From positions 25,923 through 89,922 of the IMG/VR virus record IMGVR_UViG_3300018080_000148: a stretch of 64,000 bases of DNA; one strand, 5' to 3'. Source of the DNA: a virus. Below are positions 1 to 64,000 of this stretch, one piece after another. Under the pieces are notes generated by a model, which was given only the letters and a program-made list of their open reading frames with translations, searched no databases and had not been told where the DNA came from. Within the stretch, counting starts at the first letter, position 1; each line of letters opens with the position of its first letter. Made by a program: the position numbers and the translations under genes.

Positions 1-4
1 AAGC

Positions 5-556
5 TCACGAAGCCTCTTCATCTTCAGCCAGTAATTCATCTTTTGTCCTAACCAATGCACCACTGCACATGGTCATTGTTTTCTCTCGCATCATCGTTAA
101 TGCTTCTTGAATTCCAACATCTGGCAATTCCGGCAAGCCGAACTTTTTCAAAACTTCAATCGGGACTATAATGGTTGAAGATTCATCTTCCTGTTTTTCA
201 AAATCTTCAATCACTTCAAGTTCATTACCTGGAATGTGTCCAATGTGCGGAAGGTCTTTACATGCCTCCCTCTCCCAGGAGCGGAAGTTCTTCTCGTGTT
301 CATAAGAATGAAAAACAACCGGTGTGATGACTACCTCGGCTCCACCATTGATTACCTGCAACCCCTGTGTGATGGTGCAATTACCATACACATCTTTAAA
401 GTCAAAACTCTCGGGGTCTATCCAAGTGGCCGCATCTTCCTCTTTGATGTGTACATCACAACGCCTAACATAAAGTGAACTGGAATGAGGGTATCGAATG
501 AACCTTTGTCCCTCAAGCTTCCTGAGGGCGTCCTTAGGAATCGCTTTGTTTTCCAT
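5..556 (-). CDS. Hypothetical protein (183 aa)
   Basis: I do not recognise this protein. The reading frame stays open upstream, but the start at 556 (MENKAIPKDALRK) is preferred because it overlaps the end of the next gene by 23 nt, as is usual in this tightly packed minus-strand operon. The protein is acidic, with a Glu/Asp-rich C-terminal tail and no signal peptide or membrane segment. It is the last gene seen of the operon that starts with the capsid protein at 4737. Confidence 0.6.
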   Translation of the reverse strand: MENKAIPKDALRKLEGQRFIRYPHSSSLYVRRCDVHIKEEDAATWIDPESFDFKDVYGNCTITQGLQVINGGAEVVITPVVFHSYEHEKNFRSWEREACKDLPHIGHIPGNELEVIEDFEKQEDESSTIIVPIEVLKKFGLPELPDVGIQEALTMMREKTMTMCSGALVRTKDELLAEDEEAS

Positions 557-1181
557 GACAATCTCCACAAAGGTACTCGAACATGTTATTGGTGCCCCAA
601 AACAATTCTTTGCCGGTGTCTTGAGTTTTGCCACATTTGGAGCAATGCATCGGTCTGATTTTATGCTGGACCTCATCACACTTCTCTGAAAGCGCCCGCA
701 TCTTCTGAAACAACTCTGCACCATAAATGCGGCCCGTGTGTTTATCATCCGCTTCCTGGAACTCGCCTCGGAGCTTCTTCTGGATCTTTTTTCGTCGGCT
801 GCAACACGACCTTGTTTTGCGTTCGGCCCGAAGACCCTGCTGCTTGGAAGCAAAGTTGGCCTTAATCCCTTCCATGAGTTTGTGGCCCGCACTCTCATTC
901 CTGGTCTTTACCTGCACCGAAAAAGACTGCTTGTCACTCACCATTTCCTTGGGAACCTCTTTCCACTCCACTCCCGAGTCAATTCCCGCTCTTTCCAGTT
1001 TCCTCGCCACCTTCACATCTTTGGCTGCGATTTTCTTCGCCCGAGCTACATCCCCCGACGTGAGATTGTCCCCCCGAGTCAACTTGTAAGTCACCAGGGC
1101 ATCCTTCACTATCTCCAATACCTTCAGACGATTTTCCTCCTGCTTCTCCGCTTCCTGTAGCCAAAAGTTCTTGCTGCTCAT
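534..1181 (-). CDS. Basic protein with C-terminal zinc ribbon (215 aa)
   Basis: The N-terminal part is Lys/Arg/Glu-rich and probably helical. The C-terminus carries two CxxC knuckles (CSKCGK near residue 180 and CGDC near residue 206) about 26 residues apart, typical of a small structural zinc ribbon. The start at 1181 has a GGAGAG ribosome site four nt upstream. The 5' end overlaps the out-of-frame tail of the membrane-protein gene at 979-1419. The function is unknown; nucleic-acid binding would fit the charge and the ribbon. Confidence 0.6.
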   Translation of the reverse strand: MSSKNFWLQEAEKQEENRLKVLEIVKDALVTYKLTRGDNLTSGDVARAKKIAAKDVKVARKLERAGIDSGVEWKEVPKEMVSDKQSFSVQVKTRNESAGHKLMEGIKANFASKQQGLRAERKTRSCCSRRKKIQKKLRGEFQEADDKHTGRIYGAELFQKMRALSEKCDEVQHKIRPMHCSKCGKTQDTGKELFWGTNNMFEYLCGDCHGKQSDS

Positions 1182-1419
1182 TTTCTCTCCTGAATAGCGA
1201 CCATAATTGCGGCAGGTCTCTCTTAAAGGCATTGACGAACTGGTGCCGCACCGGCCAGATCGCATAAACCATGAACAAGGGGAACGATATGGCAAACACA
1301 CCAACCCACCACATCCACATGGGCGTGATGGCCAGGGCAAACAAAATACACCCCAGCGCTATCACAATGTCAATCGTCTCATCCTTCAGACTCGTCCACC
1401 AAGATTTCTGGCGGTCCAT
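979..1419 (-). CDS. Small membrane protein with long out-of-frame overlap (146 aa)
   Basis: Residues about 17-60 form two hydrophobic segments rich in Ile, Leu, Trp and Met, so this is probably an inner-membrane protein. After about residue 78 the frame runs for 203 nt inside the next gene (534-1181) and the protein becomes a low-complexity Gly/Ser/Glu tail. That tail may be the by-product of a lost stop codon or a real overlap. The start at 1419 is chosen because AGGAG lies 9 nt upstream; the ATG at 1428 would have no spacer. Confidence 0.45.
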   Translation of the reverse strand: MDRQKSWWTSLKDETIDIVIALGCILFALAITPMWMWWVGVFAISFPLFMVYAIWPVRHQFVNAFKRDLPQLWSLFRRENEQQELLATGSGEAGGKSSEGIGDSEGCPGDLQVDSGGQSHVGGCSSGEENRSQRCEGGEETGKSGN

Positions 1420-1837
1420 CTTCCTCATCTCCTATGTGCGCCTCGATTCCTTTTGCCTTAAGTTCTTCCTTGGCCCTCTTCTCAAGCTCATCGAGTTTTT
1501 CTTTCAGAGTCGTCAGCCCTTCAGCCTCCAACTCCTCATTGAGTTTTTTCTTCTCGCCCTCCTCCTTAAGATACTCTTCTTCCAAGGCTTCTAGAATCTG
1601 GTAATTCTTCTCTAGCTGCGCCCGAACCTCTTCCTCCCGCCGCTCATCACGCTCCTTCTGTTTTTCGGGATCATTGATGATGGGACGAATTTTCTCACGG
1701 GTTCTGTGGGCTGCCCGCTCGGCACGCTTCCTTGCACGATTATCGGCTTTGATTTTCTCACTCCGACGTTGAGCCTTCTTTTTCCTGTCAGCTTCCTTGC
1801 TATGCTTCTTGCGTTCTTTGAGTTTTTTGTTACCCAT
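1379..1837 (-). CDS. Highly charged coiled-coil protein (152 aa)
   Basis: Almost the whole protein is Lys/Arg/Glu with heptad-like spacing, and it ends in an acidic tail. It has no cysteines, membrane segments or catalytic motifs. The start at 1837 overlaps the stop of the upstream gene by 8 nt; GGAGG lies 12 nt upstream of it. From composition and its place downstream of the capsid gene, a scaffold-like or head-assembly role is possible, but this is inference only. Confidence 0.55.
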   Translation of the reverse strand: MGNKKLKERKKHSKEADRKKKAQRRSEKIKADNRARKRAERAAHRTREKIRPIINDPEKQKERDERREEEVRAQLEKNYQILEALEEEYLKEEGEKKKLNEELEAEGLTTLKEKLDELEKRAKEELKAKGIEAHIGDEEDGPPEILVDESEG

Positions 1838-2468
1838 TAAACCTAATTGCCTCCACGGTTGTGCCGCCTTGCTCACGAGTGGGCAGCCAGATTGTCTTCC
1901 ACGTATTGGGCAGGCGATCATTCAATTCCTTGAAAACACGATCCTTCATGCGTTCAACGAAAGCCTCTGCCTTTTCAGTTGGAAGTTGACCAACTTCCAC
2001 ATAAAAGATCAACAGCCCCTCAAGAGGCGGCTGGTCCAACTCGGTCTTCTTGGCCTCTATGAAATTATAATACTTGGAAAGTGCTTCTCCAAGCTTCTTC
2101 TCGTCCACAATGTCTGGATGCTTCATTGGAGGGAGTTTTCTTTTAACTTCATCTTCAGCCTTAACTCTTTTCATGAACTCCTCCAACTCTTCACCTTCTA
2201 GCCCATCATACACTTCGGCGTTTGAGGGAACTTCCTGATAGTGGGAAACCAAGTGTTTGCAATAGGCGTTCGTGTCTATTGGGTGCTCTGCTGGCCTAGT
2301 CATATCGAGCATGTCATCCTCTACTGGATCGCAATAGCTGCACTTACAACCTTGTTTGTGATCGGCTGCAAGCTCGTCTCTATGCTTAAGCGAGTCCCTA
2401 TCAAGCTTCTTTTGATATTCCCCAATCCTGTTAGACTGTTCCTCCCAATAATTTTCCACACTGTTCAT
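1830..2468 (-). CDS. Hypothetical protein with CxCxxC motif (212 aa)
   Basis: I do not recognise the family. A CKCSYC motif near residue 41 could bind a metal. The N-terminal half is Asp/Glu-rich and the C-terminal third is mixed alpha/beta-like. Start and stop are nearly contiguous with the neighbours (2 nt to the upstream gene, 8 nt overlap downstream), so it belongs to the capsid-gene operon. Confidence 0.6.
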   Translation of the reverse strand: MNSVENYWEEQSNRIGEYQKKLDRDSLKHRDELAADHKQGCKCSYCDPVEDDMLDMTRPAEHPIDTNAYCKHLVSHYQEVPSNAEVYDGLEGEELEEFMKRVKAEDEVKRKLPPMKHPDIVDEKKLGEALSKYYNFIEAKKTELDQPPLEGLLIFYVEVGQLPTEKAEAFVERMKDRVFKELNDRLPNTWKTIWLPTREQGGTTVEAIRFNG

Positions 2469-2469
2469 G

Positions 2470-3237
2470 TTATCCCCTTAAATCTGGTACTCCGAATTTG
2501 TCATCCACCCCATCCCAAGCCAACGTTGGCTCTTCACCAGCCGGTGGGCCCTGATTCTCAAATGGACCATCCAACTTGCCCGGCAAGTTGAAGTGAATGC
2601 TGTTGATTGTTCTTTTTTGCCCTGCATCATCGACTGTTACATAGTCCATCCCCGCCTGCGCATTGGGATTGGGCTTCTCATCATAAATCGGGTACTTTTG
2701 CCCCCGAGTAAATGGAAGCCCTCGCTTGGCAATCTCATCCCGCAGAAAAGCGGGCGGATCAAACACCTCTTCCCGTAACGCACGACCAAGATTGACGGGC
2801 GCACGTGGCTGCGGAGCAGTCACGTTGGGTCTTCTTGGGGGAGATGCCCCTCCCTGCTGTTGAATAATTTGCCCCAGCAAGTCGGGATTCGCAGCCAACA
2901 AGGCCGCTAATTGATCTCTCGGATTAGACGACTCTTCCGGAGATTCTTCTGAGACCATGGCCGTGGGGCCATCGTCGAACTTGAACTTCTTGTTTTTAAT
3001 CATGAAGCCGTCATCGACTTCTCTGTAGTTCAACTTCTTCTTGGTGTACTCGTAGATCTCCACATCCGTCACTAAAATATTACGACGTGCCAATTGTGCA
3101 AAGATCTTGGCGGCGGCTGCCTCTAAAGGAATGTCGTCATTGGCTTTGCCCACTCGAACCTTCCGGGTCAACACTTCATCGCCATATTTTCCTTTTTCAA
3201 TTTCCTCCTGAAAATGAAATATCAGTTCATAACCCAT
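2470..3237 (-). CDS. Hypothetical protein with Pro/Gln-rich linker (255 aa)
   Basis: An N-terminal domain of about 90 residues rich in charged beta-like segments is joined by a low-complexity Pro/Gln/Ala linker (residues about 105-150) to a C-terminal domain containing a run of Pro, Asn and Asp. There is no signal peptide. The architecture of two folded parts on a flexible linker is common in phage structural proteins, but no family is recognised. It lies in the operon downstream of the capsid gene, with 8 nt to the upstream gene. Confidence 0.55.
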   Translation of the reverse strand: MGYELIFHFQEEIEKGKYGDEVLTRKVRVGKANDDIPLEAAAAKIFAQLARRNILVTDVEIYEYTKKKLNYREVDDGFMIKNKKFKFDDGPTAMVSEESPEESSNPRDQLAALLAANPDLLGQIIQQQGGASPPRRPNVTAPQPRAPVNLGRALREEVFDPPAFLRDEIAKRGLPFTRGQKYPIYDEKPNPNAQAGMDYVTVDDAGQKRTINSIHFNLPGKLDGPFENQGPPAGEEPTLAWDGVDDKFGVPDLRG

Positions 3238-3245
3238 GTTGCTCC

Positions 3246-3785
3246 TTACCAGCTATCCACGCCTGCAAATTCGCCTCGATATTCATACTGATGGTACTCA
3301 CCAGTCAGATCATGCTGAGTCTTGGTGCGGACCTTCTGTGCGAAGATCTTCATCCTCTTGTAAAGACGCATGAAATGAACCAACTCCTGAGCATTGGGAT
3401 CAGACAAACCCATCTCTTCTAAGATGTCAGCGTCCGTGATCGTCGGCTTCTTCGGATCAAGAAACGCCTTGTGTCTAAACTTACTGTGTGACGAAGGGAA
3501 GGCCGACTGGTTTACAATCGAAAACAAGCCGGAATAAATCCCCACCAAAAGGGTTGTGAGCCTATTGGGCGGCTTGCCATCTATCACAGAAGACCTACGA
3601 GTGGCCTTTTCCCAACCATACTTGCGTTCATACTCGCCCGCATCCATGGTAAAGAATTCCTTGTTTTCCTCGGTCAACTCCTTGCAGTATCGATCAAGAT
3701 CCAGGTGTTGCCACCCAATTTCTTCTTCCCATTTCTTACGTGCGGCCTCTTCGTCAGCCTTGTTTTCCCATACGTTCTTAGCCAT
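3246..3785 (-). CDS. Hypothetical protein in the capsid operon (179 aa)
   Basis: The protein is charged and mostly helical, with Trp and Tyr clusters in the first 60 residues. The start at 3785 (MAKNVWENK) has a GAGGAG site 10 nt upstream. An alternative ATG at 3794 would sit directly against that site. The 8-nt overlap with the capsid gene suggests translational coupling, so it may be a head protein made alongside the capsid protein. No motif identifies it. Confidence 0.55.
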   Translation of the reverse strand: MAKNVWENKADEEAARKKWEEEIGWQHLDLDRYCKELTEENKEFFTMDAGEYERKYGWEKATRRSSVIDGKPPNRLTTLLVGIYSGLFSIVNQSAFPSSHSKFRHKAFLDPKKPTITDADILEEMGLSDPNAQELVHFMRLYKRMKIFAQKVRTKTQHDLTGEYHQYEYRGEFAGVDSW

Positions 3786-4737
3786 CTTCTTCATTCTCCT
3801 CGTTATTAGGTGAGTAACCATGCACTTGAATCCGTCCATAGAATTCCGGGAACGGCATGGCTTTGCCATACCTGGACATAATCCTCTCTTCCCGAACGTT
3901 CAGGCCGGGGATTTTCACAGGAGAAATAAAAAGAGTGACGTATGGGCAGTAGAAATACCCACTAGAATAAAAATCGCCCTTGTGCCCCACCAAAATCGTC
4001 CCCTCTTGACAAGATGGGTGTGCATAAACCTTTTGCCTGCCCATCGCACCTCTATGGAAACTCTTTATGTCAAACTCATCCTGTTCCAATAGAGTAGAGG
4101 CCAACTGTGGCGTAGTCAAAATCCAGGTGGGTTGACGACCACCTTGCTTTTCAACTCGGCCCATCGTCATTCGCAAGTGGGCTTCCAGGTCATCTCTGTT
4201 CTTCCATTGGTGTTCAGAAGTTGTTGGCGCATTCCTGGCCACGTCATTGATGACCTCCACGTTCATCTTGTTGACAAGCCACTCTGCATATTCAGCACAA
4301 GCCTCTGCTTCCGCATCTAGATTGTGATCTTCACTTGATGGCCGAGATGGCATTCGCTGAAGAGAAGCCGTCTTGGCTTTAACCGCACGAGAACGAATGT
4401 TACCATACAAGTCTCGATACGCAATAGAATGTTCGGCCCCCATCATTGTTTGGACCGAACCAATCTGAAAGCCAATAAAAGAAGACGGGTTGATGACCCT
4501 GCGGACAATGGGAATACTTACCCGCTTGAGATAAGGGAAGTATTCATTGAAAAATTCCGTAACTTCCTTCAGGTCGCCATGCGTTTCGTTGATGGTTCTC
4601 TGGCTATCTAACGCAAGAGCCACCTGTTCTTTCTCTAAGTTGTCTACGATCCCTCTTAACAATCCAGTGCTTTCCCAGAGATCTACTATTTGCTGTTTCT
4701 GACTCAAAATCCTTTCGTGTACTGATACTTCATCCAT
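3778..4737 (-). CDS. Major capsid protein, T4 gp23-like (319 aa)
   Basis: The C-terminal 70 residues match the end of gp23-type HK97-fold capsid proteins of myoviruses: ILVGHKGDF, then SGYFYCPYV, then a block ending RYGKAMPFPEFYGRI. The segment around residues 75-115 (VRRVINPSS ... GSVQTMMG) corresponds to the gp23 region before the A-domain, and WILTTPQLAS near residue 205 fits the A-domain strand. At 319 aa it is shorter than T4 gp23 (521 aa), mainly N-terminally, and no scaffold-like delta domain is visible. It heads a run of small co-oriented genes. A vertex protein (gp24-like) is the main alternative. Confidence 0.75.
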   Translation of the reverse strand: MDEVSVHERILSQKQQIVDLWESTGLLRGIVDNLEKEQVALALDSQRTINETHGDLKEVTEFFNEYFPYLKRVSIPIVRRVINPSSFIGFQIGSVQTMMGAEHSIAYRDLYGNIRSRAVKAKTASLQRMPSRPSSEDHNLDAEAEACAEYAEWLVNKMNVEVINDVARNAPTTSEHQWKNRDDLEAHLRMTMGRVEKQGGRQPTWILTTPQLASTLLEQDEFDIKSFHRGAMGRQKVYAHPSCQEGTILVGHKGDFYSSGYFYCPYVTLFISPVKIPGLNVREERIMSRYGKAMPFPEFYGRIQVHGYSPNNEENEEDG

Positions 4738-4749
4738 ACTGCCTCCTAA

Positions 4750-5406
4750 TTACCTTTCTATAAGTCCAACACCATATCTGGTGTTTACAACGGTTGGCTC
4801 CCGGCCTTGGACTTTACAGAAATCCCGAAACACATCTCCTGTCGGCTGATGGAAATTGACGTACTCCACCACGATCAGCCCACCCTCTTCCACATGCGGC
4901 CAAACCATGTCCATGTGCAGCCGCATTTTGTCATGTGTGGTTTCCTCATTGAACATCACCATGTCCCATTTCGTGGCTTGTAAAGCCTTGGTGAAATCGA
5001 CATCCATGAAATCCCCCACATGCACGTCCACGGCACGTGGGTTGGGATAAGCATCTTTTATGTTGGCAACACCCATCCGGGGAGAAAAATACTCATCCTC
5101 TTTTTCTTGGAAGCCAAGAAATGTTTCCACCGAACGACAGCTTTTCAAAAAACAGCCACTTAAAAGTCCGAGGCGAAATCCAATTTTCAGAAGAGATTTG
5201 GGGTGAATGTGTTTTCCCAAATGATAATAGAAAGGCGTGTAGGTATCATCTGTGTAAGCAAAGGTCCGACGAGACCTCTCCTCAATGACCCTCATGCGAC
5301 CCAAAAGAATGCGGGCGCTAATCAATTTTGCACCAAGCTCTTTTTCGAGCTTGGTTCGTAGCTCTTGAATATCCACTCTTGACCTTTCTAAAATAAAGAG
5401 ACCCAC
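4750..5406 (-). CDS. Class I SAM-dependent methyltransferase-like protein (218 aa)
   Basis: The protein has a Rossmann-type pattern: an acidic motif after a strand (AVDVHVGDFMDVDF, residues about 130-143), then WDMVMFNEETTHDKM and a GGLIVVEYVNF strand typical of Methyltransf_24-like enzymes. The usual glycine-rich SAM loop is weak (KIGFRLGLLSGCF), so activity is uncertain. It lies 12 nt upstream of the capsid gene on the same strand. The substrate cannot be guessed. Confidence 0.5.
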   Translation of the reverse strand: MGLFILERSRVDIQELRTKLEKELGAKLISARILLGRMRVIEERSRRTFAYTDDTYTPFYYHLGKHIHPKSLLKIGFRLGLLSGCFLKSCRSVETFLGFQEKEDEYFSPRMGVANIKDAYPNPRAVDVHVGDFMDVDFTKALQATKWDMVMFNEETTHDKMRLHMDMVWPHVEEGGLIVVEYVNFHQPTGDVFRDFCKVQGREPTVVNTRYGVGLIER

Positions 5407-5500
5407 CCCTATCGCCCTAGTTTACCGTTGAGGACTTGAGATGGGCTGGATATGTAAACCGGCAAAGCCGGGTAGTCCAACCTTTCGGTTATATAGAGAG

Positions 5501-6076
5501 CTACTTAATAATTTTTTCCCAACCCTTCCGCAGCATTTTTACCACATCCATGGCATCGGGAACCGCCGTATGCGTGACACCACGAGACTCTCCGATCCTC
5601 TTGCGGCACTCTGAACTGTCCGGAAGAGCCGTATCGCCCGCTCGAAGAAGTAGCATGCCCGGATCGAGGATGCGATGGCGGTACTTGACCCAATCGTCCC
5701 ACCCAGGCAACCGATTCAAGAACTGGAGATCGAAGGCGGCAAAGTTCTTGCCAGCAAAATTCACCTTCTCTTGATCTGGATAACCTGGATAGTGGTGACA
5801 CAACCAACCGTGAAAAATCTCGGGCACCTGTCCAGGCTCGTAGTAATCGTACCCCACTTCACGCTTAGCGATGCGCTTGAAGATGGCGGGGTGCATGGAT
5901 AATGCGAATGGCTCACCCTGGAAAATCGGGTGGACCACATAACAATGAAACTTTGGAAGCTCTTCAATGGGGCGTTGTTCCCGCAAATCGTCAACCACCG
6001 CCCCGATCTCGATGACTTGACACATGTAGGGATTCACCCCGGTCGTTTCAATATCAACACTTACATACTTCATCAT
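5501..6076 (-). CDS. DEDDh 3'-5' exonuclease (191 aa)
   Basis: This is a DnaQ/RNase T superfamily exonuclease. Motif I is SVDIETTG near residue 6, motif II is GKNFAAFDLQFL near residue 109, and motif III is THTAVPDAMDV near residue 166 with the His and Asp expected of the DEDDh class. It is a single compact domain without polymerase. It could proofread for the polymerase at 9986-11296, which lacks a convincing exonuclease domain, or trim RNA 3' ends such as tRNA precursors. Its start overlaps the end of the DUF1937 gene. Confidence 0.85.
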   Translation of the reverse strand: MMKYVSVDIETTGVNPYMCQVIEIGAVVDDLREQRPIEELPKFHCYVVHPIFQGEPFALSMHPAIFKRIAKREVGYDYYEPGQVPEIFHGWLCHHYPGYPDQEKVNFAGKNFAAFDLQFLNRLPGWDDWVKYRHRILDPGMLLLRAGDTALPDSSECRKRIGESRGVTHTAVPDAMDVVKMLRKGWEKIIK

Positions 6077-6401
6077 TCGCTCCTATGAACTTAACAGGCT
6101 TGCCGAGATCTTCTGCTATCTTGATTTCGGCGTTAACACCAGTGGATTCTTTCCACCCGTCTAATGTCAGTATCCAAACCTCGTCCGACCATTCGATAAA
6201 AGATCGATCCAGAGCTTCCCAGTATTCCCACGTGCCAGGAAGAGAGCAGCGTGTAGCCACCGGATGGCAAGCGGTAATTGGAGAATAGACGATGTGCCCG
6301 GCATTCATAAGTTCGCCGGTTTTGTCTGTCACCGCCTCGAATCTGGCTTCCTTTACCTTTTCATCAGGATCGGAGTAGGGCACTCCCAGATATATTTTCA
6401 T
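6054..6401 (-). CDS. DUF1937 protein, nucleoside deoxyribosyltransferase-like fold (115 aa)
   Basis: The sequence follows the DUF1937 pattern: IYLGVPYSDPDEKVKEARF at the start, HIVYSPITACHPVA, LPGTWEYW, VWILTLDGWKES and a final AEIKIAEDLGKPV. The family has a fold related to nucleoside 2-deoxyribosyltransferases and is common in phages, though its reaction is not firmly known. The start at 6401 is taken at MKIYLG; an in-frame ATG lies 7 codons upstream. Confidence 0.75.
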   Translation of the reverse strand: MKIYLGVPYSDPDEKVKEARFEAVTDKTGELMNAGHIVYSPITACHPVATRCSLPGTWEYWEALDRSFIEWSDEVWILTLDGWKESTGVNAEIKIAEDLGKPVKFIGANDEVCKC

Positions 6402-6463
6402 GCTTCCATTCCCATTTAACATGTCCATCCATGATATTACATTCAAGAAATTGCATCAAGGCA

Positions 6464-6511
6464 TAAAAAAAAGAGATCCTGCGAATCACGTCTTCACAGC
6501 ATCTCTTACCC
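6464..6511 (-). terminator. Rho-independent terminator (- strand)
   Basis: On the minus strand AAGAGAT-G-CTG pairs with CAG-G-ATCTCTT (7 bp, mismatch, 3 bp) and is followed directly by eight U. It overlaps the last codons of the small gene at 6486-6641 and ends the replication-gene operon upstream. Confidence 0.75.
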
Positions 6512-6641
6512 GGAAAATCGGGATGGTGTTCCCTGTTGGATCAGCATGAGTTGTAACGTTTCCATTATCCAACTCCCATGCAAGCTGGTGTCCTCCCATG
6601 GTGGCCAGTGACGCATTCGCATGGGCGGCGGCATCGGCCAT
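6486..6641 (-). CDS. Small hypothetical protein (51 aa)
   Basis: This short frame starts MADAAAHANASLATMGG and ends IFRVRDAVKT. It looks more protein-like than the other two frames, with balanced composition and aliphatic strands at the end. The ribosome site is weak (GTGGCAG). The 3' end lies inside the terminator hairpin, so termination and the stop codon coincide. Function unknown. Confidence 0.35.
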   Translation of the reverse strand: MADAAAHANASLATMGGHQLAWELDNGNVTTHADPTGNTIPIFRVRDAVKT

Positions 6642-6681
6642 TCTGCCACGGGATGAAGATGGACCTCAATCCAGGATTTTA

Positions 6682-6713
6682 TGTGGACACGTTTTTTCCC
6701 AATGACCACACCT
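6682..6713 (-). repeat. 32-nt dispersed repeat, copy 1
   Basis: These 32 nt are identical to 11452-11483. On the minus strand the element reads AGGTGTGGTCATTGGG followed by an A-run and CGTGTCCACA, so TGTGG and CCACA at its ends can pair. It lies between two small genes on the minus strand. Shorter relatives occur at 9265, 42026 and 43535. Confidence 0.7.
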
Positions 6714-6888
6714 AATATCTATGAATTACCACGTCGATTTTCACGAGCAAGTAATTTTGCCTCAGCTTATCGTAGAACACCCTGTAATATGCTCCGTCCT
6801 CTAGCTGCCAGCTTTTGCCAGGGTCTTTAAGTTGCTCGAAAAAATGCAGTTGTTCCAAGTGGTTAAGTCCCGTGGTGTCAAACTGCAT
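6712..6888 (-). CDS. Small hypothetical protein (58 aa)
   Basis: The frame starts MQFDTTGLNHLEQLHFF after a good ribosome site (AGGGGATAA-ATG). It has a compact mixed alpha/beta composition ending in DVVIHRY. The stop codon touches the dispersed repeat. Neighbouring genes on the same strand are UvsY-like and DnaB-like, so it belongs to the replication operon. Function unknown. Confidence 0.5.
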   Translation of the reverse strand: MQFDTTGLNHLEQLHFFEQLKDPGKSWQLEDGAYYRVFYDKLRQNYLLVKIDVVIHRY

Positions 6889-6924
6889 TTATCCCCTCCC
6901 AGACAGTTGTGTTGCCACAAGTAT

Positions 6925-7425
6925 CTATGCGGGAGGATCGACAGCTTTCACAACTTCATCAACTTTTCGTTCTAAGTCCGGGTCTACTTTGGTCATAATG
7001 CGAGGCTGGATTTTGTCCATTTCCCGTCGCAGCATGTGGCCGTAAGACATGGCGTTGTCGTGGGCCTTGTCCATGGCCTTGAGAAACAACTGAAGTTTTT
7101 TGACGGCCCTTTTTCCGGCAATCACTTTCTTCTTGGCGTCCACAACTTTGGGATCACTCTTCGATTTTGCCTCGGCCAACTTATCGGACCCACCATCTTC
7201 CTTAAAACCACGGAATCGATCAGCATAAATCTCATCGTATTGCGTCTCGTACCACTGGAGGTAACTTTCGGCATCCGCTAGTTTCTGACCGTAGTAATTG
7301 TACCAAGTCGCCTCTTCTTGAAGGTGCTTGTTCAAACTAGCTTCATCAAATGTCAGTTGATCGGGGTTAAGGTTTACCTCACCCCCACCAATGTTCACTT
7401 TTTTCTCTTTGTCTGATAGGTCCAT
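6925..7425 (-). CDS. UvsY-like recombination mediator (166 aa)
   Basis: The central 110 residues resemble T4 UvsY in layout: an N-terminal helix (ATWYNYYGQKLADAESYLQW), a basic middle with a Tyr/Phe-rich turn, and a long C-terminal helix (AVKKLQLFLKAMDKAHDNAM) before a final IQP segment. UvsY loads the UvsX recombinase on ssDNA coated with gp32. The position next to the replicative helicase and upstream of the UvsW-type helicase supports the call. No UvsX is visible in this window, so this remains a similarity-based guess. Confidence 0.5.
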   Translation of the reverse strand: MDLSDKEKKVNIGGGEVNLNPDQLTFDEASLNKHLQEEATWYNYYGQKLADAESYLQWYETQYDEIYADRFRGFKEDGGSDKLAEAKSKSDPKVVDAKKKVIAGKRAVKKLQLFLKAMDKAHDNAMSYGHMLRREMDKIQPRIMTKVDPDLERKVDEVVKAVDPPA

Positions 7426-7484
7426 TACATGCCTCCAGTTATCTTATCGGGAGATTGTACCAAAAAAGGAAAACGTTCTAAAGA

Positions 7485-9221
7485 TCATTCCTCGCCAAAG
7501 AACTCTTTGTTGTATTTCTCTGCAATTTCTTCAGGAGTAGGGGCGGGCTCTATTATGGCATCCACCTCTTTGTCGGGCGCACCACCCACAAGCTGAGACA
7601 TGGCATCTTCGGGACTGACCTCCTGACGATCACGATGTTCCTGCTCCACCTTTGCCATCACCTTTTCAGCCTGCTTCTTCTTGAAATGGTCCATCCTCTT
7701 TTGTTCACGAAGGTTTTCTTCTGTTTTCTCAGCCGCCGTCGTTTCTCGCAGTTGATCGGCCTGATGCTTAATCCGTTTGTATTCCTGCTCACCAATCGTC
7801 TCTAACACAAGACGGAGAGGGTCCATTCTCAAATAGAATTTCTTCCCCTTTTTGCCGTGGCGGTGTTTGGCCACAAAACCCCTGGCGATGTTCAGGTCGG
7901 ACTCATCCCGTGTCTGGTTTAGCGTCCAAAAAGCATCCAAAGGACGAACCTGCCCAAAAGCATCAGCAAGGTTTTCATCATCGATCATGCCGCCTTCTCG
8001 TATGACTTCCTTGGCGCTCTTGTTGGGCTGCAAAGCCGTCAAAACGCAGACATGTTCGTCAACGGCAAAACTACGCAGGTCACGAACAATTCGATACTTC
8101 GACTCCCACCCCGGTATGCCAGGGTAATCCTTCATCTCGCCAACATAATCCACAATCACAAGATCAGGATAAAAACCATGAAGAAGAGACTGTTGAAAGT
8201 AAGACCTGAACTCCGAGAGTCCCATGTGACTCCCAGGAAACTGCTTAATGATTAACCGTTGACGGTCATCCCCGAATATGTCCCTGTTGTCCTCGATATA
8301 GTCATTCAACCCTTGAATAACCACACCTTCGTAATCCACAAGATTGTCGATGTTCATACCCGTTTCACGGGCTTTGTCAGCAATCTGAGCATCGAATCGC
8401 TGGGCAACTCGATCCCACGCTAATTCCAACGAGATGTAAAGTACCTTGTACCCCTTGTTCATGTTGGCCATAGCAGACCGCAACAAGGCCAAGGATTTGC
8501 CCACACCCGACAAACCCATCCAAGCCCCTATTTCACCTCTGTCCAAGCCACCGCCAGACAACAACCCATCAATTACATCAAACCCAGAAGAAAATACATC
8601 ATTCTGCTCCTGCTTCCGCTTCATCTCCGCATACCGTTCCTCAATGGTTTTGGGGTCAAAATAATCCAACCCAAGATCGGTGTTGCGGTCCACCAGAATG
8701 GCCTCATTGAGAATTTCCCGCACCTTATCCAAAGACGCCTCGTCCTCGGGGTTTTCCTTCATGATACGGCTACATGTGCCAAAGGCCCGCTTCATCGCCA
8801 TGCGCTGAGCGAACTTGACTATTTTGTCGAGAATGAAATCTCTCGACTCTTCCACGATGGAATAGTAGTCGTAGACAAGATTGAACTCTTGACGATAAAG
8901 TTGCTTAAAGTCCGCTTTCTTTCCTTCAATTACATCTTCCAACTGAACCGCCAAGAAAGTCTTCTTGGGGACGCTTCTGTATTTTTCAAAATAATTCAAC
9001 AGAAGCTTGGACACTACCTTGTGAACTTCATTCGTAAAATATTCCGGCTTAACCAATCCTAAACTCAGCGTCAGTAGCTTCCGATCCTTCAATAGCATGT
9101 TCAATAATTCACGCTGAAACTCCTCATCCCACTTGTAGTGGTCTTCATTCGCTGGAATGTCCGGATCGACGAAGCCATCCAGCATTCGCTCCTCTTCCGG
9201 CGTCAGTTCCATATCATCCAT
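7485..9221 (-). CDS. DnaB-type replicative DNA helicase (578 aa)
   Basis: This is a RecA-fold hexameric helicase of the DnaB/gp41 family that would unwind the replication fork. The N-terminal helical domain spans residues about 25-190. The ATPase domain has Walker A GLSGVGKSLALL near residue 238, Walker B LVIVDYVGEM near residue 352, and a sensor/arginine-finger region with LTALQPNKSAKE. A charged C-terminal tail of about 110 residues (Glu/Lys/Gln-rich, ending KYNKEFFGEE) goes beyond the usual core. It is flanked by the UvsY-like gene downstream and the polymerase gene upstream. A dispersed GTGTGG element lies about 44 nt before the start codon. Confidence 0.9.
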   Translation of the reverse strand: MDDMELTPEEERMLDGFVDPDIPANEDHYKWDEEFQRELLNMLLKDRKLLTLSLGLVKPEYFTNEVHKVVSKLLLNYFEKYRSVPKKTFLAVQLEDVIEGKKADFKQLYRQEFNLVYDYYSIVEESRDFILDKIVKFAQRMAMKRAFGTCSRIMKENPEDEASLDKVREILNEAILVDRNTDLGLDYFDPKTIEERYAEMKRKQEQNDVFSSGFDVIDGLLSGGGLDRGEIGAWMGLSGVGKSLALLRSAMANMNKGYKVLYISLELAWDRVAQRFDAQIADKARETGMNIDNLVDYEGVVIQGLNDYIEDNRDIFGDDRQRLIIKQFPGSHMGLSEFRSYFQQSLLHGFYPDLVIVDYVGEMKDYPGIPGWESKYRIVRDLRSFAVDEHVCVLTALQPNKSAKEVIREGGMIDDENLADAFGQVRPLDAFWTLNQTRDESDLNIARGFVAKHRHGKKGKKFYLRMDPLRLVLETIGEQEYKRIKHQADQLRETTAAEKTEENLREQKRMDHFKKKQAEKVMAKVEQEHRDRQEVSPEDAMSQLVGGAPDKEVDAIIEPAPTPEEIAEKYNKEFFGEE

Positions 9222-9264
9222 TATCTACCTCACAACATCTTTCATCGGGGGAGTGTAACCAATC

Positions 9265-9283
9265 TTTCCCACAAGCCACACTA
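9265..9283 (-). promoter_or_regulatory. Dispersed GTGTGG-element, copy upstream of the helicase gene
   Basis: On the minus strand this reads AGTGTGGCTTGTGGGAAA, a variant of the elements at 6682, 11452, 42026 and 43535. It sits 44 nt upstream of the helicase start codon. A promoter or protein-binding role is inferred from the recurring position upstream of genes. Confidence 0.35.
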
Positions 9284-9355
9284 CGTAAGCATATTAACCC
9301 CGCAATTTCTGCATCGGGCATTATTATCGCTGGGAAGTTTTTAGTCAATGCGAAA

Positions 9356-9384
9356 CGCCCGCCCGGCAACAAGCCGGGCGGGCG
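9356..9384. terminator. GC-rich 12-bp hairpin between the helicase gene and the 9415 gene
   Basis: CGCCCGCCCGGC pairs perfectly with GCCGGGCGGGCG across a 5-nt loop. Only a short U-tract (GTTT) follows on the minus strand. It could terminate the transcript of the upstream minus-strand genes or stabilise the mRNA end. Confidence 0.5.
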
Positions 9385-9414
9385 CTGAAGAAGTCACAGA
9401 AGTGATCTGTGATT

Positions 9415-9975
9415 TTAGCCAACTCCGAGATAATCATACTCGGATAGGGACACTTGCCCTGATCTAAGAGATTTCTCTCGTGTTATTTTTTTGCCAGCCG
9501 CTTTTTGTTCGTTCCAAGTAATCGCCTTGCAGTACGCCTTAAATTTCGGGTGATCCAGTATTAACCCAGCCTTTCTCGATGGTCGCTCATGGGCTGGAAC
9601 GAGGGTGCGGACCAACTTCTCCAACAACCTCTCCTGATATATCCCGAACTTTTGCCGGTTTGCCCCATGCCTCGTTTTGTTCTCCCACAGCTTGATTAGC
9701 TCTCTAACCAGCCGCTTGAGAAAACGATCCTTCGCATGCTTCCGACACAATTCAAGGCATCGTTCAATGTACGTCTGCCTCTTGAAATACGACCCGGCCC
9801 TTAAAAGCGATATGCTCAAGTCCTGAAAGAAGTCCTCGGGATCTTCCGTATGGTTATTCTTGTCATTCTTCCTGATTAGCTGCCACGATTGGTACTTGGT
9901 CAGCTTCCCGTACTTGTCTTCCAACTCTTGAAATTCGTCTTCGCTTACAGGGAAACGCTTGTAGACATGCTCCAT
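9415..9975 (-). CDS. Hypothetical helical basic protein in the replication operon (186 aa)
   Basis: The protein is Lys/Arg-rich and predicted to be nearly all helical. The segment DPEDFFQDLSISLLRAGSYF (residues about 46-65) recalls sigma-region-2 helices, but the similarity is too short to call. It starts 10 nt after the polymerase gene on the same strand and has a Gly-rich C-terminus. A DNA-binding accessory role in replication or transcription is possible. Confidence 0.5.
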   Translation of the reverse strand: MEHVYKRFPVSEDEFQELEDKYGKLTKYQSWQLIRKNDKNNHTEDPEDFFQDLSISLLRAGSYFKRQTYIERCLELCRKHAKDRFLKRLVRELIKLWENKTRHGANRQKFGIYQERLLEKLVRTLVPAHERPSRKAGLILDHPKFKAYCKAITWNEQKAAGKKITREKSLRSGQVSLSEYDYLGVG

Positions 9976-9985
9976 AAGACCTCCA

Positions 9986-11296
9986 CTAAACTGTTTCTAG
10001 TTGATGCAGCCGCTCGCCGACCTTAACAGTGACCTTTAAGTCCAACCCAGCGTAAAGATCATCCGGCTTTTCCAACGTGTCTACGCACAGCCGAACATTC
10101 TTCTCCAGGTCTTTTTTCTTGACTGTCACCATATAACCGTCATGGACATGACATGCGATCCGAGCAAAGCCTTTCAAGGCATCAAACAACTGGACCAGCT
10201 TGTGCAAGCATACAATTGAGGCGGGCGCTTGCACCACGAAATTCCTGATTCGATGTTCTTTCCCATCAAACCTACGTCTTCGTCCATAGTGATCGTAGAC
10301 AAAGCCGTCGTAATCATTGGAATTCTGCTGATCTCTTACCCACGCCATGGCGGCGGGGAACTCTGCACAGACATTTGCTTTCAATCGCTCAGCCACCCAT
10401 TCATCGACTTTCAGCCTTCGAGAAAGCGTTTTCGTTCCCAATCCGTACATGATGGGTAGAAAAATTGATTTGCATACTTCTCGATAGGCGGGGCTACACT
10501 TAACACTAGTTATCCTCTCCCAAATAATTTTATACACATCTTCCCCGGTTTCCAAAATTTCTTTCAGAGCGGCATCTCTCGATAGCCACTGAAGAACCCG
10601 CACTTCCAAACTGGCGTAGTCCAAAACGATAAACATTAGGTCGCCGTATTCGCCCGGCAGGTAGTTGTGCATTTCATCTTTCGACAAGCTGTGAGGGTTA
10701 AACCCCTCCTTGAAGGCGTTGGAGCCTTTCAGCCTTCCATTCGCTTGCCCCTCTATCTCGTAGTGGGGATGAACCCTCCTTCGACCCCGCACCAATCCCG
10801 TTGATTCAATGGCAGGGAGAACCTCTTTGATGAGCGGAAGAAAAACTTGACCGTAGAGAGACTTGATCTGCTCCCACCGAGAGTATCGTGTCACCTTTGC
10901 CAGTCGCTCGGCTGCTTCTGCATAGTTCTCGGGACGATCCCCCTTGTATGCCATCAAGGATTCGAGCACTTTTAGATCGAGGATGGGGCGGCTGGTGACC
11001 AGCCTGTAGCCCGTTTTTCCGTAGAAGTAGGAGAAGATGTCCTTCAGTCCCCACCCTATCATCACGTTCTTGCAGTTCAGGTAGTGGGTGAACTTCGAGG
11101 CAAAAGACTTTAATTCATTTCCATCGAGGGGGAGAGGGTAATTGATAGCAACCTGTTCATTCGCCATGAAGAAGGCAGGTCTCTTCTTCGTCTTCAACTT
11201 CTGGTCAGGTCTTAAAGTGAAATCCCAAACATCTCCTCCAGGGGCAAAAAACATATTCTTGTCAACAAACGTCTCCAATGCCTCATTAGCATCCAT
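9986..11296 (-). CDS. Family A DNA polymerase, short form (436 aa)
   Basis: This is a PolA-type polymerase domain. Motif A is LDYASLEVRVLQWLS (residues about 226-240), motif B is REVCKSIFLPIMYGLG (about 274-289) with the Arg-Lys-Tyr-Gly pattern, and motif C is ACHVHDGYMV (about 383-392). The palm, fingers and thumb fit in about 300 residues. The N-terminal 130 residues are too short and lack the DEDD motifs of a proofreading domain. Motif C has HDG where HDE is usual, so the second carboxylate next to the catalytic Asp is replaced. Proofreading might come from the separate exonuclease at 5501-6076. Confidence 0.9.
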   Translation of the reverse strand: MDANEALETFVDKNMFFAPGGDVWDFTLRPDQKLKTKKRPAFFMANEQVAINYPLPLDGNELKSFASKFTHYLNCKNVMIGWGLKDIFSYFYGKTGYRLVTSRPILDLKVLESLMAYKGDRPENYAEAAERLAKVTRYSRWEQIKSLYGQVFLPLIKEVLPAIESTGLVRGRRRVHPHYEIEGQANGRLKGSNAFKEGFNPHSLSKDEMHNYLPGEYGDLMFIVLDYASLEVRVLQWLSRDAALKEILETGEDVYKIIWERITSVKCSPAYREVCKSIFLPIMYGLGTKTLSRRLKVDEWVAERLKANVCAEFPAAMAWVRDQQNSNDYDGFVYDHYGRRRRFDGKEHRIRNFVVQAPASIVCLHKLVQLFDALKGFARIACHVHDGYMVTVKKKDLEKNVRLCVDTLEKPDDLYAGLDLKVTVKVGERLHQLETV

Positions 11297-11358
11297 GTTA
11301 TCCCTCTTGTGGGGTATTCGCTGCTGCGCTTAAGTCCTCTTTAAAGCTCTTTATTTTC

Positions 11359-11760
11359 AAAAAAGGGCCGCTTCCCTTAGTGGATACCTAGTTCTTTAAA
11401 GAACTACCGAGTCCTATAAGGCCCGGAAAATCCACAAGGTTACGGCTCTTGTGTGGACACGTTTTTTCCCAATGACCACACCTTTCAATTTTCCCCGATT
11501 TGCACCTCGTTGAAGATCCTCGTTCTAGGCTACTGACCCAAGATTTTGGATTACTCTCTGACGAGAGAACTAGGTATCCACGTAAACCCCTCCTTTTGGG
11601 AGGGGCAAGGACCAGGACGTAGCGACCATACAGGAAGCAGGACTAAGCTAAAGCAAATTCCCAACATCAACTACCTGTCCGGAGCCTGGAAGACAGTCTT
11701 GCGACTGCCCACTTGGTTTCACCAGGAAGAACGTTCACCCTCCTATTGCATACGCAGGTT
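11359..11760 (-). ncRNA. Candidate large structured RNA upstream of the polymerase gene
   Basis: About 400 nt without a convincing gene are full of helices. A 16-nt segment (11566-11581) is the exact reverse complement of 11380-11395 and closes a domain of about 200 nt. AGTTCTTTAAAGAACT is a perfect 16-nt palindrome at 11390-11405. CCCCTCC pairs with GGAGGGG at 11586-11606. CAGTC-GCAA-GACTG near 11704 has a GNRA tetraloop only when read on the minus strand. The minus-strand transcript would end at AAGGG-AAGCGG-CCCTT followed by U6 (about 11359-11379), a rho-independent terminator directly after the closing helix. I recognise no RNA family. Large phage RNAs such as GOLLD and ROOL are comparable in kind only. 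Confidence 0.5.
11452..11483 (-). repeat. 32-nt dispersed repeat, copy 2
   Basis: Identical to 6682-6713. Here the element is inside the domain closed by the 16-bp long-range helix of the candidate structured RNA, where its TGTGG and CCACA ends would form a hairpin arm. Confidence 0.7.
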
Positions 11761-11784
11761 AGGATCACTCATGGAGGTTTTAAC

Positions 11785-11871
11785 ATGATAGGTCAGCGCC
11801 CGCCGAGAGCTTATTTTTTCTCATTGAGCCTTTGCAAATCAGTTTATTTCCTCAATCGTGCGCAATTCTAA
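11785..11871 (+). CDS. Possible 28-aa peptide
   Basis: The ATG at 11785 follows a good ribosome site (GGAGG, 7-nt spacer) and encodes MIGQRPPRAYFFSLSLCKSV and eight more residues. It lies between the candidate RNA and the plus-strand gene at 11960. It could be a leader peptide or chance. Confidence 0.2.
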   Translation: MIGQRPPRAYFFSLSLCKSVYFLNRAQF

Positions 11872-11900
11872 TGCCAAACTGAACCCAAATCAAGTTCGAT

Positions 11901-11929
11901 TTGACGATTCTTTACACTTCGGCTATCAT
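11901..11929 (+). promoter_or_regulatory. Sigma-70-type promoter for the gene at 11960
   Basis: TTGACG at 11901-11906 and TATCAT at 11924-11929 are separated by 17 nt, the optimal spacing. Transcription would begin near 11936, leaving a 24-nt leader with a GGAGG ribosome site before the ATG at 11960. This suggests early expression by host RNA polymerase. Confidence 0.6.
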
Positions 11930-11959
11930 AGTGTTCATAATTGAAAATCTGGAGGAGCG

Positions 11960-12661
11960 ATGTACGATCTTGAAGCTATTCTTGAGTGGAACATGGACGA
12001 ATTGCAGGCCAAAGCCTACAAGATCGCCCTCATATGGGAAGAACTCACGAGAGAAGAGTTTCCAGATTATCAACACATTAGGTTGCGGCGGAAAGGAGAC
12101 CCTCGAAAGTCCATTTTGTTTAAGTATTGTCGCAAGCTGGTGATGGAAACACAAGGCATGATTGCGGATAGCGAGTATCGACTTTATGTCTTGGCCCAGC
12201 TTCACATCTTGAAAAACGCCAACCCCACCAACATTCACGCCAGGATTGATCCGGGCATTCTCTGCGGGCCGAGAGCTTGGCGGCGCTGGAAAAAATGGAA
12301 AGGGTTGTACGACAAGAAAAGAAGGGAGTACGACAACGACGTTGAAGTTGCGAAGATAACAACGCAGGTGTCGTCGATAGAAAAGGAATTGGAAAGAACC
12401 AAGAAGTTCTTTTTTGAAAAATATAATCGGGAGCCGACCTACCAGCAGATTTATCAGGCAATGCACGATCACACGATGATTCGGTGGGTTACGATTGACA
12501 GGGTGTCGCCTTATTACATTTTGATGTCACCTTATGTCGCTCGATCCCTGGAGGAGAGGGGGTTAGAGGAATTTTTTCTCTTCGACCTTAGTGTTTACCA
12601 AGAATCGATAACTCCAGAGATCGAGGACGTGTTTCATAAGGTATTCGATTACGAGTCTTAA
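11960..12661 (+). CDS. Hypothetical protein with its own early-type promoter (233 aa)
   Basis: The family is not recognised. The protein is basic and mostly helical, with a Trp-rich stretch GPRAWRRWKKWKGLYDK near residue 110, a coiled-coil-like segment about residues 135-160 and an aromatic-rich C-terminus. GGAGG with a good spacer supports the start. It is the only plus-strand gene between the replication operon and the 12658-16458 block. It overlaps the convergent gene by 4 nt. Confidence 0.65.
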   Translation: MYDLEAILEWNMDELQAKAYKIALIWEELTREEFPDYQHIRLRRKGDPRKSILFKYCRKLVMETQGMIADSEYRLYVLAQLHILKNANPTNIHARIDPGILCGPRAWRRWKKWKGLYDKKRREYDNDVEVAKITTQVSSIEKELERTKKFFFEKYNREPTYQQIYQAMHDHTMIRWVTIDRVSPYYILMSPYVARSLEERGLEEFFLFDLSVYQESITPEIEDVFHKVFDYES

Positions 12662-14127
12662 GCTTTGCCGAGCAATCTCGCCATTCTTTCTTCTTCTTCC
12701 CGATCTCGCTTGGCAGCCTCAACGCCTTTTCTGCCCTGCTTGGCCAATCTATCCTTGATTACATGTCTCACGTAATCAGGGTCTAGCTCCCTATCTTTCC
12801 CGAAATAGTGCAGCATTGATGGCTCCATTCCCATTCCCACGCCTTTATCGAGCGGCTCAAATTCGGACTCTCCTGGTCGGCGTCGTCTGTAAAATGGAAT
12901 TGAGGTAGCCGCATCCCCGCCCGGTTGGCCCATGCGGTATATTCTGTGGAGTTGTCTATACATCTTCTCTGGTGATAGTTGTAGATGTGTAGCGCTTGCG
13001 CCTAACCCCCCGCCCCTGGCCAGGGGAACGTCGAACTCTCCTGTGACGATGCCGCTCTTGGTCTTCTTTCCAGCCGATGGTCTTTTCTTGATGGGCCCTT
13101 GCTGTGACAACCACTGGTAGAAGGGGTCGTCCTTGTCTATGGCTGATCCCATTGGAAAATACACTCCCATTCCATGCTCAGACATGTATTGGTAGAAGCT
13201 TTCTACGAAATCTACCCAAACATCCCACAACTGCTTGGTTCCAACACCTCTTCCTTGGAGTTTTTCCAGGGTTTTAACATAGCGATCCACTTCCCCTGGA
13301 ATCCCCTTTTCAAGGGCAGCCGCCTTATCTCCTTTTACACTCCATTTCTGGGGATCGAGATCACCGGCCATATCTGGGAATACGGTGGAGTAGATGTCGA
13401 TGTTGTGCGTGTCAATGCATCCAGCCCTACCGAATAGTAGTTGGGCCATAAACCCGGCTTTTACTGGTTGCACTCCTGGCAATTTGGAAAGGTGGGCGAT
13501 GAGAGCCCTGTCGTCTCCCTTTTTGGCTAATGCGGGTAATGTTGTGAAATACTTCTCTTTATTAGACCATATTTGTGACACCGTGTCCAACTTCCATCCA
13601 CTTACCGTGTGCGCAAGTGAATGGTACTTGTCATCAAAAACCTTGACGATTTCTTGTAGTTGTTCTGGGGTTACTTTGTGAGGAAAGTAATGGTGCAGTA
13701 TTGCCATCATCGTGTTGAATCCATCCCAATGTTTTGGAAATGGCACGTTGGCCGAGAGCGGGGAAAACATCATCGTTTGGGCGAAGTTCTCCGGGCTACT
13801 CATGGCAAAGCTTTGTATCTTTTTGATGTGCCTTGCATATCCGCTAAGGGGTGTTATTGGGCACGATCTTTTGAGATCTTCAAAAGGAGGTTCGTATTTT
13901 GCGTCGTATGGCGGCGTCCATATTTCACCTCCAGGATCTCTTTCTTCAGGAGGGGGCACTCGTTTGGGTTCGGGAGTCGTGTCAAATAGGCTGCCTTGTA
14001 CATGTGTCGGCTTTTTCTTTTTCTTGCGTGCTGCTTCTTCTAGAACTTCACATAGACCAGTGCCCAGGCTGGACAATACATAGCCCCAACAAGCTTCTTC
14101 TATATTAAACCATTCCTTGAATTCCAT
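12658..14127 (-). CDS. HhH-GPD glycosylase-like protein with capsid-targeting-like N-terminus (489 aa)
   Basis: Residues about 210-250 contain SKLPGVQPVKAGFMAQLLF followed by GRAGCIDTHNIDIY. This is the helix-hairpin-helix plus Gly-Pro-Asp pattern of endonuclease III/OGG-type base-excision glycosylases, with the catalytic Asp in IDTHN. The N-terminus MEFKEWFNIEE resembles the capsid-targeting peptide of T4 internal proteins and is followed by a Lys-rich stretch. CTAGATA lies 5 nt before the ATG, with no Shine-Dalgarno sequence. The C-terminal 200 residues are Pro/Gly/Arg-rich and unrecognised. It may be a head-packaged DNA-repair or DNA-attacking protein; the catalytic activity is inferred. 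Confidence 0.55.
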   Translation of the reverse strand: MEFKEWFNIEEACWGYVLSSLGTGLCEVLEEAARKKKKKPTHVQGSLFDTTPEPKRVPPPEERDPGGEIWTPPYDAKYEPPFEDLKRSCPITPLSGYARHIKKIQSFAMSSPENFAQTMMFSPLSANVPFPKHWDGFNTMMAILHHYFPHKVTPEQLQEIVKVFDDKYHSLAHTVSGWKLDTVSQIWSNKEKYFTTLPALAKKGDDRALIAHLSKLPGVQPVKAGFMAQLLFGRAGCIDTHNIDIYSTVFPDMAGDLDPQKWSVKGDKAAALEKGIPGEVDRYVKTLEKLQGRGVGTKQLWDVWVDFVESFYQYMSEHGMGVYFPMGSAIDKDDPFYQWLSQQGPIKKRPSAGKKTKSGIVTGEFDVPLARGGGLGASATHLQLSPEKMYRQLHRIYRMGQPGGDAATSIPFYRRRRPGESEFEPLDKGVGMGMEPSMLHYFGKDRELDPDYVRHVIKDRLAKQGRKGVEAAKRDREEEERMARLLGKA

Positions 14128-14138
14128 ACTTCTATCTA
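14128..14138 (-). promoter_or_regulatory. TAWATA late-promoter box for the 14127 gene
   Basis: On the minus strand TAGATA is followed by 5 nt and then the ATG at 14127. There is no ribosome site in between. It matches the TAWATA-N5-ATG arrangement seen at several other genes. Confidence 0.45.
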
Positions 14139-15650
14139 GCTCCCGGCTGTAAGATTTGTTACTTTCACGATCACTCGTTCAGAACGAGGCTCGAAGGTGA
14201 TTGCCGTGCCGCTACGAGAGCCACCCGGCCTGTGATAAATCAGTTTTACGTAGGTGCTGTTGTCTATCACATCAACAGTTGCATCCGGTCTTGCCTTCAA
14301 TTTGGATTTGGGGTCCGAGGTGGCGATGAAGTCTTTTTGCATGTTTCCCGACCAATTTGCACCGCCTCTGGATGTACGAGCATAATTCCTAACGGCTGGG
14401 AGTGTGTCGTATCGCTCTCCCTTTGCTACCACCCCGGACATTAGGTCATTCAATAGTGCAACGAACTTCTTGGGATTTCCCTGGAATGCTTGGGCTGGCC
14501 TGCTGAGCAAGTCGATCACAGCTACCCTCCAGTCCTTGTAGTATGTGTCGTGCGCTGTGTTTGCCAACGCATTGCTCAAATCCCGGTCGAATTTCTGATC
14601 GCCACGCCCACCAAGAAGGTGGTAGGCGGGCAAGGGCCCGAGGCTGGCAATGTGAACTTTATGCTCCGTGGTGAATTTTACATTCCACCCCAACTGACTT
14701 CTTTCGCCCTGTTCTAATGCTGAACTACAAAACAAAACCAAATCGGCTGGATTATGTCTGACATCCGGCCAATCAGCTTCCCCACCGGTAAAAGCTATTT
14801 GATCCGGCTGACATTTAAGCACCTGTTGGCTGCGACGAAATATTTGATCTCCCAAGTCCCTAGCATTTTCCACGACCATGTGGTGCAAAAGATCGACAGC
14901 TTGTTGTTTCTTGGTGCGGAAATGAATCATCTTAGAAGCAATCTGTTCTAAGTACCTTTCTCGCTTTTTCTCAAACAAATCAACTGTTGTGGCACCATTG
15001 CCGAAATCAAATTCGTCCCTATCCACAAGCTTCCTGGTAGTTATGAGGTGAAGAAACACCTCCACCTCAAACAAATATCCAAGTTCTGCGCCAAACCTAC
15101 TTGCGCTTTGCCGAATAGCACGCTTAAAAGTATCCCATTCGCCAGTATTCCAGCCAGGATCGTTTAAGCCTTTTAGAGATGCAACGGCCCCCAACTCTTT
15201 TTCATTGGGTCTTGTTTCCAGCATAGGGTCGTTGTGAGCAGCCAACCGCATGGGACTAAGACTGCCCGCTCCTGTACGCATCGGCATACTAAGTGTAGCG
15301 GGCTCGGATGAGGCCCCCATTATCGATTCATAGTCGTTGGGGAATTGGAAAGACACCCTTCCTTGTTCGGACTCAAACTTCTGGAGAGTTCGTTGTTTTA
15401 CCTTGTTGAAAAAATCATCCAATCCCTCCTCCTCCTGCATCCACTCTTTGAAGCTTAGGGCTAGTTTGCGGAATTGGTTGAGGGGACGGTATGGGTTGGT
15501 GAGGATTTTGTTCACTTCTTTTTTGCCCTTTGCGTTGGTAAGCTTATCCCACGCCTTTCTCCGGGACTCACGAGTGTATTTCTTGAACACACCCGCCAGC
15601 TTTTCCATCATGTCCTGAATGGCTTCTTTTTGGCTTGATTTTTGTCCCAT
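14136..15650 (-). CDS. Hypothetical protein (504 aa)
   Basis: I do not recognise the family. The first 75 residues are basic and helical, and near residue 65 there is LSFKEWMQEEEGLDDFF, which resembles the capsid-targeting-like peptides that begin neighbouring proteins. A block rich in Asp/Glu and aromatic residues follows. Near residue 310 DLVLFCSS and, slightly later, GWNVKFTTEHKVHIASLGPL recall a nuclease-like core, but not enough for a call. A GGGAC site precedes the ATG. It lies between two late-type genes on the same strand. Confidence 0.55.
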   Translation of the reverse strand: MGQKSSQKEAIQDMMEKLAGVFKKYTRESRRKAWDKLTNAKGKKEVNKILTNPYRPLNQFRKLALSFKEWMQEEEGLDDFFNKVKQRTLQKFESEQGRVSFQFPNDYESIMGASSEPATLSMPMRTGAGSLSPMRLAAHNDPMLETRPNEKELGAVASLKGLNDPGWNTGEWDTFKRAIRQSASRFGAELGYLFEVEVFLHLITTRKLVDRDEFDFGNGATTVDLFEKKRERYLEQIASKMIHFRTKKQQAVDLLHHMVVENARDLGDQIFRRSQQVLKCQPDQIAFTGGEADWPDVRHNPADLVLFCSSALEQGERSQLGWNVKFTTEHKVHIASLGPLPAYHLLGGRGDQKFDRDLSNALANTAHDTYYKDWRVAVIDLLSRPAQAFQGNPKKFVALLNDLMSGVVAKGERYDTLPAVRNYARTSRGGANWSGNMQKDFIATSDPKSKLKARPDATVDVIDNSTYVKLIYHRPGGSRSGTAITFEPRSERVIVKVTNLTAGS

Positions 15651-15669
15651 TTGTCCCTTTTGTGTCCCA

Positions 15670-16458
15670 TTAGTACCAATGCAGAGTGTTGGCTATTGTT
15701 TCAGTAATCTCTTCTCTTGGTTGAGTGGGACAGAAGTACCAGTCTGTATCTGTGGGCATGATCTCCCAACTGTGTCCTCGCCCCACTGCGGATTCCACGT
15801 TGTAGTTGGTCATGCGGATCAAGCCTGTCTGTGGATCGTAAGTGACGTGAGTTTGGTTTTCTTCTACCCTTTGCTGATCTTGAGCTTCGATTCCGTGGCC
15901 TCGTACCCCAAGTCGGATGATATAGCTGTTTTCATTCAATTTGCGGATACCCTCGAACATGAAAATAGACCGAGCGGTGCGCCGCACAGCGCTGGCGATA
16001 TTGGCCACCAAGGCTTCCATTTCATCGAAGTCGTGTTTGGCGGAATCGGGTGGTTTCTCGTCGATCTTTTCCAATGCTTCAAGAAGTTCGTGAGCCACAG
16101 CGTCTTCGTACCCGCCGTATCCTGTTTGGTCAACTTGATACACCTTCTTGGTGATCCATCTGGGGATGCCAGTTAGATCGACCGTCTGCTTTTCCAGCAT
16201 GATGTTCAGACCCGTGCCAATCCAAATTCGCACGGCTCCCGGCCCCTCACCCCAATGAAGTTCATTGACGAATTTGATACAGGGCTCTTTGTGTCCTAGT
16301 CTATGCATCTCCAGGTACTCAAGGAGCTTTTCGATGTTTATCTGTTTGACTGGCTTGTCGTCCTTCTTCTTGTTGTATTGCGGCTTGATGTCTTGGTCGA
16401 AGCCGAACACATCTCGGAATTCCTTTAATAACCAGTTCTTGAAGCTAAAGTTCACCAT
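15670..16458 (-). CDS. Hypothetical protein with capsid-targeting-like N-terminus (262 aa)
   Basis: The N-terminus MVNFSFKNWLLKEF fits the F-x-x-W-L pattern shared by several proteins here. A Lys-rich linker follows and then a globular domain of about 200 residues containing HELLEALEKIDEKP and EGIRKLNENSYIIRLGVRG. No family is recognised. CTAAATAAC lies 4 nt before the ATG, with no ribosome site, so it is probably a late gene. It is divergent from the 16504 gene, which has the same kind of start region. Confidence 0.55.
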   Translation of the reverse strand: MVNFSFKNWLLKEFRDVFGFDQDIKPQYNKKKDDKPVKQINIEKLLEYLEMHRLGHKEPCIKFVNELHWGEGPGAVRIWIGTGLNIMLEKQTVDLTGIPRWITKKVYQVDQTGYGGYEDAVAHELLEALEKIDEKPPDSAKHDFDEMEALVANIASAVRRTARSIFMFEGIRKLNENSYIIRLGVRGHGIEAQDQQRVEENQTHVTYDPQTGLIRMTNYNVESAVGRGHSWEIMPTDTDWYFCPTQPREEITETIANTLHWY

Positions 16459-16462
16459 ACGT

Positions 16463-16498
16463 TATTTAGAATTGCATTCACTGTTTCTGTACTATATA
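16463..16498. promoter_or_regulatory. Back-to-back TAWATA boxes between divergent late genes
   Basis: TAAATA (minus strand, 16463-16468) is 4 nt from the ATG at 16458, and TATATA (plus strand, 16493-16498) is 5 nt from the ATG at 16504. Neither gene has a Shine-Dalgarno sequence. If these are -10 boxes, both transcripts would start at or very near the start codon. Confidence 0.55.
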
Positions 16499-16503
16499 CT
16501 GTC

Positions 16504-16881
16504 ATGAAAAGATTTACTGTTTGGATGGAACAACGGAACGAAGCGGTTGTCAGAGACGCCATTGTGTCAAAAGTTCGCTCAGATCTCGGCGGTGGGGACG
16601 ACGATGAAGTCCTCCAGATGAGAACCACAGAACTGAGTAGCGAGATGCAGCGGGAATTGCTGAAGCTAGGGCCGGTAATGGATCTGGTCGATGATTCGCA
16701 AATCGATCAACTGATGGACTTTATGCGTCAAGAAGACACCACTGTAGGCACTTTGGTAGAAAAAATTCTGGGAGGAGGACCGAACCCTACGCCAGAACCG
16801 GAGTCTTTACCTCCAGAAACCAATCCGGCTATGGCTCCCCAACAAGTTCAGAGTACGCCTACGGGGACGGGATGGTCATGA
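16504..16881 (+). CDS. Small acidic protein with capsid-targeting-like N-terminus (125 aa)
   Basis: MKRFTVWMEQRNEAVV begins the protein and fits the motif M-K-x-F-x-x-W/F-x-E. The middle is helical and acidic, with LVEKILGGGPNPTPEPES near residue 80 and a Pro/Gln-rich tail. VEKIL followed by a Gly/Pro tail also occurs in the Gly/Pro-repeat protein at 59328, so the two may be related. A TATATA box lies 5 nt upstream. The gene is coupled to the kinase gene by an ATGA overlap. An internal head or scaffold-like role is inferred. Confidence 0.6.
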   Translation: MKRFTVWMEQRNEAVVRDAIVSKVRSDLGGGDDDEVLQMRTTELSSEMQRELLKLGPVMDLVDDSQIDQLMDFMRQEDTTVGTLVEKILGGGPNPTPEPESLPPETNPAMAPQQVQSTPTGTGWS

Positions 16882-17516
16882 GGAAGTTTCACCAGTTTGT
16901 AGAAGAGAGAGAAAAAATGGCAATGCCAGGAGAGAAAGTGTGCATTATCATGCGAGGGCTGCCCGGCTCGGGCAAGTCCACCAAGATCAATGCGCTCTTG
17001 AAGAAATATGGTGGCGACTGGGATCACGTCTTCTCGGCGGATAACTACTTCATCCCCAAAACCCTAGAGAGAAGGGCCCGAGGAGAAGAGGTCTCTGCCG
17101 CAGATGAATTGGGGGAGTACACTAGCAATTGGAAGCCCGACCGATTGGGAGCGGCACATGGCAACAACATCAAGCAGGCTAAGGCTGCCATGGATCTGGG
17201 CATGTCGCCCATTATCATCGATAACACCAATGTTAAGCCTTGGGACTTTCAGAAGTATATCGAATACGCCGATAAGGTTGGTTACAAGATCATCTTCGAG
17301 GAGCCCACATCTCCCTGGTGGCTTGAGTACCGGCCTTACTTGCGTGATCGTAAGCTCGATCCTTCTAAACTGGATGAGTTCGCCGCCATCCTTGCGCAAC
17401 GAAACATGCACGGCGTCCCTCAAGCTACTATTCGTCGAATGATGGATAAGTGGCAGGACAACTTTGACTTGGACGTGCTTCTTGGAAAGAAGAAGCCGCC
17501 GAAGGACAAGAAGTAA
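16878..17516 (+). CDS. P-loop polynucleotide kinase-like protein with capsid-targeting-like N-terminus (212 aa)
   Basis: After MRKFHQFVEEREKMAM comes an AAA_33-type kinase domain: Walker A MRGLPGSGKSTK near residue 30, IIIDNTNVKPWDF near residue 114, FEEPTSPWW near 139, and a lid/C-terminal pattern RNMHGVPQATIRRM near 176. This arrangement is typical of N4BP2-like or T4 Pnk-like kinases that phosphorylate nucleic-acid 5' ends. No phosphatase domain follows. The start at 16878 overlaps the previous stop as ATGA. A kinase bearing a head-targeting peptide could be injected with the DNA. Confidence 0.75.
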   Translation: MRKFHQFVEEREKMAMPGEKVCIIMRGLPGSGKSTKINALLKKYGGDWDHVFSADNYFIPKTLERRARGEEVSAADELGEYTSNWKPDRLGAAHGNNIKQAKAAMDLGMSPIIIDNTNVKPWDFQKYIEYADKVGYKIIFEEPTSPWWLEYRPYLRDRKLDPSKLDEFAAILAQRNMHGVPQATIRRMMDKWQDNFDLDVLLGKKKPPKDKK

Positions 17517-18956
17517 TCACATTGGGAAGTCAATCTCTTCCCGAACCTCAACGTCGTGGCCCTCCTCTTTGAGGATCTTGATTCGCTTCATGGAGTGGCC
17601 TTCTAGGTACTCGTTGATTTTAAAAATGAAATCGTAGTAGTTCAGGATGTTCTTGTCGCCCGCCACTCGGAGCCCACGACCCATCCTCTGTACTATTTGG
17701 TGGTCTGCTTGACCACCTGCGGCGTTGATTAGGTTGTGGACGAATACGTTGATGCCAGCATTGAAAATGCCCTGGGTGGCGATTCCCACCACATTTCCCG
17801 CCGAGGAAGTGAGTTTCTCAATAACATACTTGCGTGTGTCTAAATCGTCTTTACCCTGGACCCATAATGACCCTGGAATCATCTTGTTCAGGGTGTCTCC
17901 GTGCGGAAGTCGCTCCACCAAGATAAGTGTTCTGCCGGTGAGGGTTTTTGATAATCCCACCACCATTTTGTGGAAATAAATGTTTTCGGCTATACCTTTG
18001 GTAACAGCGTCCAAATAGATTTCATAGGGCAGATCGGGTTTGCTGACTATGTAGAATGTGCATTTCGATCCCGATAGAATGTCTCTTCCCTGCAATTCCT
18101 TGGTTGTTAGAACGCCGTCTTCGCCCGCCGTATCTGTTCGCATGATCGGCCCGAAGTATCCCTTGACGGCATACTTCTGCGTTTTATGTTGCCCACCATA
18201 CTTGAATGGTGTCGCACTCACCGCCACACGAACTGAACACGCCTTTAGCTTGTTGTAATACTTCTTCGGCGTCTTGGACATCATCTCGTGAATTTCATCC
18301 ACGATTAACGCCCGCACGTGCGGAAGTAACTTCTCTATCTTATGGAGGGACTGAACGGTCGCACAAGTGAATACGTTGGGGTCTTTGTGCTTGTCGTAGA
18401 GGCGACCGACGTTCTCGAACCCCCACGATCTCATGGCATCATAGTTTTGATCTACCAAACTTTTTCTGTTGGCGAGGATCAGGGTGGGAGTTTTTGGCGG
18501 CAATGCCTTCAGGATTCCCATCATGATTACGGTCTTGCCAGCCGATGTGGGAGCCTGTATCACCCCTCTCCTGTGTAGAAGCATCTGATTTATCAGATCA
18601 ATCTGATAATCATAGGGGTCTTTGTGCTTGTCTTCTTCGGGAAGCCATTCCCGGACTAACTTCTCGGTGATCTTCGGAATCCGAAATACAACTGGATTCC
18701 TCTTGTCTTTTAGTTGGTAACCCACTTTCCAGTGCCTAAGCGCAAGTTCCACCTCCGGAAGAAGACCTGTCAGAAACCTTCCCGTTTCTCTTTTGAAAAA
18801 GTCAATGTATCCATCCCACAGTTTTTGCTTGTACAGACGACTGTGCCAGTAGCCTCTTTCCTTCCATCGCAAGGCTCGCCACAAACCGTCTTTTACACGC
18901 TTGTCAGATTGCAGATATGAATAGCAGTTTTCAGCTACGATTATTGCCTGTTTCAT
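17517..18956 (-). CDS. UvsW-like SF2 helicase (479 aa)
   Basis: This is a superfamily 2 helicase. Motif I is QAPTSAGKTVIM near residue 135, motif II DEIH near 217, motif III VSATPFKYGG near 245, and motif VI QRMGRGLR near 425. T4 UvsW has the same layout with a small N-terminal DNA-binding domain and acts in branch migration, R-loop removal and the shift to recombination-dependent replication. The length is close to UvsW (503 aa). The gene is convergent with the kinase gene with no gap, and its 5' end faces the plus-strand gene at 19061. Confidence 0.85.
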   Translation of the reverse strand: MKQAIIVAENCYSYLQSDKRVKDGLWRALRWKERGYWHSRLYKQKLWDGYIDFFKRETGRFLTGLLPEVELALRHWKVGYQLKDKRNPVVFRIPKITEKLVREWLPEEDKHKDPYDYQIDLINQMLLHRRGVIQAPTSAGKTVIMMGILKALPPKTPTLILANRKSLVDQNYDAMRSWGFENVGRLYDKHKDPNVFTCATVQSLHKIEKLLPHVRALIVDEIHEMMSKTPKKYYNKLKACSVRVAVSATPFKYGGQHKTQKYAVKGYFGPIMRTDTAGEDGVLTTKELQGRDILSGSKCTFYIVSKPDLPYEIYLDAVTKGIAENIYFHKMVVGLSKTLTGRTLILVERLPHGDTLNKMIPGSLWVQGKDDLDTRKYVIEKLTSSAGNVVGIATQGIFNAGINVFVHNLINAAGGQADHQIVQRMGRGLRVAGDKNILNYYDFIFKINEYLEGHSMKRIKILKEEGHDVEVREEIDFPM

Positions 18957-19049
18957 GTTCTATTATGCCTTTAGCGCATACCCTCACATCCTCCGCAAGT
19001 CTATCAGTATCTATCGGTTTTGTAAACACGAATTTCGGCCTGGAGCACT

Positions 19050-19055
19050 TAAATA
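19050..19055 (+). promoter_or_regulatory. TAWATA late-promoter box for the 19061 gene
   Basis: TAAATA is followed by ATGAC and then the ATG at 19061, giving the same 5-nt spacing as at 16504, 27956 and 56610. This supports the chosen start, since the frame itself is open further upstream. Confidence 0.5.
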
Positions 19056-19060
19056 ATGAC

Positions 19061-19621
19061 ATGGAGATAGTGCCAACAATCAAAAAGTTGAGAAACAATT
19101 ATGACTTGAAGACATGGTTCGGCTTCAAGGGCTATGTAGAAAAGAATATTGAGGATGTCTGCAAGGCATTAGACACGAGATGGTTGGTTTCGATCTGCGA
19201 TACATATGCTGATTTTGCAGAGCCCCATGAGGCGGCGTGCGCCCTGATAGTTGTTACTACCGTCAACATGGAGAAGTTGGCATTCTCCATCCGTGGGTCG
19301 AACAATTTTGATCGGCCTCCACGCCAACCATTGTGGGATGGAGTGGAATCCTATCTCCTTGCGAAAGGCGATATGATTCCCAATTTTTGTTTCCGGTTAC
19401 GTCGCACGCTCAAAGAATTCCCTCACCTGCTAAGAATTTATGAAACCGTGTGGAGAAGGATGGTGGCAGCCGAGAATACCAGTCTGGGAGTTATGCAAAA
19501 AGCAAACAGGTTTGACTTCAATCAACTTTTGACCAGCGATAAAGTGCCTCGTGCGATGACAAGGCTGCAAAAGTCTAAGATGAAATTGTTGGCCAATGTG
19601 AATAGGATTAAATTATCGTGA
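19061..19621 (+). CDS. Hypothetical protein (186 aa)
   Basis: The family is not recognised. The protein starts MEIVPTIKKLRNNYD and is mostly helical and basic, with two cysteines near residue 45 (VSICDTYAD) and another in ACALIV. The start is placed at 19061 because a TAAATA box lies 5 nt upstream. It is followed after 6 nt by the cupin gene and probably shares its transcript. Confidence 0.5.
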   Translation: MEIVPTIKKLRNNYDLKTWFGFKGYVEKNIEDVCKALDTRWLVSICDTYADFAEPHEAACALIVVTTVNMEKLAFSIRGSNNFDRPPRQPLWDGVESYLLAKGDMIPNFCFRLRRTLKEFPHLLRIYETVWRRMVAAENTSLGVMQKANRFDFNQLLTSDKVPRAMTRLQKSKMKLLANVNRIKLS

Positions 19622-19627
19622 GGTAAC

Positions 19628-20011
19628 ATGAAAGCTGGAAAGATCTGGGGACAAACAGAGTTGATTCATGCTAATGGCTTGTTTGAATTTCATCGTGTGG
19701 AATACAAAGCTGGTTTCAGATGTTCGGAACATCACCATCAATACAAATGGAATGGGTTTTTCGTGGAATCCGGCAAGTTGATTGTTAGGGTATGGCAGGA
19801 TGAACAGGGTCTAGTCGATGAAACCACACTGGAAGCTGGCGACTTCACGATGGTGAAGCCGGGGAAGGTACACCAGTTCGAGGGCGTTGAAGATGGGGTG
19901 GCTTTTGAACTTTATTGGGCCGAGTTTGACCACAGCGATATTGTCAGGAGGACGGTTGGGGGGCGGGCTCCCAAGGCGGCAGCCAACAAGGATTCTCCAA
20001 ATCCCCCTTAA
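19628..20011 (+). CDS. Cupin-domain protein (127 aa)
   Basis: This is a single cupin barrel. The metal-binding cluster is RCSEHHHQYKWNGFF near residue 33 and the second motif is KPGKVHQFEG near residue 79. It resembles small sugar-isomerase-like or capsule-associated cupins. Its neighbours at 26.8-36 kb act on surface sugars, so a role in sugar modification is possible. The 3' end overlaps the convergent methyltransferase gene by 68 nt. Confidence 0.75.
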   Translation: MKAGKIWGQTELIHANGLFEFHRVEYKAGFRCSEHHHQYKWNGFFVESGKLIVRVWQDEQGLVDETTLEAGDFTMVKPGKVHQFEGVEDGVAFELYWAEFDHSDIVRRTVGGRAPKAAANKDSPNPP

Positions 20012-20540
20012 ACTGATCTTTGCGAAACACTACAAGCTTGACACAGAGATCAACATGCTCTCCAACAGGGAAGTAAGTGTTTACGGCTCGAACTGGGCCG
20101 TTTAATCCCCTACCATCTTTGGCATAATCATGGAAAGCCAGCAACCCATCATCCTTTAGCTTGGGGATAGACACAAGAATGTCTTTTGAAACACTATCGA
20201 ACTTGTGGCAACCATCAATAAATGCCAAGTCAAAATGCTTGTCGGGCAACTGGGGGACAATCTTCTCGCTTCGCTCCCTGTGGTGAGTAATTTCAGGATA
20301 TGGCTCCACGTTCTCTCGAAATGTGTCATACCTAGCAAGATCTGCGCCCTCCCAAAATGGATCAATACAGGTGACTGATTTAGCCCCCCCTTGAATCATG
20401 GCAATGGCCGAAGCCCCAAAAGCACTTCCTATTTCCAATACGTCCTTGCCAGCAGCGTGTCGCTGTAGCATTTGCAACTCGTCTCGACGCACTAAAGCTT
20501 GAATCTTGCCCCAGTGTTTTCTTTTCAATGTATTTTCCAT
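19944..20540 (-). CDS. Class I SAM-dependent methyltransferase (198 aa)
   Basis: The SAM-binding motif is VLEIGSAFGASAIAMI near residue 34, followed by the acidic loop SVTCIDPFWEG near 55, FDLAFIDGCHKFD near 105 and GLLAFHDYAKDG near 133. This is the Methyltransf_24 pattern of O-methyltransferases acting on small molecules or sugars. Its C-terminus is Pro-rich and encoded on the strand opposite to the cupin gene end. Confidence 0.8.
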   Translation of the reverse strand: MENTLKRKHWGKIQALVRRDELQMLQRHAAGKDVLEIGSAFGASAIAMIQGGAKSVTCIDPFWEGADLARYDTFRENVEPYPEITHHRERSEKIVPQLPDKHFDLAFIDGCHKFDSVSKDILVSIPKLKDDGLLAFHDYAKDGRGLNGPVRAVNTYFPVGEHVDLCVKLVVFRKDQFKGDLENPCWLPPWEPAPQPSS

Positions 20541-20560
20541 GTTAATAGGAGAGTGTGGTG

Positions 20561-20676
20561 AATCTAATTGTAATCAAATGGCCGAATATCCCAATTATTT
20601 TTAGAATACGATTTGGCGAAAATCTAATTGGGTGAAAAGGTGCCTAAAACAAGGGGAAAACAGGGGCAATCTAATT
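20561..20676. repeat. Three AATCTAATT direct repeats upstream of the methyltransferase gene
   Basis: The 9-mer AATCTAATT occurs at 20561, 20621 and 20668 in the AT-rich gap between the methyltransferase start (20540) and the terminator at 20725. Repeated words in a promoter region can be operator sites. Nothing else is visible in this gap. Confidence 0.35.
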
Positions 20677-20724
20677 TTTTGCATGTTAGTGAAATGTAAC
20701 AAATTTATAATTACTCTTCAACAA

Positions 20725-20759
20725 CAAAAAAAGACCGTCACGCTGGGCGTGACGGTCTT
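20725..20759 (-). terminator. Rho-independent terminator (- strand)
   Basis: AAGACCGTCACG pairs with CGTGACGGTCTT (12 bp) and the minus-strand transcript continues into a run of seven U. It ends the operon that includes tatA and the gene at 20785. Confidence 0.85.
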
Positions 20760-20784
20760 GGCTGATTGTTAAAGTAGTGGTGGG

Positions 20785-21012
20785 TCAGCACACGTCGCCA
20801 CATCTACGCCCGTACAGTTCTGCGTTCACTGTGGCAAGAACCTTCTTGAGAACTGCACGCTCTAATTCATTGTCCATATCCGGCCCATGCAAGGCCATTT
20901 CTTGGATCAATCCATGGTATTGACGCAACCCCGCCCAGGCTTGGTCTCTCGTGGCGTTAAGCATTGCTGCTCGATCATCTGGGTTTTCCGGTGGGCTTTC
21001 CGGCACTGGCAA
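20785..21012 (-). CDS. Small hypothetical protein (75 aa)
   Basis: The first 20 residues are Pro/Glu/Asp-rich; the rest looks helical, with a Cys pair at the end (RRCGDVC). It overlaps the 3' end of tatA by 38 nt and is followed by a strong terminator. Function unknown. Confidence 0.45.
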   Translation of the reverse strand: MPVPESPPENPDDRAAMLNATRDQAWAGLRQYHGLIQEMALHGPDMDNELERAVLKKVLATVNAELYGRRCGDVC

Positions 21013-21208
21013 CTTCCTTTCTGATCTCTCGATCAGCTTCTCGAAGGTCTTCGGTAATATCCACTTCTTTTAATCCCTGCTTGAAGGCGGTAACAGACCC
21101 GCCCAGGGACCGCATTACGCTTGGAAGCCTGCTACCGAATAAAAGAAGCATTATTCCAGCGATAATCAAAAGCTCGGTGGGTCCGGGCATTCCGATGAAG
21201 GCGAACAT
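20975..21208 (-). CDS. tatA: TatA-family twin-arginine translocase protein (77 aa)
   Basis: The protein has the TatA/Hcf106 layout: a short N-terminus, one membrane helix (GPTELLIIAGIMLLLFGS), the hinge SRLPSVMRSLGG, then an amphipathic helix (AFKQGLKEVDI) and a charged tail. The hinge LPSVMRSLG followed by SVxxFKxG is the form I know from Planctomycetota TatA proteins. TatA forms the pore of the Sec-independent export system that moves folded proteins. No TatC is visible in this window, so it would have to work with host TatC or act as a free-standing pore, which could also affect lysis. Confidence 0.85.
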   Translation of the reverse strand: MFAFIGMPGPTELLIIAGIMLLLFGSRLPSVMRSLGGSVTAFKQGLKEVDITEDLREADREIRKEVASAGKPTGKPR

Positions 21209-21217
21209 GGGGAACCC

Positions 21218-21514
21218 TTATGCTTGATTGATTTCGGACGTAACCTTGAAACATTGTCGGCAGAGATAGTTGGCAATGGCCACGGAATCGTGTGGCCAAA
21301 AACCCTCCCCTTCGGGATTGAGCCGAGGAGGATCATTATCATGGATGCGGCAGATCGAAGCATCACCACCGGTCATTTCCATGGCCGTGAGGATCAGTTC
21401 GGCCTCTGCGCCGCAGTGGACGCATTTCATGGTCTCGGGCCAAGGGGCCTGCCAACTGGCGTCTACCCCCTTGTTGCCGATGTAAACATCTACGTGTTCT
21501 GCGGGTTCGCTCAT
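21218..21514 (-). CDS. Zinc-ribbon hypothetical protein (98 aa)
   Basis: Two CxxC knuckles (CVHC near residue 31 and CRQC near 86) frame a 50-residue insert containing CRIHDND. GAGAGAAAAA precedes the start at 21514. A small zinc-binding protein of unknown role in the tatA operon. Confidence 0.55.
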   Translation of the reverse strand: MSEPAEHVDVYIGNKGVDASWQAPWPETMKCVHCGAEAELILTAMEMTGGDASICRIHDNDPPRLNPEGEGFWPHDSVAIANYLCRQCFKVTSEINQA

Positions 21515-21522
21515 TTTTTCTC

Positions 21523-22278
21523 TCAGCACATGTTGATGGGATTTTGACCCTTGGTGAACTCTCGGGCGACCGCTTCTTCGATGGGCTGAATGTTGAAGGC
21601 GTCAATCAAATAGCCCCGATTACCGCTCAAGCCGATAACCAAGGGATCAATCACTCTCGGCGGCGGCGGGATTCGTCTCTTTTCGATGTCCTCGTGGTAA
21701 GTCCACTTGTCAGCCTCTTCGATCAGGACCACGCTGTCGAATTTGTCTTTATGCGTCCTGATTTTTTGTCGGACTTCATGAGGGATCACACCACTGAAAC
21801 GACGGTAGATTTGAGTGGTGGCCCTAACCTGTACGAACGGGGTCCATCCGGTTCTTCTGCGAAGCCGCTTGGCACGCAGTTCCAGTCGCTTGACCACATC
21901 CTTGAAGTATTCGTCCAACACACTGGGGGGAGAGGTGGTGTGGGAGGAGGAGCCTCTGTCACGAAATTCCACCCTGAAACGACAGACCCCTTGGGGGTTT
22001 TCGTAGCTGCCTCTTCCGAAGATGTTGTAAACGGCGAAAGTCGGCCATGGGCCTCGTCGCATCTTCAAGAAACTCATGTCGATGGGGTTGAATTGTTGAG
22101 CAAGCTGAAAGTCAGCAATAGCGGCAGCCACTTGTTCTTCGGCGGCTGCTTCGACTGGAAGCATGTCTCTTCGCAGCCGCTTGAGGGATTCTAGGTCGTT
22201 TCCTGGGGCTTTATCACCCACGTGGGTTGTTTGGATCTGGGCGATCATGGCACCGGGTTTGGGGGTAGTAGCAAACAT
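21523..22278 (-). CDS. Hypothetical protein (251 aa)
   Basis: I do not recognise this protein. It is basic (many Arg pairs, RAKRLRRRTGW) with an alpha/beta C-terminal half ending in an LVIGLSGNRGYLIDAF segment. AGGAG precedes the ATG at 22278. The gene begins 35 nt after the 3' end of tRNA-Leu(UAA), so RNase P and 3' processing of that tRNA would free its mRNA. Confidence 0.55.
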   Translation of the reverse strand: MFATTPKPGAMIAQIQTTHVGDKAPGNDLESLKRLRRDMLPVEAAAEEQVAAAIADFQLAQQFNPIDMSFLKMRRGPWPTFAVYNIFGRGSYENPQGVCRFRVEFRDRGSSSHTTSPPSVLDEYFKDVVKRLELRAKRLRRRTGWTPFVQVRATTQIYRRFSGVIPHEVRQKIRTHKDKFDSVVLIEEADKWTYHEDIEKRRIPPPPRVIDPLVIGLSGNRGYLIDAFNIQPIEEAVAREFTKGQNPINMC

Positions 22279-22313
22279 AACGCACTCCTTCACATGGGGC
22301 TGGGGAAAAACAG

Positions 22314-22399
22314 TGGCCGAGGCGGGACTTGAACCCGCACGGGCGTTACCGCCCACAGGATTTTAAATCCTGAGTGTCTGCCAATTCCACCACTCGGCC
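22314..22399 (-). tRNA. tRNA-Leu (UAA), copy 1
   Basis: A class II cloverleaf: acceptor GGCCGAG/CTCGGCC, anticodon loop TTTAAAA between CAGGA and TCCTG, a variable arm GTGGGCGGTAACGCCC and T arm GCGGG/CCCGC. CCA is not encoded. The last 54 nt of the HNH gene overlap its 5' half on the same strand. Confidence 0.95.
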
Positions 22400-22849
22400 C
22401 AACACTTTCGCTCGCAACTCTTCGAGTGTCATGTCGTGGTCTTTCTTGACCTCATTACACCGACTGCACAGTAGTTGCAAGTTGGACTCTTCTGTTTTGC
22501 CGCCTTTGGACTTGGGGGTTATATGATCCATGGTCATCAGGACCGCTCTGCCGCTCTTAAACACTCCATAGAGGTTGAAGTGAGGCGGTCTAGCACCACT
22601 GGATTCCAGCCAGAAAAACTTGCCTTCGACACCACAGCACGCACACTTTTGGGTGCGGCCCAAAAGCTTCATGCGTTCACCACTCATTTTCACATTGAAA
22701 GTTCGCCATTGACCATCAACCTGCGCACGAACCTTCCACCGTTTTGGCCCAATCCGATTGAGAACCGGGCTGAGCCAAAACTTGGCAATTCGCTTCATCC
22801 CTCTCGGGGTGGGGTCTTGGAGTTTTCTCATAGCGGGCCAATGCATCAT
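22346..22849 (-). CDS. HNH endonuclease running into tRNA-Leu (167 aa)
   Basis: The zinc/HNH core is CACCGVEG near residue 78, TMDHITPKSKGG near 115 and LLCSRCNEVKKDH near 134, the ββα-metal nuclease pattern of HNH homing-type enzymes. The start at 22849 overlaps the upstream stop. The final 18 residues (GRVVELADTQDLKSCGR) are simply a translation of the tRNA-Leu gene, so the natural C-terminus is shaped by the tRNA. If RNase P cuts at the tRNA 5' end, the mRNA loses its stop codon. Confidence 0.8.
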   Translation of the reverse strand: MMHWPAMRKLQDPTPRGMKRIAKFWLSPVLNRIGPKRWKVRAQVDGQWRTFNVKMSGERMKLLGRTQKCACCGVEGKFFWLESSGARPPHFNLYGVFKSGRAVLMTMDHITPKSKGGKTEESNLQLLCSRCNEVKKDHDMTLEELRAKVLGRVVELADTQDLKSCGR

Positions 22850-23319
22850 TCCATTCCTTGTGCGATCTTTACCTCGTTGAGCAGTTCTTCGGACCAGACG
22901 GTCCACGTAGGGTCTGACCAGGGCGGGTCTTTGTTGATGTCGTCGGGATTGACTTTGAGCACACAGTAGTCACCATTTTCCACCTGATGAAACTCAATGA
23001 TTTTGACGTTTTTCTTGTAGTCGTTGCTTACATCATAGGCAGCAAGCGGACGACCGGTTTTCCCTTCTTTTACAACCGGCTCTCCCAATCGCAAATTGCC
23101 ATCCTCCATAACCCGCACTGTCTGGGCGGTAAAACCCAATTCAGTGTGAGGAAGCATAATTGCCCGCTCAATGTCGTCCGGTTCTTGGACGTAGTAGTTG
23201 CCGTCCTCATAGCGGCATTTGGTTTTTTCTGGCTGTTGTGTTCGCAGGTAGAAAACTGTTGCAAGAACGATCAACAGGGCCATGACGGCGAAAGTGAGGC
23301 CATTACGTAGCTTCGTCAT
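22846..23319 (-). CDS. Membrane-anchored hypothetical protein (157 aa)
   Basis: An N-terminal signal anchor (residues 8-25, LTFAVMALLIVLATVFYL) is followed by a soluble domain of about 130 residues, probably outside the cytoplasm. It has two cysteines (KCRYEDG and DYCVLKV) that could pair. The stop overlaps the start of the HNH gene. Function unknown. Confidence 0.55.
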   Translation of the reverse strand: MTKLRNGLTFAVMALLIVLATVFYLRTQQPEKTKCRYEDGNYYVQEPDDIERAIMLPHTELGFTAQTVRVMEDGNLRLGEPVVKEGKTGRPLAAYDVSNDYKKNVKIIEFHQVENGDYCVLKVNPDDINKDPPWSDPTWTVWSEELLNEVKIAQGME

Positions 23320-23659
23320 CCTTCACCTCCTCAAAATGTTTCCCTTTATCTAAGTAAGCCAACTCCCTGATCCAATGGAGAAAATTGTGTCCGCCATGTT
23401 CTCCGGTTTTGAGAAAGTGTTGCTGCTTTGGGGTCCAAGCTTCATCGCCTTCGGGTTCTTCATCTTCACCAACAACTTCCCACACCTTTTCCTCTCGCCA
23501 GAATGGTGGATCAAAAACCCAAGAATGTCCACAATTCCAGCAGGTGATGCCCTCACAGACAAATTCTGTATCGTCCCGCTCGTCGAACTTGCCTTGATAG
23601 GCCCAGTTCGCCTTTTTGCACTCAGGGCACCAATCTTTAACCCACATGGAACCGTTCAT
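23303..23659 (-). CDS. Zinc-ribbon hypothetical protein (118 aa)
   Basis: CPEC near residue 10 and CWNCGH near 38 form a treble-clef or ribbon-type zinc site. A Trp/Glu-rich region follows and then a C-terminal acidic tail. The start at 23659 has GGAG with a 7-8 nt spacer. It overlaps the neighbouring genes at both ends. Function unknown. Confidence 0.55.
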   Translation of the reverse strand: MNGSMWVKDWCPECKKANWAYQGKFDERDDTEFVCEGITCWNCGHSWVFDPPFWREEKVWEVVGEDEEPEGDEAWTPKQQHFLKTGEHGGHNFLHWIRELAYLDKGKHFEEVKDDEAT

Positions 23660-23871
23660 GCAACTTTCTCCGGGTATTTCTTGCCACAGATTGGGCAGTA
23701 GGTGGGGACTACGGTGATGGGTTTTTTGCGTTTCTTCTTGTCGATTTTTTCCACCGCCAGCAGGGGCAGTGACCGCATCCTGCCCCGCTCGAAGTCCATT
23801 TGCATGGTCGTCACAATGCGGGTGTTGTAATCTTCGAGGGCTTCTTGGGTTTTTTCCAAGCAATCACACAT
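23656..23871 (-). CDS. Small zinc-finger protein (71 aa)
   Basis: MCDCLEKTQEALEDY begins the protein, a basic linker KIDKKKRKK follows, and the C-terminus carries CPICGKKYPEK. The two Cys pairs may share one zinc. It overlaps both neighbours by a few nt. Confidence 0.5.
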   Translation of the reverse strand: MCDCLEKTQEALEDYNTRIVTTMQMDFERGRMRSLPLLAVEKIDKKKRKKPITVVPTYCPICGKKYPEKVA

Positions 23872-25240
23872 CTTCGTCTTCCTTGTTCTTCTCTTTAAGT
23901 TCCTTGGCCCACTCGGAGAAGTTTTCTTTGCTCAAATCGTCGTCCGTCGTGTCGGCAAAGTCCTGTAGCATTTCCGCAACGCTGGAAAAGGGACCGTGCA
24001 TTTCAGCCGTCCCTTCTTTTATCTCGTCCATGCGATCATGCATCTCTTCCAAGAACGCCTTATTGTCTTCGGGACCACCATGAAAGCTAATGTCCCAATA
24101 AACGGCGTCAATGATTTCTAGAAGAGTGAAGGGGTAGTGGCACTTCAGATGCAGAGTGTTTTTGCCTAAATCTGAAACCCACTCACGCACTTCCATTTCT
24201 GTGTTGATGGAGAGAGGGAGATGGACCAATTCGTTCACAGGCGTGTAAGAAACGCCGTAATTTTGTTCTTCGGGCGGCTCGTCTCCGGTTTCTGCGTAGT
24301 GCTTCAATAGGTCTTCGTCGCAGGGGCCGAGGCCGTGGAAGTCGTAGTTGAGATCGAGCGACACACGATGAGCACGGGATTTGTTCTTCTCTACCCAACG
24401 GTGAACTTCTCCAGTGCGATAAATCTCCAGGCGGTTTACCACCGTGTCCGGTTCACACGGCTCTTTGGCCTGCGCATGAAATTCGTCGATGGCTCGGCAC
24501 CACGAGTAACAAGAGATGAACTGTTTGAGATCTTCGTGAGCCTCAACGAAGTTGAACAGATCCCCCAGCGTCATGCCATCCACGTTGCACGTGTGCATCA
24601 AGTAGTTGATGGGATTGAAGATTTGCTCACCATCTTCATTGAACAACCCTTGCGGCATCAAAACCAACGATTTTTCGGAGTGGCTGCCGAAAAGGTGGTA
24701 GAGAAGATCAAGTAGGGTATATCCCCACTCGCTCGTGATCGTTTCCTTGCCGCAGAACAGTTCTACCTTTTCGTCGATCTTCAACGGAGCGTAGGGGTGG
24801 AGACAGGGAGTGTGATCGCTATCGTAGGTGGTTTTTAAAATCCCATCCTTGACTTCGAGTTTCTGAAAGAGGGTGATCGGGTCGTCGGAGATGGGGCCGG
24901 GTAATTCGTGGTAGATGTCGAAACCGGGCAAAAACCAGCCGGTTAGCCCCAAGAGAAGATCGTCGCCTTCCACAATTTCCATGATGTCACGAACGGAGAC
25001 ATCTTCAGTGAATTTGATGGGGTCACGCAGAGCGGCCCAGGTGTTTTTGGGCGGACTCTCTACGTCGAAGAAGAATTCCTCGACCTCTTCTTTGTCGGGC
25101 GTGGCCGAGACCACTTCCTTGGTCTCGTCGTTGATGACGGCCCAGAGGTTGCCCTGCTTCTTGACCGTGTGATCGCCTCGGCGATCAGAATTCCATCTAC
25201 GGAGGGTCAGTCCGTTGCGTGCTATCTGAAGATTTCTCAT
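23864..25240 (-). CDS. Hypothetical protein (458 aa)
   Basis: A large soluble acidic protein with no recognised domain. It has aromatic and Asp-rich stretches throughout, for example GWFLPGFDIYHELPG near residue 101, and a Lys/Glu tail. It overlaps the AMP nucleosidase gene by 4 nt (ATGA), which suggests coupled translation and perhaps a joint role. Confidence 0.5.
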   Translation of the reverse strand: MRNLQIARNGLTLRRWNSDRRGDHTVKKQGNLWAVINDETKEVVSATPDKEEVEEFFFDVESPPKNTWAALRDPIKFTEDVSVRDIMEIVEGDDLLLGLTGWFLPGFDIYHELPGPISDDPITLFQKLEVKDGILKTTYDSDHTPCLHPYAPLKIDEKVELFCGKETITSEWGYTLLDLLYHLFGSHSEKSLVLMPQGLFNEDGEQIFNPINYLMHTCNVDGMTLGDLFNFVEAHEDLKQFISCYSWCRAIDEFHAQAKEPCEPDTVVNRLEIYRTGEVHRWVEKNKSRAHRVSLDLNYDFHGLGPCDEDLLKHYAETGDEPPEEQNYGVSYTPVNELVHLPLSINTEMEVREWVSDLGKNTLHLKCHYPFTLLEIIDAVYWDISFHGGPEDNKAFLEEMHDRMDEIKEGTAEMHGPFSSVAEMLQDFADTTDDDLSKENFSEWAKELKEKNKEDEDV

Positions 25241-26079
25241 CCGTGATTCCCACTTTCTCCAAAAACCAAATGGCGGACAGATTGTCCAGTATCTTTCAAT
25301 TCTCGGAGAGATTCAATCCCTATTTGCAGGTGTTGTGAGGTGAACTGTTGGGTCACTTCGTCATCCCCCTTGTCCGTTTTTACGCCTTCGGGGGTCATAG
25401 GCATGTCCGAGCATAGTAGGAAGGCGCTGTGCGGGATGTGATTGGCGAAGCTGACGATAAAGAAGGTTGCCGTCTCCATGTCAATGCCGATACACCGAAG
25501 TGAATGGAGATACTCCTTGAACTTCTCGTCATGCTCCCACAGTCGGCGGTTCGTTGTGTAAACCATGCCGGTGTGGTAAGCAAGTCCGTTGTCAGTGATG
25601 ACGTGAGCGGTAGCCTGCATCATCTGGAAAGATGGTAGGGCTGGAACCTCGGGTGGATAGTAGCTGTCGGATGTACCCTCGCCACGGATAGCGGCAATAG
25701 GAAGGATGAAGTCGCCGACGTTCACAAACTCTCTCAATCCTCCGCACTTGCCCAAGAACAACACAGCCTTGGGGTGGACCACCGATAGAAGGTCGCATAG
25801 GGTTGCCGCCATTGGCGAACCCATGCCAAAGTTGATGATCGTGATGCCGTCCGCTGATGTGGCGGTTTGCATGGGATTGCCAAGACCACGCATCTGACAA
25901 TCCTCAACCAGGGCGAACTCCTTCACATAGGAAATAAAATTGGTAACGAGGATATACCGGCCAAACCCATCCAAGGGCGTGTCGGTGTAGCGAGGCAGCC
26001 AATTTTCTGCTATTTCACTTTTGGTCTTCACTGTCGCAAAACCCTTCGCCCAAGACATCGAATTCGTGGGTGTAACCAT
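25237..26079 (-). CDS. AMP nucleosidase-like protein (280 aa)
   Basis: This is a PNP/UDP phosphorylase-fold protein with the AMP nucleosidase pattern: INFGMGSPMAATLCDLLS near residue 82, LFLGKCGGLREFVNVGDF near 107, RGEGTSDSYYPPEVPA near 130, IGIDMETATFF near 194 and SDMPMTPEGVKT near 219. AMP nucleosidase splits AMP into adenine and ribose 5-phosphate. It has only the catalytic half; the long N-terminal regulatory domain of bacterial Amn is missing. In a phage it could deplete or recycle host adenylates. The start is uncertain; the first 65 nt overlap the gene at 26015. Confidence 0.8.
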   Translation of the reverse strand: MVTPTNSMSWAKGFATVKTKSEIAENWLPRYTDTPLDGFGRYILVTNFISYVKEFALVEDCQMRGLGNPMQTATSADGITIINFGMGSPMAATLCDLLSVVHPKAVLFLGKCGGLREFVNVGDFILPIAAIRGEGTSDSYYPPEVPALPSFQMMQATAHVITDNGLAYHTGMVYTTNRRLWEHDEKFKEYLHSLRCIGIDMETATFFIVSFANHIPHSAFLLCSDMPMTPEGVKTDKGDDEVTQQFTSQHLQIGIESLRELKDTGQSVRHLVFGESGNHG

Positions 26080-26197
26080 TTAACCCACGCTCTTGCCAGC
26101 AACCACAATCCCAGCGAACAGTGTCGCCTTCGTCGTAATTGATGATAATCCCCGTGCGGCAGTTGCCGCACGGGGATTCGGTGTTCATGAATTTCAT
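26015..26197 (-). CDS. Small zinc-binding protein (60 aa)
   Basis: CGNC near residue 10 and WDCGCW near 29 form a likely zinc site. The codons for ESPCGNCRTG lie in a perfect GC hairpin (AATCCCCGTGCGGCA with its complement, 26137-26167). The protein overlaps the AMP nucleosidase start and the upstream gene end. Confidence 0.5.
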   Translation of the reverse strand: MKFMNTESPCGNCRTGIIINYDEGDTVRWDCGCWQERGLNGYTHEFDVLGEGFCDSEDQK

Positions 26198-26505
26198 TTT
26201 GGTCGTCTCGGAGGCTTTTTACCTTGCTTGTGGTTCGCCAGCAATTTCAAAAAAGCTTTGGCAAAAGCTGGCGGCAGTTCAACTTTTTGGCTCAGAAGGC
26301 CCATTGTCCCCTTCATGAGGGTGCCGTTACAGCCAAAATTGCAAATGTCGATTCCGCCATCCTCGAAGAGGTAGAAGTCGTACCAATTTCCTTCTACTTC
26401 GATTTCACCGAGAAATGTGGATGGGTTGGTTGGGTCGTAGCCAAACCGCTCGATTTTCAATGCCCGCTGTTCTTCCGGTGTCATTTGATTCCAGGGCTTT
26501 TCCAT
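26194..26505 (-). CDS. Hypothetical protein (103 aa)
   Basis: A small protein with a beta-rich middle (GEIEVEGNWYDFYLFED) and two Cys (DICNFGCNG), ending in a Lys/Arg/Pro tail. It starts about 50 nt downstream of the RNase P RNA 3' end on the same strand. Function unknown. Confidence 0.5.
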   Translation of the reverse strand: MEKPWNQMTPEEQRALKIERFGYDPTNPSTFLGEIEVEGNWYDFYLFEDGGIDICNFGCNGTLMKGTMGLLSQKVELPPAFAKAFLKLLANHKQGKKPPRRPK

Positions 26506-26556
26506 TGCGGGGTTCTCCTTGTGGAAATTGTAGCCCAGGAAGAGTGAATTGTAAAC

Positions 26557-26748
26557 GAGAGTCCCCGTAAGCCGGATTCTGTTCTATGCCGCCATTTATC
26601 TGTTGGCCACTACCCGGCGTCACAGGGTTGCTCACCCCCTCAGCCTGTTTGTGTTGCAACCTGGGTGGTGTGTGCGGGCGATGCCCTCCCACCGTGAGCA
26701 ATGTTGTCCGGACTTTCCTCACCGAAGTGCGGCGGCTCGGGACTACTC
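26557..26748 (-). ncRNA. rnpB: Miniature RNase P RNA
   Basis: On the minus strand this carries the hallmark sequences of bacterial type A RNase P RNA. GAGGAAAGTCCGGAC is the 5' half of P4 with CR I. AGATAAATG, then AGAACAGAATCCGGCTTAC, match the J15/2 region and the 3' half of P4 with CR V. AGTCCC pairs with GGGACT to form P1. TTGCTCAC pairs with GTGAGCAA in the P7 position, enclosing GGTGG/CCACC and the GCAACACAAACAGG region that corresponds to J11/12. At about 190 nt it is half the usual length: the catalytic core remains and most of the peripheral helices are gone. It would mature the 5' ends of tRNAs, of which this window has 19. Confidence 0.9.
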
Positions 26749-26782
26749 TTAGACACAGTATAGCGGAAAAGGTTCGCCTCCC

Positions 26783-27937
26783 CTACTTCCCTTCCTCTTC
26801 CCCCTTACGACCGGAGGTTTGCTGTAAGTCGTGTGGCCGCAATTCTTTGCGGCATGCATGAACAGCAGCGGCAATCACCTGATGCATGTCGTAGTATTTG
26901 TAGGTTCCCAGCCGTCCACCAAAGATTACATCGGGCTCTTGCTTGGCAGCCTCCTGGTACTTTTTGCACAAGGCGTTGTTCTGTTCGTCGTTGATCGGGT
27001 AATACCGGGGTTCTCCCGGCTTCCATTCTTGCGGGTACTCGAATGTGAAGACGGTCTTCTCTTGTGTGCCGAACTCGAAGTGCTTGTGTTCAATGATCCG
27101 GGTGTGTTGCTTTTCTTCTTCGGTGTAGTTGACAACAGCGTTGCCCTGCATGTCTCCGGTAGACGTTACGTGTGTAAACCTTAGAGAACGATACTCCAAA
27201 GGACCGTGCATGTACATGAAGAACTCATCGATGGGGCCAGTGAACACCAACTTCTTGGCCAACCTCTGCCAATCTTCCCCTGGGGTGAATTTGCAATTCA
27301 GTTCAAGGTCAATGCCCTTTAGCATCTTTTCAACGATTTGGGTATAACCGCCGATAGGGATGCCCTGGTATCTATCCTTGTAGTAGTTGTCGTCATAAGT
27401 CAGTCGGATCGGCAATCGTTTTATGATGAAAGCTGGCAACTCCTTGGGATCTCGGCCCCACTGTTTCTTCGTGTACCCTCGAATGAATATTTCGTAGATC
27501 TCTTCGCCAACCTGAGACAGAGCCCATTCCTCTAAGTTGCTGGGGTTTTCACACGGCACACGGACAGACGCCAGTTTCTTTTCCGCTTCTTCTGGAGATC
27601 CCACGCCCCATAATTGATGGAGGGTCAATAGGTTTATGGGGAAGGAGTACATTCTTCTCTTGTATCTTACCTTTGGGCGGTTGACGAAGTGGTTGAACTC
27701 GGCGAACCGGTTTACGTAGTTCCAGATTTCGTAGCTGTTGGTATGAAAGATGTGAGGTCCGTGGCAATGTACGTTGATGCCGCCAACGTTTCTCGTATAG
27801 ATGTGCCCAGCCACATGCTTGCCTCTTTCCCAAACAAGGACTTTTTTGCCATTCATTGCCATTTCATGGGCGAAGGTGGCACCGTATAGTCCTGCGCCCA
27901 CTACAAGATAGTCGTATTTCATATTTAATAATTTCAC
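26783..27937 (-). CDS. glf: UDP-galactopyranose mutase (384 aa)
   Basis: This FAD enzyme converts UDP-galactopyranose to UDP-galactofuranose. The dinucleotide-binding motif is DYLVVGAGLYGATFA near residue 9, followed by WERGKHVAGHIYT, HCHGPHIFHTN near 59, and the GYTKKQWGRDPKELP region near 156, all typical of bacterial Glf. A C-terminal GRLGTYKYYDMHQVI block completes the FAD site. It starts with GTG at 27937 or ATG at 27922. It is divergent from the methyltransferase gene at 27956 and shares a TATATA box with it. Confidence 0.95.
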   Translation of the reverse strand: MKLLNMKYDYLVVGAGLYGATFAHEMAMNGKKVLVWERGKHVAGHIYTRNVGGINVHCHGPHIFHTNSYEIWNYVNRFAEFNHFVNRPKVRYKRRMYSFPINLLTLHQLWGVGSPEEAEKKLASVRVPCENPSNLEEWALSQVGEEIYEIFIRGYTKKQWGRDPKELPAFIIKRLPIRLTYDDNYYKDRYQGIPIGGYTQIVEKMLKGIDLELNCKFTPGEDWQRLAKKLVFTGPIDEFFMYMHGPLEYRSLRFTHVTSTGDMQGNAVVNYTEEEKQHTRIIEHKHFEFGTQEKTVFTFEYPQEWKPGEPRYYPINDEQNNALCKKYQEAAKQEPDVIFGGRLGTYKYYDMHQVIAAAVHACRKELRPHDLQQTSGRKGEEEGK

Positions 27938-27944
27938 CTTCTGC

Positions 27945-27950
27945 TATATA
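27945..27950. promoter_or_regulatory. Shared TATATA box between divergent genes
   Basis: TATATA is self-complementary here. On the plus strand it lies 5 nt before the ATG at 27956, and on the minus strand 7 nt before the GTG at 27937. The plus-strand gene has no ribosome site. Confidence 0.5.
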
Positions 27951-27955
27951 CAATC

Positions 27956-28645
27956 ATGATAGATATGACGCACAATTTTTTCGATTCACATCCGGATTTT
28001 TATGAGGGCGACTATGCCAACCAACCTGAGGCTATGTCTCTTAGGTTCAAGGCCATCATTGGCGACAATGTTGAAATTATACGAGGAGCCAGAATAGTTG
28101 ACCTTGGCTTTTTTGATGGACGGTGGGGTTTTGCCGCATTAAAGAACGGAGCCCAGTTCGTTAGGGGGTACGATGCCAGAAAAGAAAACCTAGATCGAGC
28201 AAAGCATTTGTTCGAGAAGTATGGCATGAAGAACTATGAATTTGTACAACTCAATTTAGATACGCATCCAGAGGGAATTGTCGGCCACTACGATGTGGCG
28301 TTTGTTTTGGGGTTGATTTATCACACGGCAAATCACTTGTCGCTATTGAGTCACATAGTAGATACTGGCGTGAAACACATTATTGTTGATTCCAATGTTA
28401 TACGCAGTAATAAACCCACCGTGCTGTTGAAGTGGGAGAACACAAGCAAGTTGGCGTGTGGTTTTTCTGAAGTCGCAACAGTCCCCGTCGCTGTTCCGTC
28501 TGTAGGATCTCTTAAGCTGCTATTGAGCTATTTTGGCTTTAATCAATTGAGGTTTTTTGATTGGAGCAACATCCCCAAAAGCAACATAAGATCACTGGCT
28601 AAATATCGCAAAGGTGAACGAGTCACATTCGTGGCTTCTAAATGA
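27956..28645 (+). CDS. SAM-dependent methyltransferase (229 aa)
   Basis: The SAM motif is RIVDLGFFDGRWGFAAL near residue 45, followed by FVRGYDARKENLDRA near 66 and the strand YDVAFVLGLIYHTANH near 105. The protein at 37923 has the same order (GRWSYAAL ... GFFYHTPRH), so the two are paralogues. The start region is TATATA-N5-ATG without a Shine-Dalgarno sequence. The context of sugar genes suggests a glycan or lipid substrate. Confidence 0.8.
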   Translation: MIDMTHNFFDSHPDFYEGDYANQPEAMSLRFKAIIGDNVEIIRGARIVDLGFFDGRWGFAALKNGAQFVRGYDARKENLDRAKHLFEKYGMKNYEFVQLNLDTHPEGIVGHYDVAFVLGLIYHTANHLSLLSHIVDTGVKHIIVDSNVIRSNKPTVLLKWENTSKLACGFSEVATVPVAVPSVGSLKLLLSYFGFNQLRFFDWSNIPKSNIRSLAKYRKGERVTFVASK

Positions 28646-28648
28646 AAA

Positions 28649-28683
28649 AGCCGTCGCCCAAAAGGGCGACGGCTGTTATTTTC
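28649..28683 (+). terminator. Rho-independent terminator (+ strand)
   Basis: AGCCGTCGCCC pairs with GGGCGACGGCT (11 bp, AAAA loop), followed by GTTATTTTC. It lies right after the methyltransferase stop codon. Confidence 0.9.
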
Positions 28684-28684
28684 T

Positions 28685-28799
28685 AGGGGCCAGTTTTGAC
28701 ATTGCCCACGCTGAACTGAGCAGGATCACCCTCCTGGCCCCTGACCCCATTCCCGATAAGAATCGAGGTTCTAAGTAAATGGTCGGGTTCAGCGAACCC
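28685..28799. other. Structured intergenic element
   Basis: AGGGGCCAG (28685-28693) pairs with CTGGCCCCT (28734-28742), closing a 40-nt internal region, and GGGTTC-AGC-GAACCC forms a second hairpin at 28785-28799. No gene is present between the terminator at 28649 and the stop of the secreted protein at 28844. I recognise no RNA family. The element could be a small RNA or the 3' end structure of the minus-strand transcript. Confidence 0.35.
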
Positions 28800-28843
28800 A
28801 GTTCGGGCTGTTCTATCTTATGTATCCCTATTATATCAGATTC

Positions 28844-29194
28844 TCAGTGAATCCGAATCACAATCCCGCTTCCGTTGTAGTACCAGAAAAAGTTTGGGGG
28901 ATACGGCTTGTAGTAATACGGGTTGATGTAATACGGGTGCGGGTACGGTCGTGGTGCAGGTCGATACCAATGGTGATGGTAGAAATGTGGATTCAATCCA
29001 TGCCTTTGAAAACCAGGGTAGTACCCATGGTGGTTCATAAATGTGGCAGCCTTTTTGGGCGCATGAGTTGATGGCGTAGGTGGCTTTGGGAAATGCGCAG
29101 AAGCTCTTGGGTGTCTCACCGTTTGGGCTGCCGCCACTCCACCAAATAAAATTGCGACTGCAATGAATGCCGCTATTGCGTAAATCATTTTCAT
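28844..29194 (-). CDS. Secreted His/Tyr/Pro-rich protein (116 aa)
   Basis: A typical signal peptide (MKMIYAIAAFIAVAILFGG, likely cut after VAAA) is followed by a mature part dominated by His, Tyr, Pro and Asn, with HHHWYRPAPRPYPHPYY near residue 72. Such composition suggests an extended, metal-binding or surface-adhering protein. AAAGGA precedes the start. No family is recognised. Confidence 0.6.
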   Translation of the reverse strand: MKMIYAIAAFIAVAILFGGVAAAQTVRHPRASAHFPKPPTPSTHAPKKAATFMNHHGYYPGFQRHGLNPHFYHHHWYRPAPRPYPHPYYINPYYYKPYPPNFFWYYNGSGIVIRIH

Positions 29195-29218
29195 ATTTAT
29201 CCTTTCTGTTCGCAGTTC

Positions 29219-29224
29219 TATATA
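29219..29224 (+). promoter_or_regulatory. TATATA box for the pyruvyl-transferase gene
   Basis: TATATA lies 9 nt before the ATG at 29234. There is no Shine-Dalgarno sequence. The spacing is longer than the 5 nt seen elsewhere, so this is the weakest member of the set. Confidence 0.35.
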
Positions 29225-29233
29225 TTGTTGACA

Positions 29234-30202
29234 ATGAATATTCTAGCATCTACTACACGACAATGGAACTGCGGAGACGAATTCATTTTCTTTGGTGTTC
29301 GGAATCTCCTGGAAGAGTTTTACAAAGATAGCATCAATTGGGTTATCTATGATCGCAACCCCGACCTACACGACAAAGGCAGAATTTTGAGTGATAGTTG
29401 GAGGGGTCGTGGGCTAGATTACATTGATGAGATAGTTATTGCCGGATCTCCTCAGTGGTTCGGCAAATCGATGCGGGATCTTTTCGAGAAGGTTTTGAGT
29501 GATAAAAGAAGTCCTATTTTTCTAGGCATTGGTTTGGGCAGCAAGAATGATTCATTTGCGGGCAACGCACGTGACCTTGCCGTCCTTCGTCAGGCTGCTC
29601 TTATTACCACTCGTGATCCCCGTGCAAAAAAAGCTGTTGAACAACAAGCTGGAGTGTCAGCCATTTCGAGAGTATGTCCAGCTTTTTTCGCTTCCAAGTC
29701 TGCCAACATACGCAGAAGGAGTAGGGTAGGGTTCTGCTTACAAACAAATGCGGGCAGGGGTGGGCATGGAATCACCAAGGAGTTGATGGACGGCGCTATT
29801 GAGTTGTACAAAGACATTGGCGGAACGATCATCTGTCACTATATGGATGAATTTGAGTATGCCGCCAGAAACTTCAGTGATGTGGTTTATTCAAGCGATG
29901 CGGTGGATTATTTGGATATTTACAACCAGTTCGATGTGGTAATTAGTACGAGATTGCATGGTGCCATTTTGGCCCATTCACTGGGGATTCCGAGTTTTGT
30001 TTTAACCAGCGGGGATGGCAAACACACTCAAAGGTGTTCGGGTGCTGCGAACATGTTTCCCCATCTGGTTGCCACTGCGCCAAATAATGTGCCTGCCCTT
30101 CTCAAGGAATTGGACATAGAGGGGGTATCAAAGAGCATCGTTCTCTTCAAAGACCGAGAGAGGGTTAATTATCTTGAATTGTTGCAGGAGAAATTGAACT
30201 AG
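29234..30202 (+). CDS. Polysaccharide pyruvyl transferase family protein (322 aa)
   Basis: This has the CsaB/WcaK-type pattern: NCGDEFIFFGVRNLL near residue 13, a middle strand PIFLGIGLGSKND near 95, and the family signature DVVISTRLHGAILAHSLGIP near 240. Members transfer pyruvate from PEP to surface sugars. It is 322 aa, the usual size. The frame permits a TTG 3 codons upstream. It stands alone on the plus strand among glycan genes. Confidence 0.8.
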   Translation: MNILASTTRQWNCGDEFIFFGVRNLLEEFYKDSINWVIYDRNPDLHDKGRILSDSWRGRGLDYIDEIVIAGSPQWFGKSMRDLFEKVLSDKRSPIFLGIGLGSKNDSFAGNARDLAVLRQAALITTRDPRAKKAVEQQAGVSAISRVCPAFFASKSANIRRRSRVGFCLQTNAGRGGHGITKELMDGAIELYKDIGGTIICHYMDEFEYAARNFSDVVYSSDAVDYLDIYNQFDVVISTRLHGAILAHSLGIPSFVLTSGDGKHTQRCSGAANMFPHLVATAPNNVPALLKELDIEGVSKSIVLFKDRERVNYLELLQEKLN

Positions 30203-30540
30203 TTTTTTTCTTTCTCTTTCATGGCCTCGTAGAGGATTTCTTCGATAGGGCGTTTAACTGTGTCGATCCATTTGGAGAGCACAGAAATGTTTGTGCCCAT
30301 ATCATGAATTGGTTCAGGCAAAACAATGGAAACACGATCTCCGACTTGTCCTAGCATGTCTACTGTTACCCAACCTCTTTTCCCTGGATCTCCCTCAATA
30401 GCTTCAACGCACCACCTTGTCATTTTAGCGATTTTTGATGTGTCTTCATCGAGGTGGATTCTTATCGTCCACATTTTGGTTGTGGCATTGTAGTCCATGA
30501 TGTCAACCACCAGGAGCCCTTTGGGGTTTAGCTTGTCCAT
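30199..30540 (-). CDS. Hypothetical protein downstream of tRNA-Ser (113 aa)
   Basis: The protein starts MDKLNPKGLLVVDIMDYN and has a beta-rich first half, then an acidic region and a Lys/Glu tail. Its start is 17 nt after the 3' end of tRNA-Ser, so its mRNA may begin at the tRNA processing site. It is convergent with the pyruvyl-transferase gene (4-nt overlap). Function unknown. Confidence 0.5.
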   Translation of the reverse strand: MDKLNPKGLLVVDIMDYNATTKMWTIRIHLDEDTSKIAKMTRWCVEAIEGDPGKRGWVTVDMLGQVGDRVSIVLPEPIHDMGTNISVLSKWIDTVKRPIEEILYEAMKEKEKN

Positions 30541-30557
30541 AATTTTCCTTTCTATAG

Positions 30558-30637
30558 CGGAAGCGACAGGACTCGAACCTGCAACCCTTTCGGGCAACCG
30601 GCTTCCAACCGGCTTCCTCACCATTCGGATCGCTTCC
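30558..30637 (-). tRNA. tRNA-Ser (GGA), copy 1
   Basis: Acceptor GGAAGCG/CGCTTCC with discriminator G, anticodon loop TTGGAAG between GCCGG and CCGGT, variable arm TTGCCCGAAAGGGTTG and T arm GCAGG/CCTGT. It is away from the main tRNA array. A C39-peptidase gene diverges just beyond its 5' end. Confidence 0.9.
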
Positions 30638-30660
30638 GGCGTATATATCTAGGAGAGAAA

Positions 30661-31302
30661 ATGCAACAAAAATTCAAGTGGATAGCTGTACTCAATCAGT
30701 GTATTATAATAGTTCTGTTCATGAGGATGCAAACACCGGACCATCCGCCCGAGCATTACCTGGAATGGGATCACTACATTGCGCAACCTGATGGCATTAC
30801 TTGTGGCCCCACCAGTTGTGCCATGGTTATTAACTGGTATGGGAAGGAAGCGACAGTAAAAAGTTGCAAGGAGCAAGCCAGAACTAAATGGTTTGAGTAT
30901 CAAGGGCAAGAAGTGGGTATGTCTTTACCGGACTACCTTACCTTCTGCTTACGGTCGCACGGGGTTCCCGCCAAGTTGGAATCAGGAAATGCCCACAAAC
31001 TCAAATACTACGTTAGTGAGGGAAGGCCACCCATTGTTCTTCTGCGGAGTGGTGATCGCTATTGGCATTACGTGGTGGTGACCGGCTATGGCGACGGTAA
31101 GATAGTCACTGCGGACCCAGGCGGTGGTCGGCGAGAGGAGTTGGATGAAGAGGTATTTTTGGGGTCATGGGATTTCTCTTGCGACATGCGGGGCGATGTG
31201 GTGGAGGGGTTCGATCTATTTCGTTACATCGTGGAGCGTATCGCAGGAGTGGGCGGACACACAATGATTGTGCCCAGACATCAAAGAAAGGATTTGCCGT
31301 AG
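30661..31302 (+). CDS. C39-like cysteine peptidase (213 aa)
   Basis: Catalytic Cys in QPDGITCGPTSCAMVINWYG near residue 48 and His in DRYWHYVVVTGYGDGKIVTA near 136 give the papain-fold peptidase C39 pattern, the same fold that removes double-glycine leaders in bacteriocin exporters. An N-terminal hydrophobic segment (VLNQCIIIVLF) may anchor it. AGGAGAG lies 4 nt before the ATG. Possible roles are processing of a secreted phage protein or cell-wall peptide cleavage. Confidence 0.7.
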   Translation: MQQKFKWIAVLNQCIIIVLFMRMQTPDHPPEHYLEWDHYIAQPDGITCGPTSCAMVINWYGKEATVKSCKEQARTKWFEYQGQEVGMSLPDYLTFCLRSHGVPAKLESGNAHKLKYYVSEGRPPIVLLRSGDRYWHYVVVTGYGDGKIVTADPGGGRREELDEEVFLGSWDFSCDMRGDVVEGFDLFRYIVERIAGVGGHTMIVPRHQRKDLP

Positions 31303-32012
31303 AACAAATTACATGTTTTTACAAACTCTCTCTTGTGACGACTGTTTGGAATGTCATCTAGCGTGAGATCTCTGGCTCTTCTTTCTTTCCCCTCCATTCC
31401 AGAGTTCGTTTTTTTATTCTCGTGGTAATTTCTTGGGAGGCGGTTCACGCCAATGAACTTTAACAACTCTTGTGTCGGCCCGCTTTCTATTTGGTGTCTG
31501 AAGTACGGGCGGTATCTTTTTTCTTCCATGATTAACCTGTGCCATTCCGTATAAAAGTAACACACCCTCGTGATTTGATCTGGCACGTGAAGCACTCTTG
31601 GCAAAGCCACTAGGATTTGATCGATCCATTTGTGTTGCCACCGAGGCGTGTTGTCTGCCAAGAAATTGTAGTCCAAAATCAATGAGCTTATTACCTTCAT
31701 TGGATGTCTTACGATGTGGAGCAAGGGGATGTCTTCCAGAATCGGCCATCTTAGAAATGGAACTGCCAGATAAGAACACTCAGCAACTATTTTGTTTACA
31801 TCAACCCACTTTGCATTTTCGCCCTCTTCCCTTTTGGAAACAAAACTCAGAATAGGCTTTTCTTTGCCCTTGAACACTTTTTTTACATGTTCTGCTCCTG
31901 CGCTTTTGAAAACACTTTCATGGCCGCATGGCATCCCCAAAGACGTGAGCAGTTTTGCAGTGTAGACGGTGCCGCTTCTCGGCGTACTGGTCGCAATCAA
32001 TCTTAGCTTCAT
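31281..32012 (-). CDS. Sulfotransferase family protein (243 aa)
   Basis: The 5'-phosphosulfate-binding loop is STPRSGTVYTAKLLTSLG near residue 9 and the 3'-phosphate-binding motif is LLHIVRHPMKVISSL near 97, with a helix containing WVDVNKIVAECS between. This is the PAPS-dependent sulfotransferase fold, here probably acting on a surface sugar. The 4-nt overlap with the upstream DUF3431 gene suggests a joint glycan-modification role. Confidence 0.7.
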   Translation of the reverse strand: MKLRLIATSTPRSGTVYTAKLLTSLGMPCGHESVFKSAGAEHVKKVFKGKEKPILSFVSKREEGENAKWVDVNKIVAECSYLAVPFLRWPILEDIPLLHIVRHPMKVISSLILDYNFLADNTPRWQHKWIDQILVALPRVLHVPDQITRVCYFYTEWHRLIMEEKRYRPYFRHQIESGPTQELLKFIGVNRLPRNYHENKKTNSGMEGKERRARDLTLDDIPNSRHKREFVKTCNLFYGKSFL

Positions 32013-32629
32013 TGAGCCTTTCTGTGTGTTATTCGGTCTTCTGTCTGACCATCAAATATTATGGGCCACAGCCTTTCTAGAAAGTGCGCTTCTTTGACAT
32101 TCCTTTGATAGTTAGTCGTTTTTATGACCTCCTCGTAGAATTTTTTCGACCTAAACAGAATGGCCTCTCGGGGAACCATGAATTGGGCTCCGCAATTGAA
32201 TTTGAATTTTTGTATTGGTGGCAAAAACCATTGGTCGGCGTATTCTCCCAAGTTTATCCTGCCCCATGGCCCCCATTTCCTTTCAATTTCCAATACCCTT
32301 GGGTTGGTGGCTGTTATCTTCGGATAGAATGGTTGATACGCATTAACAAACTGCAATTTTGCTATCTTTTGGGCGATATTGTGTTTCTTAACTGTTCTCG
32401 TATGGTCGAAGGGCCCTCCTTGTAAAAACAAAGTGAAATCTGTCAAATCGGAATAGTTTTCCAGTATGTGTCGGAGATATGTTTCTGCCTCCAGGCCCAG
32501 GTTGGGTATGTCTTTGTCTTTGTCATATACGATGCATCTGTACGGTAGAGATTTGGTCCACCTCACATCTTCCCGGTATTTGGCAACAACGATGGTTACT
32601 TGGTGTCGGGGCAACTTGAGCTTCAACAT
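32009..32629 (-). CDS. DUF3431 protein, paralogue 1 (206 aa)
   Basis: VTIVVAKYREDVRW near residue 11, then YDKDKDIPNLGLEAETYLRH and FTLFLQGGPFDHTR fit DUF3431, a glycosyltransferase-like family seen in sugar loci. The protein at 34069 shares the same blocks in order, including GPWGRINLGEY versus GPWGWVNVGEF, so these are paralogues. The reaction is not established for the family. Confidence 0.65.
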   Translation of the reverse strand: MLKLKLPRHQVTIVVAKYREDVRWTKSLPYRCIVYDKDKDIPNLGLEAETYLRHILENYSDLTDFTLFLQGGPFDHTRTVKKHNIAQKIAKLQFVNAYQPFYPKITATNPRVLEIERKWGPWGRINLGEYADQWFLPPIQKFKFNCGAQFMVPREAILFRSKKFYEEVIKTTNYQRNVKEAHFLERLWPIIFDGQTEDRITHRKAQ

Positions 32630-32685
32630 GCAATAAAGGAGCGAGATTTCCAGCTAATTTCCAATACAATAGAGTAGGAGATTAT

Positions 32686-33321
32686 ATGAAGATTGTTGCA
32701 TTTGTCCCCATTCGATTGAATAGCACAAGACTGAAGAATAAGAGCATTTTGCCGTTGGGTAACAAGCCTTTATGCTGGCACATTCTGAATACTCTAACGA
32801 AGGTCTTCAACGAGGTGTATGTTTACGCCAGTACGGAGCAAGTTATGGACTTCTCTCCAGAAGGCACGATTTTCCTCAAGAGACCCGCCGTTCTTGATCG
32901 AGATGAGACCTTAGGCATGGAAATCTACTCTTCTTTCGTTGGAGAAATAGACAGTGATTATTATTGCTTGGCGCATGTTACTTCGCCCTTCCTAACTGAG
33001 AAAACCTTGCAGTCGGGGGTTGATGCGTTGTTGTGTGGGCATGATAGTGCTTTTACAGCACGCCGGGAACAGACGTTTGCTTGGTTTCGCAACAAGCCGA
33101 TCAATTACGCCACCAATTTCATTCCCCGCACACAAGACATGGAACCGGTTTACATAGAGACCTCCGGCTATTACATGTTTGATAATCAAACGATAAAAGC
33201 AGGCCGAAGAATAGGTGGCAATCCAGCCATTATTGAAGTGGGCGCAGTAGAGGGATTGGATATAGATGAAGAAGGTGATTATGAGGTGGCAAAACTCTTT
33301 GCGAGAGGGTTGATTTCGTGA
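32686..33321 (+). CDS. Cytidylyltransferase, CMP-sugar synthetase family (211 aa)
   Basis: The nucleotide-binding start is FVPIRLNSTRLKNKSILPLG near residue 6, followed by ILNTLTKVFNEVYVYAS, YYCLAHVTSPFLTEKTL near 92 and DIDEEGDYEVA near 195. This is the NeuA/KdsB-type fold that activates acidic sugars as CMP-sugars. AGGAG precedes the start with 6-7 nt. With the pyruvyl, sulfo and DUF115-like genes it points to phage-directed remodelling of surface sugars. Confidence 0.85.
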   Translation: MKIVAFVPIRLNSTRLKNKSILPLGNKPLCWHILNTLTKVFNEVYVYASTEQVMDFSPEGTIFLKRPAVLDRDETLGMEIYSSFVGEIDSDYYCLAHVTSPFLTEKTLQSGVDALLCGHDSAFTARREQTFAWFRNKPINYATNFIPRTQDMEPVYIETSGYYMFDNQTIKAGRRIGGNPAIIEVGAVEGLDIDEEGDYEVAKLFARGLIS

Positions 33322-33326
33322 TTCTT

Positions 33327-34064
33327 CTAACAGAATGTTTTACGACAGAATTGGTGGAAAGGCACACGCTCGAATATCTCTAAAGCACCACCTTCTGTGG
33401 AATTGTAGATTTTCCTTCCACTTTTCTCAAATACTTTCTTGCATATCCTGTACATTACGAACACGGGCTCCCAGTTTTGTCTCCAATAGAAGTCTACTTT
33501 GCTTCCGTCAAAATGGTGAACTTTGTCTCCTCGGTAGTGGCAATCGCAGCCCAATAAATACACTTCATTAAATCCCATGTGGTAAGCCATTTGGAGGGCC
33601 AAAGCAACAACCGTGTAACCCTGGTAAATCCCATATCTCATGTCTCCCCACTTATTCCAGTCTGGCATCAATCGGAATCTTTGGTCATGTTCCGTAAAAC
33701 GACCTCCCGAATTAGGGCGAGGAGGTATGTAAACCAGGGACTCATCTTTGAGTTGTCGGCGAATGTAACTCACAAATAATTCTGTGCTTGTTTCTTTGCA
33801 TGCTTTTTTGATGCTTCGGTTGTACTTGTTCCAATAAGAAGGGTCGATGACACACAAATATTGCGCCCTCTTCATAGCGGGGTGTTTGTAAAAGGAGTTA
33901 ACGCCAATAATCACTTCATCGGGAGGAAGAAGCTGCACTGGGGTGCGATTGAGGGAGGGGCCGGTAGCGCAGATGAAACATCGTTGGCCTTTGTGAATAT
34001 CTAGATATTTGCTTAATCTAGGAGCAATCATGGGCGGTATTGGTTTCTTTTGCGCATACAGCAT
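33327..34064 (-). CDS. DUF115/MAF-like protein (245 aa)
   Basis: RCFICATGPSLNRTP near residue 28, EVIIGVNSFYKHP near 49, LCVIDPSYW near 70 and NEVYLLGCDCHYRGD near 168 with HHFDG nearby form the pattern of DUF115/flagellin-accessory-like proteins, which resemble sialyltransferases and hydroxymethylpterin kinases. In this neighbourhood a glycan transferase is the more likely role. It ends 5 nt from the convergent cytidylyltransferase gene. Confidence 0.65.
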   Translation of the reverse strand: MLYAQKKPIPPMIAPRLSKYLDIHKGQRCFICATGPSLNRTPVQLLPPDEVIIGVNSFYKHPAMKRAQYLCVIDPSYWNKYNRSIKKACKETSTELFVSYIRRQLKDESLVYIPPRPNSGGRFTEHDQRFRLMPDWNKWGDMRYGIYQGYTVVALALQMAYHMGFNEVYLLGCDCHYRGDKVHHFDGSKVDFYWRQNWEPVFVMYRICKKVFEKSGRKIYNSTEGGALEIFERVPFHQFCRKTFC

Positions 34065-34068
34065 GTTG

Positions 34069-34701
34069 TTATATTGGTATCCTGTGGGTAATGCGGTCTT
34101 TTGTTTTTTGGTCGAACATTATTCGCCAGGATCGTTCCAAAAAATGACCCTCTACAGGGTTGATGTCGTAGTTTACGGTTTTGATTATTTCCTTGTAGAA
34201 TCGCAAAGAGCGAAAAAGGATGGCATCACGAGGCACGATGAAACACCCCCCGTTGGCGAATGTGAAGCTTTTAACTCGTTGTACCACAAACCACCGCTCT
34301 ATGAATTCGCCCACATTTACCCAACCCCACGGCCCGTAGCGAGGCTTCATGTGGAACACTCTTTGTTCACGACAACTTGGCCTCTTGAAGAACGGTTCGA
34401 ATTTGTTCGATAATTTATGCGACATTATCCTCTGAATAATGTTTGTCCTATTTATTCTCCTGCGAGCATCAACGTGCGGGAAGGGATCACCTTGGAGACA
34501 GATTAACCAGCGAGGCAGGTTTTCGTAATTGTTGATGATGTGTCGCAGGTAAGTCTCTGACTCACGCCCCACATTTTTTACATCCTTACTTTTGTCATAT
34601 ATGATGTAGGGCACCTGTTTTTGGACCACCCAAGATGAATCTTCTTTGTATTTGGCCACAACAATTAAAACGTCGTTGGCTCTTATCTTGGCGTGTAACA
34701 T
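34069..34701 (-). CDS. DUF3431 protein, paralogue 2 (210 aa)
   Basis: VLIVVAKYKEDSSWV near residue 11, VKNVGRESETYLRHIINNY near 41 and LICLQGDPFPHVD near 66 match the DUF3431 pattern and the paralogue at 32009. C-terminal blocks (GCFIVPRDAILFRS, HFLERSWRIMF) are shared as well. It lies 4 nt upstream of the DUF115-like gene on the same strand. Confidence 0.65.
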   Translation of the reverse strand: MLHAKIRANDVLIVVAKYKEDSSWVVQKQVPYIIYDKSKDVKNVGRESETYLRHIINNYENLPRWLICLQGDPFPHVDARRRINRTNIIQRIMSHKLSNKFEPFFKRPSCREQRVFHMKPRYGPWGWVNVGEFIERWFVVQRVKSFTFANGGCFIVPRDAILFRSLRFYKEIIKTVNYDINPVEGHFLERSWRIMFDQKTKDRITHRIPI

Positions 34702-34732
34702 AAAGCAATCTCCTGCTTTATGTAGTTCGCTG

Positions 34733-35350
34733 CTATTCGAAAGCTTTGATTAGTAAAGGTGCCAGATGCCGGTGGCTAGAATAGACCCTCCATATTATCA
34801 GATCGAGGTCGGCTGCACTTCTGCCACTCTTTTTGACAAGTTCGAGGTACTGTCTTTCGATTTCTTCGTACCGCTTTCTGGAGGTGGGGGTCGCTTTGGG
34901 CACGTCGTAGTCCAACGCCCTCATAAATTTGAGAACGTGTGTGTCCAAACCCGCCATTTCCAGGCCGGGCCGACTGTGCATCAGAAAGCAACTGGCTGTT
35001 TTGTACTTGATTCCTGGAAGTGCCACGAGATCCCATAGCGTGCAGGTTTTCAGATCAAGGCCGCTATTGGCGACGGCCTTGACGTACCGTGCTTTCTGGT
35101 TGTACGGCGACAGGGCGTACTCCTTGAACTTGAGAGCCAGAAACCATTCCGGTAACTGTTGGATTATTCCGAATGGTCTTCGCTTTCTAGGCGAGTAGCC
35201 AAGTTTTGAATGCGTCTCCTTCATGAAAGCTTCCAGCCGAGGTGCAATTGTCTTGGCCGTCTTGCCTGCCACACAGATCCAGAAAATGAGAAGCTCTTCA
35301 AGTTGATACCTGTTCAGCTTGAAGTTGGTAATCGTATCGGGGTTTACCAT
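34733..35350 (-). CDS. HhH-GPD DNA glycosylase (205 aa)
   Basis: The helix-hairpin-helix is LVALPGIKYKTASCFL near residue 108, followed by MAGLDTHVLKFM near 132, the GPD loop with the catalytic Asp. The overall pattern matches the archaeal-type 8-oxoguanine/endonuclease III-like family without an iron-sulfur cluster, as no Cys ladder is present. It would remove damaged bases. A second, unrelated-looking HhH-GPD protein lies at 12658. Confidence 0.75.
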   Translation of the reverse strand: MVNPDTITNFKLNRYQLEELLIFWICVAGKTAKTIAPRLEAFMKETHSKLGYSPRKRRPFGIIQQLPEWFLALKFKEYALSPYNQKARYVKAVANSGLDLKTCTLWDLVALPGIKYKTASCFLMHSRPGLEMAGLDTHVLKFMRALDYDVPKATPTSRKRYEEIERQYLELVKKSGRSAADLDLIIWRVYSSHRHLAPLLIKAFE

Positions 35351-35359
35351 GATTTACTT

Positions 35360-36007
35360 TCATAAGTGCTTGCATGATTTACGGTTACATATAAACCGGA
35401 ATTCTTCGCAGAATCCTTTTACAAGAAATACCATACCTTCATAAAAATGCATTGACAGCAGTTGGCGGTCGAATGTCTCGTTGGCCTCCTCGTGCATTTT
35501 GAAATTTACAGAATCAATCAATTGCTTGAGGAACTCCACCGTGGTGCCTTGCCTACGAAGACCTCCTTCGTATCTCGGCCAATAGGACGTGTGTAAATCT
35601 TCTATGACATATGTTCCACCTATTGTCACATAGGGGAACAGTGTTGTGCAAGACGTAATTTGCTGATGCATTACATGTCCGCCGTCATCAATGATGATGT
35701 CAAACGGCCCATGCTCTTGGGCTACTTCCAGCAAAAAAGATTCATTGGCTTGGTCGCCCGTGTGAATTTTTATTTTGTCACCGTTGAATTGCTGACAAGC
35801 GGGGTTGATGTCTATGCCGATGATTTCTGCGTTGGGGAAATAATCCCTCCACATCAGAAGGGAACCGCCATGTTGAACCCCAATTTCCATGACTTTGCCT
35901 ACCCGCTCCCTGATGTCGGTGAAATGGCGATCATAGATCTCGAAGTAGTGTAACCATTTGTCTGATTGTAGGTTGCAACTTCTAAATATTTGTTTAAGAG
36001 TTTTCAA
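35360..36007 (-). CDS. SAM-dependent methyltransferase, cephalosporin-hydroxylase-like (215 aa)
   Basis: KVMEIGVQHGGSLLMWRDYF near residue 38, EIIGIDINPACQQF near 60, FDIIIDDGGHVMHQQI near 100 and GGTYVIEDLHTSYW near 128 follow the CmcI/Methyltransf_24 group found in sugar and secondary-metabolite loci. It lies 9 nt downstream of the glycosylase gene start on the same strand and faces the YqaE/Pmp3 gene. Confidence 0.8.
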   Translation of the reverse strand: MKTLKQIFRSCNLQSDKWLHYFEIYDRHFTDIRERVGKVMEIGVQHGGSLLMWRDYFPNAEIIGIDINPACQQFNGDKIKIHTGDQANESFLLEVAQEHGPFDIIIDDGGHVMHQQITSCTTLFPYVTIGGTYVIEDLHTSYWPRYEGGLRRQGTTVEFLKQLIDSVNFKMHEEANETFDRQLLSMHFYEGMVFLVKGFCEEFRFICNRKSCKHL

Positions 36008-36068
36008 CGAGCCCCCAACCTGTGAAGTCCGTGGTTATTATGAGTATATATGGTAACAGGAGGTGACT

Positions 36069-36236
36069 ATGACTGTTCTGATTAAAGTGGTTTTGGCGTT
36101 CATTTTGCCGCCACTCGCCGCCCTCATGCAAGTGGGATTGGGGCTCCACTTCTGGCTCAACATCATCCTGACCCTATTTGGATGGCTGCCAGGACTAATT
36201 CATGCTCTCTGGCTCGTGTTGAGCGAGCAGAAGTAA
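36069..36236 (+). CDS. YqaE/Pmp3-family membrane peptide (55 aa)
   Basis: Two hydrophobic segments separated by GLGLHFWLNIILTLFGWLPG and preceded by FILPPLAALMQV make the YqaE/Pmp3 signature (two membrane helices, N-x-x-L-T-x-x-G-x-x-P-G-x-x-H-A). The family is stress-linked in bacteria and plants and is thought to tune membrane potential. AGGAGG precedes the start and a TATATA box lies 18 nt further upstream. A bidirectional terminator follows directly. Confidence 0.85.
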   Translation: MTVLIKVVLAFILPPLAALMQVGLGLHFWLNIILTLFGWLPGLIHALWLVLSEQK

Positions 36237-36268
36237 AAAAAAGGCCCGCCGTAAGGCGGGCCTTTTTT
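36235..36268. terminator. Bidirectional rho-independent terminator
   Basis: AAGGCCCGCC pairs with GGCGGGCCTT across GTAA, with A-run and T-run flanks that work on both strands. It separates the YqaE gene from the convergent secreted-protein gene. Confidence 0.95.
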
Positions 36269-37119
36269 CATTTCAGATCAGCCTCCGTTTGCCATTCCCC
36301 TTTCTCGTTTTTCCATATGCGAGCAGAAACCTCCTCACCTTTCAGCTTCTTGATTTGATCGCTGGGGATAAGGTTTTCATTCTTCAGCATACGTAGGATT
36401 GTGGGGATGACAACAGCGTCATCTTTGTGTCTCGCCGCCGCTTCTCGGATCGTCTTCTCCATCTCGACTTGCGATTGACAATTGATATTGTAGGCAATCT
36501 TCCAAGCGATGCTGTTGACGATACGAGGGAACAAGCGTGTCACAGACACATGTGCGTGGAACATGAATCTAGTTTCCACGAGTGTTCGGTTTCCATGCTT
36601 TCTAAACACCACCTCACCGTCACATCCCATGATACGGGCTTGTTGATAGGAGATTTGGTTTAACAGTACCAAGTGGAGTTTAGTGGATTCAGAACCCACC
36701 TCCATGTCGTGTCGGACATTAAAGGTGAGTCTGCCGATCTGCCTGTCGTCGATTCTGATTTTCGAAACTCCGATAGCACGGCCTTCCAACGCCATTGTGC
36801 TCAGGTTACACTTTACTTTCACTTCTTCCCAATTCTGCTCTAGGATTTCCACCTTTCTGATCTTAACTCCACGCTGTCCAACTGGAACGTTTTCTAGCTG
36901 GATGTTCCCTCTTTCATTCATTGAAATGCTGTCTTCCAGATCTTCTAGTTGAGATTGCAAGACCGAACCCATCACTTCGCCGTATGGCTGGTTGATGATG
37001 AACTGGCGTTTCAGATTAGGCTTCACGCACTGTGTTCGACGACACCCTGCATCGGCCTGCACTACTAGACAAGTAGCTACCAATAGCGCAAAGATTGCGC
37101 CTACAGAGAGTGCTTTCAT
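36268..37119 (-). CDS. Secreted protein, paralogue of the 37203 gene (283 aa)
   Basis: A signal peptide (residues 1-24, ending VVQADAG) is followed by CRRTQCVKP and a domain of about 180 residues. The order of blocks, an N-terminal INQPYGEVM strand and a KWNGF-like centre with LVETRFMFHAHVSVTR, resembles the next gene upstream, so the two look like duplicates. The fold could be START/SRPBCC-like, but this is a guess. A ribosome site AGGAGGAGAG precedes the start. Confidence 0.55.
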   Translation of the reverse strand: MKALSVGAIFALLVATCLVVQADAGCRRTQCVKPNLKRQFIINQPYGEVMGSVLQSQLEDLEDSISMNERGNIQLENVPVGQRGVKIRKVEILEQNWEEVKVKCNLSTMALEGRAIGVSKIRIDDRQIGRLTFNVRHDMEVGSESTKLHLVLLNQISYQQARIMGCDGEVVFRKHGNRTLVETRFMFHAHVSVTRLFPRIVNSIAWKIAYNINCQSQVEMEKTIREAAARHKDDAVVIPTILRMLKNENLIPSDQIKKLKGEEVSARIWKNEKGEWQTEADLK

Positions 37120-37202
37120 CTCTCCTCCTATGGGTTATAGTTCGTCTCCAGAACTATTTATGGAGGAGCAGGTCAACAATTCCTATCGAAGTGCATATTA
37201 AC

Positions 37203-37862
37203 TCAGGCAGCTTCCTTTCCTATTGGGATAAACCACCTGCGATCCTTGTAAATTTTTATCACTTCTCTGAGGCTATGTTCTTGTTCCCACATGCTTTCCG
37301 TGGCGGCTTTATCTAATTCGCTTTCAACAATCTTCTTCAAGTTGCGGGTGTGAACAATTTTGTAGTGGATCGTCATCACCAGCCGTTGCTTCACCTTAGT
37401 TCGACTACCACATCTTTCGAGATGGGTAAATGTATCATAGGCTACTAATGTCCCCACCGGTTCTGTGAGCGATATAGTAGAATCCATCTTGTCCTTGGTA
37501 AAAATTACATGCTGACGCAGAGTTAGGATCTGTCCTTCTAGGTAGCCGTTTTGGTGTCTCACTGTGAACCATCCATCGGCTTCTACCATCCAGTTGGGAT
37601 CGAGGATGCGATTGAAGCCGACAACGATGTCCTCTTGCTTAGATTCAATCAATGTACCGTGCCCTAGCTCGACCATCTTCTTCATGGTCGGCGCTCGAAC
37701 GAGAACCCGTCGCACGGTGTCGAAGTCCTCGTTGATGTAGAATGTGCTTTCCTTGACTGACGTTGCCTCATATGGTGTGTAGATGTAAAACGAGAAAATG
37801 ATCGTGAGAATTATGAGCACGGCGAGGCTAATGGCGACCCCCGGCAGAATGTATTTCATCAT
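37203..37862 (-). CDS. Membrane-anchored paralogue of the 36268 protein (219 aa)
   Basis: One N-terminal membrane helix (residues 7-27) anchors an external domain: FYINEDFDTVRRVLV, then DIVVGFNRILDPNW, and TKVKQRLVMTIHYKIVHTRN near 165. The layout parallels its downstream neighbour. GGAGGAG lies before the ATG. Function unknown; exposure on the outer face of the membrane is inferred from the anchor. Confidence 0.55.
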   Translation of the reverse strand: MMKYILPGVAISLAVLIILTIIFSFYIYTPYEATSVKESTFYINEDFDTVRRVLVRAPTMKKMVELGHGTLIESKQEDIVVGFNRILDPNWMVEADGWFTVRHQNGYLEGQILTLRQHVIFTKDKMDSTISLTEPVGTLVAYDTFTHLERCGSRTKVKQRLVMTIHYKIVHTRNLKKIVESELDKAATESMWEQEHSLREVIKIYKDRRWFIPIGKEAA

Positions 37863-37922
37863 GTCTCCTCCTTCTATCGTTATTAGCTCTACATATATTT
37901 AGAGCGCAATTAGGGAGGAACT

Positions 37923-38588
37923 ATGGGGTTTTTCGATCAAAGACCAATGCTCAGGGGGAAAATTGCAGCCCATCACAATAGGCTGGAATGTCGCTATCGA
38001 GCGATGCTTTTGTGGAATAGGATTTGGATCAAAAGACAGCGAATCCTAGACATCGCATCTTATAATGGCCGGTGGAGCTATGCCGCCCTGAACTTGGGGG
38101 CGAAGCATGTTACGGGCGTGGAAAAGAATCCCGCCTTCGTCGAACGTGCCCGAGCCAATATGGAGCAACTAGAGGCCAAAAAAGATGAATACGAGTTCAT
38201 CTGTGGTGACATTCACAGGGAAATCACCAAATTTGAGCCCGACCAGTTCGACACCATCTTCTGCTTTGGCTTCTTCTACCACACGCCACGGCATGAATTC
38301 CTGGTGGAGAAGATGGTTGCCTTGCAACCAAAGGCCATCATTATGGATACGCAGTTGGCCAAGCCCGGCCAGGGCATACAGTTCAACGACAAGCCGTATT
38401 ACGGTCGCCAAGGAAAGGTGCCTTACGGTGTCCTGCAAAAGATGTTCGGAACACGAGGCTACAAGATCGTCAAGCGAGCCAACTATAACCAGTTTAAGAA
38501 CCAGACTGAGATTTCTGATTACATTACAGGTGTAGGTGGCGGTCGAGTGACGCTGTTGATAAGACCCAAAAAAGACTTGGCAGAATAA
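37923..38588 (+). CDS. SAM-dependent methyltransferase, paralogue of the 27956 protein (221 aa)
   Basis: RILDIASYNGRWSYAALNLG near residue 40 is the SAM loop, then HVTGVEKNPAFVERA near 62, FDTIFCFGFFYHTPRH near 107 and IIMDTQLAKPG near 140. It shares order and motifs with the protein at 27956. GGGAGG precedes the start. A bidirectional terminator follows the stop codon directly. Confidence 0.8.
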   Translation: MGFFDQRPMLRGKIAAHHNRLECRYRAMLLWNRIWIKRQRILDIASYNGRWSYAALNLGAKHVTGVEKNPAFVERARANMEQLEAKKDEYEFICGDIHREITKFEPDQFDTIFCFGFFYHTPRHEFLVEKMVALQPKAIIMDTQLAKPGQGIQFNDKPYYGRQGKVPYGVLQKMFGTRGYKIVKRANYNQFKNQTEISDYITGVGGGRVTLLIRPKKDLAE

Positions 38589-38590
38589 AC

Positions 38591-38620
38591 AAAAAAGCCC
38601 GGCCTTTGGCCGGGCTTTTT
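38591..38620. terminator. Bidirectional rho-independent terminator
   Basis: AAAAAAGCCCGGCC pairs with GGCCGGGCTTTTT across TTT. It ends both the plus-strand methyltransferase and the long minus-strand tRNA/small-ORF operon. Confidence 0.95.
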
Positions 38621-39025
38621 CTATGCCGTTTTCGCCTTACGGCGTTTTTTAGGGGCCTGTCGGTGTCGAAGCCGAGGCTTTTGACGGTCTTCGCTCTTTT
38701 TCATAGCCTCAAATTCGGCGACCCTTTGATTCCATCGCTTCTGAGTCTTTTGGGGATCTTCCATGAGGCTTTCGATAAACTGCTTGGCCTCCAACAGGCC
38801 GCAATCGGTGATCTGGCGGTAGAGTTTGATCGCCGGGATCTTCTGTCCGCTGGAAGCCAGTTTTTCAATTGCCCTGCGCTGACTAGCACTGACGTGAATT
38901 GGCGTGGGCCTGACTTCCATCAGCAACTCTTTGATGATTTCAATGAGTTGCCATTGGCCAACCGTACCGCCCAGTTCGGCGTCCTGGAGTTTCCTTCTGA
39001 TCTGATTGTATCTGACGATATTCAT
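38621..39025 (-). CDS. Protein with L7/L12 C-terminal-like segment (134 aa)
   Basis: Residues about 68-95 (GQKIPAIKLYRQITDCGL then EAKQFIESLM) resemble the C-terminal domain of ribosomal protein bL12, a segment reused in several small phage and bacterial proteins. The tail is very basic (RHRQAPKKRRKAK), so RNA or ribosome binding is possible. GAGGAAG precedes the start at 39025. It is the last gene of the operon that contains the tRNA array. Confidence 0.55.
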   Translation of the reverse strand: MNIVRYNQIRRKLQDAELGGTVGQWQLIEIIKELLMEVRPTPIHVSASQRRAIEKLASSGQKIPAIKLYRQITDCGLLEAKQFIESLMEDPQKTQKRWNQRVAEFEAMKKSEDRQKPRLRHRQAPKKRRKAKTA

Positions 39026-39032
39026 TTCTTCC

Positions 39033-39243
39033 TCAACTGTTGTTAATGCGGATGCCATAGGCCATCGCCGAGAAGCAGGCGCATATGACGAAGAATGGGA
39101 TCATGACCCAAAATGGAATGTATGCCCCACACTTGATTGCAATCCCCAAGACGATGATGGGGGCGAATGCGATGCTCATGGCGGTAATGTATCTGGTCCT
39201 TGCCGAAAGGTTCCCCCCACCAGTCCAAAAAATCCCTTAACAT
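39033..39243 (-). pseudogene. Small membrane protein split by a frame change at a G6 run
   Basis: Translation from 39243 (strong AGGAGAGGAAGC site) gives MLRDFLDWWGEPF and then a poor, His-rich frame to 39043. The neighbouring frame after the run of six G at about 39217-39222 reads GNLSARTRYITAMSIAFAPI and continues as a good membrane helix ending at 39033. Joining the two frames gives one sensible membrane protein of about 70 aa. Either the G-run has one base too many in the assembly, the gene is broken, or the ribosome shifts frame there. Confidence 0.4.
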
Positions 39244-39476
39244 GCTTCCTCTCCTGTGAAGGGTAGAACGATTGCGTACTGAGCGTAAAGGGTGACGGTC
39301 CTACCGACACCTCCCCGCTTTGTTGTCTTCGTTGGTCTGACTGATATACGGTCAATGTATTTGTTGGGAAATAGCTTCACTACCTCGCCGATGGTGTATT
39401 CGGTGCCAGCCGATGAGTTGGTACTGTAGAGGATTGTATCCCCCAACTTGACTTTCTTTCCGAATGCGCCTTTCAT
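39237..39476 (-). CDS. Hypothetical SH3-like small protein (79 aa)
   Basis: A beta-rich short protein, MKGAFGKKVKLGDTILYST at the start and TLYAQYAIVLPF near the end, consistent with a small barrel. GGAAGG lies 7 nt upstream of the start. It overlaps both neighbours by a few nt. Confidence 0.5.
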   Translation of the reverse strand: MKGAFGKKVKLGDTILYSTNSSAGTEYTIGEVVKLFPNKYIDRISVRPTKTTKRGGVGRTVTLYAQYAIVLPFTGEEAC

Positions 39477-39628
39477 CCACACGCCTTCCAGTAGATCGGC
39501 CAGAGCAGGATTACTAGGAGCAGCGTGGTGGCGTCGGCTATTGGACCGTGCTTTCTACTGCCTTTGATGAGGAAGCCGATCCCGATTACGGCATAGATTA
39601 TAGCAATGATTGTGATCCACATCCACAT
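39473..39628 (-). CDS. Small membrane protein (51 aa)
   Basis: Two hydrophobic segments (WITIIAIIYAVIGIGFLI and TTLLLVILLWPIYW) around a charged turn SRKHGP. GGAAGG lies 9 nt before the ATG at 39628. An upstream in-frame ATG at 39661 has no good ribosome site. A holin-like role is possible but not shown. Confidence 0.45.
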   Translation of the reverse strand: MWMWITIIAIIYAVIGIGFLIKGSRKHGPIADATTLLLVILLWPIYWKACG

Positions 39629-39687
39629 GGGTCTATTCCTTCCGACCCATGATTTTAACATGTATTTGGTTGGGAACCTACGAAAAA

Positions 39688-39903
39688 TCAGGCACCGCCT
39701 GTTTCTTGGAGGTATTGGAGGTATCTGTCACGTCTTTGTTTTTCATCGCCTTTCCAATGGCGACTTGTGCCGTCTGATAGCTTGTTGTTCAGGCAGTGGG
39801 CACAATTGACTTCATCCCACTCGTATCTTTGGTCTGTATCGGCCTGTTGAATGCTGCCGTCTGCCCACGGGCATCCGTGATAGAAATGAATTTTCATTGG
39901 CAT
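39688..39903 (-). CDS. Small hypothetical protein (71 aa)
   Basis: MPMKIHFYHGCPWADG begins the protein and CAHC lies near residue 34, so a metal site is possible. The C-terminus is Arg/Gln-rich. The gene begins 5 nt after the stop of the zincin-like gene at 39909. Function unknown. Confidence 0.45.
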   Translation of the reverse strand: MPMKIHFYHGCPWADGSIQQADTDQRYEWDEVNCAHCLNNKLSDGTSRHWKGDEKQRRDRYLQYLQETGGA

Positions 39904-39908
39904 GGAAG

Positions 39909-40358
39909 TTAGCTCAGTTTTGTTACAGTGCGGTTGTAATGCCACTGGCGGGCGAATTCCTCGGCCTGTTCTTCGTCGTCTTCTAGCCCCTCTGCTTCTT
40001 GTATGGCGTGAGCCAATTCATGAGCGATGGTGGTCTCCACCCCAAGTTCTACAGGCAGGTCGTATTTTTCGCAGGCACCTCTAATTGCCTCAGTATCCAG
40101 AACGATTACGGGCTCTGAAACCGTGCCGTTAGAATACCTGCCCAGTTTGCCACCAAGAGAATGAGGTGCGGCATAGAACACGGTGAAATTCTTGAAAAGC
40201 CGCAGTTGTGGCAAAAGTTTTTCTCTCATTTCCAGGACCGTCTTTTCGACGATACCCTTCATGTCCTTGTTGGGCGATTCGTGTGGCTCATAATCCCATT
40301 CGGGATCGTAATCATGTGTCCGGTCGTCGTACCGATAAAGCCACTTAGAAAAACTCAT
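39909..40358 (-). CDS. Zincin-like metallopeptidase with capsid-targeting-like start (149 aa)
   Basis: HELAH in TTIAHELAHAIQEAEGL near residue 115 is the HExxH zinc site, and a downstream acidic helix (EEQAEEFARQW) can give the third ligand. The N-terminus MSFSKWLYRYDD resembles the F-x-x-W-L start of the probable head-packaged proteins, but lacks the following Glu. A good GGAGGTGG ribosome site precedes the start, unlike the leaderless genes. The gene starts 14 nt after tRNA-Leu(GAG). A protease delivered with the head or made after infection are both possible. Confidence 0.55.
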   Translation of the reverse strand: MSFSKWLYRYDDRTHDYDPEWDYEPHESPNKDMKGIVEKTVLEMREKLLPQLRLFKNFTVFYAAPHSLGGKLGRYSNGTVSEPVIVLDTEAIRGACEKYDLPVELGVETTIAHELAHAIQEAEGLEDDEEQAEEFARQWHYNRTVTKLS

Positions 40359-40372
40359 TTCCACCTCCAAAG

Positions 40373-40457
40373 TACCCAGGGCGAGACTCGAACTCGCACC
40401 CCCGGAATGGGGACTAGGCCCTCAACCTAGCGTGTCTACCAATTCCACCACCTGGGC
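40373..40457 (-). tRNA. tRNA-Leu (GAG)
   Basis: Class II cloverleaf with acceptor GCCCAGG/CCTGGGT, anticodon loop TTGAGGG between CTAGG and CCTAG, a GC-rich variable arm and T arm GCGAG/CTCGC. Its first 44 nt overlap the 3' end of the SET-domain gene. CCA is not encoded. Confidence 0.95.
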
Positions 40458-40893
40458 GTATGAATTTCTTTTTTATTTTTGTCCTAATGGGCTTTTCTGG
40501 CGTTTGGCAATCCAACCTACTTGGGCTGCCGTAGTGGCCCAATATCTCTTCTCCTGATTTAATATCACGGTTAAAAATATATAGCACCCTGCCGTCATCT
40601 GTCTGGACTAAAGTCGCATTTTGTTGTCGCACGGTCGGTGCCTGATTGACGATGCCCCCAATTCCCATGGGAACCAAGCTGTGCTCTCTGCCATCGGCAA
40701 AAAACTTGTAGTTGTGAGCGTATTGTGTGCAGTTGTCTTCAAGAGACCCGTATTTCACCTTGGCTCCGATAACCTCGATGAAATCCCCTTTCTTCAGATC
40801 TACCAGGGCAAAGACGCCTCGGCCTGCATTCGGGATCGTGGAGGCTGCTATCCGGTATTTACGAAGGTTTTCTTCGGGCTCTTGGAAAATCAT
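40414..40893 (-). CDS. SET-domain protein ending inside tRNA-Leu (159 aa)
   Basis: This is a compact SET domain. NAGRGVFALVDLKKGDFIEV near residue 23 is the N-SET motif, GGIVNQAPTVRQQNATLV near 78 is the region that usually reads NHS, and FNRDIKSGEEILGHYG near 108 is the C-SET motif. SET proteins methylate lysines, so a phage version could target host or phage proteins. NQAP replaces the usual NHS, which may change activity. The last 15 residues are translated from tRNA-Leu sequence. Confidence 0.7.
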   Translation of the reverse strand: MIFQEPEENLRKYRIAASTIPNAGRGVFALVDLKKGDFIEVIGAKVKYGSLEDNCTQYAHNYKFFADGREHSLVPMGIGGIVNQAPTVRQQNATLVQTDDGRVLYIFNRDIKSGEEILGHYGSPSRLDCQTPEKPIRTKIKKKFIRPGGGIGRHARLRA

Positions 40894-40905
40894 TCCTTAA
40901 TAGAG

Positions 40906-41029
40906 TGGCCGGGACTGGAATCGAACCAGTGACCTTTGGGGGAACAGCTTGAGAGGTAACTATGAGCCTTTCGGCGTCGTGCAATCAAGCGTCTTGTCCC
41001 AATGCTCTACCAACGTGAGCTACCCGACC
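40906..41029 (-). tRNA. tRNA gene with 50-nt insertion in the anticodon loop (possibly Asn)
   Basis: All other parts of the cloverleaf are standard: acceptor GGTCGGG/CCCGGCC with A73, D arm GCTC/GAGC with ACGTTGGTA loop, anticodon stem TTGGG/CCCAA, variable AGGTC and T arm ACTGG-TTCGATT-CCAGT. The anticodon loop is 57 nt instead of 7. Inside it GCTTGA pairs with TCAAGC and GCC-GAAA-GGC makes a small hairpin. The only register with U33 places GUU as the anticodon, giving Asn, but then 37 and 38 are both C, which is unusual. It must be spliced or is non-functional. Confidence 0.7.
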
Positions 41030-41223
41030 TTATTTTTGCCCTCCCAACTGACTCCGTGCGTCACGCTGAGGTAACGACACAATTCGTCGGCTGCGTCTTG
41101 GGGGAGAGAGGCAATTCTGTCACCAAGCTCCCGAATGTAATCTTCCTCAAAAGCAGTTCCAGTGGTTGTTGTAGGCGGTTTGATTCCATCGCCTTGTGTT
41201 TGCGTACAACCGTATCCGTTCAT
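41020..41223 (-). CDS. Small hypothetical protein (67 aa)
   Basis: MNGYGCTQTQGDGIKPPTTT begins the protein and a helical second half (IRELGDRIASLPQDAADEL) follows. AGGAG lies 8 nt before the ATG. The stop codon lies 10 nt inside the 5' end of the following tRNA gene. Confidence 0.45.
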   Translation of the reverse strand: MNGYGCTQTQGDGIKPPTTTTGTAFEEDYIRELGDRIASLPQDAADELCRYLSVTHGVSWEGKNKVG

Positions 41224-41257
41224 AGACACCGCTCCTATTGATGGGGTTCGTTTTTAG

Positions 41258-41337
41258 TGAGCAGGGCAGGAATTGAACCTGCAACTACTGGTTGCGACAT
41301 CGGCTTTGTAACTGGTGGACTTTCGCCCACACCGCTC
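41258..41337 (-). tRNA. tRNA-like gene, anticodon not assigned
   Basis: T arm GCAGG-TTCAATT-CCTGC is clear and the ends pair (GAGCGG with CTGCTC, extended by flanking AGT/ACT). GTGG/CCAC could be the D stem, but its loop GCGAAAGT lacks the conserved GG. The anticodon arm cannot be folded with a 7-nt loop containing U33; GTTAC and GCAAC pair with one mismatch around 12 nt. It may be another tRNA with an insertion or a decayed copy. Confidence 0.5.
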
Positions 41338-41375
41338 ACTCTCCAGCGTGCTTACCAGAGCACCTCCCGCCCAAT

Positions 41376-41564
41376 TTAGCCGCCAAATTGGACTCGTGCG
41401 TAATCTGTCAAAAGGTGATGGATTCTTCGATGTGCCACTTTTTTGGCGTTAAAGTCTGCCAACTTGCCACCGAGGTAGGCATCAAGCAGTTCTTGGTCAG
41501 TCAATAACTCGGCCATGTCTGCGTTGATACTTCTGATTTTCGCTTTCGATACGTTGATAGACAT
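41376..41564 (-). CDS. Small hypothetical protein (62 aa)
   Basis: [20 protein letters not shown] begins a helical protein that ends in [14 protein letters not shown]. The stop is 38 nt upstream of the tRNA-like gene, and tRNA-Leu(CAG) ends 31 nt before its start. Function unknown. Confidence 0.45.
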
Positions 41565-41595
41565 CCTTTTTTCCTTATGCGGGCGGGGGATGTAG

Positions 41596-41679
41596 TGCCC
41601 CTGGCAGGACTCGAACCTGCACGGCCTTGCGGCCACAGCATCCTGAATGCTGCGTGTCTACCATTTCCACCACAGGGGC
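41596..41679 (-). tRNA. tRNA-Leu (CAG)
   Basis: Acceptor GCCCCTG/CAGGGGC, anticodon loop TTCAGGA between CAGCA and TGCTG, variable arm with GGCCGCAAGGCC and T arm GCAGG/CCTGC. It starts 1 nt after the stop codon of the membrane-protein gene at 41681. Confidence 0.95.
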
Positions 41680-41680
41680 A

Positions 41681-41920
41681 TTAGCTTGGGGGTGGGAACC
41701 CCGGATTGTCGTTCTTCTTTTTCTGTTTATCATCCTTGAATGTTGGTGTCCACGCCAACATGATCCAACATGTGATCCCAAACACTGCCAGTGTTACCGA
41801 AATCGACCACGGCAACATATTCACCTTCTCGGTCATCTTGAAGGCAACGGCGTCGGCTACGCCGAAGCCTCCTACGCAGATGGCCACTAAGATGGCAACA
41901 CTCTTTACAATTTTTATCAT
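41681..41920 (-). CDS. Small membrane protein (79 aa)
   Basis: Two membrane helices (VAILVAICVGGFGVADAVAF and ISVTLAVFGITCWIMLAW) are followed by a Lys/Asp-rich cytoplasmic tail and a Pro-rich end. GGAGAGGTCC precedes the start. It sits between two tRNA-Leu genes, 1 nt from one and 14 nt from the other. Confidence 0.55.
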   Translation of the reverse strand: MIKIVKSVAILVAICVGGFGVADAVAFKMTEKVNMLPWSISVTLAVFGITCWIMLAWTPTFKDDKQKKKNDNPGFPPPS

Positions 41921-41934
41921 GGACCTCTCCTAAG

Positions 41935-42016
41935 TAGCCCCGGAGGGAGTCGAACCCTCACGCCTTGCGGCACTGGATCTTAAATCCAGCGTGTCTACCG
42001 ATTTCACCACGGGGCC
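41935..42016 (-). tRNA. tRNA-Leu (UAA), copy 2
   Basis: Acceptor GGCCCCG/CGGGGCT, anticodon loop TTTAAGA between CTGGA and TCCAG, variable arm TGCCGCAAGGCG and T arm GAGGG/CCCTC. Unlike copy 1 at 22314, position 37 is G. A dispersed GTGTGG-element lies 10 nt upstream of its 5' end. Confidence 0.95.
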
Positions 42017-42025
42017 TTGCAACCG

Positions 42026-42047
42026 TTTTCCCCACTAGCCACACTTA
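42026..42047 (-). promoter_or_regulatory. Dispersed GTGTGG-element before tRNA-Leu (UAA)
   Basis: This 22-mer is identical to 43535-43556, which also precedes a tRNA-Leu. On the minus strand it reads TAAGTGTGGCTAGTGGGG followed by AAAA. It may be a promoter or processing element for the tRNA downstream. Confidence 0.5.
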
Positions 42048-42218
42048 TGGTGGAACGGCAAACATGCTGTAACATTCGATGCTCCGCTCCCTAAGGTCTC
42101 TTTGTTCTTCTTTGGAAAGCTTCTCGCAATCCTTGCAGGGTCCGTCACCGTTGAAGTGCTCTTCGGCGTACACCTCTAAACAGATTGGGCACTGAAATTG
42201 TATGGGGCCGAGGCTCAT
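42045..42218 (-). CDS. Small zinc-ribbon protein (57 aa)
   Basis: CPIC near residue 9 and CKDC near 27 form a zinc ribbon, followed by an acidic/basic helix (LSKEEQRDLRERSIE). The start at 42218 is 5 nt from the stop of the M23 gene. Function unknown; nucleic-acid binding is plausible. Confidence 0.5.
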   Translation of the reverse strand: MSLGPIQFQCPICLEVYAEEHFNGDGPCKDCEKLSKEEQRDLRERSIECYSMFAVPP

Positions 42219-42222
42219 TGTT

Positions 42223-42762
42223 TTACCTGGGGTTTTGTGCGCTTTCAATCAAGTGTGTTGTTGGATCAAGTAGGCCGAATGGTTGGCTCTCACCTTTCTC
42301 CCACACGCCGTTGCTCAGGAAGCCGTGGCGATGCATGGCAAGGTGGAGCATGGAGGTTGGTCTGCCCTTGTCCTTCTTGAGCACTCGTTTGACGTGCCCG
42401 ATCAGGTCGCCTTGTCGCACCTCTTTTTCCTGAATGTAGAACTTTTGTTTTCCCTCGACGGTGGATTCCCCGATAACTCGAAAGCCGTGGTGCTTGATTT
42501 CCCCATAAACTACGATCCCGCTATTGCCCGCAACTGATACGGCCCATGTGTTCTCCCACCAATCACACCCCGCCACTTTGCCCGTGAATGGCCGAATGTG
42601 GCAAAGCACTCCATCTTCTACGGCGAAGACTTCAGTTCCTTCAGGACAATAAAGATCCACGCCCTTGTGAACGTCATGCCGCCGCTCGATGCCAAAAGCG
42701 CCGACATGCGGCTTGATGGGTATCTCCACTTCCGAAGTAATGTCGATATACTGAAAAGACAT
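42223..42762 (-). CDS. M23-type metallopeptidase (179 aa)
   Basis: HDVHKGVDLYCPEGTEVFAV near residue 30 holds the H-x-x-x-D zinc motif, and SMLHLAMHRHG near 140 holds the H-x-H motif of LytM/lysostaphin-type peptidoglycan endopeptidases. There is no signal peptide, so export for lysis would need a holin, or it may be a virion wall-degrading enzyme. Its first 89 nt overlap the ParB-like gene. Confidence 0.75.
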   Translation of the reverse strand: MSFQYIDITSEVEIPIKPHVGAFGIERRHDVHKGVDLYCPEGTEVFAVEDGVLCHIRPFTGKVAGCDWWENTWAVSVAGNSGIVVYGEIKHHGFRVIGESTVEGKQKFYIQEKEVRQGDLIGHVKRVLKKDKGRPTSMLHLAMHRHGFLSNGVWEKGESQPFGLLDPTTHLIESAQNPR

Positions 42763-43078
42763 CGAGTTGGAAGTGGGCCCTAACTTCTTCATCTTCAATG
42801 GAAACAACCAAGTCACTGACCTCTCCTCTCACGCTGCGATAGAGGAAATCCTTCTCCACCAAAATATACTCATATTTACGCAAAAAGCGCCGTCCAGCCA
42901 GCCAAGCGGCAACGGTGCGGTGGTGTCCATTTTCGATTGCCATCGTACCGTCCGCCAGTCGAGCTATTTGGATTGGTTCTACGTATCCACCTTGCCTTAT
43001 CTCTTCCACTAGCTTCGGCAACTGGTGTGCTCGATTCAACCGGTGTTGTGTTGTTTTAAGTTTTGCAATGTCTATCAC
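42674..43078 (-). CDS. ParB/sulfiredoxin-fold protein (134 aa)
   Basis: LPKLVEEIRQGGYVEPIQIA near residue 20 and DGTMAIENGHHRTVAAWLAG near 43 match the ParB N-terminal fold, with GHHR as the nucleotide-binding box. It lacks the DNA-binding domain of true ParB. Free-standing versions in phages act as nucleases, CTPases or modifiers. It overlaps the M23 gene by 89 nt and the receiver-like gene by 4 nt. Confidence 0.65.
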   Translation of the reverse strand: MIDIAKLKTTQHRLNRAHQLPKLVEEIRQGGYVEPIQIARLADGTMAIENGHHRTVAAWLAGRRFLRKYEYILVEKDFLYRSVRGEVSDLVVSIEDEEVRAHFQLDVFSVYRHYFGSGDTHQAACRRFWHRAAA

Positions 43079-43443
43079 AGGCCACCCGCTCCATCTTGTT
43101 TGAGTCGCCTTTTTAGATTAGGGAATGGAACCTGTTCTACCTTGTAGTTGTGGCGAAGGGCATCTTCCATCCTTTGTGCGCCTCGCCTATTTGTCGAGTG
43201 GATGATGACCTTCTTTATTTGCGGCCTTTCTTGAGCAAGCCATTTTGCGGCTACTGCTCCATTTTTGCCCTCGTAACCCGGTGCCTCTTCCAAGTCGTGA
43301 TCGAGTAGGGCTAAATCCCATTCTCCTAGCACGACTCGACGCTTCAGGTCTCTAAATCTCCTACACACAATGGCGTAGGGGAAGTGTTTCAGGAGAAATT
43401 CCAACCGCACCTTCCAACGGTCTTCCAAAATTATTACGTTCAT
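43075..43443 (-). CDS. Cyclic-phosphate-processing receiver-like (cREC) protein (122 aa)
   Basis: VIILEDRWKVRLEFLLKHF near residue 3, WDLALLDHDLEE near 43 and KVIIHSTNRRGAQRMEDAL near 77 match the cREC family, a receiver-like domain in which LDHDL and HSxN are the hallmark motifs. The family has been linked to RNA repair and conflict systems, where it may open cyclic phosphates. Next to a tRNA array this suggests a link with cleaved-tRNA repair. It starts 3 nt after tRNA-Leu(CAA). Confidence 0.6.
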   Translation of the reverse strand: MNVIILEDRWKVRLEFLLKHFPYAIVCRRFRDLKRRVVLGEWDLALLDHDLEEAPGYEGKNGAVAAKWLAQERPQIKKVIIHSTNRRGAQRMEDALRHNYKVEQVPFPNLKRRLKQDGAGGL

Positions 43444-43445
43444 AG

Positions 43446-43530
<85 letters not shown>

Positions 43531-43534
43531 TTGT

Positions 43535-43556
43535 TTTTCCCCACTAGCCACACTTA
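43535..43556 (-). promoter_or_regulatory. Dispersed GTGTGG-element before tRNA-Leu (CAA)
   Basis: Identical 22-mer to 42026-42047, in the same position before a tRNA-Leu gene. It fills nearly the whole gap between the stop of the gene at 43557 and the tRNA. Confidence 0.5.
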
Positions 43557-44036
43557 TTACGCCGTTTCCCCACGCATGAACCTGCGAGCCATCTGCCAAC
43601 CCCTTTCTGTTGCCTCAAACCTCGCCACTGGCGAACTTTCTCTGCCGAAGTGTGGGTCGATTTGCTTGGCGTCATCGGCTGGGGCGTTGCCCTCGTAAAC
43701 CATGATCTTGTGGCTGTTCGGACAGTTTGGGTAATGAACCCACAGAGCCGTCCAGTAACACTCTTCTGCCCGCCGCAGGATCGTGAACACCTCTTCCTTC
43801 TCGTCGATCATCTTGATCGCTTGAAGATGTTCTGCCTGGATCACGAAATCCACGTCAGGGTCAAAGTCTGTCAAGTCGTTCATGCCGACCGCAAACAACA
43901 CCTTGTCGTCGTCCACATCAGCCAACACGATCACATCGCTTTTTGGTCCGCCCAAGAATTGGAATCTGCCAATTCTCTGAGGGTGGTGTGGGTGACCCGA
44001 TACAACCTTGTACTGTGTGTCATAGACCAGATTCAT
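43557..44036 (-). CDS. Hypothetical protein (159 aa)
   Basis: A soluble alpha/beta protein starting MNLVYDTQYKVVSGHPHHP, with two Cys near the middle and an RxxMRGE end. GGAG lies 6 nt before the ATG at 44036, and the start overlaps the upstream stop. Function unknown. Confidence 0.5.
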   Translation of the reverse strand: MNLVYDTQYKVVSGHPHHPQRIGRFQFLGGPKSDVIVLADVDDDKVLFAVGMNDLTDFDPDVDFVIQAEHLQAIKMIDEKEEVFTILRRAEECYWTALWVHYPNCPNSHKIMVYEGNAPADDAKQIDPHFGRESSPVARFEATERGWQMARRFMRGETA

Positions 44037-44311
44037 TCTAGACTCCATTCGTTGGGATGCGCCACTTCCAGTTCTTGCTCAGGAAGCCTTTCCTGATACA
44101 CTTCTTGGATTGACTGCCGCACCTTGAGCTTCTCTTCCATCGTCAACTCTCGATGAACCGTAAACTTCATCGTGACGATCTCACTTCTGAGACTCATCTT
44201 TTCGGGAAAGCCGAAACCGTGCATGGTCTCGTTGACCGAATCAACTATTTCCCCAACCGAGGAAAAGACCTTGCCCAGATTGCACGTGATGGGAATGAGA
44301 TACGTTGGCAT
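44033..44311 (-). CDS. Hypothetical protein (92 aa)
   Basis: A small alpha/beta protein: MPTYLIPITCNLGKVFSSVG at the start and a beta strand (EIVTMKFTVHREL) before a charged helix. AAGGAG precedes the start. The start is 15 nt after tRNA-Leu(UAG). Function unknown. Confidence 0.5.
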   Translation of the reverse strand: MPTYLIPITCNLGKVFSSVGEIVDSVNETMHGFGFPEKMSLRSEIVTMKFTVHRELTMEEKLKVRQSIQEVYQERLPEQELEVAHPNEWSLE

Positions 44312-44326
44312 GGTTTGCTCCTTCAG

Positions 44327-44408
44327 TAGCCGGGGCGGGACTCGAACCCGCACGCCTTGCGGCACAGGTTCCTAAAACCTGCGTGTCTGCCAATTTCACC
44401 ACCCGGCC
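44327..44408 (-). tRNA. tRNA-Leu (UAG)
   Basis: Acceptor GGCCGGG/CCCGGCT, anticodon loop TTTAGGA between CAGGT and ACCTG, variable arm TGCCGCAAGGCG and T arm GCGGG/CCCGC. The SRP RNA domain ends 2 nt before its 5' end, so RNase P cleavage here would also form the SRP RNA 3' end. Confidence 0.95.
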
Positions 44409-44410
44409 TC

Positions 44411-44456
44411 ACCGCCTTAGGGCTGCTTCGTTTCCGACCTGACCCGGTTCGGCGGC
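44411..44456 (-). ncRNA. SRP RNA domain IV (4.5S-like), minimal
   Basis: On the minus strand GGGTCAGGTCGGAAACGAAG followed by CAGCCC reproduces the conserved tip of bacterial SRP RNA. In E. coli 4.5S RNA the tip reads GGTCAGGTCCGGAAGGAAGC. The tetraloop here is GAAA closed by a G-C pair where E. coli has GGAA closed by C-G, which is a compensated change. The symmetric TCAG/AGCAG internal loop bound by Ffh is intact. GCCGCC pairs with GGCGGT to close a 46-nt hairpin. No longer arm is visible; a 13-codon frame ends at its 5' edge. It could bind host Ffh and redirect membrane targeting. Confidence 0.8.
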
Positions 44457-44493
44457 TAGACTTCGTTGACGACCTTGCGGAAGCCAACGACAG

Positions 44494-44658
44494 TCATGTT
44501 TCGTTCGTAAACACTTTGTGGATCTGAAAGCGAAGTATCGATAGCTCACGTGGGTGCTCACACTCCTCTTCCACCCATGCCTGAGCCTCTTCGTAGGTGT
44601 TTCTTTCTGCCCTGATTGTCGTCGAACCCCATTCTGTCACAATAAACTTCACTTTCAC
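44494..44658 (-). CDS. Small hypothetical protein (54 aa)
   Basis: A GTG start with GGAGA 5 nt upstream, encoding MKVKFIVTEWGSTTIRAERN, a Glu-rich helix and FQIHKVFTNET. An ATGA overlap leads into a 13-codon frame (44456-44497) that ends at the edge of the SRP RNA. Function unknown. Confidence 0.4.
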   Translation of the reverse strand: MKVKFIVTEWGSTTIRAERNTYEEAQAWVEEECEHPRELSILRFQIHKVFTNET

Positions 44659-44668
44659 GATTGTCTCC

Positions 44669-45004
44669 TTACATCGTCATTTCGTCAACATGCCCCGCAC
44701 TCACAGGGTCGTCGCCCTGGATAGCTGCGATTTTCTCGGCTGCCTCGTTGAGAACTTTGCTGATCTCCAACGCTTTTTCAAAATTCTGCTCCGTCCGCTT
44801 CGCCATCTCGGACAAATACACGGTGGAGAGATTCTGCATGAGTCCTATCATGCGGAAGTTGCACGCCATCATGGCCTTCAGTAGGTAGTCTTCTTGCGGA
44901 AACATGTTTTTATTGTACCCCATGACTAGATAGTTGTGAACCAAGTCTTTTGGTACTATCATCGAGAGGCCCGCCCCCATGGAAACGGGGTGGGCCTTGT
45001 TCAT
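44669..45004 (-). CDS. Hypothetical protein (111 aa)
   Basis: A Met-rich helical protein, MNKAHPVSMGAGLSMIVPKD at the start, with a long second helix (RTEQNFEKALEISKVLNEAAEKI interrupted here for length). The start lies 3 nt after the 3' end of tRNA-Phe with insertion. Function unknown. Confidence 0.5.
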   Translation of the reverse strand: MNKAHPVSMGAGLSMIVPKDLVHNYLVMGYNKNMFPQEDYLLKAMMACNFRMIGLMQNLSTVYLSEMAKRTEQNFEKALEISKVLNEAAEKIAAIQGDDPVSAGHVDEMTM

Positions 45005-45007
45005 GAG

Positions 45008-45102
45008 TGGGCCGGGCTGGAGTCGAACCAGCGACACCTGGATTTTCATTCATGGGGTTGCCTGACCCCTGTCCAGTGCTCTACCAACTGAGCTACCGAC
45101 CC
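45008..45102 (-). tRNA. tRNA-Phe (GAA) with 22-nt hairpin insertion in the anticodon loop
   Basis: The cloverleaf is otherwise perfect: acceptor GGGTCGG/CCGGCCC with A73, D arm GCTC/GAGC with AGTTGGTA loop, anticodon stem CTGGA/TCCAG, variable GTGTC and T arm GCTGG-TTCGACT-CCAGC. The anticodon loop has 29 nt: C, then a segment containing GGGGT-CAGGCA-ACCCC, then TGAAAA. Removing 22 nt after the first loop base leaves CTGAAAA, the standard Phe loop with U33, GAA and A37. The insertion is far too small for a group I intron. Confidence 0.85.
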
Positions 45103-45107
45103 ATATT

Positions 45108-45320
45108 TTAGCAGCAATCAATATAAACCAATGGGTCCATATCGGGGTCCATTTGGTGACCGTTCTTGAGATTGTGGGCGACTTTATATCCCACTGTGCG
45201 AGCAAACCGTTCAAGATCTTCGTGAGTCACCCCATCGAATACTCTTGCATCTTGGTCCCACTTTTTTTTCAGATCATCGTGAACAGACTCGCCTGCCAAT
45301 GCTGTGCTATATGCGCTCAT
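45108..45320 (-). CDS. Small hypothetical protein (70 aa)
   Basis: MSAYSTALAGESVHDDLKKK begins the protein, a helix with AHNLKNGHQMDPDMDP follows and it ends DCC. Its stop is 5 nt upstream of the tRNA-Phe 5' end. Function unknown. Confidence 0.45.
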   Translation of the reverse strand: MSAYSTALAGESVHDDLKKKWDQDARVFDGVTHEDLERFARTVGYKVAHNLKNGHQMDPDMDPLVYIDCC

Positions 45321-45341
45321 TGCGTTTTCCTTTCTGAAGAG

Positions 45342-45426
45342 CGGAAGCGGAGGGAGTCGAACCCCCAAGGCGGTTAAGCTCGTCCCGGTTCGAGCGGGGT
45401 GCAGTCGCCAATCTGCTTGCGCTTCC
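45342..45426 (-). tRNA. tRNA-Ser (CGA)
   Basis: Acceptor GGAAGCG/CGCTTCC with G73, anticodon loop CTCGAAC, long variable arm and T arm GGGGG/CCCTC. The stop codon of the upstream gene lies 1 nt before its 5' end. Confidence 0.9.
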
Positions 45427-45427
45427 G

Positions 45428-45721
45428 TTACTGATCGTATCCAACATTTGATGCTTCATCGATTTCTACATCGATGCCTCGGTCAGTGACCCAAAGACTA
45501 TGTATCAGCCGCCCGATGACGGTGCTCTCGAAGTCGTCCAGTTTGGGGCGGATCTCTCCGATTTGGTCCATTAACGGGTCGGCCAAGTCATCTCGGTCAT
45601 TGGCCAAGTGTTCGTTTGCCTCAACGATCAGTTTGATGCAGCGTTCATAATTGCTCGGTCTTCCACGTTTCGTGGTTGACTTTGCCGCTGTCTTTTTCTT
45701 CGTCGTTTTCTTCTTCGCCAT
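45428..45721 (-). CDS. Hypothetical protein with Lys-rich N-terminus (97 aa)
   Basis: MAKKKTTKKKTAAKSTTKRG begins the protein with a histone-tail-like composition, then RPSNYERCIKLIVEANEHL and an acidic second half. DNA or RNA binding by the tail is plausible. Gap 45728-45867 upstream holds a possible promoter and a short hairpin. Confidence 0.45.
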   Translation of the reverse strand: MAKKKTTKKKTAAKSTTKRGRPSNYERCIKLIVEANEHLANDRDDLADPLMDQIGEIRPKLDDFESTVIGRLIHSLWVTDRGIDVEIDEASNVGYDQ

Positions 45722-45849
45722 TATCATAATCCTCTAGCAAAAAGTGTAGTATAGTACGCACTTGCGCACATTTTTCGCCAAAAGGATTACGACTTTGACG
45801 TTTTAAGTCAAGGCCAACTTCTATACCAAATTGTCAAAGATCAAATCAA

Positions 45850-45864
45850 GCTGGCATTGCCAGC
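45850..45864 (-). terminator. Possible hairpin after the abnormal tRNA-Tyr
   Basis: GCTGGC pairs with GCCAGC across 3 nt, followed on the minus strand by TTGATTTGAT. It is a weak terminator candidate just after three consecutive tRNA genes. Confidence 0.35.
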
Positions 45865-45867
45865 AAG

Positions 45868-46004
45868 TGGGAGAGGTAGGAGTCGAACCTACAAGCCCTT
45901 TCGGGCGTCACGTTTACAGCGTGCTTACCTTGCCAATGGTTGTATGCTTCTAATGTAGGGGACGGTTGCCCGTCCAAGTCTTGAAAGCGTTTAGTTACTC
46001 TCCC
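45868..46004 (-). tRNA. tRNA-Tyr (GTA) with about 55-nt insertion before the D arm
   Basis: Acceptor GGGAGAG/CTCTCCC with A73, anticodon loop CTGTAAA between GCACG and CGTGA, variable arm CGCCCGAAAGGGCTT and T arm GTAGG/CCTAC are normal. D arm ACC-ATTGGCAA-GGT is also recognisable, but 57 nt instead of 2 lie between the acceptor strand and the D stem. That segment contains GGACGG-GCAA-CCGTCC, a 6-bp hairpin with a GNRA loop. A second, normal tRNA-Tyr lies at 46853. Confidence 0.7.
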
Positions 46005-46008
46005 GTTG

Positions 46009-46125
46009 TGGACCGAGCAGGAGTTGAACCTGCATCCTCGCCTTCCAGGGCGCTATGTTACTCGCTGAATCACCGGCGTATTATGTACACTAGCCCACCG
46101 GCTATCAGTTACACACCATCGGTCC
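46009..46125 (-). tRNA. tRNA-like gene with insertion, anticodon not assigned
   Basis: Acceptor GGACCGA/TCGGTCC is a perfect 7-bp match and T arm GCAGG-TTCAACT-CCTGC is normal, but the gene is 117 nt long. TAGCC-GGTG-GGCTA forms a hairpin in the 5' half. Near the T arm CGCC and GGCG could close a 6-nt loop CTGGAA. No standard 7-nt anticodon loop fits. It lies 4 nt from the abnormal tRNA-Tyr and 2 nt from tRNA-Cys. Confidence 0.55.
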
Positions 46126-46127
46126 AG

Positions 46128-46206
46128 AGTCGCCGGGAGGATTCGAACCTCTTACCACGAGTTTTGCAGACTCGCTCCGAGCCATTAGGATTTAGGTTCC
46201 GACGAC
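46128..46206 (-). tRNA. tRNA-Cys (GCA), with 7 extra nt before the D arm
   Basis: Acceptor GTCGTCG/CGGCGAC with T73, anticodon loop CTGCAAA between CGAGT and ACTCG, T arm GAGGT/ACCTC-like with TTCGAAT loop. Nine nt (GAACCTAAA) instead of two separate the acceptor strand from the D stem TCC/GGA. The first 15 nt overlap the 3' end of an HNH endonuclease gene. Confidence 0.8.
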
Positions 46207-46776
46207 ATTCAGCTTGTTGCCTTTGGGTAGGTAGTAAAATTTCCAATTCTTGAATGTTTCTGCCATACATTTTTTCCTGAGTTGTTCTACTGGGAACTTC
46301 TTAGGGAAGGTGTGTATGGTGCGATGACAATTGGGGCACACTACTACCAAATTATCATGTGAATCTGTTCCTCCTTTTTTCTTGGGCACAATATGGTGGA
46401 TGTCGCATGCTGCTTCATTCCACCCACACAGTACGCACTTAATCTTTGCTCTCTTGAGGATCTTTTGCTGTGTTCTTTTTGAAAACTCAAGTATGCTTTT
46501 GGCGTCTTCTTTGCAATATGCTACTTTCCTTTTACATTGTTCGCAGTGTTTTTTCCTGCTTTGACGGATCTTTTTACTCTCGAATGCTTTCCCGCATTTT
46601 TCACAAGTGTATTTGTGTAGCTCGTGGGGGTGCGATGCTGCCCATGCGGCAACCGAACTAGCAATTTTTTCTCTCGTTTGTTTGTTGTGACTTCTGCTCT
46701 TGGCGCACGATTCACTGCAAAATCGCCCGGAGCCAAATGTCCCATCATGTTTTTTGTTGCATTTTTCACACTTCAT
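46192..46776 (-). CDS. HNH endonuclease in the tRNA array (194 aa)
   Basis: CEKCNKKHDG near residue 3 with FCSESCAKS, a second finger CEKCGKAFES with CEQCKRK, and the nuclease core CVLCGWNEAACDIHHIVPKK near 115 followed by NLVVVCPNCHRTIH near 142 make a zinc-finger-rich HNH enzyme of the homing type. It ends 15 nt inside tRNA-Cys and is directly followed by three tRNA genes with abnormal length. It may target tRNA-gene sequence and so relate to the insertions. Confidence 0.85.
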   Translation of the reverse strand: MKCEKCNKKHDGTFGSGRFCSESCAKSRSHNKQTREKIASSVAAWAASHPHELHKYTCEKCGKAFESKKIRQSRKKHCEQCKRKVAYCKEDAKSILEFSKRTQQKILKRAKIKCVLCGWNEAACDIHHIVPKKKGGTDSHDNLVVVCPNCHRTIHTFPKKFPVEQLRKKCMAETFKNWKFYYLPKGNKLNVVGT

Positions 46777-46852
46777 TGTTCAGCCTCCGATTTATCTATC
46801 GGAAACTGAACTTGTTTTGAGTGTAAAAAAATTCACATTTTATCAGGTTCAG

Positions 46853-46938
46853 TGGGCCGAGAGGGACTTGAACCCCCAAGCACCTTACGGTGACGTGGTT
46901 TACAGCCACGGACGCTACCAATTACGCTCTATCGACCC
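46853..46938 (-). tRNA. tRNA-Tyr (GTA), normal
   Basis: Acceptor GGGTCGA/TCGGCCC, anticodon loop CTGTAAA between CGTGG and CCACG, variable arm CACCGTAAGGTG and T arm GGGGG/CCCTC. The last base of the upstream gene's stop codon is its first base. Confidence 0.95.
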
Positions 46939-47210
46939 TACTCTTTCTTGGGCGGCTCCTTCGGCAAGGAGTCACCTGTGTTGTCTCTATGTCTCCTTAT
47001 CATTTGTTCTGGTGTATCGGGGATTTCAGTCGGCTCTCCTGCTGATAAAACCACCCAACCATTTGTCCAGTGTCCGTAATCGTCTTTCAGCTTGACGACG
47101 CCCCCAACCTTTGCAAACTTCTCTGGGATGTATGACACCATCGTGGAGATGCCGGTTCGGGTTTTTCTTTCCATATAACACTGGCAATACTTTACGGTTT
47201 TCTTGCTCAT
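46938..47210 (-). CDS. Hypothetical protein (90 aa)
   Basis: The protein starts MSKKTVKYCQCYMERKTRTG, contains a beta-rich middle (GGVVKLKDDYGHWTNGWVV) and a Pro/Lys tail, and ends exactly at the tRNA-Tyr 5' end. Function unknown. Confidence 0.5.
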   Translation of the reverse strand: MSKKTVKYCQCYMERKTRTGISTMVSYIPEKFAKVGGVVKLKDDYGHWTNGWVVLSAGEPTEIPDTPEQMIRRHRDNTGDSLPKEPPKKE

Positions 47211-47235
47211 TTTCGCATCGTAATGCTCCTTTCAG

Positions 47236-47318
47236 CGGAGGCGACAGGACTCGAACCTGCAAGGCTTTCGCTCGACGGTTTTCAAGACCGCTGCCGTCGC
47301 CAATCGGCTTGCGCCTCC
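47236..47318 (-). tRNA. tRNA-Ser (TGA)
   Basis: Acceptor GGAGGCG/CGCCTCC with G73, anticodon loop CTTGAAA between GCGGT and ACCGT, variable arm GAGCGAAAGCCTT and T arm GCAGG/CCTGT. Confidence 0.95.
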
Positions 47319-47375
47319 TCGCTAGGGCCGAGGGGCGGTGGATCGTCCATGCCGCCCGAGGGCCCGTATAGTTTG

Positions 47376-47723
47376 TTATGGATGCACCTCAAAGTGAATC
47401 CCAGAGCCATGGCTTCCATGGTGGCTCCCATTTCGGCAGTACGGACAAGTGCGATAATCACGCCCATGACGACAGTTGTTGAAATCATGTCGGCAGTGAG
47501 GGCAGCTAACCGCACTGTAACCGTGCCTGCACCTATATGCGTTTCGGCAGTGAGGACATGTTCGATAATCATATCCGTGACGACATCTGGCTACGTGTGG
47601 CTGATGATGTCCACGTTCAATAATTACCGGCCTTTGCTGCCTTGGCTGGCAGTCGTGATGACAGGAACAACCTGTCACGAAAGCCAGCAACAGTAGAACA
47701 AATAACGAAGTGACAACTTTCAT
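47376..47723 (-). CDS. Lipoprotein with three Cys/His repeats (115 aa)
   Basis: A lipobox (LAFVTGCSC, Cys near residue 19) marks a lipoprotein. The mature part contains three repeats of 17-18 residues, CRHGYDYRTCPHCRN, CRHGYSAVSCPHCRH and CRHGRDYRTCPYCRN, each with C-x-H and CPxC. Each repeat could bind a metal. His-rich ends flank the array. Such a protein would sit on the outer face of the membrane. A surface-exclusion or metal-binding role is possible; no family is recognised. Confidence 0.65.
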   Translation of the reverse strand: MKVVTSLFVLLLLAFVTGCSCHHDCQPRQQRPVIIERGHHQPHVARCRHGYDYRTCPHCRNAYRCRHGYSAVSCPHCRHDFNNCRHGRDYRTCPYCRNGSHHGSHGSGIHFEVHP

Positions 47724-47773
47724 CTTCCCTCCTATTGAAAGAGTCCGTCACTTGTATCTACTGTTATTACTAG

Positions 47774-47845
47774 TGGAAAGGGTAGGAATCGAACCTACGA
47801 CGCCCTGGTGTTCAGTCAGGCGCTCTACCACTGAGCTACCTTTCC
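47774..47845 (-). tRNA. tRNA-Phe (GAA), with A31-C39 mismatch
   Basis: Acceptor GGAAAGG/CCTTTCC with A73, D arm GCTC-AGTGGTA-GAGC, anticodon loop CTGAACA between CCTGA and CCAGG, T arm GTAGG-TTCGATT-CCTAC. The last stem pair is A-C and position 37 is C, both unusual. The first 10 nt overlap the stop of the upstream gene. Confidence 0.8.
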
Positions 47846-48009
47846 ATTGCTCTTTGGTTTAGTCTCCTGTTTTCCTTTCTCTTCTCTTTCTTGGCCACAC
47901 GACTTTCGCTGACCTTTTTCTGGTGAGCAAACCACCCCGCCCAGTCCATACGGCCAGTCGGCATGCCGCCACCGGAACCGGGCATCTTCTTGATACGTTT
48001 GTATCGCAT
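47836..48009 (-). CDS. Small basic protein (57 aa)
   Basis: MRYKRIKKMPGSGGGMPTGR begins the protein and AKKEKRKENRRLNQRAMER ends it, so it is strongly basic and may bind nucleic acid. It starts 14 nt after tRNA-Ser and ends 10 nt inside tRNA-Phe. Confidence 0.45.
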   Translation of the reverse strand: MRYKRIKKMPGSGGGMPTGRMDWAGWFAHQKKVSESRVAKKEKRKENRRLNQRAMER

Positions 48010-48022
48010 GGCTTCTCTCCAG

Positions 48023-48111
48023 CGGAGGGCATGGGAATCGAACCCACCGCTCCCCGTAGGGAGCACCTGCTTTCCAAGCAGGCCCGGCTAACCAATATCC
48101 GGCTACCCTCC
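48023..48111 (-). tRNA. tRNA-Ser (GGA), copy 2
   Basis: Acceptor GGAGGGT/GCCCTCC with G73, anticodon loop TTGGAAA between CCTGC and GCAGG, long variable arm CTCCCTACGGGGAG and T arm GTGGG/CCCAT. Confidence 0.95.
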
Positions 48112-48159
48112 AAGTTTAGTTGCAACTTTCAATTGAAGTTGCGACTTTCAATTCCATGC

Positions 48160-48191
48160 AGCCAAATGTAACAAAAGTGTTATATTTGGCT
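48160..48191. other. 14-bp hairpin between two tRNA-Ser genes
   Basis: AGCCAAATGTAACA pairs with TGTTATATTTGGCT with one mismatch and a 4-nt loop. A second hairpin GCAACTT/AAGTTGC lies at 48122-48142. It may guide processing between tRNA-Ser(GCU) and tRNA-Ser(GGA). Confidence 0.4.
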
Positions 48192-48203
48192 ACACTTAAC
48201 AAG

Positions 48204-48291
48204 CGGAAGCGACAGGAATCGAACCTGCACCGGTAGTTGGCCGGAACGCTTTAGCAGAGCGCCGCTACGAACCAATATTAGCCTCGCTTCC
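48204..48291 (-). tRNA. tRNA-Ser (GCT)
   Basis: Acceptor GGAAGCG/CGCTTCC with G73, anticodon loop CTGCTAA between GCGCT and AGCGT, variable arm TCCGGCCAACTACCGGT and T arm GCAGG/CCTGT. The first 27 nt overlap the 3' end of the upstream gene. Confidence 0.95.
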
Positions 48292-48498
48292 ATCTTCGAT
48301 GTCTCTCAGAGCCACGTATGCTCGCCACCAAGGGCGATTGGGCCTGAAGTCATCATTCAGTTTCGTTCTGCTCCCATCCTCGTGTATCTGGAAGATGTCG
48401 TTTCCGTCTTGTTCTACTTCTATTCCCAGTTTCCAAGCTAACTCGTGACAGTTCTTCTTGAAGTCAGCCTCTACTCCTGATCCCCATTCCCATCGCAT
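48265..48498 (-). CDS. Hypothetical protein ending inside tRNA-Ser (77 aa)
   Basis: MRWEWGSGVEADFKKNCHEL begins the protein, with FQIHEDGSRTKLNDDFRP in the middle. Its last 9 codons are tRNA-Ser sequence. It overlaps the upstream gene by 28 nt. Function unknown. Confidence 0.45.
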   Translation of the reverse strand: MRWEWGSGVEADFKKNCHELAWKLGIEVEQDGNDIFQIHEDGSRTKLNDDFRPNRPWWRAYVALRDIEDGSEANIGS

Positions 48499-48905
48499 AA
48501 AGCCTCAACCGTTTCCTGAAGTTCCTCAAGCGTGTAGCACGCTCTTGCATTCCTTGCGCCCTCTCCCTCTCTGAACACACCCGCCCAGGCTGTTTCGTCG
48601 CCCGGTTCACTCCCGAACGGAAAGATCCTGATTACGATGTTGCCGATGCGACCGCAGATCAGGTCTCTCTGTTCATAAGAGATAGCGCCCTGTTCACGAA
48701 TCCACTCGACGGCATCTTGCATCAATTGTATCCTCCGATCAATTCGTTTCATAATTCCGCCGATCTTGCTCGCCGCCTCGCCGAACGAGGCGGCGAGCTT
48801 TTGATCGGCGTCTGACTTCGCCTGCTCCTGTTCGTCTCTGTGCTCGGCGGCACTTTGGTCCAGGACGTGCGTGACGAGGTTCAGTTGCTTTGTCAGTTCG
48901 TCCAT
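48471..48905 (-). CDS. Hypothetical coiled-coil protein (144 aa)
   Basis: The first 60 residues are a long helix rich in Gln, Glu and Ala (LTKQLNLVTHVLDQSAAEH and onward). A compact part with Cys near 83 and 121 follows. It is the first gene after the terminator at 48929 and so may start the tRNA operon transcript. Function unknown. Confidence 0.5.
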   Translation of the reverse strand: MDELTKQLNLVTHVLDQSAAEHRDEQEQAKSDADQKLAASFGEAASKIGGIMKRIDRRIQLMQDAVEWIREQGAISYEQRDLICGRIGNIVIRIFPFGSEPGDETAWAGVFREGEGARNARACYTLEELQETVEALCDGNGDQE

Positions 48906-48928
48906 TTTTCCCTTTTTTAAAAACCAAA

Positions 48929-48965
48929 AGCCCCCTGGAACGGCTCTGATCCGTTCCAGGGGGCT
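48929..48965 (-). terminator. Rho-independent terminator (- strand)
   Basis: AGCCCCCTGGAACGG pairs with CCGTTCCAGGGGGCT (15 bp), followed on the minus strand by CTTTTGGTTTTT-like sequence. It lies just downstream of the structured element at 48985. Confidence 0.85.
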
Positions 48966-48984
48966 CGACCCTACTTATGTTATT

Positions 48985-49081
48985 CCCCGTCGTCAGTCTG
49001 GAACAGATCCTTCACCGTCGCTGCTAAATAGCAACGAGGATAAAAGGTGTGAACAATAGCAGTTCAGACTGCGTAGCGGGG
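48985..49081 (-). ncRNA. Candidate small structured RNA with its own terminator
   Basis: CCCCG (48985-48989) pairs with CGGGG (49077-49081) and CAGTCTG (48994-49000) with CAGACTG (49065-49071), with balanced internal loops. An inner hairpin around TGCTAAATAGCA completes a branched structure of 97 nt. No gene fits here, and a strong minus-strand terminator lies 20 nt downstream. This is the layout of an independent small RNA. The family is not recognised. Confidence 0.5.
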
Positions 49082-49167
49082 AGACTCGATCCATTTCTCT
49101 TTCTCCTGCACGTAATGGTGCTATCTGTATTATATGCCGCAAACGGCAATTTTTCAACCCTAAAAAT

Positions 49168-49404
49168 TCACCGATTGTCTTCCTCTGAGGGGATAGACGC
49201 TTCTGGCGGCGAAAGGTTCGGGGTTTCTGGAGAAATTTCTGGACCTTCCAGAATCGCTCTGGCGGCATCATTCCCCAGGCAAGCTTCGGTGAGGATTGCC
49301 ACACACAACCTGTTCATGGAATCCGCACGTGTATCGTGGACCAGTTCTTTGACGGCGGCGTGGAGATTAGGAGTCATCCGAACTGTTACCACTCGCTCCT
49401 TCAT
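49168..49404 (-). CDS. Ribbon-helix-helix DNA-binding protein (78 aa)
   Basis: VVTVRMTPNLHAAVKELVHD near residue 5 is a short strand plus helix, followed by a second helix (SMNRLCVAILTEACL), which is the Arc/CopG/HicB-type pattern. It would bind DNA as a dimer. A Pro/Glu-rich tail follows. It may be a local transcription regulator or half of a toxin-antitoxin pair; no toxin is evident next to it. Confidence 0.65.
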   Translation of the reverse strand: MKERVVTVRMTPNLHAAVKELVHDTRADSMNRLCVAILTEACLGNDAARAILEGPEISPETPNLSPPEASIPSEEDNR

Positions 49405-49624
49405 CCTTTTGCTTCCTTATGTCGTAGGAGACGGATTTGACGACGATGGGTACGCCGTCAATATCGTCGGGGATTCCATGTTCTTCTTGGGTAGTCCCTT
49501 CGGGGATGCGGACGGTGAGAACAAAGCCGTCATCTGCGGGCGACCCGATGATCCCTGCCATCAGATTGGGAAATTTACTTTTGAAAGTGGTCTTGGCGGC
49601 ACGAACTTCTTCGAGGGTTGGCAT
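49367..49624 (-). CDS. Hypothetical protein (85 aa)
   Basis: A beta-rich small protein (FVLTVRIPEG, IDGVPIVVKSVSYDI) ending in a Ser/Asp tail. It overlaps the RHH gene by 38 nt on the same strand. Function unknown. Confidence 0.5.
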   Translation of the reverse strand: MPTLEEVRAAKTTFKSKFPNLMAGIIGSPADDGFVLTVRIPEGTTQEEHGIPDDIDGVPIVVKSVSYDIRKQKDEGASGNSSDDS

Positions 49625-49628
49625 CGGT

Positions 49629-49880
49629 CTACTCCATGAAAACGAACCACAGGATCAGCAGTTGAATCAAAACTAGCCAGAAGAGCAGCGTGGCCGCACT
49701 CCGAAACTGACGCCAGAATATTCGCTTTCCGATTCGTTCTACCGTATCGGCAAACTCCTCTTTCGGCAACCCCAGTTCATTGAGTCGCCAGTTCAGTTGC
49801 ACATCGGTCAGCTTCCCATCGGCATACAGGATGCCCAGGAGGTAGATCTTTCGCTCTCGTTCGTCACGGAAGAAACTCAA
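49629..49880 (-). CDS. Small protein with C-terminal membrane anchor (83 aa)
   Basis: The start is a TTG overlapping the upstream stop codon, with GGAGG 6 nt before it. The soluble part RERKIYLLGILYADGKLTDV is followed by a C-terminal membrane helix (TLLFWLVLIQLLILWFVF). A tail-anchored membrane protein of unknown role. Confidence 0.45.
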   Translation of the reverse strand: MSFFRDERERKIYLLGILYADGKLTDVQLNWRLNELGLPKEEFADTVERIGKRIFWRQFRSAATLLFWLVLIQLLILWFVFME

Positions 49881-51118
49881 TCGACGCCTCCGACGCTGAC
49901 GCTGCGAACAGCGGTATTGCGGTAGAACGTGTACCAAGTGTTGATGTCGCCTCCCAAGTCCTCGTGTTCGTCGTGTCGCAAGGTTGCCCCCTTTGCAAAG
50001 ACGCCTTCTGGACTGATGCGACCTTCGCCAGAAGCGCCAACGTAATGCTTGTTGGACAGGGGGTCTTGTCGGGGCAGGAACAAATTGAAATCTCCGTCCC
50101 TATTCCAACTGCCGCTCGAATCGTCGAAGAAAGCGAAGCAATCTTCTTCTTTGGGCACGTCTTTGGTTTTCACGGGCACGGCAAACCATTCGCCCTGTCG
50201 CAGGGTGCCGGGGACTTTTGCTTCGTCGGGCACTAAATCATCGAATGCCTCTTGGACCGTTTGCGGCTTTCCAGTCAACTCACAGCCAAAGTAGGTCTCC
50301 TCATCTTGTCCCAAGAGGAAGTAAACCGGCGTTTCGTAATCGTTGTCCCTTACGACGACGGTGGCTGACTGGTGGAATACATAGCGACCACTTTGGAGGA
50401 TCAGGGTGAAGCCAGACGGCGGCACCAACTTGTCTTTTGTACGGAGTTTCTTTTCCGCTTCGGTCAATTCCTGTGACCTGTCGGGGGTGTAGTCCACGAC
50501 TTCGACCACGCCATCACTGAGGGCTTTGCACAATTTGCTGTAATTTGTGGCTTGTTTTGCCCAGTCGTTTTCCCACCTAGAGTAGACCAGCCGACCGAGA
50601 CACTGCAAGCTGAGTGTGGGGAAGTTGAACTTGTCCAATTCCACATCCCCATGTAAAGAGGAGGCGGGTTTGATGCCGTATTCTTCATCGCCATTCAACA
50701 GGAGTGGAAATGCGCAGTCGCTTGCCTCGGGCGACAACATCTTTGTGCCGAAGGGCAGGACGACGCCGCCTGGAGGGGCATTGGCTTGTGCATAGAGGCT
50801 GTTGGGACCGCTTCCATAACCGGAATAGCGTTCTCTGGGAGGTGTGAGTTTGGCGAAGCCAAAGCCAAATTGGCGAATGCCGCCATCCCGGTGAACCTTG
50901 AACATGTGACCGATGTCGGCGCTCCAAACCACAGGATCACCATCGTGCTCCATGACATATTCGCCAGTGCGAATGAAGTGGCTGAGCGAGCAAGTCAGCA
51001 CCAGTTGGAGGTCTTCGTGATACTCCTCGAACCTCTTTTCGCCTTTGACGACGTTGGCGCTGTAAAGGCGCTGGAGCTTCGCCACGTCACTCTGGTCGGA
51101 TAGATTCCATACGCACAT
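49877..51118 (-). CDS. Hypothetical protein (413 aa)
   Basis: I do not recognise this soluble, beta-rich protein with many aromatic and Gly residues (FGFGFAKLTPPRERYSGYGS near residue 88). AGGAGG with an optimal spacer precedes the ATG at 51118. It forms an operon with the 34-aa peptide upstream and the tail-anchored protein downstream. Confidence 0.55.
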   Translation of the reverse strand: MCVWNLSDQSDVAKLQRLYSANVVKGEKRFEEYHEDLQLVLTCSLSHFIRTGEYVMEHDGDPVVWSADIGHMFKVHRDGGIRQFGFGFAKLTPPRERYSGYGSGPNSLYAQANAPPGGVVLPFGTKMLSPEASDCAFPLLLNGDEEYGIKPASSLHGDVELDKFNFPTLSLQCLGRLVYSRWENDWAKQATNYSKLCKALSDGVVEVVDYTPDRSQELTEAEKKLRTKDKLVPPSGFTLILQSGRYVFHQSATVVVRDNDYETPVYFLLGQDEETYFGCELTGKPQTVQEAFDDLVPDEAKVPGTLRQGEWFAVPVKTKDVPKEEDCFAFFDDSSGSWNRDGDFNLFLPRQDPLSNKHYVGASGEGRISPEGVFAKGATLRHDEHEDLGGDINTWYTFYRNTAVRSVSVGGVD

Positions 51119-51129
51119 TTTGGTCCTCC

Positions 51130-51234
51130 TTAGATCCACCCCTGGGCAAATGCGAATACTAGAACGAAGAATCCTATGAGTAGAAGCTCGATGAAGCATC
51201 CCATCACAGGATTGGTTGGTTTTCTACGAGGCAT
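51130..51234 (-). CDS. 34-aa membrane peptide
   Basis: MPRRKPTNPVMGC is followed by a single membrane helix (FIELLLIGFFVLVFAFAQGW). The ATG overlaps the upstream stop codon. The stop is 11 nt from the next start. Holin-like or regulatory small membrane peptides have this form. Confidence 0.4.
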   Translation of the reverse strand: MPRRKPTNPVMGCFIELLLIGFFVLVFAFAQGWI

Positions 51235-51551
51235 CAAATCGGCTCCACACAGAACAAGAGTGATGTGCCGTCATCGAAATCGACGTAAATTCCTTCTCCA
51301 CCAATGCCGAATTTTTGCACCCCTTCACTCGCTTCGACCTCCAAGGAAACAAAATCTTTCTGTTTCACTTCGACCCTCACAACCTTAGGGTCGTCCGGAC
51401 CAACCCAGAAAGACACATCGCATGTAAGCGATGATGCATGATCGCTATTGCCCTCCGCTTCCACGTGCCGAATCATTTTGTGGAACAGCTTCTTCAGTTC
51501 CGACAACTCTTCTGCTGTTTGCACTGAAAAGTAAGGGTCAAATTGCAGCAT
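51234..51551 (-). CDS. Hypothetical protein (105 aa)
   Basis: A helical N-terminus (ELSELKKLFHKMIRHVEAEG) and a beta-rich C-terminal half (VVRVEVKQKDFVSLEVEASE). No family is recognised. It lies between the membrane protease and the 34-aa peptide on one strand. Confidence 0.5.
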   Translation of the reverse strand: MLQFDPYFSVQTAEELSELKKLFHKMIRHVEAEGNSDHASSLTCDVSFWVGPDDPKVVRVEVKQKDFVSLEVEASEGVQKFGIGGEGIYVDFDDGTSLLFCVEPI

Positions 51552-51566
51552 CTCAGATCTCCATTA

Positions 51567-52454
51567 TCAGGCCGAATCCCGCACGTCCCGGATTATACGT
51601 TCCAGATTACGAATGTTTTCGCTGAGGTAGGCGTAGTAGTCAGTATCGGTAACGTCGTCCCTTTCCATTAGTTTTTGTTCTTGCCGCATTCCTTTCAGCG
51701 CCACGTCGCCGTCAAACTCCACTCCGTTGATGTACATCTTGAATGTAACGGTGGGTATGTTGTGTTTTTGGGCTTCCTCGAATTTGACGTTTTCTGACAA
51801 GCCTAGCAGGGCAACCAAAGGAAGGATGATGGCTGCCATCCACCAGCCGTAGTAGATGAAAAAAGGTACAACTCCTATCAAACAACAGAGGGTCACCCGT
51901 TTTGCATATTTGGTGGACTGCTCCCAATTACCGCCCATAAACCATGTTAACGCACACCGCATCAATCGCCCTCCGTCGAGCGGATAAACAGGGATTAGAT
52001 TGAGGCCCAAAAGAATCCAGTTGAATTTGTAGAACATCCACACCAGGGACATCCACCCATCTGATCCCCAAACCAGCAGGGGCGGGACCACGAGCATCAA
52101 CAGGAATACGTTGACCAAAGGTCCGCATAGTGTAATCCAGAATTCGTGCAGGTGATTCTTCCTCCAATCTTTGTTTCCCCCCCCGTTCCCAATAATGGCG
52201 AAGCCGCCAAATGGATGCAGCATAATCTCTTTGATTTGGTATCCCAGTTTTTGTGCGGCAAGGGAATGACCAAACTCATGCATCAACACCACGGTGTAGA
52301 TGACGCTAAAAAAAGTGAAAATGATACCGACGACGATCAGCCTGTCCAGAATCGCCCCGTCGAATCGCAGTGCTCCCATCAGGCACCACATGAACACCCA
52401 GATCCACCAGAACGAGGTGAGTACGACTTTTATCCCGAAGATTTTAAAACTCAT
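51567..52454 (-). CDS. Site-2 protease family membrane metalloprotease (295 aa)
   Basis: HEFGH in VVLMHEFGHSLAAQKLG near residue 59 is the zinc motif in a membrane helix, and LNLIPVYPLDGGRLMR near 153 supplies the third ligand, the M50 family pattern. At least four more membrane segments are visible. The C-terminal 70 residues are cytoplasmic and charged. In bacteria site-2 proteases cut membrane-bound anti-sigma factors. A phage copy could trigger or block a host envelope response. Confidence 0.85.
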   Translation of the reverse strand: MSFKIFGIKVVLTSFWWIWVFMWCLMGALRFDGAILDRLIVVGIIFTFFSVIYTVVLMHEFGHSLAAQKLGYQIKEIMLHPFGGFAIIGNGGGNKDWRKNHLHEFWITLCGPLVNVFLLMLVVPPLLVWGSDGWMSLVWMFYKFNWILLGLNLIPVYPLDGGRLMRCALTWFMGGNWEQSTKYAKRVTLCCLIGVVPFFIYYGWWMAAIILPLVALLGLSENVKFEEAQKHNIPTVTFKMYINGVEFDGDVALKGMRQEQKLMERDDVTDTDYYAYLSENIRNLERIIRDVRDSA

Positions 52455-52870
52455 TTGGTCTCCTTACCCAACGCCCTTTGTGTGGCTCGTATGGAGCCTG
52501 ATAAGAACGCATTGTGCATAGCTATCTTCACGATGTCTCGGTGTTCTACCGGAAGATTCGATAGCCAGTGCTTACCCTGCCCCTTGGCGAATTCATTCAG
52601 GTATGTTTGAAATTCCCCATCAGCCTCCATTAGCACGATTGCTTTTCGTCTCGCTTCTCTCGTCGATTGGCGAGCCTCTTTCAAAGCCCTGGGCAGCCCA
52701 TTCATCTCCAGAGCTTCCTTGGAGTGGCCGGGCGCTCGCTCGCACTTCTCGATCTTGGGTAGATCCATTTGACTTGCGAGTGTGTTGATGGCACCGCCAT
52801 CTACGGCTTTCACGTAAAAGTCGTAGCCGCCAATTGTGACTCGGAATGTCTTGAGTCTAGTCCAGGACAT
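52451..52870 (-). CDS. Hypothetical protein (139 aa)
   Basis: MSWTRLKTFRVTIGGYDFYV begins the protein; a basic middle helix (ALKEARQSTREARRKAIVLM) follows. The start is preceded by GGAG and, further upstream, by a strong hairpin in the leader (CCCTCCCC/GGGGAGGG). It overlaps the protease gene by 4 nt. Confidence 0.5.
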   Translation of the reverse strand: MSWTRLKTFRVTIGGYDFYVKAVDGGAINTLASQMDLPKIEKCERAPGHSKEALEMNGLPRALKEARQSTREARRKAIVLMEADGEFQTYLNEFAKGQGKHWLSNLPVEHRDIVKIAMHNAFLSGSIRATQRALGKETK

Positions 52871-53502
52871 TTTTTCTCCAAAGGCCCTCCCCGCCGTGGT
52901 TATGGCGAAGCCGGGGGAGGGGGCGACTTCTGGAAACGTCGGCTCACGGAGTTAGAACCGGGCGTCGGCCAAATGCAACCTAACGCTCTTCCACCGCACT
53001 CACGGCTTACGGGCTCTGTCGCTGAGCGCAGCCGCACCATGCAAAACTCGTCCAGCGACTTCGGGGCGAAGCTGCCCGAATCTCGTTGTCTAAATTGTAG
53101 CCCAGCAAAGAGTTGATGTAAAACACGAATTTTTCTGTCACGGTCCTGCATATACGTGTCACGAGGGGGACATATAGACGAGGAACTTATCGGAAAGGGA
53201 TTTCGGCGTTATCTCCCTTCTGCGGGGAAGATTTTTCGTATTTTCCGACCTTTTCTGATGCAGGTTACCGGTTTGGTCCCCCATTAGAGATTAGAGGGAG
53301 GAGGGTTTTCGTGGACCTTTGCATCGCCCAAACGTCTGGTTAAGGGGCAAACGTAGTGTTGGTGGAGGAAATTCGTGCCCCGATAGCCTTGTACATGCGA
53401 GGTACAGCATAGGACTTAGCCCCTGCCCGTAGCAGTTTTTTCTCTACCGGCGCTAACTCGTGTAACGGTTGTTCGTATATATCTATAGAAAGGAGTTGTG
53501 CA
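52871..53502. other. 632-nt divergent intergenic region with hairpins
   Basis: No convincing gene is seen between the divergent genes at 52870 and 53503. It contains a leader hairpin CCCTCCCC/GGGGAGGG (52881-52917), CTTCG-GGG-CGAAG near 53064, GGCT/AGCC near 53014, and a TATATA (53468-53475) upstream of the gene at 53503. The minus frame 53340 to about 53480 reads sensibly (HELAPVEKKLLRAGAKSYAV) but has no good start. It probably holds promoters for both sides and maybe a structured RNA. Confidence 0.35.
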
Positions 53503-53898
53503 ATGTACACGACCAAGGATGAATTCAAGAATGTGGACGTGGAGTACGTCCGGTACAAGTTCATTGAGCAGTTGGGATTCGTGCCGCCCATGAACTTGGA
53601 GTTTCCCTGTACAATCCTGATCGACAAGAAAGTTTTCCTGTCGGTCAACCCGGCTTTCTGTGCCCCGCTCTACATGCAACATTATGAGGTGTGGGGGCCG
53701 TCGATGGATGTGGAATACAATGGCGACAAATACGCAGGTTTTGAAAAAGCTGTGGAGAAGGCCATCGAACTTTGGTTGATTCCACCTCCCGGTGATGGCG
53801 ATAACGATTGCGACTTCCCGCCCGATTGTCCCATGCCGAGCGATTCCATCAAGCCCAAGGTGGAAGAAAAAAGAGAATGCTTGGCAACCGCCCTTTAG
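53503..53898 (+). CDS. Hypothetical protein (131 aa)
   Basis: MYTTKDEFKNVDVEYVRYKF begins a protein with a beta-rich middle and a Pro/Asp-rich, Cys-containing tail (CDFPPDCPMPSDS). AAAGGAG with a 7-8 nt spacer precedes the start, with TATATA further upstream. It converges on the ADP-ribosyltransferase-like gene (4-nt overlap). Confidence 0.55.
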   Translation: MYTTKDEFKNVDVEYVRYKFIEQLGFVPPMNLEFPCTILIDKKVFLSVNPAFCAPLYMQHYEVWGPSMDVEYNGDKYAGFEKAVEKAIELWLIPPPGDGDNDCDFPPDCPMPSDSIKPKVEEKRECLATAL

Positions 53899-54257
53899 TC
53901 AACCAGCGTTGCCTTGTCAGGATCTACAAGAATGACAACGTAAAGCGGCCCCAGTGGCGTTGTGCGGACGTTGATGGCACTATCGTACCCTTGTGCTTCT
54001 AGTTCACCCACCGCTTCGGGATCGCCTGCTATACTGTCAAAACGACTCCATTCTTCATCATCAACAATTTTTGGATTTTGGATGTCGAGCTTGAAAGCTG
54101 CAACTGGGCCGTAGGTTTTGGCGAACAGTTCGTTGCTGATAAAGAAACTCGGGCCCGTTAGTTTTTTCGGGTCGCCCGTGCGTGCCCCACGATACATGGT
54201 CATGCCACGAACTGCTTCAGCTTCTTTGTTCTCAAGAAATTGGGCGAAGTTTTTCAT
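53895..54257 (-). CDS. ADP-ribosyltransferase-like protein with capsid-targeting-like N-terminus (120 aa)
   Basis: After MKNFAQFLENKEAEAVRG comes MTMYRGARTGDPKKLTGPSF, then FFISNELFAKTYGPVAAFKL. YRG, a FFIS strand and a following FAxxYG helix form the N-terminal half of an ART-fold domain (Arg of motif I and Ser of motif II). A clear catalytic Glu (ExE) is not obvious, so activity is uncertain. T4 Alt is an ADP-ribosyltransferase that is packed in the head with such a peptide and injected, so the combination is suggestive. TAAATA lies 5 nt before the ATG, with no ribosome site. Confidence 0.5.
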   Translation of the reverse strand: MKNFAQFLENKEAEAVRGMTMYRGARTGDPKKLTGPSFFISNELFAKTYGPVAAFKLDIQNPKIVDDEEWSRFDSIAGDPEAVGELEAQGYDSAINVRTTPLGPLYVVILVDPDKATLVD

Positions 54258-54262
54258 GCTGT

Positions 54263-54268
54263 TATTTA
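54263..54268 (-). promoter_or_regulatory. TAWATA late-promoter box for the ART-like gene
   Basis: CTAAATAACAGC precedes the ATG on the minus strand, with 5 nt between TAAATA and ATG. The sequence CTAAATAAC is the same as upstream of the gene at 16458. Confidence 0.55.
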
Positions 54269-54280
54269 GTCGCAGGAAAT

Positions 54281-54312
54281 GAAAAACGCCCACGCAGCAT
54301 GCTGCGTGGGCG
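54281..54312 (-). terminator. Rho-independent terminator (- strand)
   Basis: CGCCCACGCAGC pairs with GCTGCGTGGGCG (12 bp, AT loop), followed on the minus strand by TTTTTC. It ends the von Willebrand A operon and lies just upstream of the ART-like gene. Confidence 0.9.
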
Positions 54313-54344
54313 CTATATTCCACGATTATAGCGCTATGGCGCTA

Positions 54345-55271
54345 TTACGCATTTTGGTCCGTCTTCCACGCCACCGGCTTGCTGGCGGCGAAGTAGCCGG
54401 TGCCTTCGTTTTGCTCGGGCGGCTGCACGTAACTTTGTCTGGGGGTGGCCACACCGAATGTGTCGCCCCTGGCAGCACCGCCCCACACGTTTCCACCGCC
54501 CACGACTTGATCGGGCGGGCTTGGCATCACCGGGGGCTGCGTCGGCGGCTGGAGGGCGCTGGTGCCGATGGTCTGGTCGGAGGCCGAGGTGACCGAATCG
54601 TTCACACCGGCGTCTTCGTAGTTGGCACAGGCTTCCAGGTTGTCGGAGTGAAGACCCATAGACATGCCTTTCACCCCAGTGGCACGAGCGGCCATGTATC
54701 TCCTCATCTTCTTGGCGCTTTCTTTCATGCCGCCACGAGTCCGCACGGCGTCCTGGTTGCTCCAGGCTGCCATGTTGGAGATCGGGATAGCGGTCTGCTC
54801 GGACAACTGTTGCAGGTAGCGTTCGCTGCAACCCATGTATGAGAAGGTCCAGTCGCCGGTCTTTTGGCGAGCGTCGATTTTTTCTTTCAACGCTTCCGCT
54901 GACACGTGCTTGGACGAATTCTCGCAACCGTCCGAAATGATGATGACCAGGAAGGAGGTATCTTTGTCCATCTGGACCGTCTCGGACAACTTGTCGATGG
55001 TGTAGCCGACCGCATCACGCAGAGCCGTGCTTCCACCGGTGTGATAATCTTCCACCGCTGCTTCAGCGATAGAATCGACAGGCTCGTTCCACAGGTGCTC
55101 GTACACTTCGCCGTTGAAGGTCACGAGGGAAACGAAAATGTCTTGGTCTTTGGCGTCTTCCTTGAACTGTTGAACGTGCTCGTTGAATCCTTCAACGGTT
55201 TGGGCTCGGGTGCCGCTCATGGAACCGGATTTGTCCAGAATGATTGCGGCGTAGGTTTTCTGCTTACTCAT
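54345..55271 (-). CDS. Von Willebrand factor A-domain protein (308 aa)
   Basis: The MIDAS metal site is complete: DKSGSMSG near residue 13, GGSTALRD near 80 and ISDGCENSS near 112. The domain covers residues 5-200. The C-terminal 110 residues are a flexible Pro/Gln/Gly/Ser region. vWA proteins bind partners through the metal ion, and the protein at 55356 is the likely partner in the same operon. A surface, chaperone or assembly role is possible; no ATPase of the MoxR type is nearby. Confidence 0.8.
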   Translation of the reverse strand: MSKQKTYAAIILDKSGSMSGTRAQTVEGFNEHVQQFKEDAKDQDIFVSLVTFNGEVYEHLWNEPVDSIAEAAVEDYHTGGSTALRDAVGYTIDKLSETVQMDKDTSFLVIIISDGCENSSKHVSAEALKEKIDARQKTGDWTFSYMGCSERYLQQLSEQTAIPISNMAAWSNQDAVRTRGGMKESAKKMRRYMAARATGVKGMSMGLHSDNLEACANYEDAGVNDSVTSASDQTIGTSALQPPTQPPVMPSPPDQVVGGGNVWGGAARGDTFGVATPRQSYVQPPEQNEGTGYFAASKPVAWKTDQNA

Positions 55272-55315
55272 CTTATTGTTTACCTTTCAGAATCGCTTTT
55301 GTCTTGGTTTGAGGG

Positions 55316-55346
55316 AATCCACCCCGGCCACATGCCGGGGTGGATT
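55316..55346. terminator. 13-bp hairpin between the vWA gene and its upstream partner
   Basis: AATCCACCCCGGC pairs with GCCGGGGTGGATT across 5 nt. Only on the plus strand is it followed by TTTTAA. On the minus strand it could act as a partial terminator or an mRNA end that adjusts the ratio of the two genes. Confidence 0.5.
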
Positions 55347-55355
55347 TTAAAATTC

Positions 55356-56480
55356 TCACTGGGGCCGCTTTCCTTTGCGGGCCATGTTTACTCGCAAGGG
55401 GCCAATCGTACCACCACCTTGCTTGTATTGTCGATAGCGTTGTTGACTCAACTGCTGGGCCCACTCCAGATTGGAAGTGCTTCGGTCAGCAGTGTTGCCG
55501 TAGTAGTTGGAAACGGGATTCGGCGGCTGGAACCACTGAACACGTTTCCCATCGTCAAAAGGGCCACCTGCGCCTCCCGACGCAGGGTCCGCCTGATTGA
55601 CGGGAATCGGGGACGGCGAGAGAGTGACCAACAGGTTCGGCAGGTCGTTCCGCTTCTGGCGGTCGTCGAACTGGACGGATGCTTCCTGGTAGCGTTCACG
55701 CAGCGTCTTCATGGGATCGCTGGCAGTTGTAATCATGTCCAGGATGTAGTGGCCGTCTTCACGTTGAGTCATGCTGTAATCACCGGATTCAATCATGACC
55801 CGAACGAATTGTCGGACCTCGGTGCTGATCCCGGCCCAACTTCGGTTGAGTTGGTCACAGCTACCATCGGGGCGAAGCGGTCGGCCAGGGTACAGCGGGT
55901 TTTCTTCGGCGTATGCGTCGGGCAGATCGCCGATGTTGTGAACCCGCTTGCCTTCGTAGGTTTGGCGGGGCGGGTAGCCTTGCTTGACTTCCATCAGGAG
56001 TATCAAAGAGGCTTCGATGTCAACGATCCTACCCTGCGAGTACACCAAGAAGGGGTGGCCCTTGGAGAGAGACCGAAGTCTCGTGCCGACTGGACTGTCG
56101 GGTTCCTCGGGATCGAAGGCTTCGAGCAGTTCCCGTGGGGACATGCGGTGGGCTTTCTTCGAGGAAACGTAAGCGGGTACGGGCTGGTCGCCCGCCTCTT
56201 CTTTCTTGCCTTCCTTGGGCGGTCGCCAAGACGTAGCGATATTCTTCGCAAGACCTTCCGGTTCGGGCAAATCGGAGTCTCTAGTCGTTGCGGGCGCAAG
56301 GACTTTCAGAATTTGCGACCAACTGAGACCCTGGAGTGCGTCTTCGGTATGAGCACCGAAGGCTTTGAGAGATTGGACGAACTTGTTTTCGTCCACGTAG
56401 CCGGGGTTGCCTTCCCCGACTGCATCGTTGTGCTCACGGATGTGAGCAAGCGCAGCATCAAGTTTTTCTTGGTAAGCCAT
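55356..56480 (-). CDS. Hypothetical protein, operon partner of the vWA protein (374 aa)
   Basis: The protein has a helical N-terminus (MAYQEKLDAALAHIREHND), a Pro/Glu-rich linker near residue 75, and a central alpha/beta part with a hydrophobic IEASLILLMEVKQG strand near 155. The tail is Gln/Arg/Gly-rich. No domain is recognised. AGGAGG precedes the start. It may be bound or loaded by the vWA protein. Confidence 0.5.
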   Translation of the reverse strand: MAYQEKLDAALAHIREHNDAVGEGNPGYVDENKFVQSLKAFGAHTEDALQGLSWSQILKVLAPATTRDSDLPEPEGLAKNIATSWRPPKEGKKEEAGDQPVPAYVSSKKAHRMSPRELLEAFDPEEPDSPVGTRLRSLSKGHPFLVYSQGRIVDIEASLILLMEVKQGYPPRQTYEGKRVHNIGDLPDAYAEENPLYPGRPLRPDGSCDQLNRSWAGISTEVRQFVRVMIESGDYSMTQREDGHYILDMITTASDPMKTLRERYQEASVQFDDRQKRNDLPNLLVTLSPSPIPVNQADPASGGAGGPFDDGKRVQWFQPPNPVSNYYGNTADRSTSNLEWAQQLSQQRYRQYKQGGGTIGPLRVNMARKGKRPQ

Positions 56481-56598
56481 GCCTACCTCCTATATGTAAC
56501 TGCTTCTACTTCTACTACGGTTTGGGGCGACGAGCCCGACGCACCGCTAGGCGTCTACAGTATTCTAGGCAACTTTCCGGATTTGTCAAGGGTGCAGA

Positions 56599-56604
56599 TA
56601 TATA
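56599..56604 (+). promoter_or_regulatory. TAWATA late-promoter box for the 56610 gene
   Basis: TATATA is followed by GGAGT and the ATG at 56610, the same 5-nt spacing as in other genes. GGAG falls inside the spacer, too close to the start to be a standard ribosome site. Confidence 0.5.
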
Positions 56605-56609
56605 GGAGT

Positions 56610-57152
56610 ATGGAGAAATTGAATTTTCGGCAGTGGCTAGAGATAGCCGGAACTGGCAAATACAGCGATCTGGTTCCGGGTTGGCGGGGCGGTCCCAAGG
56701 GCCCGTATGCCGATCCGAAGAGAATGCCCAGTGATCCCATGTTCTGGCGAAATCATGATTTTCAAAAACAATGGGCAGCAAGAGAGCTAGAAGATGCTAA
56801 AAAGCGGCACGAGCTAGATCCGGAGGATGAAGACAAGAGAAAAGGTTTTGCTCAAGCCACCGCAGATGCTCTATGGTCGGCTATGCCCGTTGTCCCCGAT
56901 AGCAAACCACGGGGGGAGTATGAGGGGTACACCAATTGGGACACTTGGGCTGTGGCGTTGTGGGCCAACAATGAAAGAAAGCACTATGAAGCTACCCGAA
57001 TGAAACCGGCTGCCTTCTTGAAGAAATACGCCTTGCGATACAAAAGGGAAATTTACCGTTTCTACAGTGACGAAGAGGGTGATGAATCACGTCAAGTCGA
57101 TTTCGACATGGTGAATTGGGATGAACTGGCCGAGGATTTCAGCGCCGAGTAA
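56610..57152 (+). CDS. Protein with capsid-targeting-like N-terminus and GYTNWDTW motif (180 aa)
   Basis: MEKLNFRQWLEIAGTGKYSD begins the protein in the style of the other probable head-packaged proteins. Near residue 108 is YEGYTNWDTWAVALWANNE, a motif I know from uncharacterised phage and bacterial proteins, followed by a helical, charged C-terminus. The start is set by the TATATA box and by the motif; a long opposite-strand-shadow frame continues upstream. It may be an internal head protein. Function unknown. Confidence 0.6.
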   Translation: MEKLNFRQWLEIAGTGKYSDLVPGWRGGPKGPYADPKRMPSDPMFWRNHDFQKQWAARELEDAKKRHELDPEDEDKRKGFAQATADALWSAMPVVPDSKPRGEYEGYTNWDTWAVALWANNERKHYEATRMKPAAFLKKYALRYKREIYRFYSDEEGDESRQVDFDMVNWDELAEDFSAE

Positions 57153-57494
57153 TCAAGGGTTGGTCGGGGCGAAACCATGGTTCCGCTGGATCAACTGCTG
57201 CATGTGGCCCAGCATGACGGTGGTGAAGTAGTTGAACATCTTCCCCTTTTTGATCTTGTCGGGGTCGAGCTTTCGCATCTTTAACCACGCCAGTTCGATA
57301 CACTCGCCGATCACCGTATCTCGCCAAACTGAATTGCATTCCGGCCAGCAGTTTTGTACGAGCAGGGTCGCCATTAACTCAAATGCATACTCCAGATCCG
57401 GATCGGGTGGAAAAACGTACATTCCTTCTTCAACCAGATCCTCGAAACGATGCATTGCTTCATTTCGAGCATAATCAATCCAAAAGTTCTTCAT
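57153..57494 (-). CDS. Late sigma factor, T4 gp55-like (113 aa)
   Basis: The segment IELAWLKMRKLDPDKIKKG followed by MFNYFTTVMLGHMQQLIQRN resembles sigma region 2 in the compact form found in T4 gp55 and other phage late sigma factors, where A-x-x-Y-F-T-x-x-x-x-N is the most conserved block. gp55 reads promoters made only of a -10-like TATAAATA box. The TAWATA boxes in this window would be the matching targets. The first half (AMHRFEDLVEEGMYVFPPDP) is not diagnostic. Confidence 0.55.
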   Translation of the reverse strand: MKNFWIDYARNEAMHRFEDLVEEGMYVFPPDPDLEYAFELMATLLVQNCWPECNSVWRDTVIGECIELAWLKMRKLDPDKIKKGKMFNYFTTVMLGHMQQLIQRNHGFAPTNP

Positions 57495-57768
57495 GTGCCT
57501 TCCTCAGCCAGAAGTTTGAGCGATCTACCTTGAAGCAAGTGGCGTCTTCCGGGGCATGCTCCGAGCAAAAATACTCGAAGTGTGGATTACGTCTGGAATA
57601 CGTTGCAGGTTCACCGCACTCTTGGCAATTAGCCATCAGGCGATGACTTTCTAGCAAGATGGCGGTGTGGCTGCGGACGTATTCGTCTCGGGTATCTTGC
57701 AGGACGGGAATTCCCCAGAGCTTTTCCAGTTTTTTCGCTTCTTCTAGCAACCGTTTGTTAAAGGTCAT
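57475..57768 (-). CDS. Zinc-finger hypothetical protein (97 aa)
   Basis: CQECGEPATY near residue 48 and FEYFCSEH near 66 form a zinc site of Cys/Cys/Cys/His type. It overlaps the sigma-like gene by 20 nt on the same strand, so it may be made together with it and perhaps work with it. Confidence 0.5.
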   Translation of the reverse strand: MTFNKRLLEEAKKLEKLWGIPVLQDTRDEYVRSHTAILLESHRLMANCQECGEPATYSRRNPHFEYFCSEHAPEDATCFKVDRSNFWLRKAHEELLD

Positions 57769-57800
57769 GCTCTATTGTAGTGGTTTATTTTCAAAATTCA

Positions 57801-58406
57801 TCAAAGTCCCAACACGATTTTGGCAACCACCTGCTTGTCTGGGCTGTCGTGGTAGAGGTATTTGTACTGGAAGCGGGTTTCTTCCAAGAATTCCAGCCAC
57901 GCCTTCATTTCATGCCTTGCATAGTGGGGGTAGTTTATCAATTCGTCGAACAGCAGGATCGTGCTTTTGCGAATGAAGGGGCGGATGTGCTTCAACACTG
58001 TTTTGGTCGATGAATAGAGATCGCAGTCAATGTGGCAGAGGGCTATCGAAGACGGGTAGCTCTGAAAGAATTCCGGCAGGGTGTCTTCATACCAGCCTTT
58101 GATGAATTTCACGTTGTCGGGAGCGTGGGGCACTTTGCCTTTGGCACTGAAGGAGCCTTTATCAAATGTTCGCTTTGCGCCCCGCCAAGCTTCTGGCAGT
58201 CCCTCGAATGAATCGAATCCGTAGATCGTTCTCTCGGGAAGAGCATTAGCCAGCAGATTGATGGACCTGCCTTCCCACACACCGAACTCAAACACGTCGC
58301 CCGGCCTCTCTAGTGCCTTAATTGCGTTTTGCCTGAGCGATGGCCTGTGTGGGCACCTACGTGCTTCTCGGAGTATCCTCAGTCTCTCTTGACGTGGGTT
58401 GTTCAT
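57801..58406 (-). CDS. TylF-like SAM-dependent O-methyltransferase (201 aa)
   Basis: VFEFGVWEGRSINLLANALP near residue 38 is the SAM loop, YGFDSFEGLPEAWRG follows near 61, then FIKGWYEDTLPEFF near 98 and LCHIDCDLYSSTKTVL near 123, with ILLFDELINYP near 150. This is the macrocin-O-methyltransferase (TylF) pattern. The ATG overlaps the upstream TGA (TGATG), so translation is coupled to the HExxH protein. Substrates in this family are sugars. Confidence 0.85.
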   Translation of the reverse strand: MNNPRQERLRILREARRCPHRPSLRQNAIKALERPGDVFEFGVWEGRSINLLANALPERTIYGFDSFEGLPEAWRGAKRTFDKGSFSAKGKVPHAPDNVKFIKGWYEDTLPEFFQSYPSSIALCHIDCDLYSSTKTVLKHIRPFIRKSTILLFDELINYPHYARHEMKAWLEFLEETRFQYKYLYHDSPDKQVVAKIVLGL

Positions 58407-59278
58407 CAAAATCCTAGCACCCTTTTTGTCCATTCTTCGCCCAGATAGTCCCTCGTGGATTGGCGAAGCCCTTCGGCATCCGAGCTTGTCTTCCATTTTT
58501 CCATGTATTCATCTTGCCATTTGTGGGTCAGGTTCGGATGTTTGCGTGCTTCTTTATAGAGCTTGGCGGACCTTTCGAGTTGCCAGCCCAACATGTTCTT
58601 GAATTGCTCGTCTTCCGGCTTGACGGTCATGGCCAGTGTTAATGCATACACGTCGAATTCTCGCATGAAGAGAACTGTGTCCCACCGTTGTTGGGTCCAA
58701 CCTTGGCTCTCGGTCATGTCGATGGCACATGCAGTCCCACCGGCGTAGGCGATCCACTCGTCGAAGATGTAAATGGGTTCCGAGTTGAAGTATTGTTGTT
58801 GTTGACGCAGGTAGAGGTTGTACGTTCTGCCTCGCAGTGATTTGGGGACGTTGTTAGCGACGGTGTTCAACGTGGTGTTGAGATCTTCCACCCACACCAT
58901 TTTGTCATCCATGCAGTAGATGCCGTATTTGTTGGACTCTCTTTTGCAAATGCCGTGTAATGTTTCGTGGACTTCCGTGCATGGTCCGTTGCCGCTGTAA
59001 CTTTCGCTGCCGCTGGCGTGATTCATGACATCGATCCAGATGTCGCATTTTCCGCTCGTTCGATTCCCCTTGGGTGGGTAGTTCGTCCATTTTGGTTCGT
59101 ACCTTTTTACTTCTGGCTCTGGTTCTGGCTGTGGTTCTTCCGGCTTCGGCTTTTCCGGTTCTACTATTTCGTTGTTGATGTTGCTCTCCCCCGGTGGTTT
59201 TTCTCGAAATCCTCGCAAGGCAATCCCAGCGATAAAGAAAAAGTTCACCACAACCACGATTACCAATAATTTTTTCAT
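58406..59278 (-). CDS. Membrane-anchored HExxH metalloprotein (290 aa)
   Basis: One N-terminal membrane helix (residues 4-22) is followed by a Pro/Glu-rich stalk (EPEKPKPEEPQPEPEPE, residues 40-56) and an external domain. TEVHETLHGICKRES near residue 104 holds HExxH, and FDEWIAYAGGT near 173 offers Glu as third ligand, the gluzincin order. Cys pairs (KCDIW, GPCTE, GICKR, IYCMD) suggest disulfides outside the cytoplasm. It is probably a surface protease or wall-linked enzyme. Confidence 0.6.
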   Translation of the reverse strand: MKKLLVIVVVVNFFFIAGIALRGFREKPPGESNINNEIVEPEKPKPEEPQPEPEPEVKRYEPKWTNYPPKGNRTSGKCDIWIDVMNHASGSESYSGNGPCTEVHETLHGICKRESNKYGIYCMDDKMVWVEDLNTTLNTVANNVPKSLRGRTYNLYLRQQQQYFNSEPIYIFDEWIAYAGGTACAIDMTESQGWTQQRWDTVLFMREFDVYALTLAMTVKPEDEQFKNMLGWQLERSAKLYKEARKHPNLTHKWQDEYMEKWKTSSDAEGLRQSTRDYLGEEWTKRVLGF

Positions 59279-59313
59279 CTCCTCTCCTTCCGCATTTTAC
59301 GTCTCCCCTATGC

Positions 59314-59319
59314 TATATA
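59314..59319 (+). promoter_or_regulatory. TAWATA late-promoter box for the 59328 gene
   Basis: TATATA is followed by 8 nt and the ATG at 59328. No Shine-Dalgarno sequence is present. Confidence 0.45.
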
Positions 59320-59327
59320 ATGGTGCT

Positions 59328-59801
59328 ATGAAGACTTTCGATGAGTTCTTGATGTTAATGGAACAAGACCCCCTTGGGGGAATGGGTGGTCCGCCGCCTC
59401 CTCTTGGTGGCCCTCCAGGCATGGGCGGTCCTCCGGGTTTGGGTGGTCCTCCGGGTGGCCCTCCAGGAATGGGTGGTCCTCCAGGTGGCCCTCCGGGAAT
59501 GGGTGGCCCTCCAGGCGGTGCGCCCGGTGGCCAACAACCGCCAATGAAGGTTGAACCTCAATCCGTTTGGGACGTGTTGGAAAAGATTCTTACAGGTAAG
59601 AAAGTTGAAGAGCCGCAAGAGAAGCCACAGCAACCACCTCCTGGTGCGGCTCCTCCAGGAATGGGTGGTCCTCCAGGTGCTCCTCCAGGAATGGGCGCTC
59701 CTCCAGGAATGGGTGGTCCTCCAGGAATGGGTGGTCCTCCTCCGGGTCCACCGCCCGGTGGCGCTCCACCTCAACACTTAATGGGTACACCTGGATTCTA
59801 A
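59328..59801 (+). CDS. Gly/Pro-repeat protein with capsid-targeting-like N-terminus (157 aa)
   Basis: MKTFDEFLMLMEQDPLGG begins the protein and is the closest match here to the T4 internal-protein peptide MKTYQEFIAE. Two long arrays of GGPPGMGG-type repeats flank a folded insert of about 35 residues (QSVWDVLEKILTGKKVEEPQ). The insert resembles VEKIL of the 16504 protein. The repeats make the protein flexible and extended, so it could fill the head or spool with DNA. Confidence 0.65.
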   Translation: MKTFDEFLMLMEQDPLGGMGGPPPPLGGPPGMGGPPGLGGPPGGPPGMGGPPGGPPGMGGPPGGAPGGQQPPMKVEPQSVWDVLEKILTGKKVEEPQEKPQQPPPGAAPPGMGGPPGAPPGMGAPPGMGGPPGMGGPPPGPPPGGAPPQHLMGTPGF

Positions 59802-59859
59802 AACACATTCCTGCTATACTCCCTTACTCCCATGTAAGCGACCATGTAGGAATGAATGA

Positions 59860-60993
59860 ATGAAATGGCTCATAACTGCTGACATCCATGTTCACCATCA
59901 CAAAAAATCCGCCGAGCGATTACAAGATTGCTTGGATGCACTCAACTGGGTTTTTCAGACCGCTGTAGAGAAGTCGGTAGAGCACATTATCGTGGCGGGC
60001 GATCTGTTTTACGACAGATTCAAGATCGATGTGCCAACTTATCAGAAGACCTTTGAGATTTTCAAGAAGTACACCGACAAGCATGATTTTGGAGTGTGGC
60101 TGTTAATTGGCAACCACGACATGTTCATGCACAAAGAGTGGGACATCTCTTCTATGGTCCCACTGAGCGGCATTCCTTCTGTTACCGTGATTAACAAGCC
60201 TTGTGTCATCCCCATTGGTGGCGTGCCCGCTGCCTTTCTTCCTTACACTTCTGATCCAATTGCTGATTTAGCAAAGATCGAAGATAATTGTTCGCCCGCT
60301 GACATCCTTTTCGGGCACGTGGCGTTGGACAATGCTGTGCTGAATCCCCTGTACAACACCACGTCTGAAGTGCAGGTTGAAAATGACGGTGACATGGTTA
60401 AAGTTGATTCGGGGATTTTTGAAAAATGGAAGCAGGTTTTTCTCGGTCATTATCATGCTGCTCAAACACTTGGCAGTAATGTGGAGTACGTCGGCTCACC
60501 ATTGCAGCTTTCATACGGTGAAGCCTTTCAACCAAAACACGTGATAATTTACCATCCAACTGCCGATATTAAAGAATACGTGGAGAATGATTTTAGCCCC
60601 AAACATTTCATCATTCGGCGCAATGAAGTGGACAAGTATGACGTGGCTGGAAATTTCGTAAAGTTGCTGGTTGATGGAATGGATGAAGTCGGATTGATGA
60701 ATACCAGGAAGGAATTTTTGGAAGAGTTGGGTGCCAAGACATTCGATGTGAAACCTCCCGATAATGGGAGGGGCCAGAAGGATGATGAGGTAATGGTAGA
60801 GAATGCACGAGCGATACTTGATAACGAGTTTGAGATCTTCAAGCGATACATCGAAGAGGTGGAAAAGAAAGATCCCGAATCTCTCGAAGGGCTGGAAAAA
60901 GATCGACTAATGGAGTTATGTCAAAAAGTAATTGACGCAGCACGTAAGCGTGAAGAAGGGAAAGACGAAACTCATGAGGAAATTGAACTTTAA
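59860..60993 (+). CDS. Recombination nuclease subunit, gp47/SbcD/Mre11-like (377 aa)
   Basis: The metallophosphoesterase motifs are in order: ITADIHVHHHKK near residue 4, VAGDLFYDRF near 45, LIGNHDMF near 84, and FLGHYHAAQT near 195. The C-terminal 140 residues form the capping and coiled-coil-binding region. Together with gp46 it forms an ATP-dependent exonuclease that resects DNA ends for recombination. Its end overlaps the gp46 start by 20 nt, the same arrangement as in T4. Confidence 0.9.
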   Translation: MKWLITADIHVHHHKKSAERLQDCLDALNWVFQTAVEKSVEHIIVAGDLFYDRFKIDVPTYQKTFEIFKKYTDKHDFGVWLLIGNHDMFMHKEWDISSMVPLSGIPSVTVINKPCVIPIGGVPAAFLPYTSDPIADLAKIEDNCSPADILFGHVALDNAVLNPLYNTTSEVQVENDGDMVKVDSGIFEKWKQVFLGHYHAAQTLGSNVEYVGSPLQLSYGEAFQPKHVIIYHPTADIKEYVENDFSPKHFIIRRNEVDKYDVAGNFVKLLVDGMDEVGLMNTRKEFLEELGAKTFDVKPPDNGRGQKDDEVMVENARAILDNEFEIFKRYIEEVEKKDPESLEGLEKDRLMELCQKVIDAARKREEGKDETHEEIEL

Positions 60994-62989
60994 GTACCTC
61001 GCCGCCACCAATTTCGTATGTTTCGGGCCGGAAGGTGTCCAGATAGACCTGACCAAGAAGGGCCCGGTTACGCTTGTGCGGGGTGACAACTTGGATGTTG
61101 TGGAAGACGAAGAGCGGGTCGCCAGCAATGGCGTTGGCAAGAGTAGTCTTGCCGACATTCTGGTTTTCACTCTTTTTGGTAAGCCCATCAAGAATCCCAA
61201 GAAACTGAAGCTGGCCGATCTGATTCACAACAAACACAAGAGTAAGGGATTTCGCACCGAGGTGCGATGGGATCAATATCGTGTGGTGCGAACTTTCCGA
61301 AAATCTCAGAAAGTTCGTCTCTATGAGTGGAATGAAAACGCTGATGAGGAGGCAGATCGCTGGAAGGATATTTCTCCTGGTGGCAATACGCCCACACAAG
61401 CGGAAATTGAAAAAGTGCTGGGAATGACTTTCGAGTCATTCGTAAACGTGGTGGTTTTCACGGATAACAATGCAGGGACATTCTTGGAAAGTGATGCCGA
61501 ATCCAAGAGGAAGATCATTGACAACCTTCTAGCCCTTAATCGCTTCGGTTTATTGCGTGATGTGTCTAAGGATTTTCGCAAGAAGGCAAATGCGGAAACC
61601 AAAACGCTCAAAGCGCTTGTGGAGCAGATGACTGATACTTTGGAAACCTACAAAGATCGCATTGGTGGGATTGAAGAGAACCAGAAGAAGTGGCGGGTAG
61701 AAAAGCAGCGTGAACTAACCGCTTTACACAATCAAAAGTCCGCTCTCCAGGATCAACTCAAGGTAAAGAGCGATCAGGGCGCTGCGTTGGCGGCATATGA
61801 AGCGGCCCAAGACGAGACTAAAGAACTGTCGGCCAAAATCCCAGATTTGGAACAGAAAGAGGGCGTGGTTACCAAAGCCACAAGCCAAGTGCAAGTTGCC
61901 GTGGAACAACTCCGAGGGCAGAAAAACAAATTGGCTTTGGAAATTCAGACGCACCGTTCTTCTCGACAGCACGCCCAAGACGCAATTGGAAGAAAACAAA
62001 AAGAAATTGCCAAACTTGAGTCTCAAGAAGAAGGGGCAATTTGTCCAACTTGCTATGGGGAGGTGAAGCAGGAGAACTATATAAAGGTAGTGGATGCTCT
62101 TCGTCGAGAGATACAAGAGCAAGAAGATGTGACAGCCACAGAAGATGCGGCCATTACCGGCCTTGAAATGAAAGTAGCTGAGGTCGATGCTGCGATTAAG
62201 AAACAGAATGGCAATTTGCAAGTGTGCAAGACCAAGGGTTCTGAAATCAGCAAAAGACTGACAGAAATACGAAGGAAGTTAAGCGAGTTGGCAAAGATTA
62301 GGAAACCAGAAGCCAACGTTGATGAGGCGATATTATTGCAGAGGATCGCACAGATCGATGAGCAAACAGTTGCCAAGAAAACCGAAGCAGAAGGTCCGAC
62401 GCCCTATGATGAAATTCTCGCATCTGCGAAAGAAGATGTGGAAAAACAGCGTGCCGCCTGCAAAGTCAAAGAGGGCGAATTGACAGAAGCCGAAAATGAT
62501 TGTCGCTATTACAAGTTTATGGTTCCGGTGTTTGATACGGAGATTCGTAGCTTCATAATAGATGACATTCTCCCCGGCTTGAACAATAAAGTGGCCTACT
62601 GGCTCCAGTTCCTAATCGACGGTAAGATTCAATTAAAGTTCGACAATCAGATGGGCGAACACATTGATAGGAATCCGCCCGATGGAGACCCCTTTGTTTA
62701 CTACGCCATGTCCGGTGGCGAGCGACGACGAATAAATTTGGCCGTCTCTCAAGCGTTCGCTTACATCATGATGTTAAGTGCTGGCTGTTGCCCTTCTATA
62801 GCTTTTCTCGACGAGGTAACCACCAATGTTGACCCAGTAGGGGTTGAGGGAATTTACCAAATGATTCAAGAGCTTGCTCGTGACAAACAAGTGTTCGTTA
62901 CCACTCACGATCAAGGTTTATTGGAAAAGTTGGGCGGTTGTGATCGCCTCGTTTTGCAGAAAAAAGACGGCTTTACTAAGCTCGTCTGA
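60974..62989 (+). CDS. Recombination ATPase subunit, gp46/SbcC/Rad50-like (671 aa)
   Basis: Walker A is ASNGVGKSSLADIL near residue 50. Two coiled-coil arms (about 205-350 and 395-520) are joined by a zinc hook CPTC near residue 358. The signature motif is AMSGGERRRINLA near 578 and Walker B SIAFLDEVTTNVD near 617, followed by the switch His in VTTHD near 646. The start at 60974 is chosen because the longer frame has no ribosome site. It works with the gp47-like nuclease just upstream. Confidence 0.95.
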   Translation: MRKLNFKYLAATNFVCFGPEGVQIDLTKKGPVTLVRGDNLDVVEDEERVASNGVGKSSLADILVFTLFGKPIKNPKKLKLADLIHNKHKSKGFRTEVRWDQYRVVRTFRKSQKVRLYEWNENADEEADRWKDISPGGNTPTQAEIEKVLGMTFESFVNVVVFTDNNAGTFLESDAESKRKIIDNLLALNRFGLLRDVSKDFRKKANAETKTLKALVEQMTDTLETYKDRIGGIEENQKKWRVEKQRELTALHNQKSALQDQLKVKSDQGAALAAYEAAQDETKELSAKIPDLEQKEGVVTKATSQVQVAVEQLRGQKNKLALEIQTHRSSRQHAQDAIGRKQKEIAKLESQEEGAICPTCYGEVKQENYIKVVDALRREIQEQEDVTATEDAAITGLEMKVAEVDAAIKKQNGNLQVCKTKGSEISKRLTEIRRKLSELAKIRKPEANVDEAILLQRIAQIDEQTVAKKTEAEGPTPYDEILASAKEDVEKQRAACKVKEGELTEAENDCRYYKFMVPVFDTEIRSFIIDDILPGLNNKVAYWLQFLIDGKIQLKFDNQMGEHIDRNPPDGDPFVYYAMSGGERRRINLAVSQAFAYIMMLSAGCCPSIAFLDEVTTNVDPVGVEGIYQMIQELARDKQVFVTTHDQGLLEKLGGCDRLVLQKKDGFTKLV

Positions 62990-63122
62990 TGTGCCAAAAT
63001 GGCGCTCATTCCCTTACTAATGTAACTCGACATTATTATTGTCGAAGGCATAATTTTTTTGAATTCATAAGACTTGATACAAAGCGTATGAGAAAAATCC
63101 ATCATGAGAAAGAGGGAGTGCT

Positions 63123-64000
63123 ATGTCGATAAAGGCTTTGCAAGATTACACGTACTATTCCAAGTACGCACGTTACAATGAGAAAGCGAGAAGGAGAGAA
63201 ACATGGGGAGAAGCGGTAGACCGAGTGATGGATATGCACTTGAAACGCTATCCTCAAATGGCTGATGAAATTGAGTGGATAAGACCGCTGGTGAAAGAAA
63301 AGAGGTTCTTGGGTTCGCAACGTGCCCTTCAGTTTGGCGGCAAGCCGATTGAGAAGATTAACGCAAGAATCTACAACTGCATTTCGTCATATTGTGACAG
63401 GGTACGTTTTTTCCAGGAGTGTTTTTGGCTTCTCCTGTGTGGCTGTGGCACGGGGTTCTCTGTTCAGCGACATCATGTAGATCGCATTCCCGCTTTTCAT
63501 TCACAGGCGGGCAAGGGGTCAACCAAAATCTTTACAATCCCCGATTCGATTGAGGGGTGGGCGGATTCGCTCGGCATTCTTTTGGCCACATATTTCCCAC
63601 ACCCCGATCATCCGGATTGGGAAGGCTACACAGTAGAATTCGATTTCTCTTTAATCCGACCTGCGGGATCAACACTCTCGTCGGGTGTCGGAAAAGCCCC
63701 AGGGCCAGATCCCTTGAAGAAGGCGCTGGACCGTATTCGCAAGTTTCTCGATGAACGACTTGAGATGGGCTTGGAAAGATTGCGGCCAATTGATGCATAC
63801 GATATTTGCATGCACGCTTCCGATGCGGTGTTGTCAGGTGGGGTGCGACGAAGTGCGACCCTGTGCTTGTTTTCCCCCGATGACAAGGAGATGGCAACAT
63901 CCAAAACTGGCAACTGGATGTACGACAATCCTCAGCGAGCCCGCTCAAATAATTCGGCTCTCTTGATTCGCAGCGAAACGTCAAAGGAAGAATTCCTTGA
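63123..64000 (+). CDS. nrdJ: Class II (B12-dependent) ribonucleotide reductase, partial
   Basis: The gene continues past the window end; 292 residues are visible. NARIYNCISSYCD near residue 81 carries the first active-site Cys. FWLLLCGCGTGFSVQRHH near 100, VLSGGVRRSATLCLF near 237 and NPQRARSNNSALL near 269 are typical of monomeric adenosylcobalamin-dependent triphosphate reductases. It makes dNTPs for phage replication without oxygen-dependent metal cofactor assembly, but needs host B12. GGGAG lies 5 nt before the ATG. No intein is seen in the visible part. Confidence 0.9.
   Translation, partial: MSIKALQDYTYYSKYARYNEKARRRETWGEAVDRVMDMHLKRYPQMADEIEWIRPLVKEKRFLGSQRALQFGGKPIEKINARIYNCISSYCDRVRFFQECFWLLLCGCGTGFSVQRHHVDRIPAFHSQAGKGSTKIFTIPDSIEGWADSLGILLATYFPHPDHPDWEGYTVEFDFSLIRPAGSTLSSGVGKAPGPDPLKKALDRIRKFLDERLEMGLERLRPIDAYDICMHASDAVLSGGVRRSATLCLFSPDDKEMATSKTGNWMYDNPQRARSNNSALLIRSETSKEEFL

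Follow-up and report, generated by a model that had tools for sequence, protein, structure and literature searches.

A Catalytic-Domain-Only RNase P RNA in a Phage Record and Its Relatives in Large Phages

Genomic Context and Identification of the RNA

The DNA analyzed here (64,000 nucleotides, referred to as the window) belongs to an IMG/VR virus record of 89,922 bases, and carries on its minus strand, at positions 26557–26748, a gene for a 192-nt RNase P RNA in which the catalytic half has been retained. It is flanked on the same strand by an open reading frame of 103 amino acids (26194–26505) and by a UDP-galactopyranose mutase gene (26783–27937). The phage-type genes of the record include a DnaB-like helicase (PHROG, E 3e-62) and an SbcC-like nuclease subunit (2e-81), together with a weak match to a major head protein (3e-8); genes for DNA polymerase A, RecA, a single-strand DNA binding protein and thymidylate synthase are also present. 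ARAGORN predicts 13 tRNA genes in the window (22313–48291), to which Rfam adds a few irregular ones, a count that does not bear out the 19 tRNA genes announced in a preceding sequence-only reading of this DNA. Eleven of the 13 form an array on the minus strand (40372–48291; ARAGORN, Rfam), the other two being situated at 22313 and 30557, and the tRNA gene nearest to the RNase P RNA lies 4 kb away.

Within the RNase P clan of Rfam, the best match for the 192-nt RNA is the bacterial class A model (RF00010), to which it aligns from end to end (model positions 1–367) with 72.4 bits and an E-value of 3.1e-22. Since the curated cut-off of this model is 100 bits, a default Rfam scan is silent at 26557–26748, and the RNA goes unseen by routine annotation. 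The sequence-only reading had proposed an RNase P RNA of about 190 nt on the minus strand from its CR I, CR IV, CR V and P1 motifs; all of them are found where it had placed them, and the full-length alignment agrees with both identity and size. The covariance-model search that it had recommended thus succeeds as an alignment, with a score that stays under the family threshold. A joint pattern of CR I, CR IV and CR V matches once in the window and in 0 of 100 shuffled versions. No second RF00010 match, including a separate S-domain RNA, was found elsewhere in the 89,922-base record.

Architecture of the 192-nt RNA

All the elements described below lie on the minus strand. The ends are closed by P1, whose 5′ strand GAG-U-AGUCCC (26739–26748) pairs with GGGACU-CUC (26557–26565), the core AGTCCC/GGGACT corresponding to 26744–26739/26565–26560; this helix covaries in relatives. 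P2 (GCCGCC, 26731–26736, with GGCGGC, 26588–26593) is 100% paired in 16 relatives, with double changes at six of its six pairs, and P3 is a minimal hairpin (CAC-UUCG-GUG, 26720–26729). CR I (GAGGAAAGTCCGGAC / GAGGAAAGUCCGGAC, 26706–26720) provides the 5′ strand of P4 together with its bulged U, the equivalent of E. coli U69, and CR V (ACAGAATCCGGCTTA / ACAGAAUCCGGCUUA, 26568–26582) provides the 3′ strand. The resulting helix (AAGUCCGGA/UCCGGCUU, bulged U included) is 100% paired in the relatives, shows double changes at four of eight pairs and is recovered by RNAalifold without prompting; P4 therefore pairs, a point on which the sequence-only reading had staked its proposal, and covaries. P5 is formed by CAAC (26703–26706) and GUUG (26657–26660). 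In P6, UUGCUCAC (26694–26701) makes a pseudoknot with its 8-bp complement in the L17 region, GUGAGCAA (26628–26635); among 26 RNAs the stem score is 14.9 for own pairs vs. 10.7 across sequences (0 of 2000 permutations). The whole S domain (P8–P14) is replaced by a single short hairpin (GGGC-AUC-GCCC) that closes P7 (GGUGG/CCACC; 26664–26693 in all), with 20 nt between the two P7 strands.

The segment GCAACACAAACAGG (26644–26657) is the counterpart of the conserved GCAAGRCCAAAUAGG (J5/15) in the RF00010 alignment, and contains the 5′ strand of P15 (CAC, 26651–26653), whose 3′ strand is GUG (26608–26610). GGGUAG (26610–26615), aligned to CGGGUag of the RF00010 model, holds the L15 GGU, equivalent to E. 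coli G292–U294, which pair with the RCC(A) end of the tRNA. P16 (GGC/GCC) and P17 (AGGG/CCCU) are arranged around the 3′ strand of P6 (26616–26645), and P18 is absent, 6 nt leading from the 3′ strand of P15 to CR IV (AGATAAATG / AGAUAAAUG, J18/2, 26593–26601). P1, P3, P15 and the three conserved regions were read from the sequence, P5, P16 and P17 from the sequence and relatives, P7 from the sequence and comparison, and the 3′ strand of P6 from comparison across RNAs. The minimum-free-energy fold is not that of an RNase P RNA, P4 and P6 being pseudoknots and the 8-bp P6 winning, and was not counted against the identification.

Compared with the bacterial type A RNA (RF00010; E. coli M1 RNA), the phage RNA shares CR I, CR IV, CR V, P1–P7, P15–P17, the bulged U of P4, the P6 pseudoknot (J5/7–L17) and the L15 GGU, but lacks the S domain (P8–P14, with the T-loop binding site) and P18, has a short P7 cap, scores under 100 bits with RF00010 and measures 192 nt instead of the 340–420 nt of bacterial RNase P RNAs (PMC4919922). 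The claim of the sequence-only reading that the catalytic core had been kept and most peripheral helices lost holds in this respect.

Relatives in Other Phages and Covariation

An alignment of 16 reduced phage RNAs that excludes the window RNA (A1) was used to build a covariance model (R1), which matches the window RNA with 140.9 bits (E 3.3e-36). When A1 is read with the RNase P structure, 98.0% of its cells are paired, and compensatory double changes occur at 28 of 34 pairs; this was reached by 0 of 500 shuffles, and sliding the partners leaves 29–44% paired (about 40% for a shift of one base). With no structure supplied, RNAalifold recovered P1, P3, P4, P5, P15, P16 and P17 from the relatives. 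Among 26 RNAs, own-partner pairing exceeds pairing with the partners of other phages for every helix, the P6 pseudoknot among them; none of 2000 permutations attained this for seven of the helices, and 7 of 2000 did so for P15. Even P4 is exchanged among phages (CCGG/CCGG, CGCG/CGCG, CGGG/CCCG and CCCG/CGGG); the counts for the bulged U and ACAGAA in the relatives are biased by the search patterns.

A fixed-spacing three-motif pattern had no match in viral contigs (the window's own record being perhaps not among them), and shorter patterns were therefore used. Pattern scans of IMG/VR yielded many contigs with the same architecture, the counts being lower bounds. R1 matches at least 139 places in 185 loci (E < 0.01), and at least about 100 of these, counting the 16 sequences used for training, exceed 60 bits. 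The family thus extends to at least about 100 viral loci, among them those of DLP6, a phage in culture, and of three phage genomes measuring 595, 635 and 735 kb; BLAST searches from relatives led to the huge-phage records LR756511 (595 kb), LR745206 (635 kb) and LR756501/LR756503 (735 kb). When 14 phage records were searched in full, each gave exactly one R1 match; they include DLP6 (a 168-kb isolate) and the 595-, 635- and 735-kb records. The search for homologues in other large phages, also recommended by the sequence-only reading, accordingly reveals a broad phage-associated family and not a single oddity. RF00010 matched only 3 of 12 large phage records, none of them above the cut-off, and gave no match at all in the other nine, which explains why phage RNase P RNA has been overlooked.

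In Stenotrophomonas phage DLP6 (KU682439.2), the RNA is located at 105770–106022 and is unannotated in the record (R1, 115.9 bits). It belongs to the same family as the window RNA, from which it differs by a CGCG-type P4, a larger P3 and one additional stem ahead of CR IV, and it is placed inside a 30-tRNA array, 5′ of a tRNA-Arg gene; RNase P goes unmentioned in the publication on DLP6.

Outside viruses, R1 reached at best 42.2 bits in 144 bacterial genomes of one phylum. The exception among the 145 genomes of this phylum is a 3-kb contig with 13 tRNAs and an HNH gene, which looks like mis-binned phage DNA, and the same contig is the only match of a DNA pattern for the commonest phage P4 type among 84,980 bacterial and archaeal species genomes. 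On this comparative evidence, the window RNA is a homologue of RNase P RNA and a member of a phage family; its fold covaries, its active-site elements are intact, and it has lost both the S domain and P18.

The hairpin found in the place of the S domain (A1 columns 73–115; e.g., L133, L186, L032) is flanked by conserved sequence, either GGGAG...CGUUAnUACC or GGAG...UUGCACYACC, which may represent a new docking motif. A different reduction was observed in a 190-kb viral contig (L031, 10592–10802), whose 207-nt RNase P RNA (RF00010, 118.5 bits) retains a CR II-like segment and seems to have lost P15–P17. Full-size RNase P RNAs on IMG/VR contigs (e.g., G002, G039, G018) were excluded from the family, and some may be host sequence. 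A match in Microcystis phage MaAM05 (MW495066), where a region around 115 kb holds the start of a full-length-type RNase P RNA, was discarded because the neighboring glyS, mtgA and fabI look bacterial.

Protein Subunit and tRNA Genes

RnpA (PF00825) was not found in 31 records, including DLP6 and the 89.9-kb record of the window, which is possibly incomplete. It is present in two of 12 huge-phage records, and overall in two of 43: the 635-kb phage LR745206 (L226, 4409–4756) and a 476-kb IMG/VR contig (L225, 4377–4676). Both proteins carry the RNR motif (KRAVDRNRIKR) and score above the cut-off of NCBIfam TIGR00188 (rnpA). In these two phages both subunits of RNase P are consequently phage-encoded, whereas the RNA of the window would depend on a host protein. 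This fits the guess of the sequence-only reading that a host or phage protein might be needed. In both phages a ClpP-like head maturation protease gene is found near rnpA (the protease match having been tested in one of them).

The array at 40372–48291 presumably supplies the substrates of the phage RNA. Among the reduced RNAs, 13 of 26 have a tRNA gene at a distance of 500 bp or less, a figure that comes with no independent control. Pattern matches lacking CR IV/V had been considered as a chance control for this nearness (60 of 125 within 500 bp), and were rejected because R1 showed most of them to be true members with a divergent CR IV. The 13 ARAGORN tRNAs of the window all end in R73-C-T, not CCA, so that the GGU contact would be weaker before CCA addition; R-C-U could form A-U, C-G and U-G pairs with the L15 GGU. 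CCA is encoded in the tRNAs of DLP6 and others. A CCA-adding enzyme (PF01743) was not found in the window's record.

Comparison With Other Reduced RNase P RNAs

Natural loss of the S domain has a precedent in Archaea. According to two papers (PMC4919922, PMC5839562), the type T (type P) RNA that Lai et al. (2010) described in Pyrobaculum has a lost or degenerate S domain, no P18, and a P6. These three traits are common to the phage RNA; type T is, however, archaeal, while the phage RNA matches bacterial class A best. Another parallel is the E. coli RNA from which Mao et al. (2018; PMC5839562) deleted P18, the S domain and the greater part of P3, and whose remaining catalytic domain retains cleavage at the correct site. 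Once the S domain is gone, this RNA works about 100-fold more slowly than its full-size counterpart, whether C5 is present or not, and the protein-free reaction slows 8–28 fold when the P6-mimic is broken (PMC5839562). The construct Eco CP RPRdelP18P3Mini (PMC5839562) has the same deletions as the phage RNA (S domain, P18, and P3 to a minimum), and its parent construct is P6-dependent and active with C5; it is, however, a laboratory product with a 4-bp P6-mimic, vs. the 8-bp P6 of the phage. By analogy, the phage RNA would come close to a natural version of this construct with a longer P6. Judged by its sequence, it is neither a full type A nor an archaeal type T RNA, and is predicted to work like a type A catalytic domain.

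Proposed Function and Alternative Explanations

It is highly probable, in our view, that the window encodes a functional RNase P RNA that descends from bacterial type A, has kept only the catalytic domain, and matures phage tRNAs with the RnpA of the host. We infer its transcription, catalysis, RnpA binding, pre-tRNA substrates and benefit to the phage. The RNA would be transcribed from the phage and fold via P4, P6 and the P15–P17 region; it would bind the acceptor stem and the 3′ end of the pre-tRNA, the latter through the L15 GGU, and cleave the 5′ leader with Mg2+ bound at P4. The protein subunit would be host RnpA, or phage RnpA in the two related huge phages, and the main task would be the maturation of the phage's own tRNAs during infection. 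The precedent of the E. coli catalytic domain (PMC5839562) suggests that, in this manner, the phage RNA would assemble with RnpA and process phage pre-tRNAs. Independence of the phage from host tRNA maturation, a gain foreseen by the sequence-only reading, may follow, although a phage lacking its own RnpA would still need the host protein.

Three other explanations deserve attention. The RNA might be no enzyme at all, but a decoy that titrates host RnpA and so stops host RNase P and host translation. RnpA in bacteria sits on the catalytic-domain core, precisely the part that the phages have kept, the S domain would be dispensable if protein binding were all that mattered, and 41 of the 43 records searched are devoid of phage RnpA. 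We nonetheless consider this improbable. The phages retain the GGU that contacts the substrate, and also P4, which binds metal and carries the bulged U, in its case by compensatory changes (the search patterns bias how often the U and ACAGAA are counted); two phages possess an RnpA of their own, which would be pointless for a decoy; and 13 of 26 members are found no further than 500 bp from tRNA genes. This last figure, along with the DLP6 copy inside its array of 30 tRNAs and the cleavage of standard model substrates at +1 by engineered catalytic domains (PMC5839562), also makes it unlikely that the targets have changed, i.e., that losing the S domain freed the enzyme from T-loop recognition to cut mainly phage mRNAs, irregular tRNA-like RNAs or host RNAs. 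Such a shift would accord with the family-wide loss of the S domain around a conserved core, with the tRNA-like genes with long inserts in the window array (45008–45102, 40906–41029), and with those reduced members (e.g., L012, L013, L026, L030, L143, L212) for which no tRNA was detected at the locus.

Decay of a host rnpB copy, or contamination of the contig by host DNA, is suggested by an RNA of about half the normal size and under the Rfam cut-off, but appears very improbable indeed in view of the strong compensatory change across many phages, the single intact copy per phage record, and a phage-type P4 pattern found in dozens of viral contigs vs. one of 84,980 bacterial and archaeal species. 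The record itself, moreover, carries phage genes (the DnaB-like helicase, the SbcC-like nuclease subunit and the weak major head protein match).

Beyond the reading of the window RNA as a functional enzyme, a broader proposal seems to us evenly balanced between true and false: many large phages would own a catalytic-domain-only RNase P of bacterial type, sometimes with RnpA, and take over tRNA maturation with it, the measuring device of the S domain being gone and perhaps exchanged for a conserved P7 cap. RNase P RNA is the textbook universal ribozyme of cells, in which it trims tRNAs, and to our knowledge no phage-encoded RNase P RNA has been reported; none was found in the literature on phage, viral and jumbo-phage RNase P, on phage RnpA, or in reviews, in a search limited to published, largely freely available papers. 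A survey of huge phages lists tRNAs, synthetases and ribosomal proteins, with no mention of RNase P (PMC7162821). Viruses appear to bring their own tRNA-processing enzyme. The translation toolkit known from huge phages, with its tRNAs, tRNA synthetases and ribosomal proteins, would then also cover tRNA maturation. A widespread natural form devoid of the S domain illustrates a possible design for the smallest working RNase P of bacterial type, and its many sequences display covariation even in P4, the active-site helix. The proposal is directly testable, as a cultured phage (DLP6) and huge phages carrying RnpA have been identified.

Other Structured RNAs in the tRNA Array

Besides regular tRNAs, the array includes tRNA-like genes whose anticodon or variable region holds a long structured insert (45008–45102, 40906–41029 and 41258–41366, minus strand), the rest being mostly class II tRNAs (Leu, Ser, Tyr). 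Directly 5′ of a tRNA-Leu gene, a match to the small SRP (4.5S) RNA was also observed (44391–44474, minus strand; RF00169, 41.9 bits with a cut-off of 40), carrying the GGUCAGGUC...AGCAGCC domain. An SRP RNA in a phage would likewise be unusual; RF00169 also matches two further phage records with an RNase P RNA, G039 (497 kb, 57.7 bits) and G007 (36.4 bits).

Follow-up and report, generated by a model that had tools for sequence, protein, structure and literature searches.

Phage tRNA genes with short inserts and permuted halves, including a tRNA-Phe with a 22-nt hairpin in its anticodon loop, suggest a cut-and-rejoin route

The window, a 64,000-nt stretch of viral DNA, belongs to an 89,922-bp virus record that is itself a fragment. 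For the most part, its proteins are collinear with those of bases 355,000-405,000 in LR756511, an uncultured huge phage of 595 kb. A protein search for close relatives found nothing, and neither did a strict Phe pattern. A tRNA cluster at 40372-48291 contains mostly class II tRNAs (Leu, Ser, and Tyr), and LR756511 likewise separates its class II tRNAs, at 427-437 kb. CT follows N73 in most tRNAs of the window cluster, i.e., CCA is not encoded. A match to the bacterial small SRP (4.5S) RNA at 44391-44474 on the minus strand (41.9 bits against a cut-off of 40) overlaps the 5' end of a tRNA-Leu and represents a phage-encoded SRP RNA. This match and the long variable arm of tRNA-Tyr point to a bacterial host. 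LR756511 was seen by eye to carry a tmRNA-like gene as well. In the window, an odd tRNA-Cys (46128-46206) has an HNH endonuclease gene (46192-46776, minus strand) immediately upstream. The relevant features of the window are:

45008-45102, minus strand: interrupted tRNA-Phe(GAA) gene of 95 nt (Rfam RF00005, 56.8 bits; ARAGORN with introns)
45071-45102, minus strand: its 5' exon, positions 1-32, 3' end ...CTGGAC (alignment to the uninterrupted BcepSauron tRNA)
45049-45070, minus strand: 22-nt insert AGGGGTCAGGCAACCCCATGAA (placed by homolog identity and ARAGORN deletion scores)
45054-45069, minus strand: insert hairpin GGGGT-CAGGCA-ACCCC (folds; the plan GGGT-N6-RCCC recurs in the LR756511 Met and G002 Gln inserts)
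45008-45048, minus strand: 3' exon from U33 (TGAAAA...), with the anticodon GAA at 45045-45047
47773-47845, minus strand: second tRNA-Phe(GAA), uninterrupted, with loop CTGAACA, an A31.C39 mismatch, and C37
40906-41029, minus strand: tRNA with an unclassified anticodon-loop insert of ~50 nt, Asn-like GUU, and C37 (Rfam 46.5 bits; ARAGORN i(33,50))
41258-41372, minus strand: tRNA-like gene with a 51-nt anticodon loop (3' end TCGCAA), insert unclassified (acceptor/T-arm scan, fold)
46009-46125, minus strand: tRNA-like gene with an unclassified D-loop insert of ~44 nt (acceptor/T-arm scan, fold)
45868-46004, minus strand: tRNA-Tyr(GUA) with one copy of a ~50-nt element near positions 8-10
45938-45989, minus strand: the ~50-nt element in tRNA-Tyr, GCTT..ACTTGGAC-loop-GTCCCC.AC..AAGC.TACAA (CM R1, 62.6 bits, E 1.3e-13, this copy belonging to the model's own input)

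The interrupted tRNA-Phe with its insert is a genuine observation. The RF00005 match spans exactly 45102-45008 on the minus strand and covers the full model (1-71) at 56.8 bits, with a gathering cut-off of 29 bits, and Infernal counted 28 loop bases where the model expects 6. All stems are fully paired (acceptor, 7/7; D, 4/4; anticodon, 5/5, CTGGA/TCCAG; T, 5/5), and the anticodon loop, CAGGGGTCAGGCAACCCCATGAATGAAAA, is 29 nt long. Infernal and the stem pairing thus bear out the initial annotation, made from the letters alone, which had described a 29-nt loop in an intact cloverleaf. It had also claimed that removal of 22 nt after the first loop base leaves CTGAAAA; this is indeed the loop without AGGGGTCAGGCAACCCCATGAA, and deletion of AGGGGTCAGGCAACCCCATGAA gave the top ARAGORN score among all 22-nt deletions (121.2; runner-up, 119.0). 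The GGGGT/ACCCC that it noticed in the insert forms the hairpin GGGGU-CAGGCA-ACCCC. With introns allowed, ARAGORN returned tRNA-Phe(GAA) interrupted by 22 nt; at its default setting (no introns) it missed the gene. Folded alone, the insert is unexceptional (z -1.4).

An uninterrupted homolog was found in a distant phage, the Burkholderia phage BcepSauron, whose tRNA-Phe aligns to the joined exons without gaps at 93% over 68 nt. Placement of the insert at C32|U33 gave the highest identity to this tRNA (65/73; runner-up placement, 64), which makes 45049-45070 the best position for it. Changes relative to BcepSauron are compensated in the anticodon and acceptor stems, and the body of the tRNA-Phe is therefore conserved as a tRNA. 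This lone 73-nt homolog locates the insert; excision is not thereby demonstrated. The interrupted gene could be dispensable because the same phage has a second tRNA-Phe. The uninterrupted copy, with its C37 and A31.C39 mismatch, is less canonical than the interrupted one after excision.

On sequence comparison, the insert of the window is not unique. LR756511 has a 21-nt hairpin insert in a CAU tRNA (Met), C32|ACGGGTTTATCAACCCGCGAT|U33, and in a 390-kb phage, G002, the insert AAGGGTCAAACAGCCCATAAA lies within the anticodon of a tRNA-Gln, at C34|U35. The stems of this tRNA-Gln are intact and its acceptor has U1-A72, which is typical of tRNA-Gln; an uninterrupted tRNA-Gln(CUG) in LR756511 (82% over 72 nt) provides the empty site. 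The G002 tRNA-Gln is predicted to be unable to decode with the insert in place, and no other case argues for removal as strongly, since no anticodon exists while the insert remains. The Phe and Gln inserts are alike at 16 of about 21 positions in a by-eye alignment, with substitutions that are all purine transitions, and the Phe, Gln, and Met inserts have in common the ends C|A...[A/U]|U and the hairpin GGGU-N6-RCCC. These three are the only members of the 21-22-nt class; no additional ones came up in two further pattern scans. A hairpin-based pattern matched just normal Met tRNAs and chance sequences, and an insert-sequence pattern found only the G002 Gln again, the remainder being coding or chance DNA. 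A hairpin copy at LR756511 123169 sits in a reading frame and was discarded as chance, as was the one archaeal match in a single scan of genome contigs.

Other insert families were found in phage tRNA genes. A viral scan returned another tRNA-Phe with a 22-nt insert of different sequence before U33, as well as 30-nt inserts at 32/33 in tRNA-Asn and tRNA-Lys (TAGGTRTGATAAGTAARTTCAYACRARG.), in which the hairpin shows a compensatory change from A-U to G-C. In many phages, inserts of ~40 nt split the anticodon stem at 28/29 or 29/30. In most of them, one and only one excision among the positions tried gives a paired anticodon stem, U33, and purine 37; several related genes yielded none, so the family is not uniform. 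The hairpin of the ~40-nt inserts covaries (n = 11 inserts): both sides changed in 7/7 pairs, with 18 double-changed cells compared with 5.2 +- 1.7 after shuffling and at most 10 in slid controls. One member comes from KVP40, a cultured Vibrio phage, and bears the annotation tRNA-Pseudo-3; phage 6E35.1a has the same gene, still interrupted and also annotated as pseudo. By eye, 5/7 acceptor pairs are changed on both sides between the KVP40 and 6E35.1a genes; this joint change, unlike the expectation for dead genes, argues for selection on the interrupted tRNA. The KVP40-type gene is near-identical across about 30 Vibrio phage records, and a KVP40-type interrupted gene is present in the record of phage nt-1, which infects Vibrio natriegens. 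The KVP40 pseudo-tRNAs at AY283928 179301-181213 (L191) are tRNA genes carrying ~40-nt inserts, and at least one reads as tRNA-Asn upon unique excision. A candidate in another record (L126) was rejected as a partial duplication, and a tRNA-like gene on the minus strand of L127, from about 3349, has a long UUCG hairpin in place of the anticodon loop and no anticodon.

The tRNA genes of the same huge phages also contain the ~50-nt element, GCTT..RACTTGGAC-loop-GTCCCCnAC..AAGCTTACAAAC, located mainly in or next to the D-arm. Across 21 copies from six records, it has a strongly conserved core (RACUU, CCnAC, and UACAAAC) and two covarying helices, with 38 double-changed cells compared with 13.5 +- 3.5 after shuffling. 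A covariance model detected the element in 6/6 records, most strong hits being its training set, and Rfam gave no match up to E 10 in the one cluster tested. No single pair of splice boundaries yields canonical D-arms in all tRNAs that carry the element and no uninterrupted homolog was found to fix the site; therefore, the element is not claimed as an intron. Some of the tRNAs with the element in LR756511 and in records L070 and L080 have A or C for U33, and some have D-loops without GG. A conserved protein of ~78 amino acids (MENNVVVNANGPQLHLRYDGQ...) is encoded in the element-rich tRNA clusters of LR756511 (about 289070-288835), L068, L070, L080, and L079, with no Pfam or PHROG matches.

The element also occurs in a permuted form, in the order 3' half, enclosed RNA, and 5' half, which keeps its outer helix across 50-130 nt (mean 8.0 bp compared with 4.3 when partners were shuffled among units; n = 14 permuted units, one of them a likely chance pair). 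The enclosed RNAs are whole tRNAs, short hairpins, and circularly permuted tRNAs. The last are found once each in three phages and read as tRNAs as circles, not linearly:

LR756511 290836-290709: circularly permuted tRNA-Lys(UUU), acceptor strands joined by GCAA
L079 12092-11962: circularly permuted tRNA-Leu(UAA), acceptor strands joined by ACCAACAT
L080 about 11395-11520: circularly permuted tRNA-Ile(GAU), acceptor strands joined by GCAA

Circular-mode ARAGORN alone is unspecific within tRNA arrays, so the claim of permutation rests on the order of the halves, the 7/7 acceptor pairing, and the enclosing element halves. Given their gene order, the three would become tRNAs only if their ends were joined. 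In the relatives, CCA is encoded immediately before the 5' half in several of the tRNAs that permuted elements enclose. A further permuted element in LR756511 (about 290548-290240) encloses an RNA that by eye resembles 23S rRNA domain IV (ACGGTCATAAGGTAGCGA ... GTAATGACGGCCA); an Rfam search of it gave no match.

When the Phe and Met precursors are folded computationally, the insert hairpin extends the anticodon stem, and U33-A38 together with two insert bases bulge out on the 3' side. The 3-nt bulge/4-bp helix/3-nt bulge motif (BHB) is absent; the folds show a hairpin and one large asymmetric bulge. No splicing endonuclease domain (tRNA_int_endo, PF01974) scored over the cut-off in six phage records, where G004 alone gave a sub-threshold match of 13 bits, and RtcB was absent in 6/6. 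In LR756511, genes for a T4 Rnl1-like ligase (PF09511) and an AAA_33 kinase lie 0.3 kb apart, and Rnl2-like ligases are encoded too; T4 Rnl1-like ligases are also encoded by G002 and by KVP40 (PF09511, E 2e-34 in KVP40). No ligase or removal machinery was detected in the window's own record, a 90-kb fragment.

The best explanation, to which we give about an even chance, is that the 22 nt may be a short intron-like element, cut out and resealed by protein enzymes. This reading is the best supported because of the exact empty sites, the homologous insert that splits an anticodon, and the covarying insert families elsewhere. Of the two ideas in the initial annotation, a new kind of short intron that has a removal route to itself is thus retained, with removal as a prediction: the insert is probably, if by a modest margin, removed in vivo, and the exact enzymes, including the putative cutter and ligation by Rnl1, are less certain than removal itself. 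The phage would transcribe the interrupted tRNA-Phe, and the continuation of the stem into the insert hairpin would bring the junctions C32|A and A|U33 to one asymmetric bulged region. A putative endonuclease would cut both junctions, the acceptor and anticodon stems would hold the two tRNA halves together after cutting, and sealing would most simply be performed by a T4-type heal-and-seal pair (5'-kinase and RNA ligase 1), as encoded in the relatives. The product would be an ordinary tRNA-Phe. The insert families and permuted genes, cultured phages included, suggest an unrecognized tRNA cut-and-rejoin route in bacterial viruses. More tentatively, and with a somewhat less than even chance, there may be a general phage tRNA splicing that extends from huge phages to KVP40-type relatives of T4, with several families of introns (20-50 nt) placed in the D-arm and in the stem and loop of the anticodon arm, permuted genes processed via circular RNA, a putative cutting enzyme, and phage ligases.

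The main rival is that small hairpin elements were inserted in surplus tRNA genes and never removed, so that the genes are non-functional leftovers. The pseudo-tRNA annotation of KVP40-type cases in GenBank, the uninterrupted tRNA-Phe in the same record, and the failure to find removal machinery in the window's 90-kb record are all in keeping with dead genes. However, the interrupted tRNA-Phe has every stem intact and exact insert ends, acceptor stems coevolve in the interrupted genes of KVP40 and 6E35.1a, insert hairpins covary, and the near-identical gene is shared by about 30 Vibrio phage records; we consider this rival unlikely, at somewhat more than one chance in five. It is less probable still that the insert is retained and that its hairpin keeps host anticodon nucleases away from the loop, or that the RNA acts as bait for them. 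Mutations in phage tRNA loops have been argued to evade such nucleases (PMC10264068), and the inserts are frequently at or adjoining the loop, but decoding is not expected with a 29-nt loop or with the split anticodon of the tRNA-Gln, and many inserts are located in a stem or D-arm. The initial annotation had offered a nuclease-resisting decoy as its second idea; no positive evidence emerged for this decoy, which also fits badly with the G002 Gln, whose anticodon is lost for as long as the insert stays in.

Self-removal, in which the inserts would be tiny ribozymes able to splice or cleave unaided by protein, is quite improbable. Ribozymes often show strongly conserved cores, covarying helices, and permuted forms, and the ~50-nt element has a conserved core, two covarying helices, and a permuted form. 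Against this, the element has no Rfam match and no fixed splice boundaries, and 22 nt is below the size of known splicing ribozymes; we know of none as small. The window derives from an IMG/VR-type virus record, probably a metagenome assembly, so that an assembly or sequencing artifact has to be considered; it is extremely unlikely because independent records, GenBank LR756511 included, contain homologous inserts with the same ends, and insert families occur in cultured Vibrio phages.

Archaeal and eukaryal tRNA introns are usually located one nucleotide 3' of the anticodon, with a bulge-helix-bulge. The phage insert is like these protein-spliced introns in size, archaeal ones usually being 12-25 nt (PMC4090602), and in precise excision from the anticodon arm, which for the phage we infer. 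It differs in its site (32/33) and in having no 3-4-3 BHB and no tRNA_int_endo over the cut-off. Group I introns interrupt bacterial tRNA anticodon arms and are much longer self-splicing RNAs; the insert is 22 nt against a criterion of about 200 nt or more for group I/II introns. Scanned with cmscan at E values up to 1, the region gave no intron-class match at the insert and one 15-bit group II chance hit elsewhere. T4 Pnkp and Rnl1 repair tRNAs broken in the anticodon loop by anticodon nucleases. Homologs of Rnl1 are present in LR756511 and KVP40. The T4 system performs damage repair, and we know of no description of insert excision by it. In red algae and archaea, permuted tRNA genes carry the 3' half before the 5' half and require end joining, whereas those of the phages are enclosed by halves of a ~50-nt element without an Rfam match. 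Theta (HDV-like) ribozymes associate with tRNAs (PMC10879173) and would be recognized by a nested pseudoknot of HDV type adjoining the tRNA end; Rfam scans gave no HDV family match.

Phage tRNA introns are already on record from Lak megaphages, where they were termed enigmatic (Devoto et al., 2019; PMC6784885). They are alike in being unclassified short inserts in huge-phage tRNA genes and differ in including nested tRNAs; covarying families and permuted genes are not reported there. A pattern search of the Lak-A2 tRNA regions did not find the searched motifs, although, being pattern based, it is compatible with distant kinship. The pseudo-tRNAs of KVP40 and its relatives (AY283928 and MW824377) resemble the window gene in the interruption of the anticodon arm and in the textbook arm left by excision; they differ in the ~40-nt insert at 28/29-29/30 and a CAGCAA-like motif, and they have been treated as pseudogenes, not introns. 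The interrupted tRNA-Phe, treated in the initial annotation as an isolated case, is less so in view of the Lak introns and the KVP40-type genes filed as pseudo-tRNAs. A literature search limited to open-licence articles found none on these insert families, on KVP40-type inserts as introns, or on permuted phage tRNA genes.

If the inserts are removed, cut-and-ligate tRNA splicing would occur beyond archaea and eukaryotes, in phage-infected bacteria also; general phage splicing, if true, would be the first case on the bacterial side of tRNA splicing that depends on protein. The permuted phage tRNA genes would bring an algal and archaeal gene arrangement to viruses. Removal would also mean that Rnl1/Pnkp-type enzymes of phages have another function in addition to repair, genes now annotated as pseudo-tRNAs in well-known cultured phages would prove to be real, and the question would be testable in ordinary laboratory phages.
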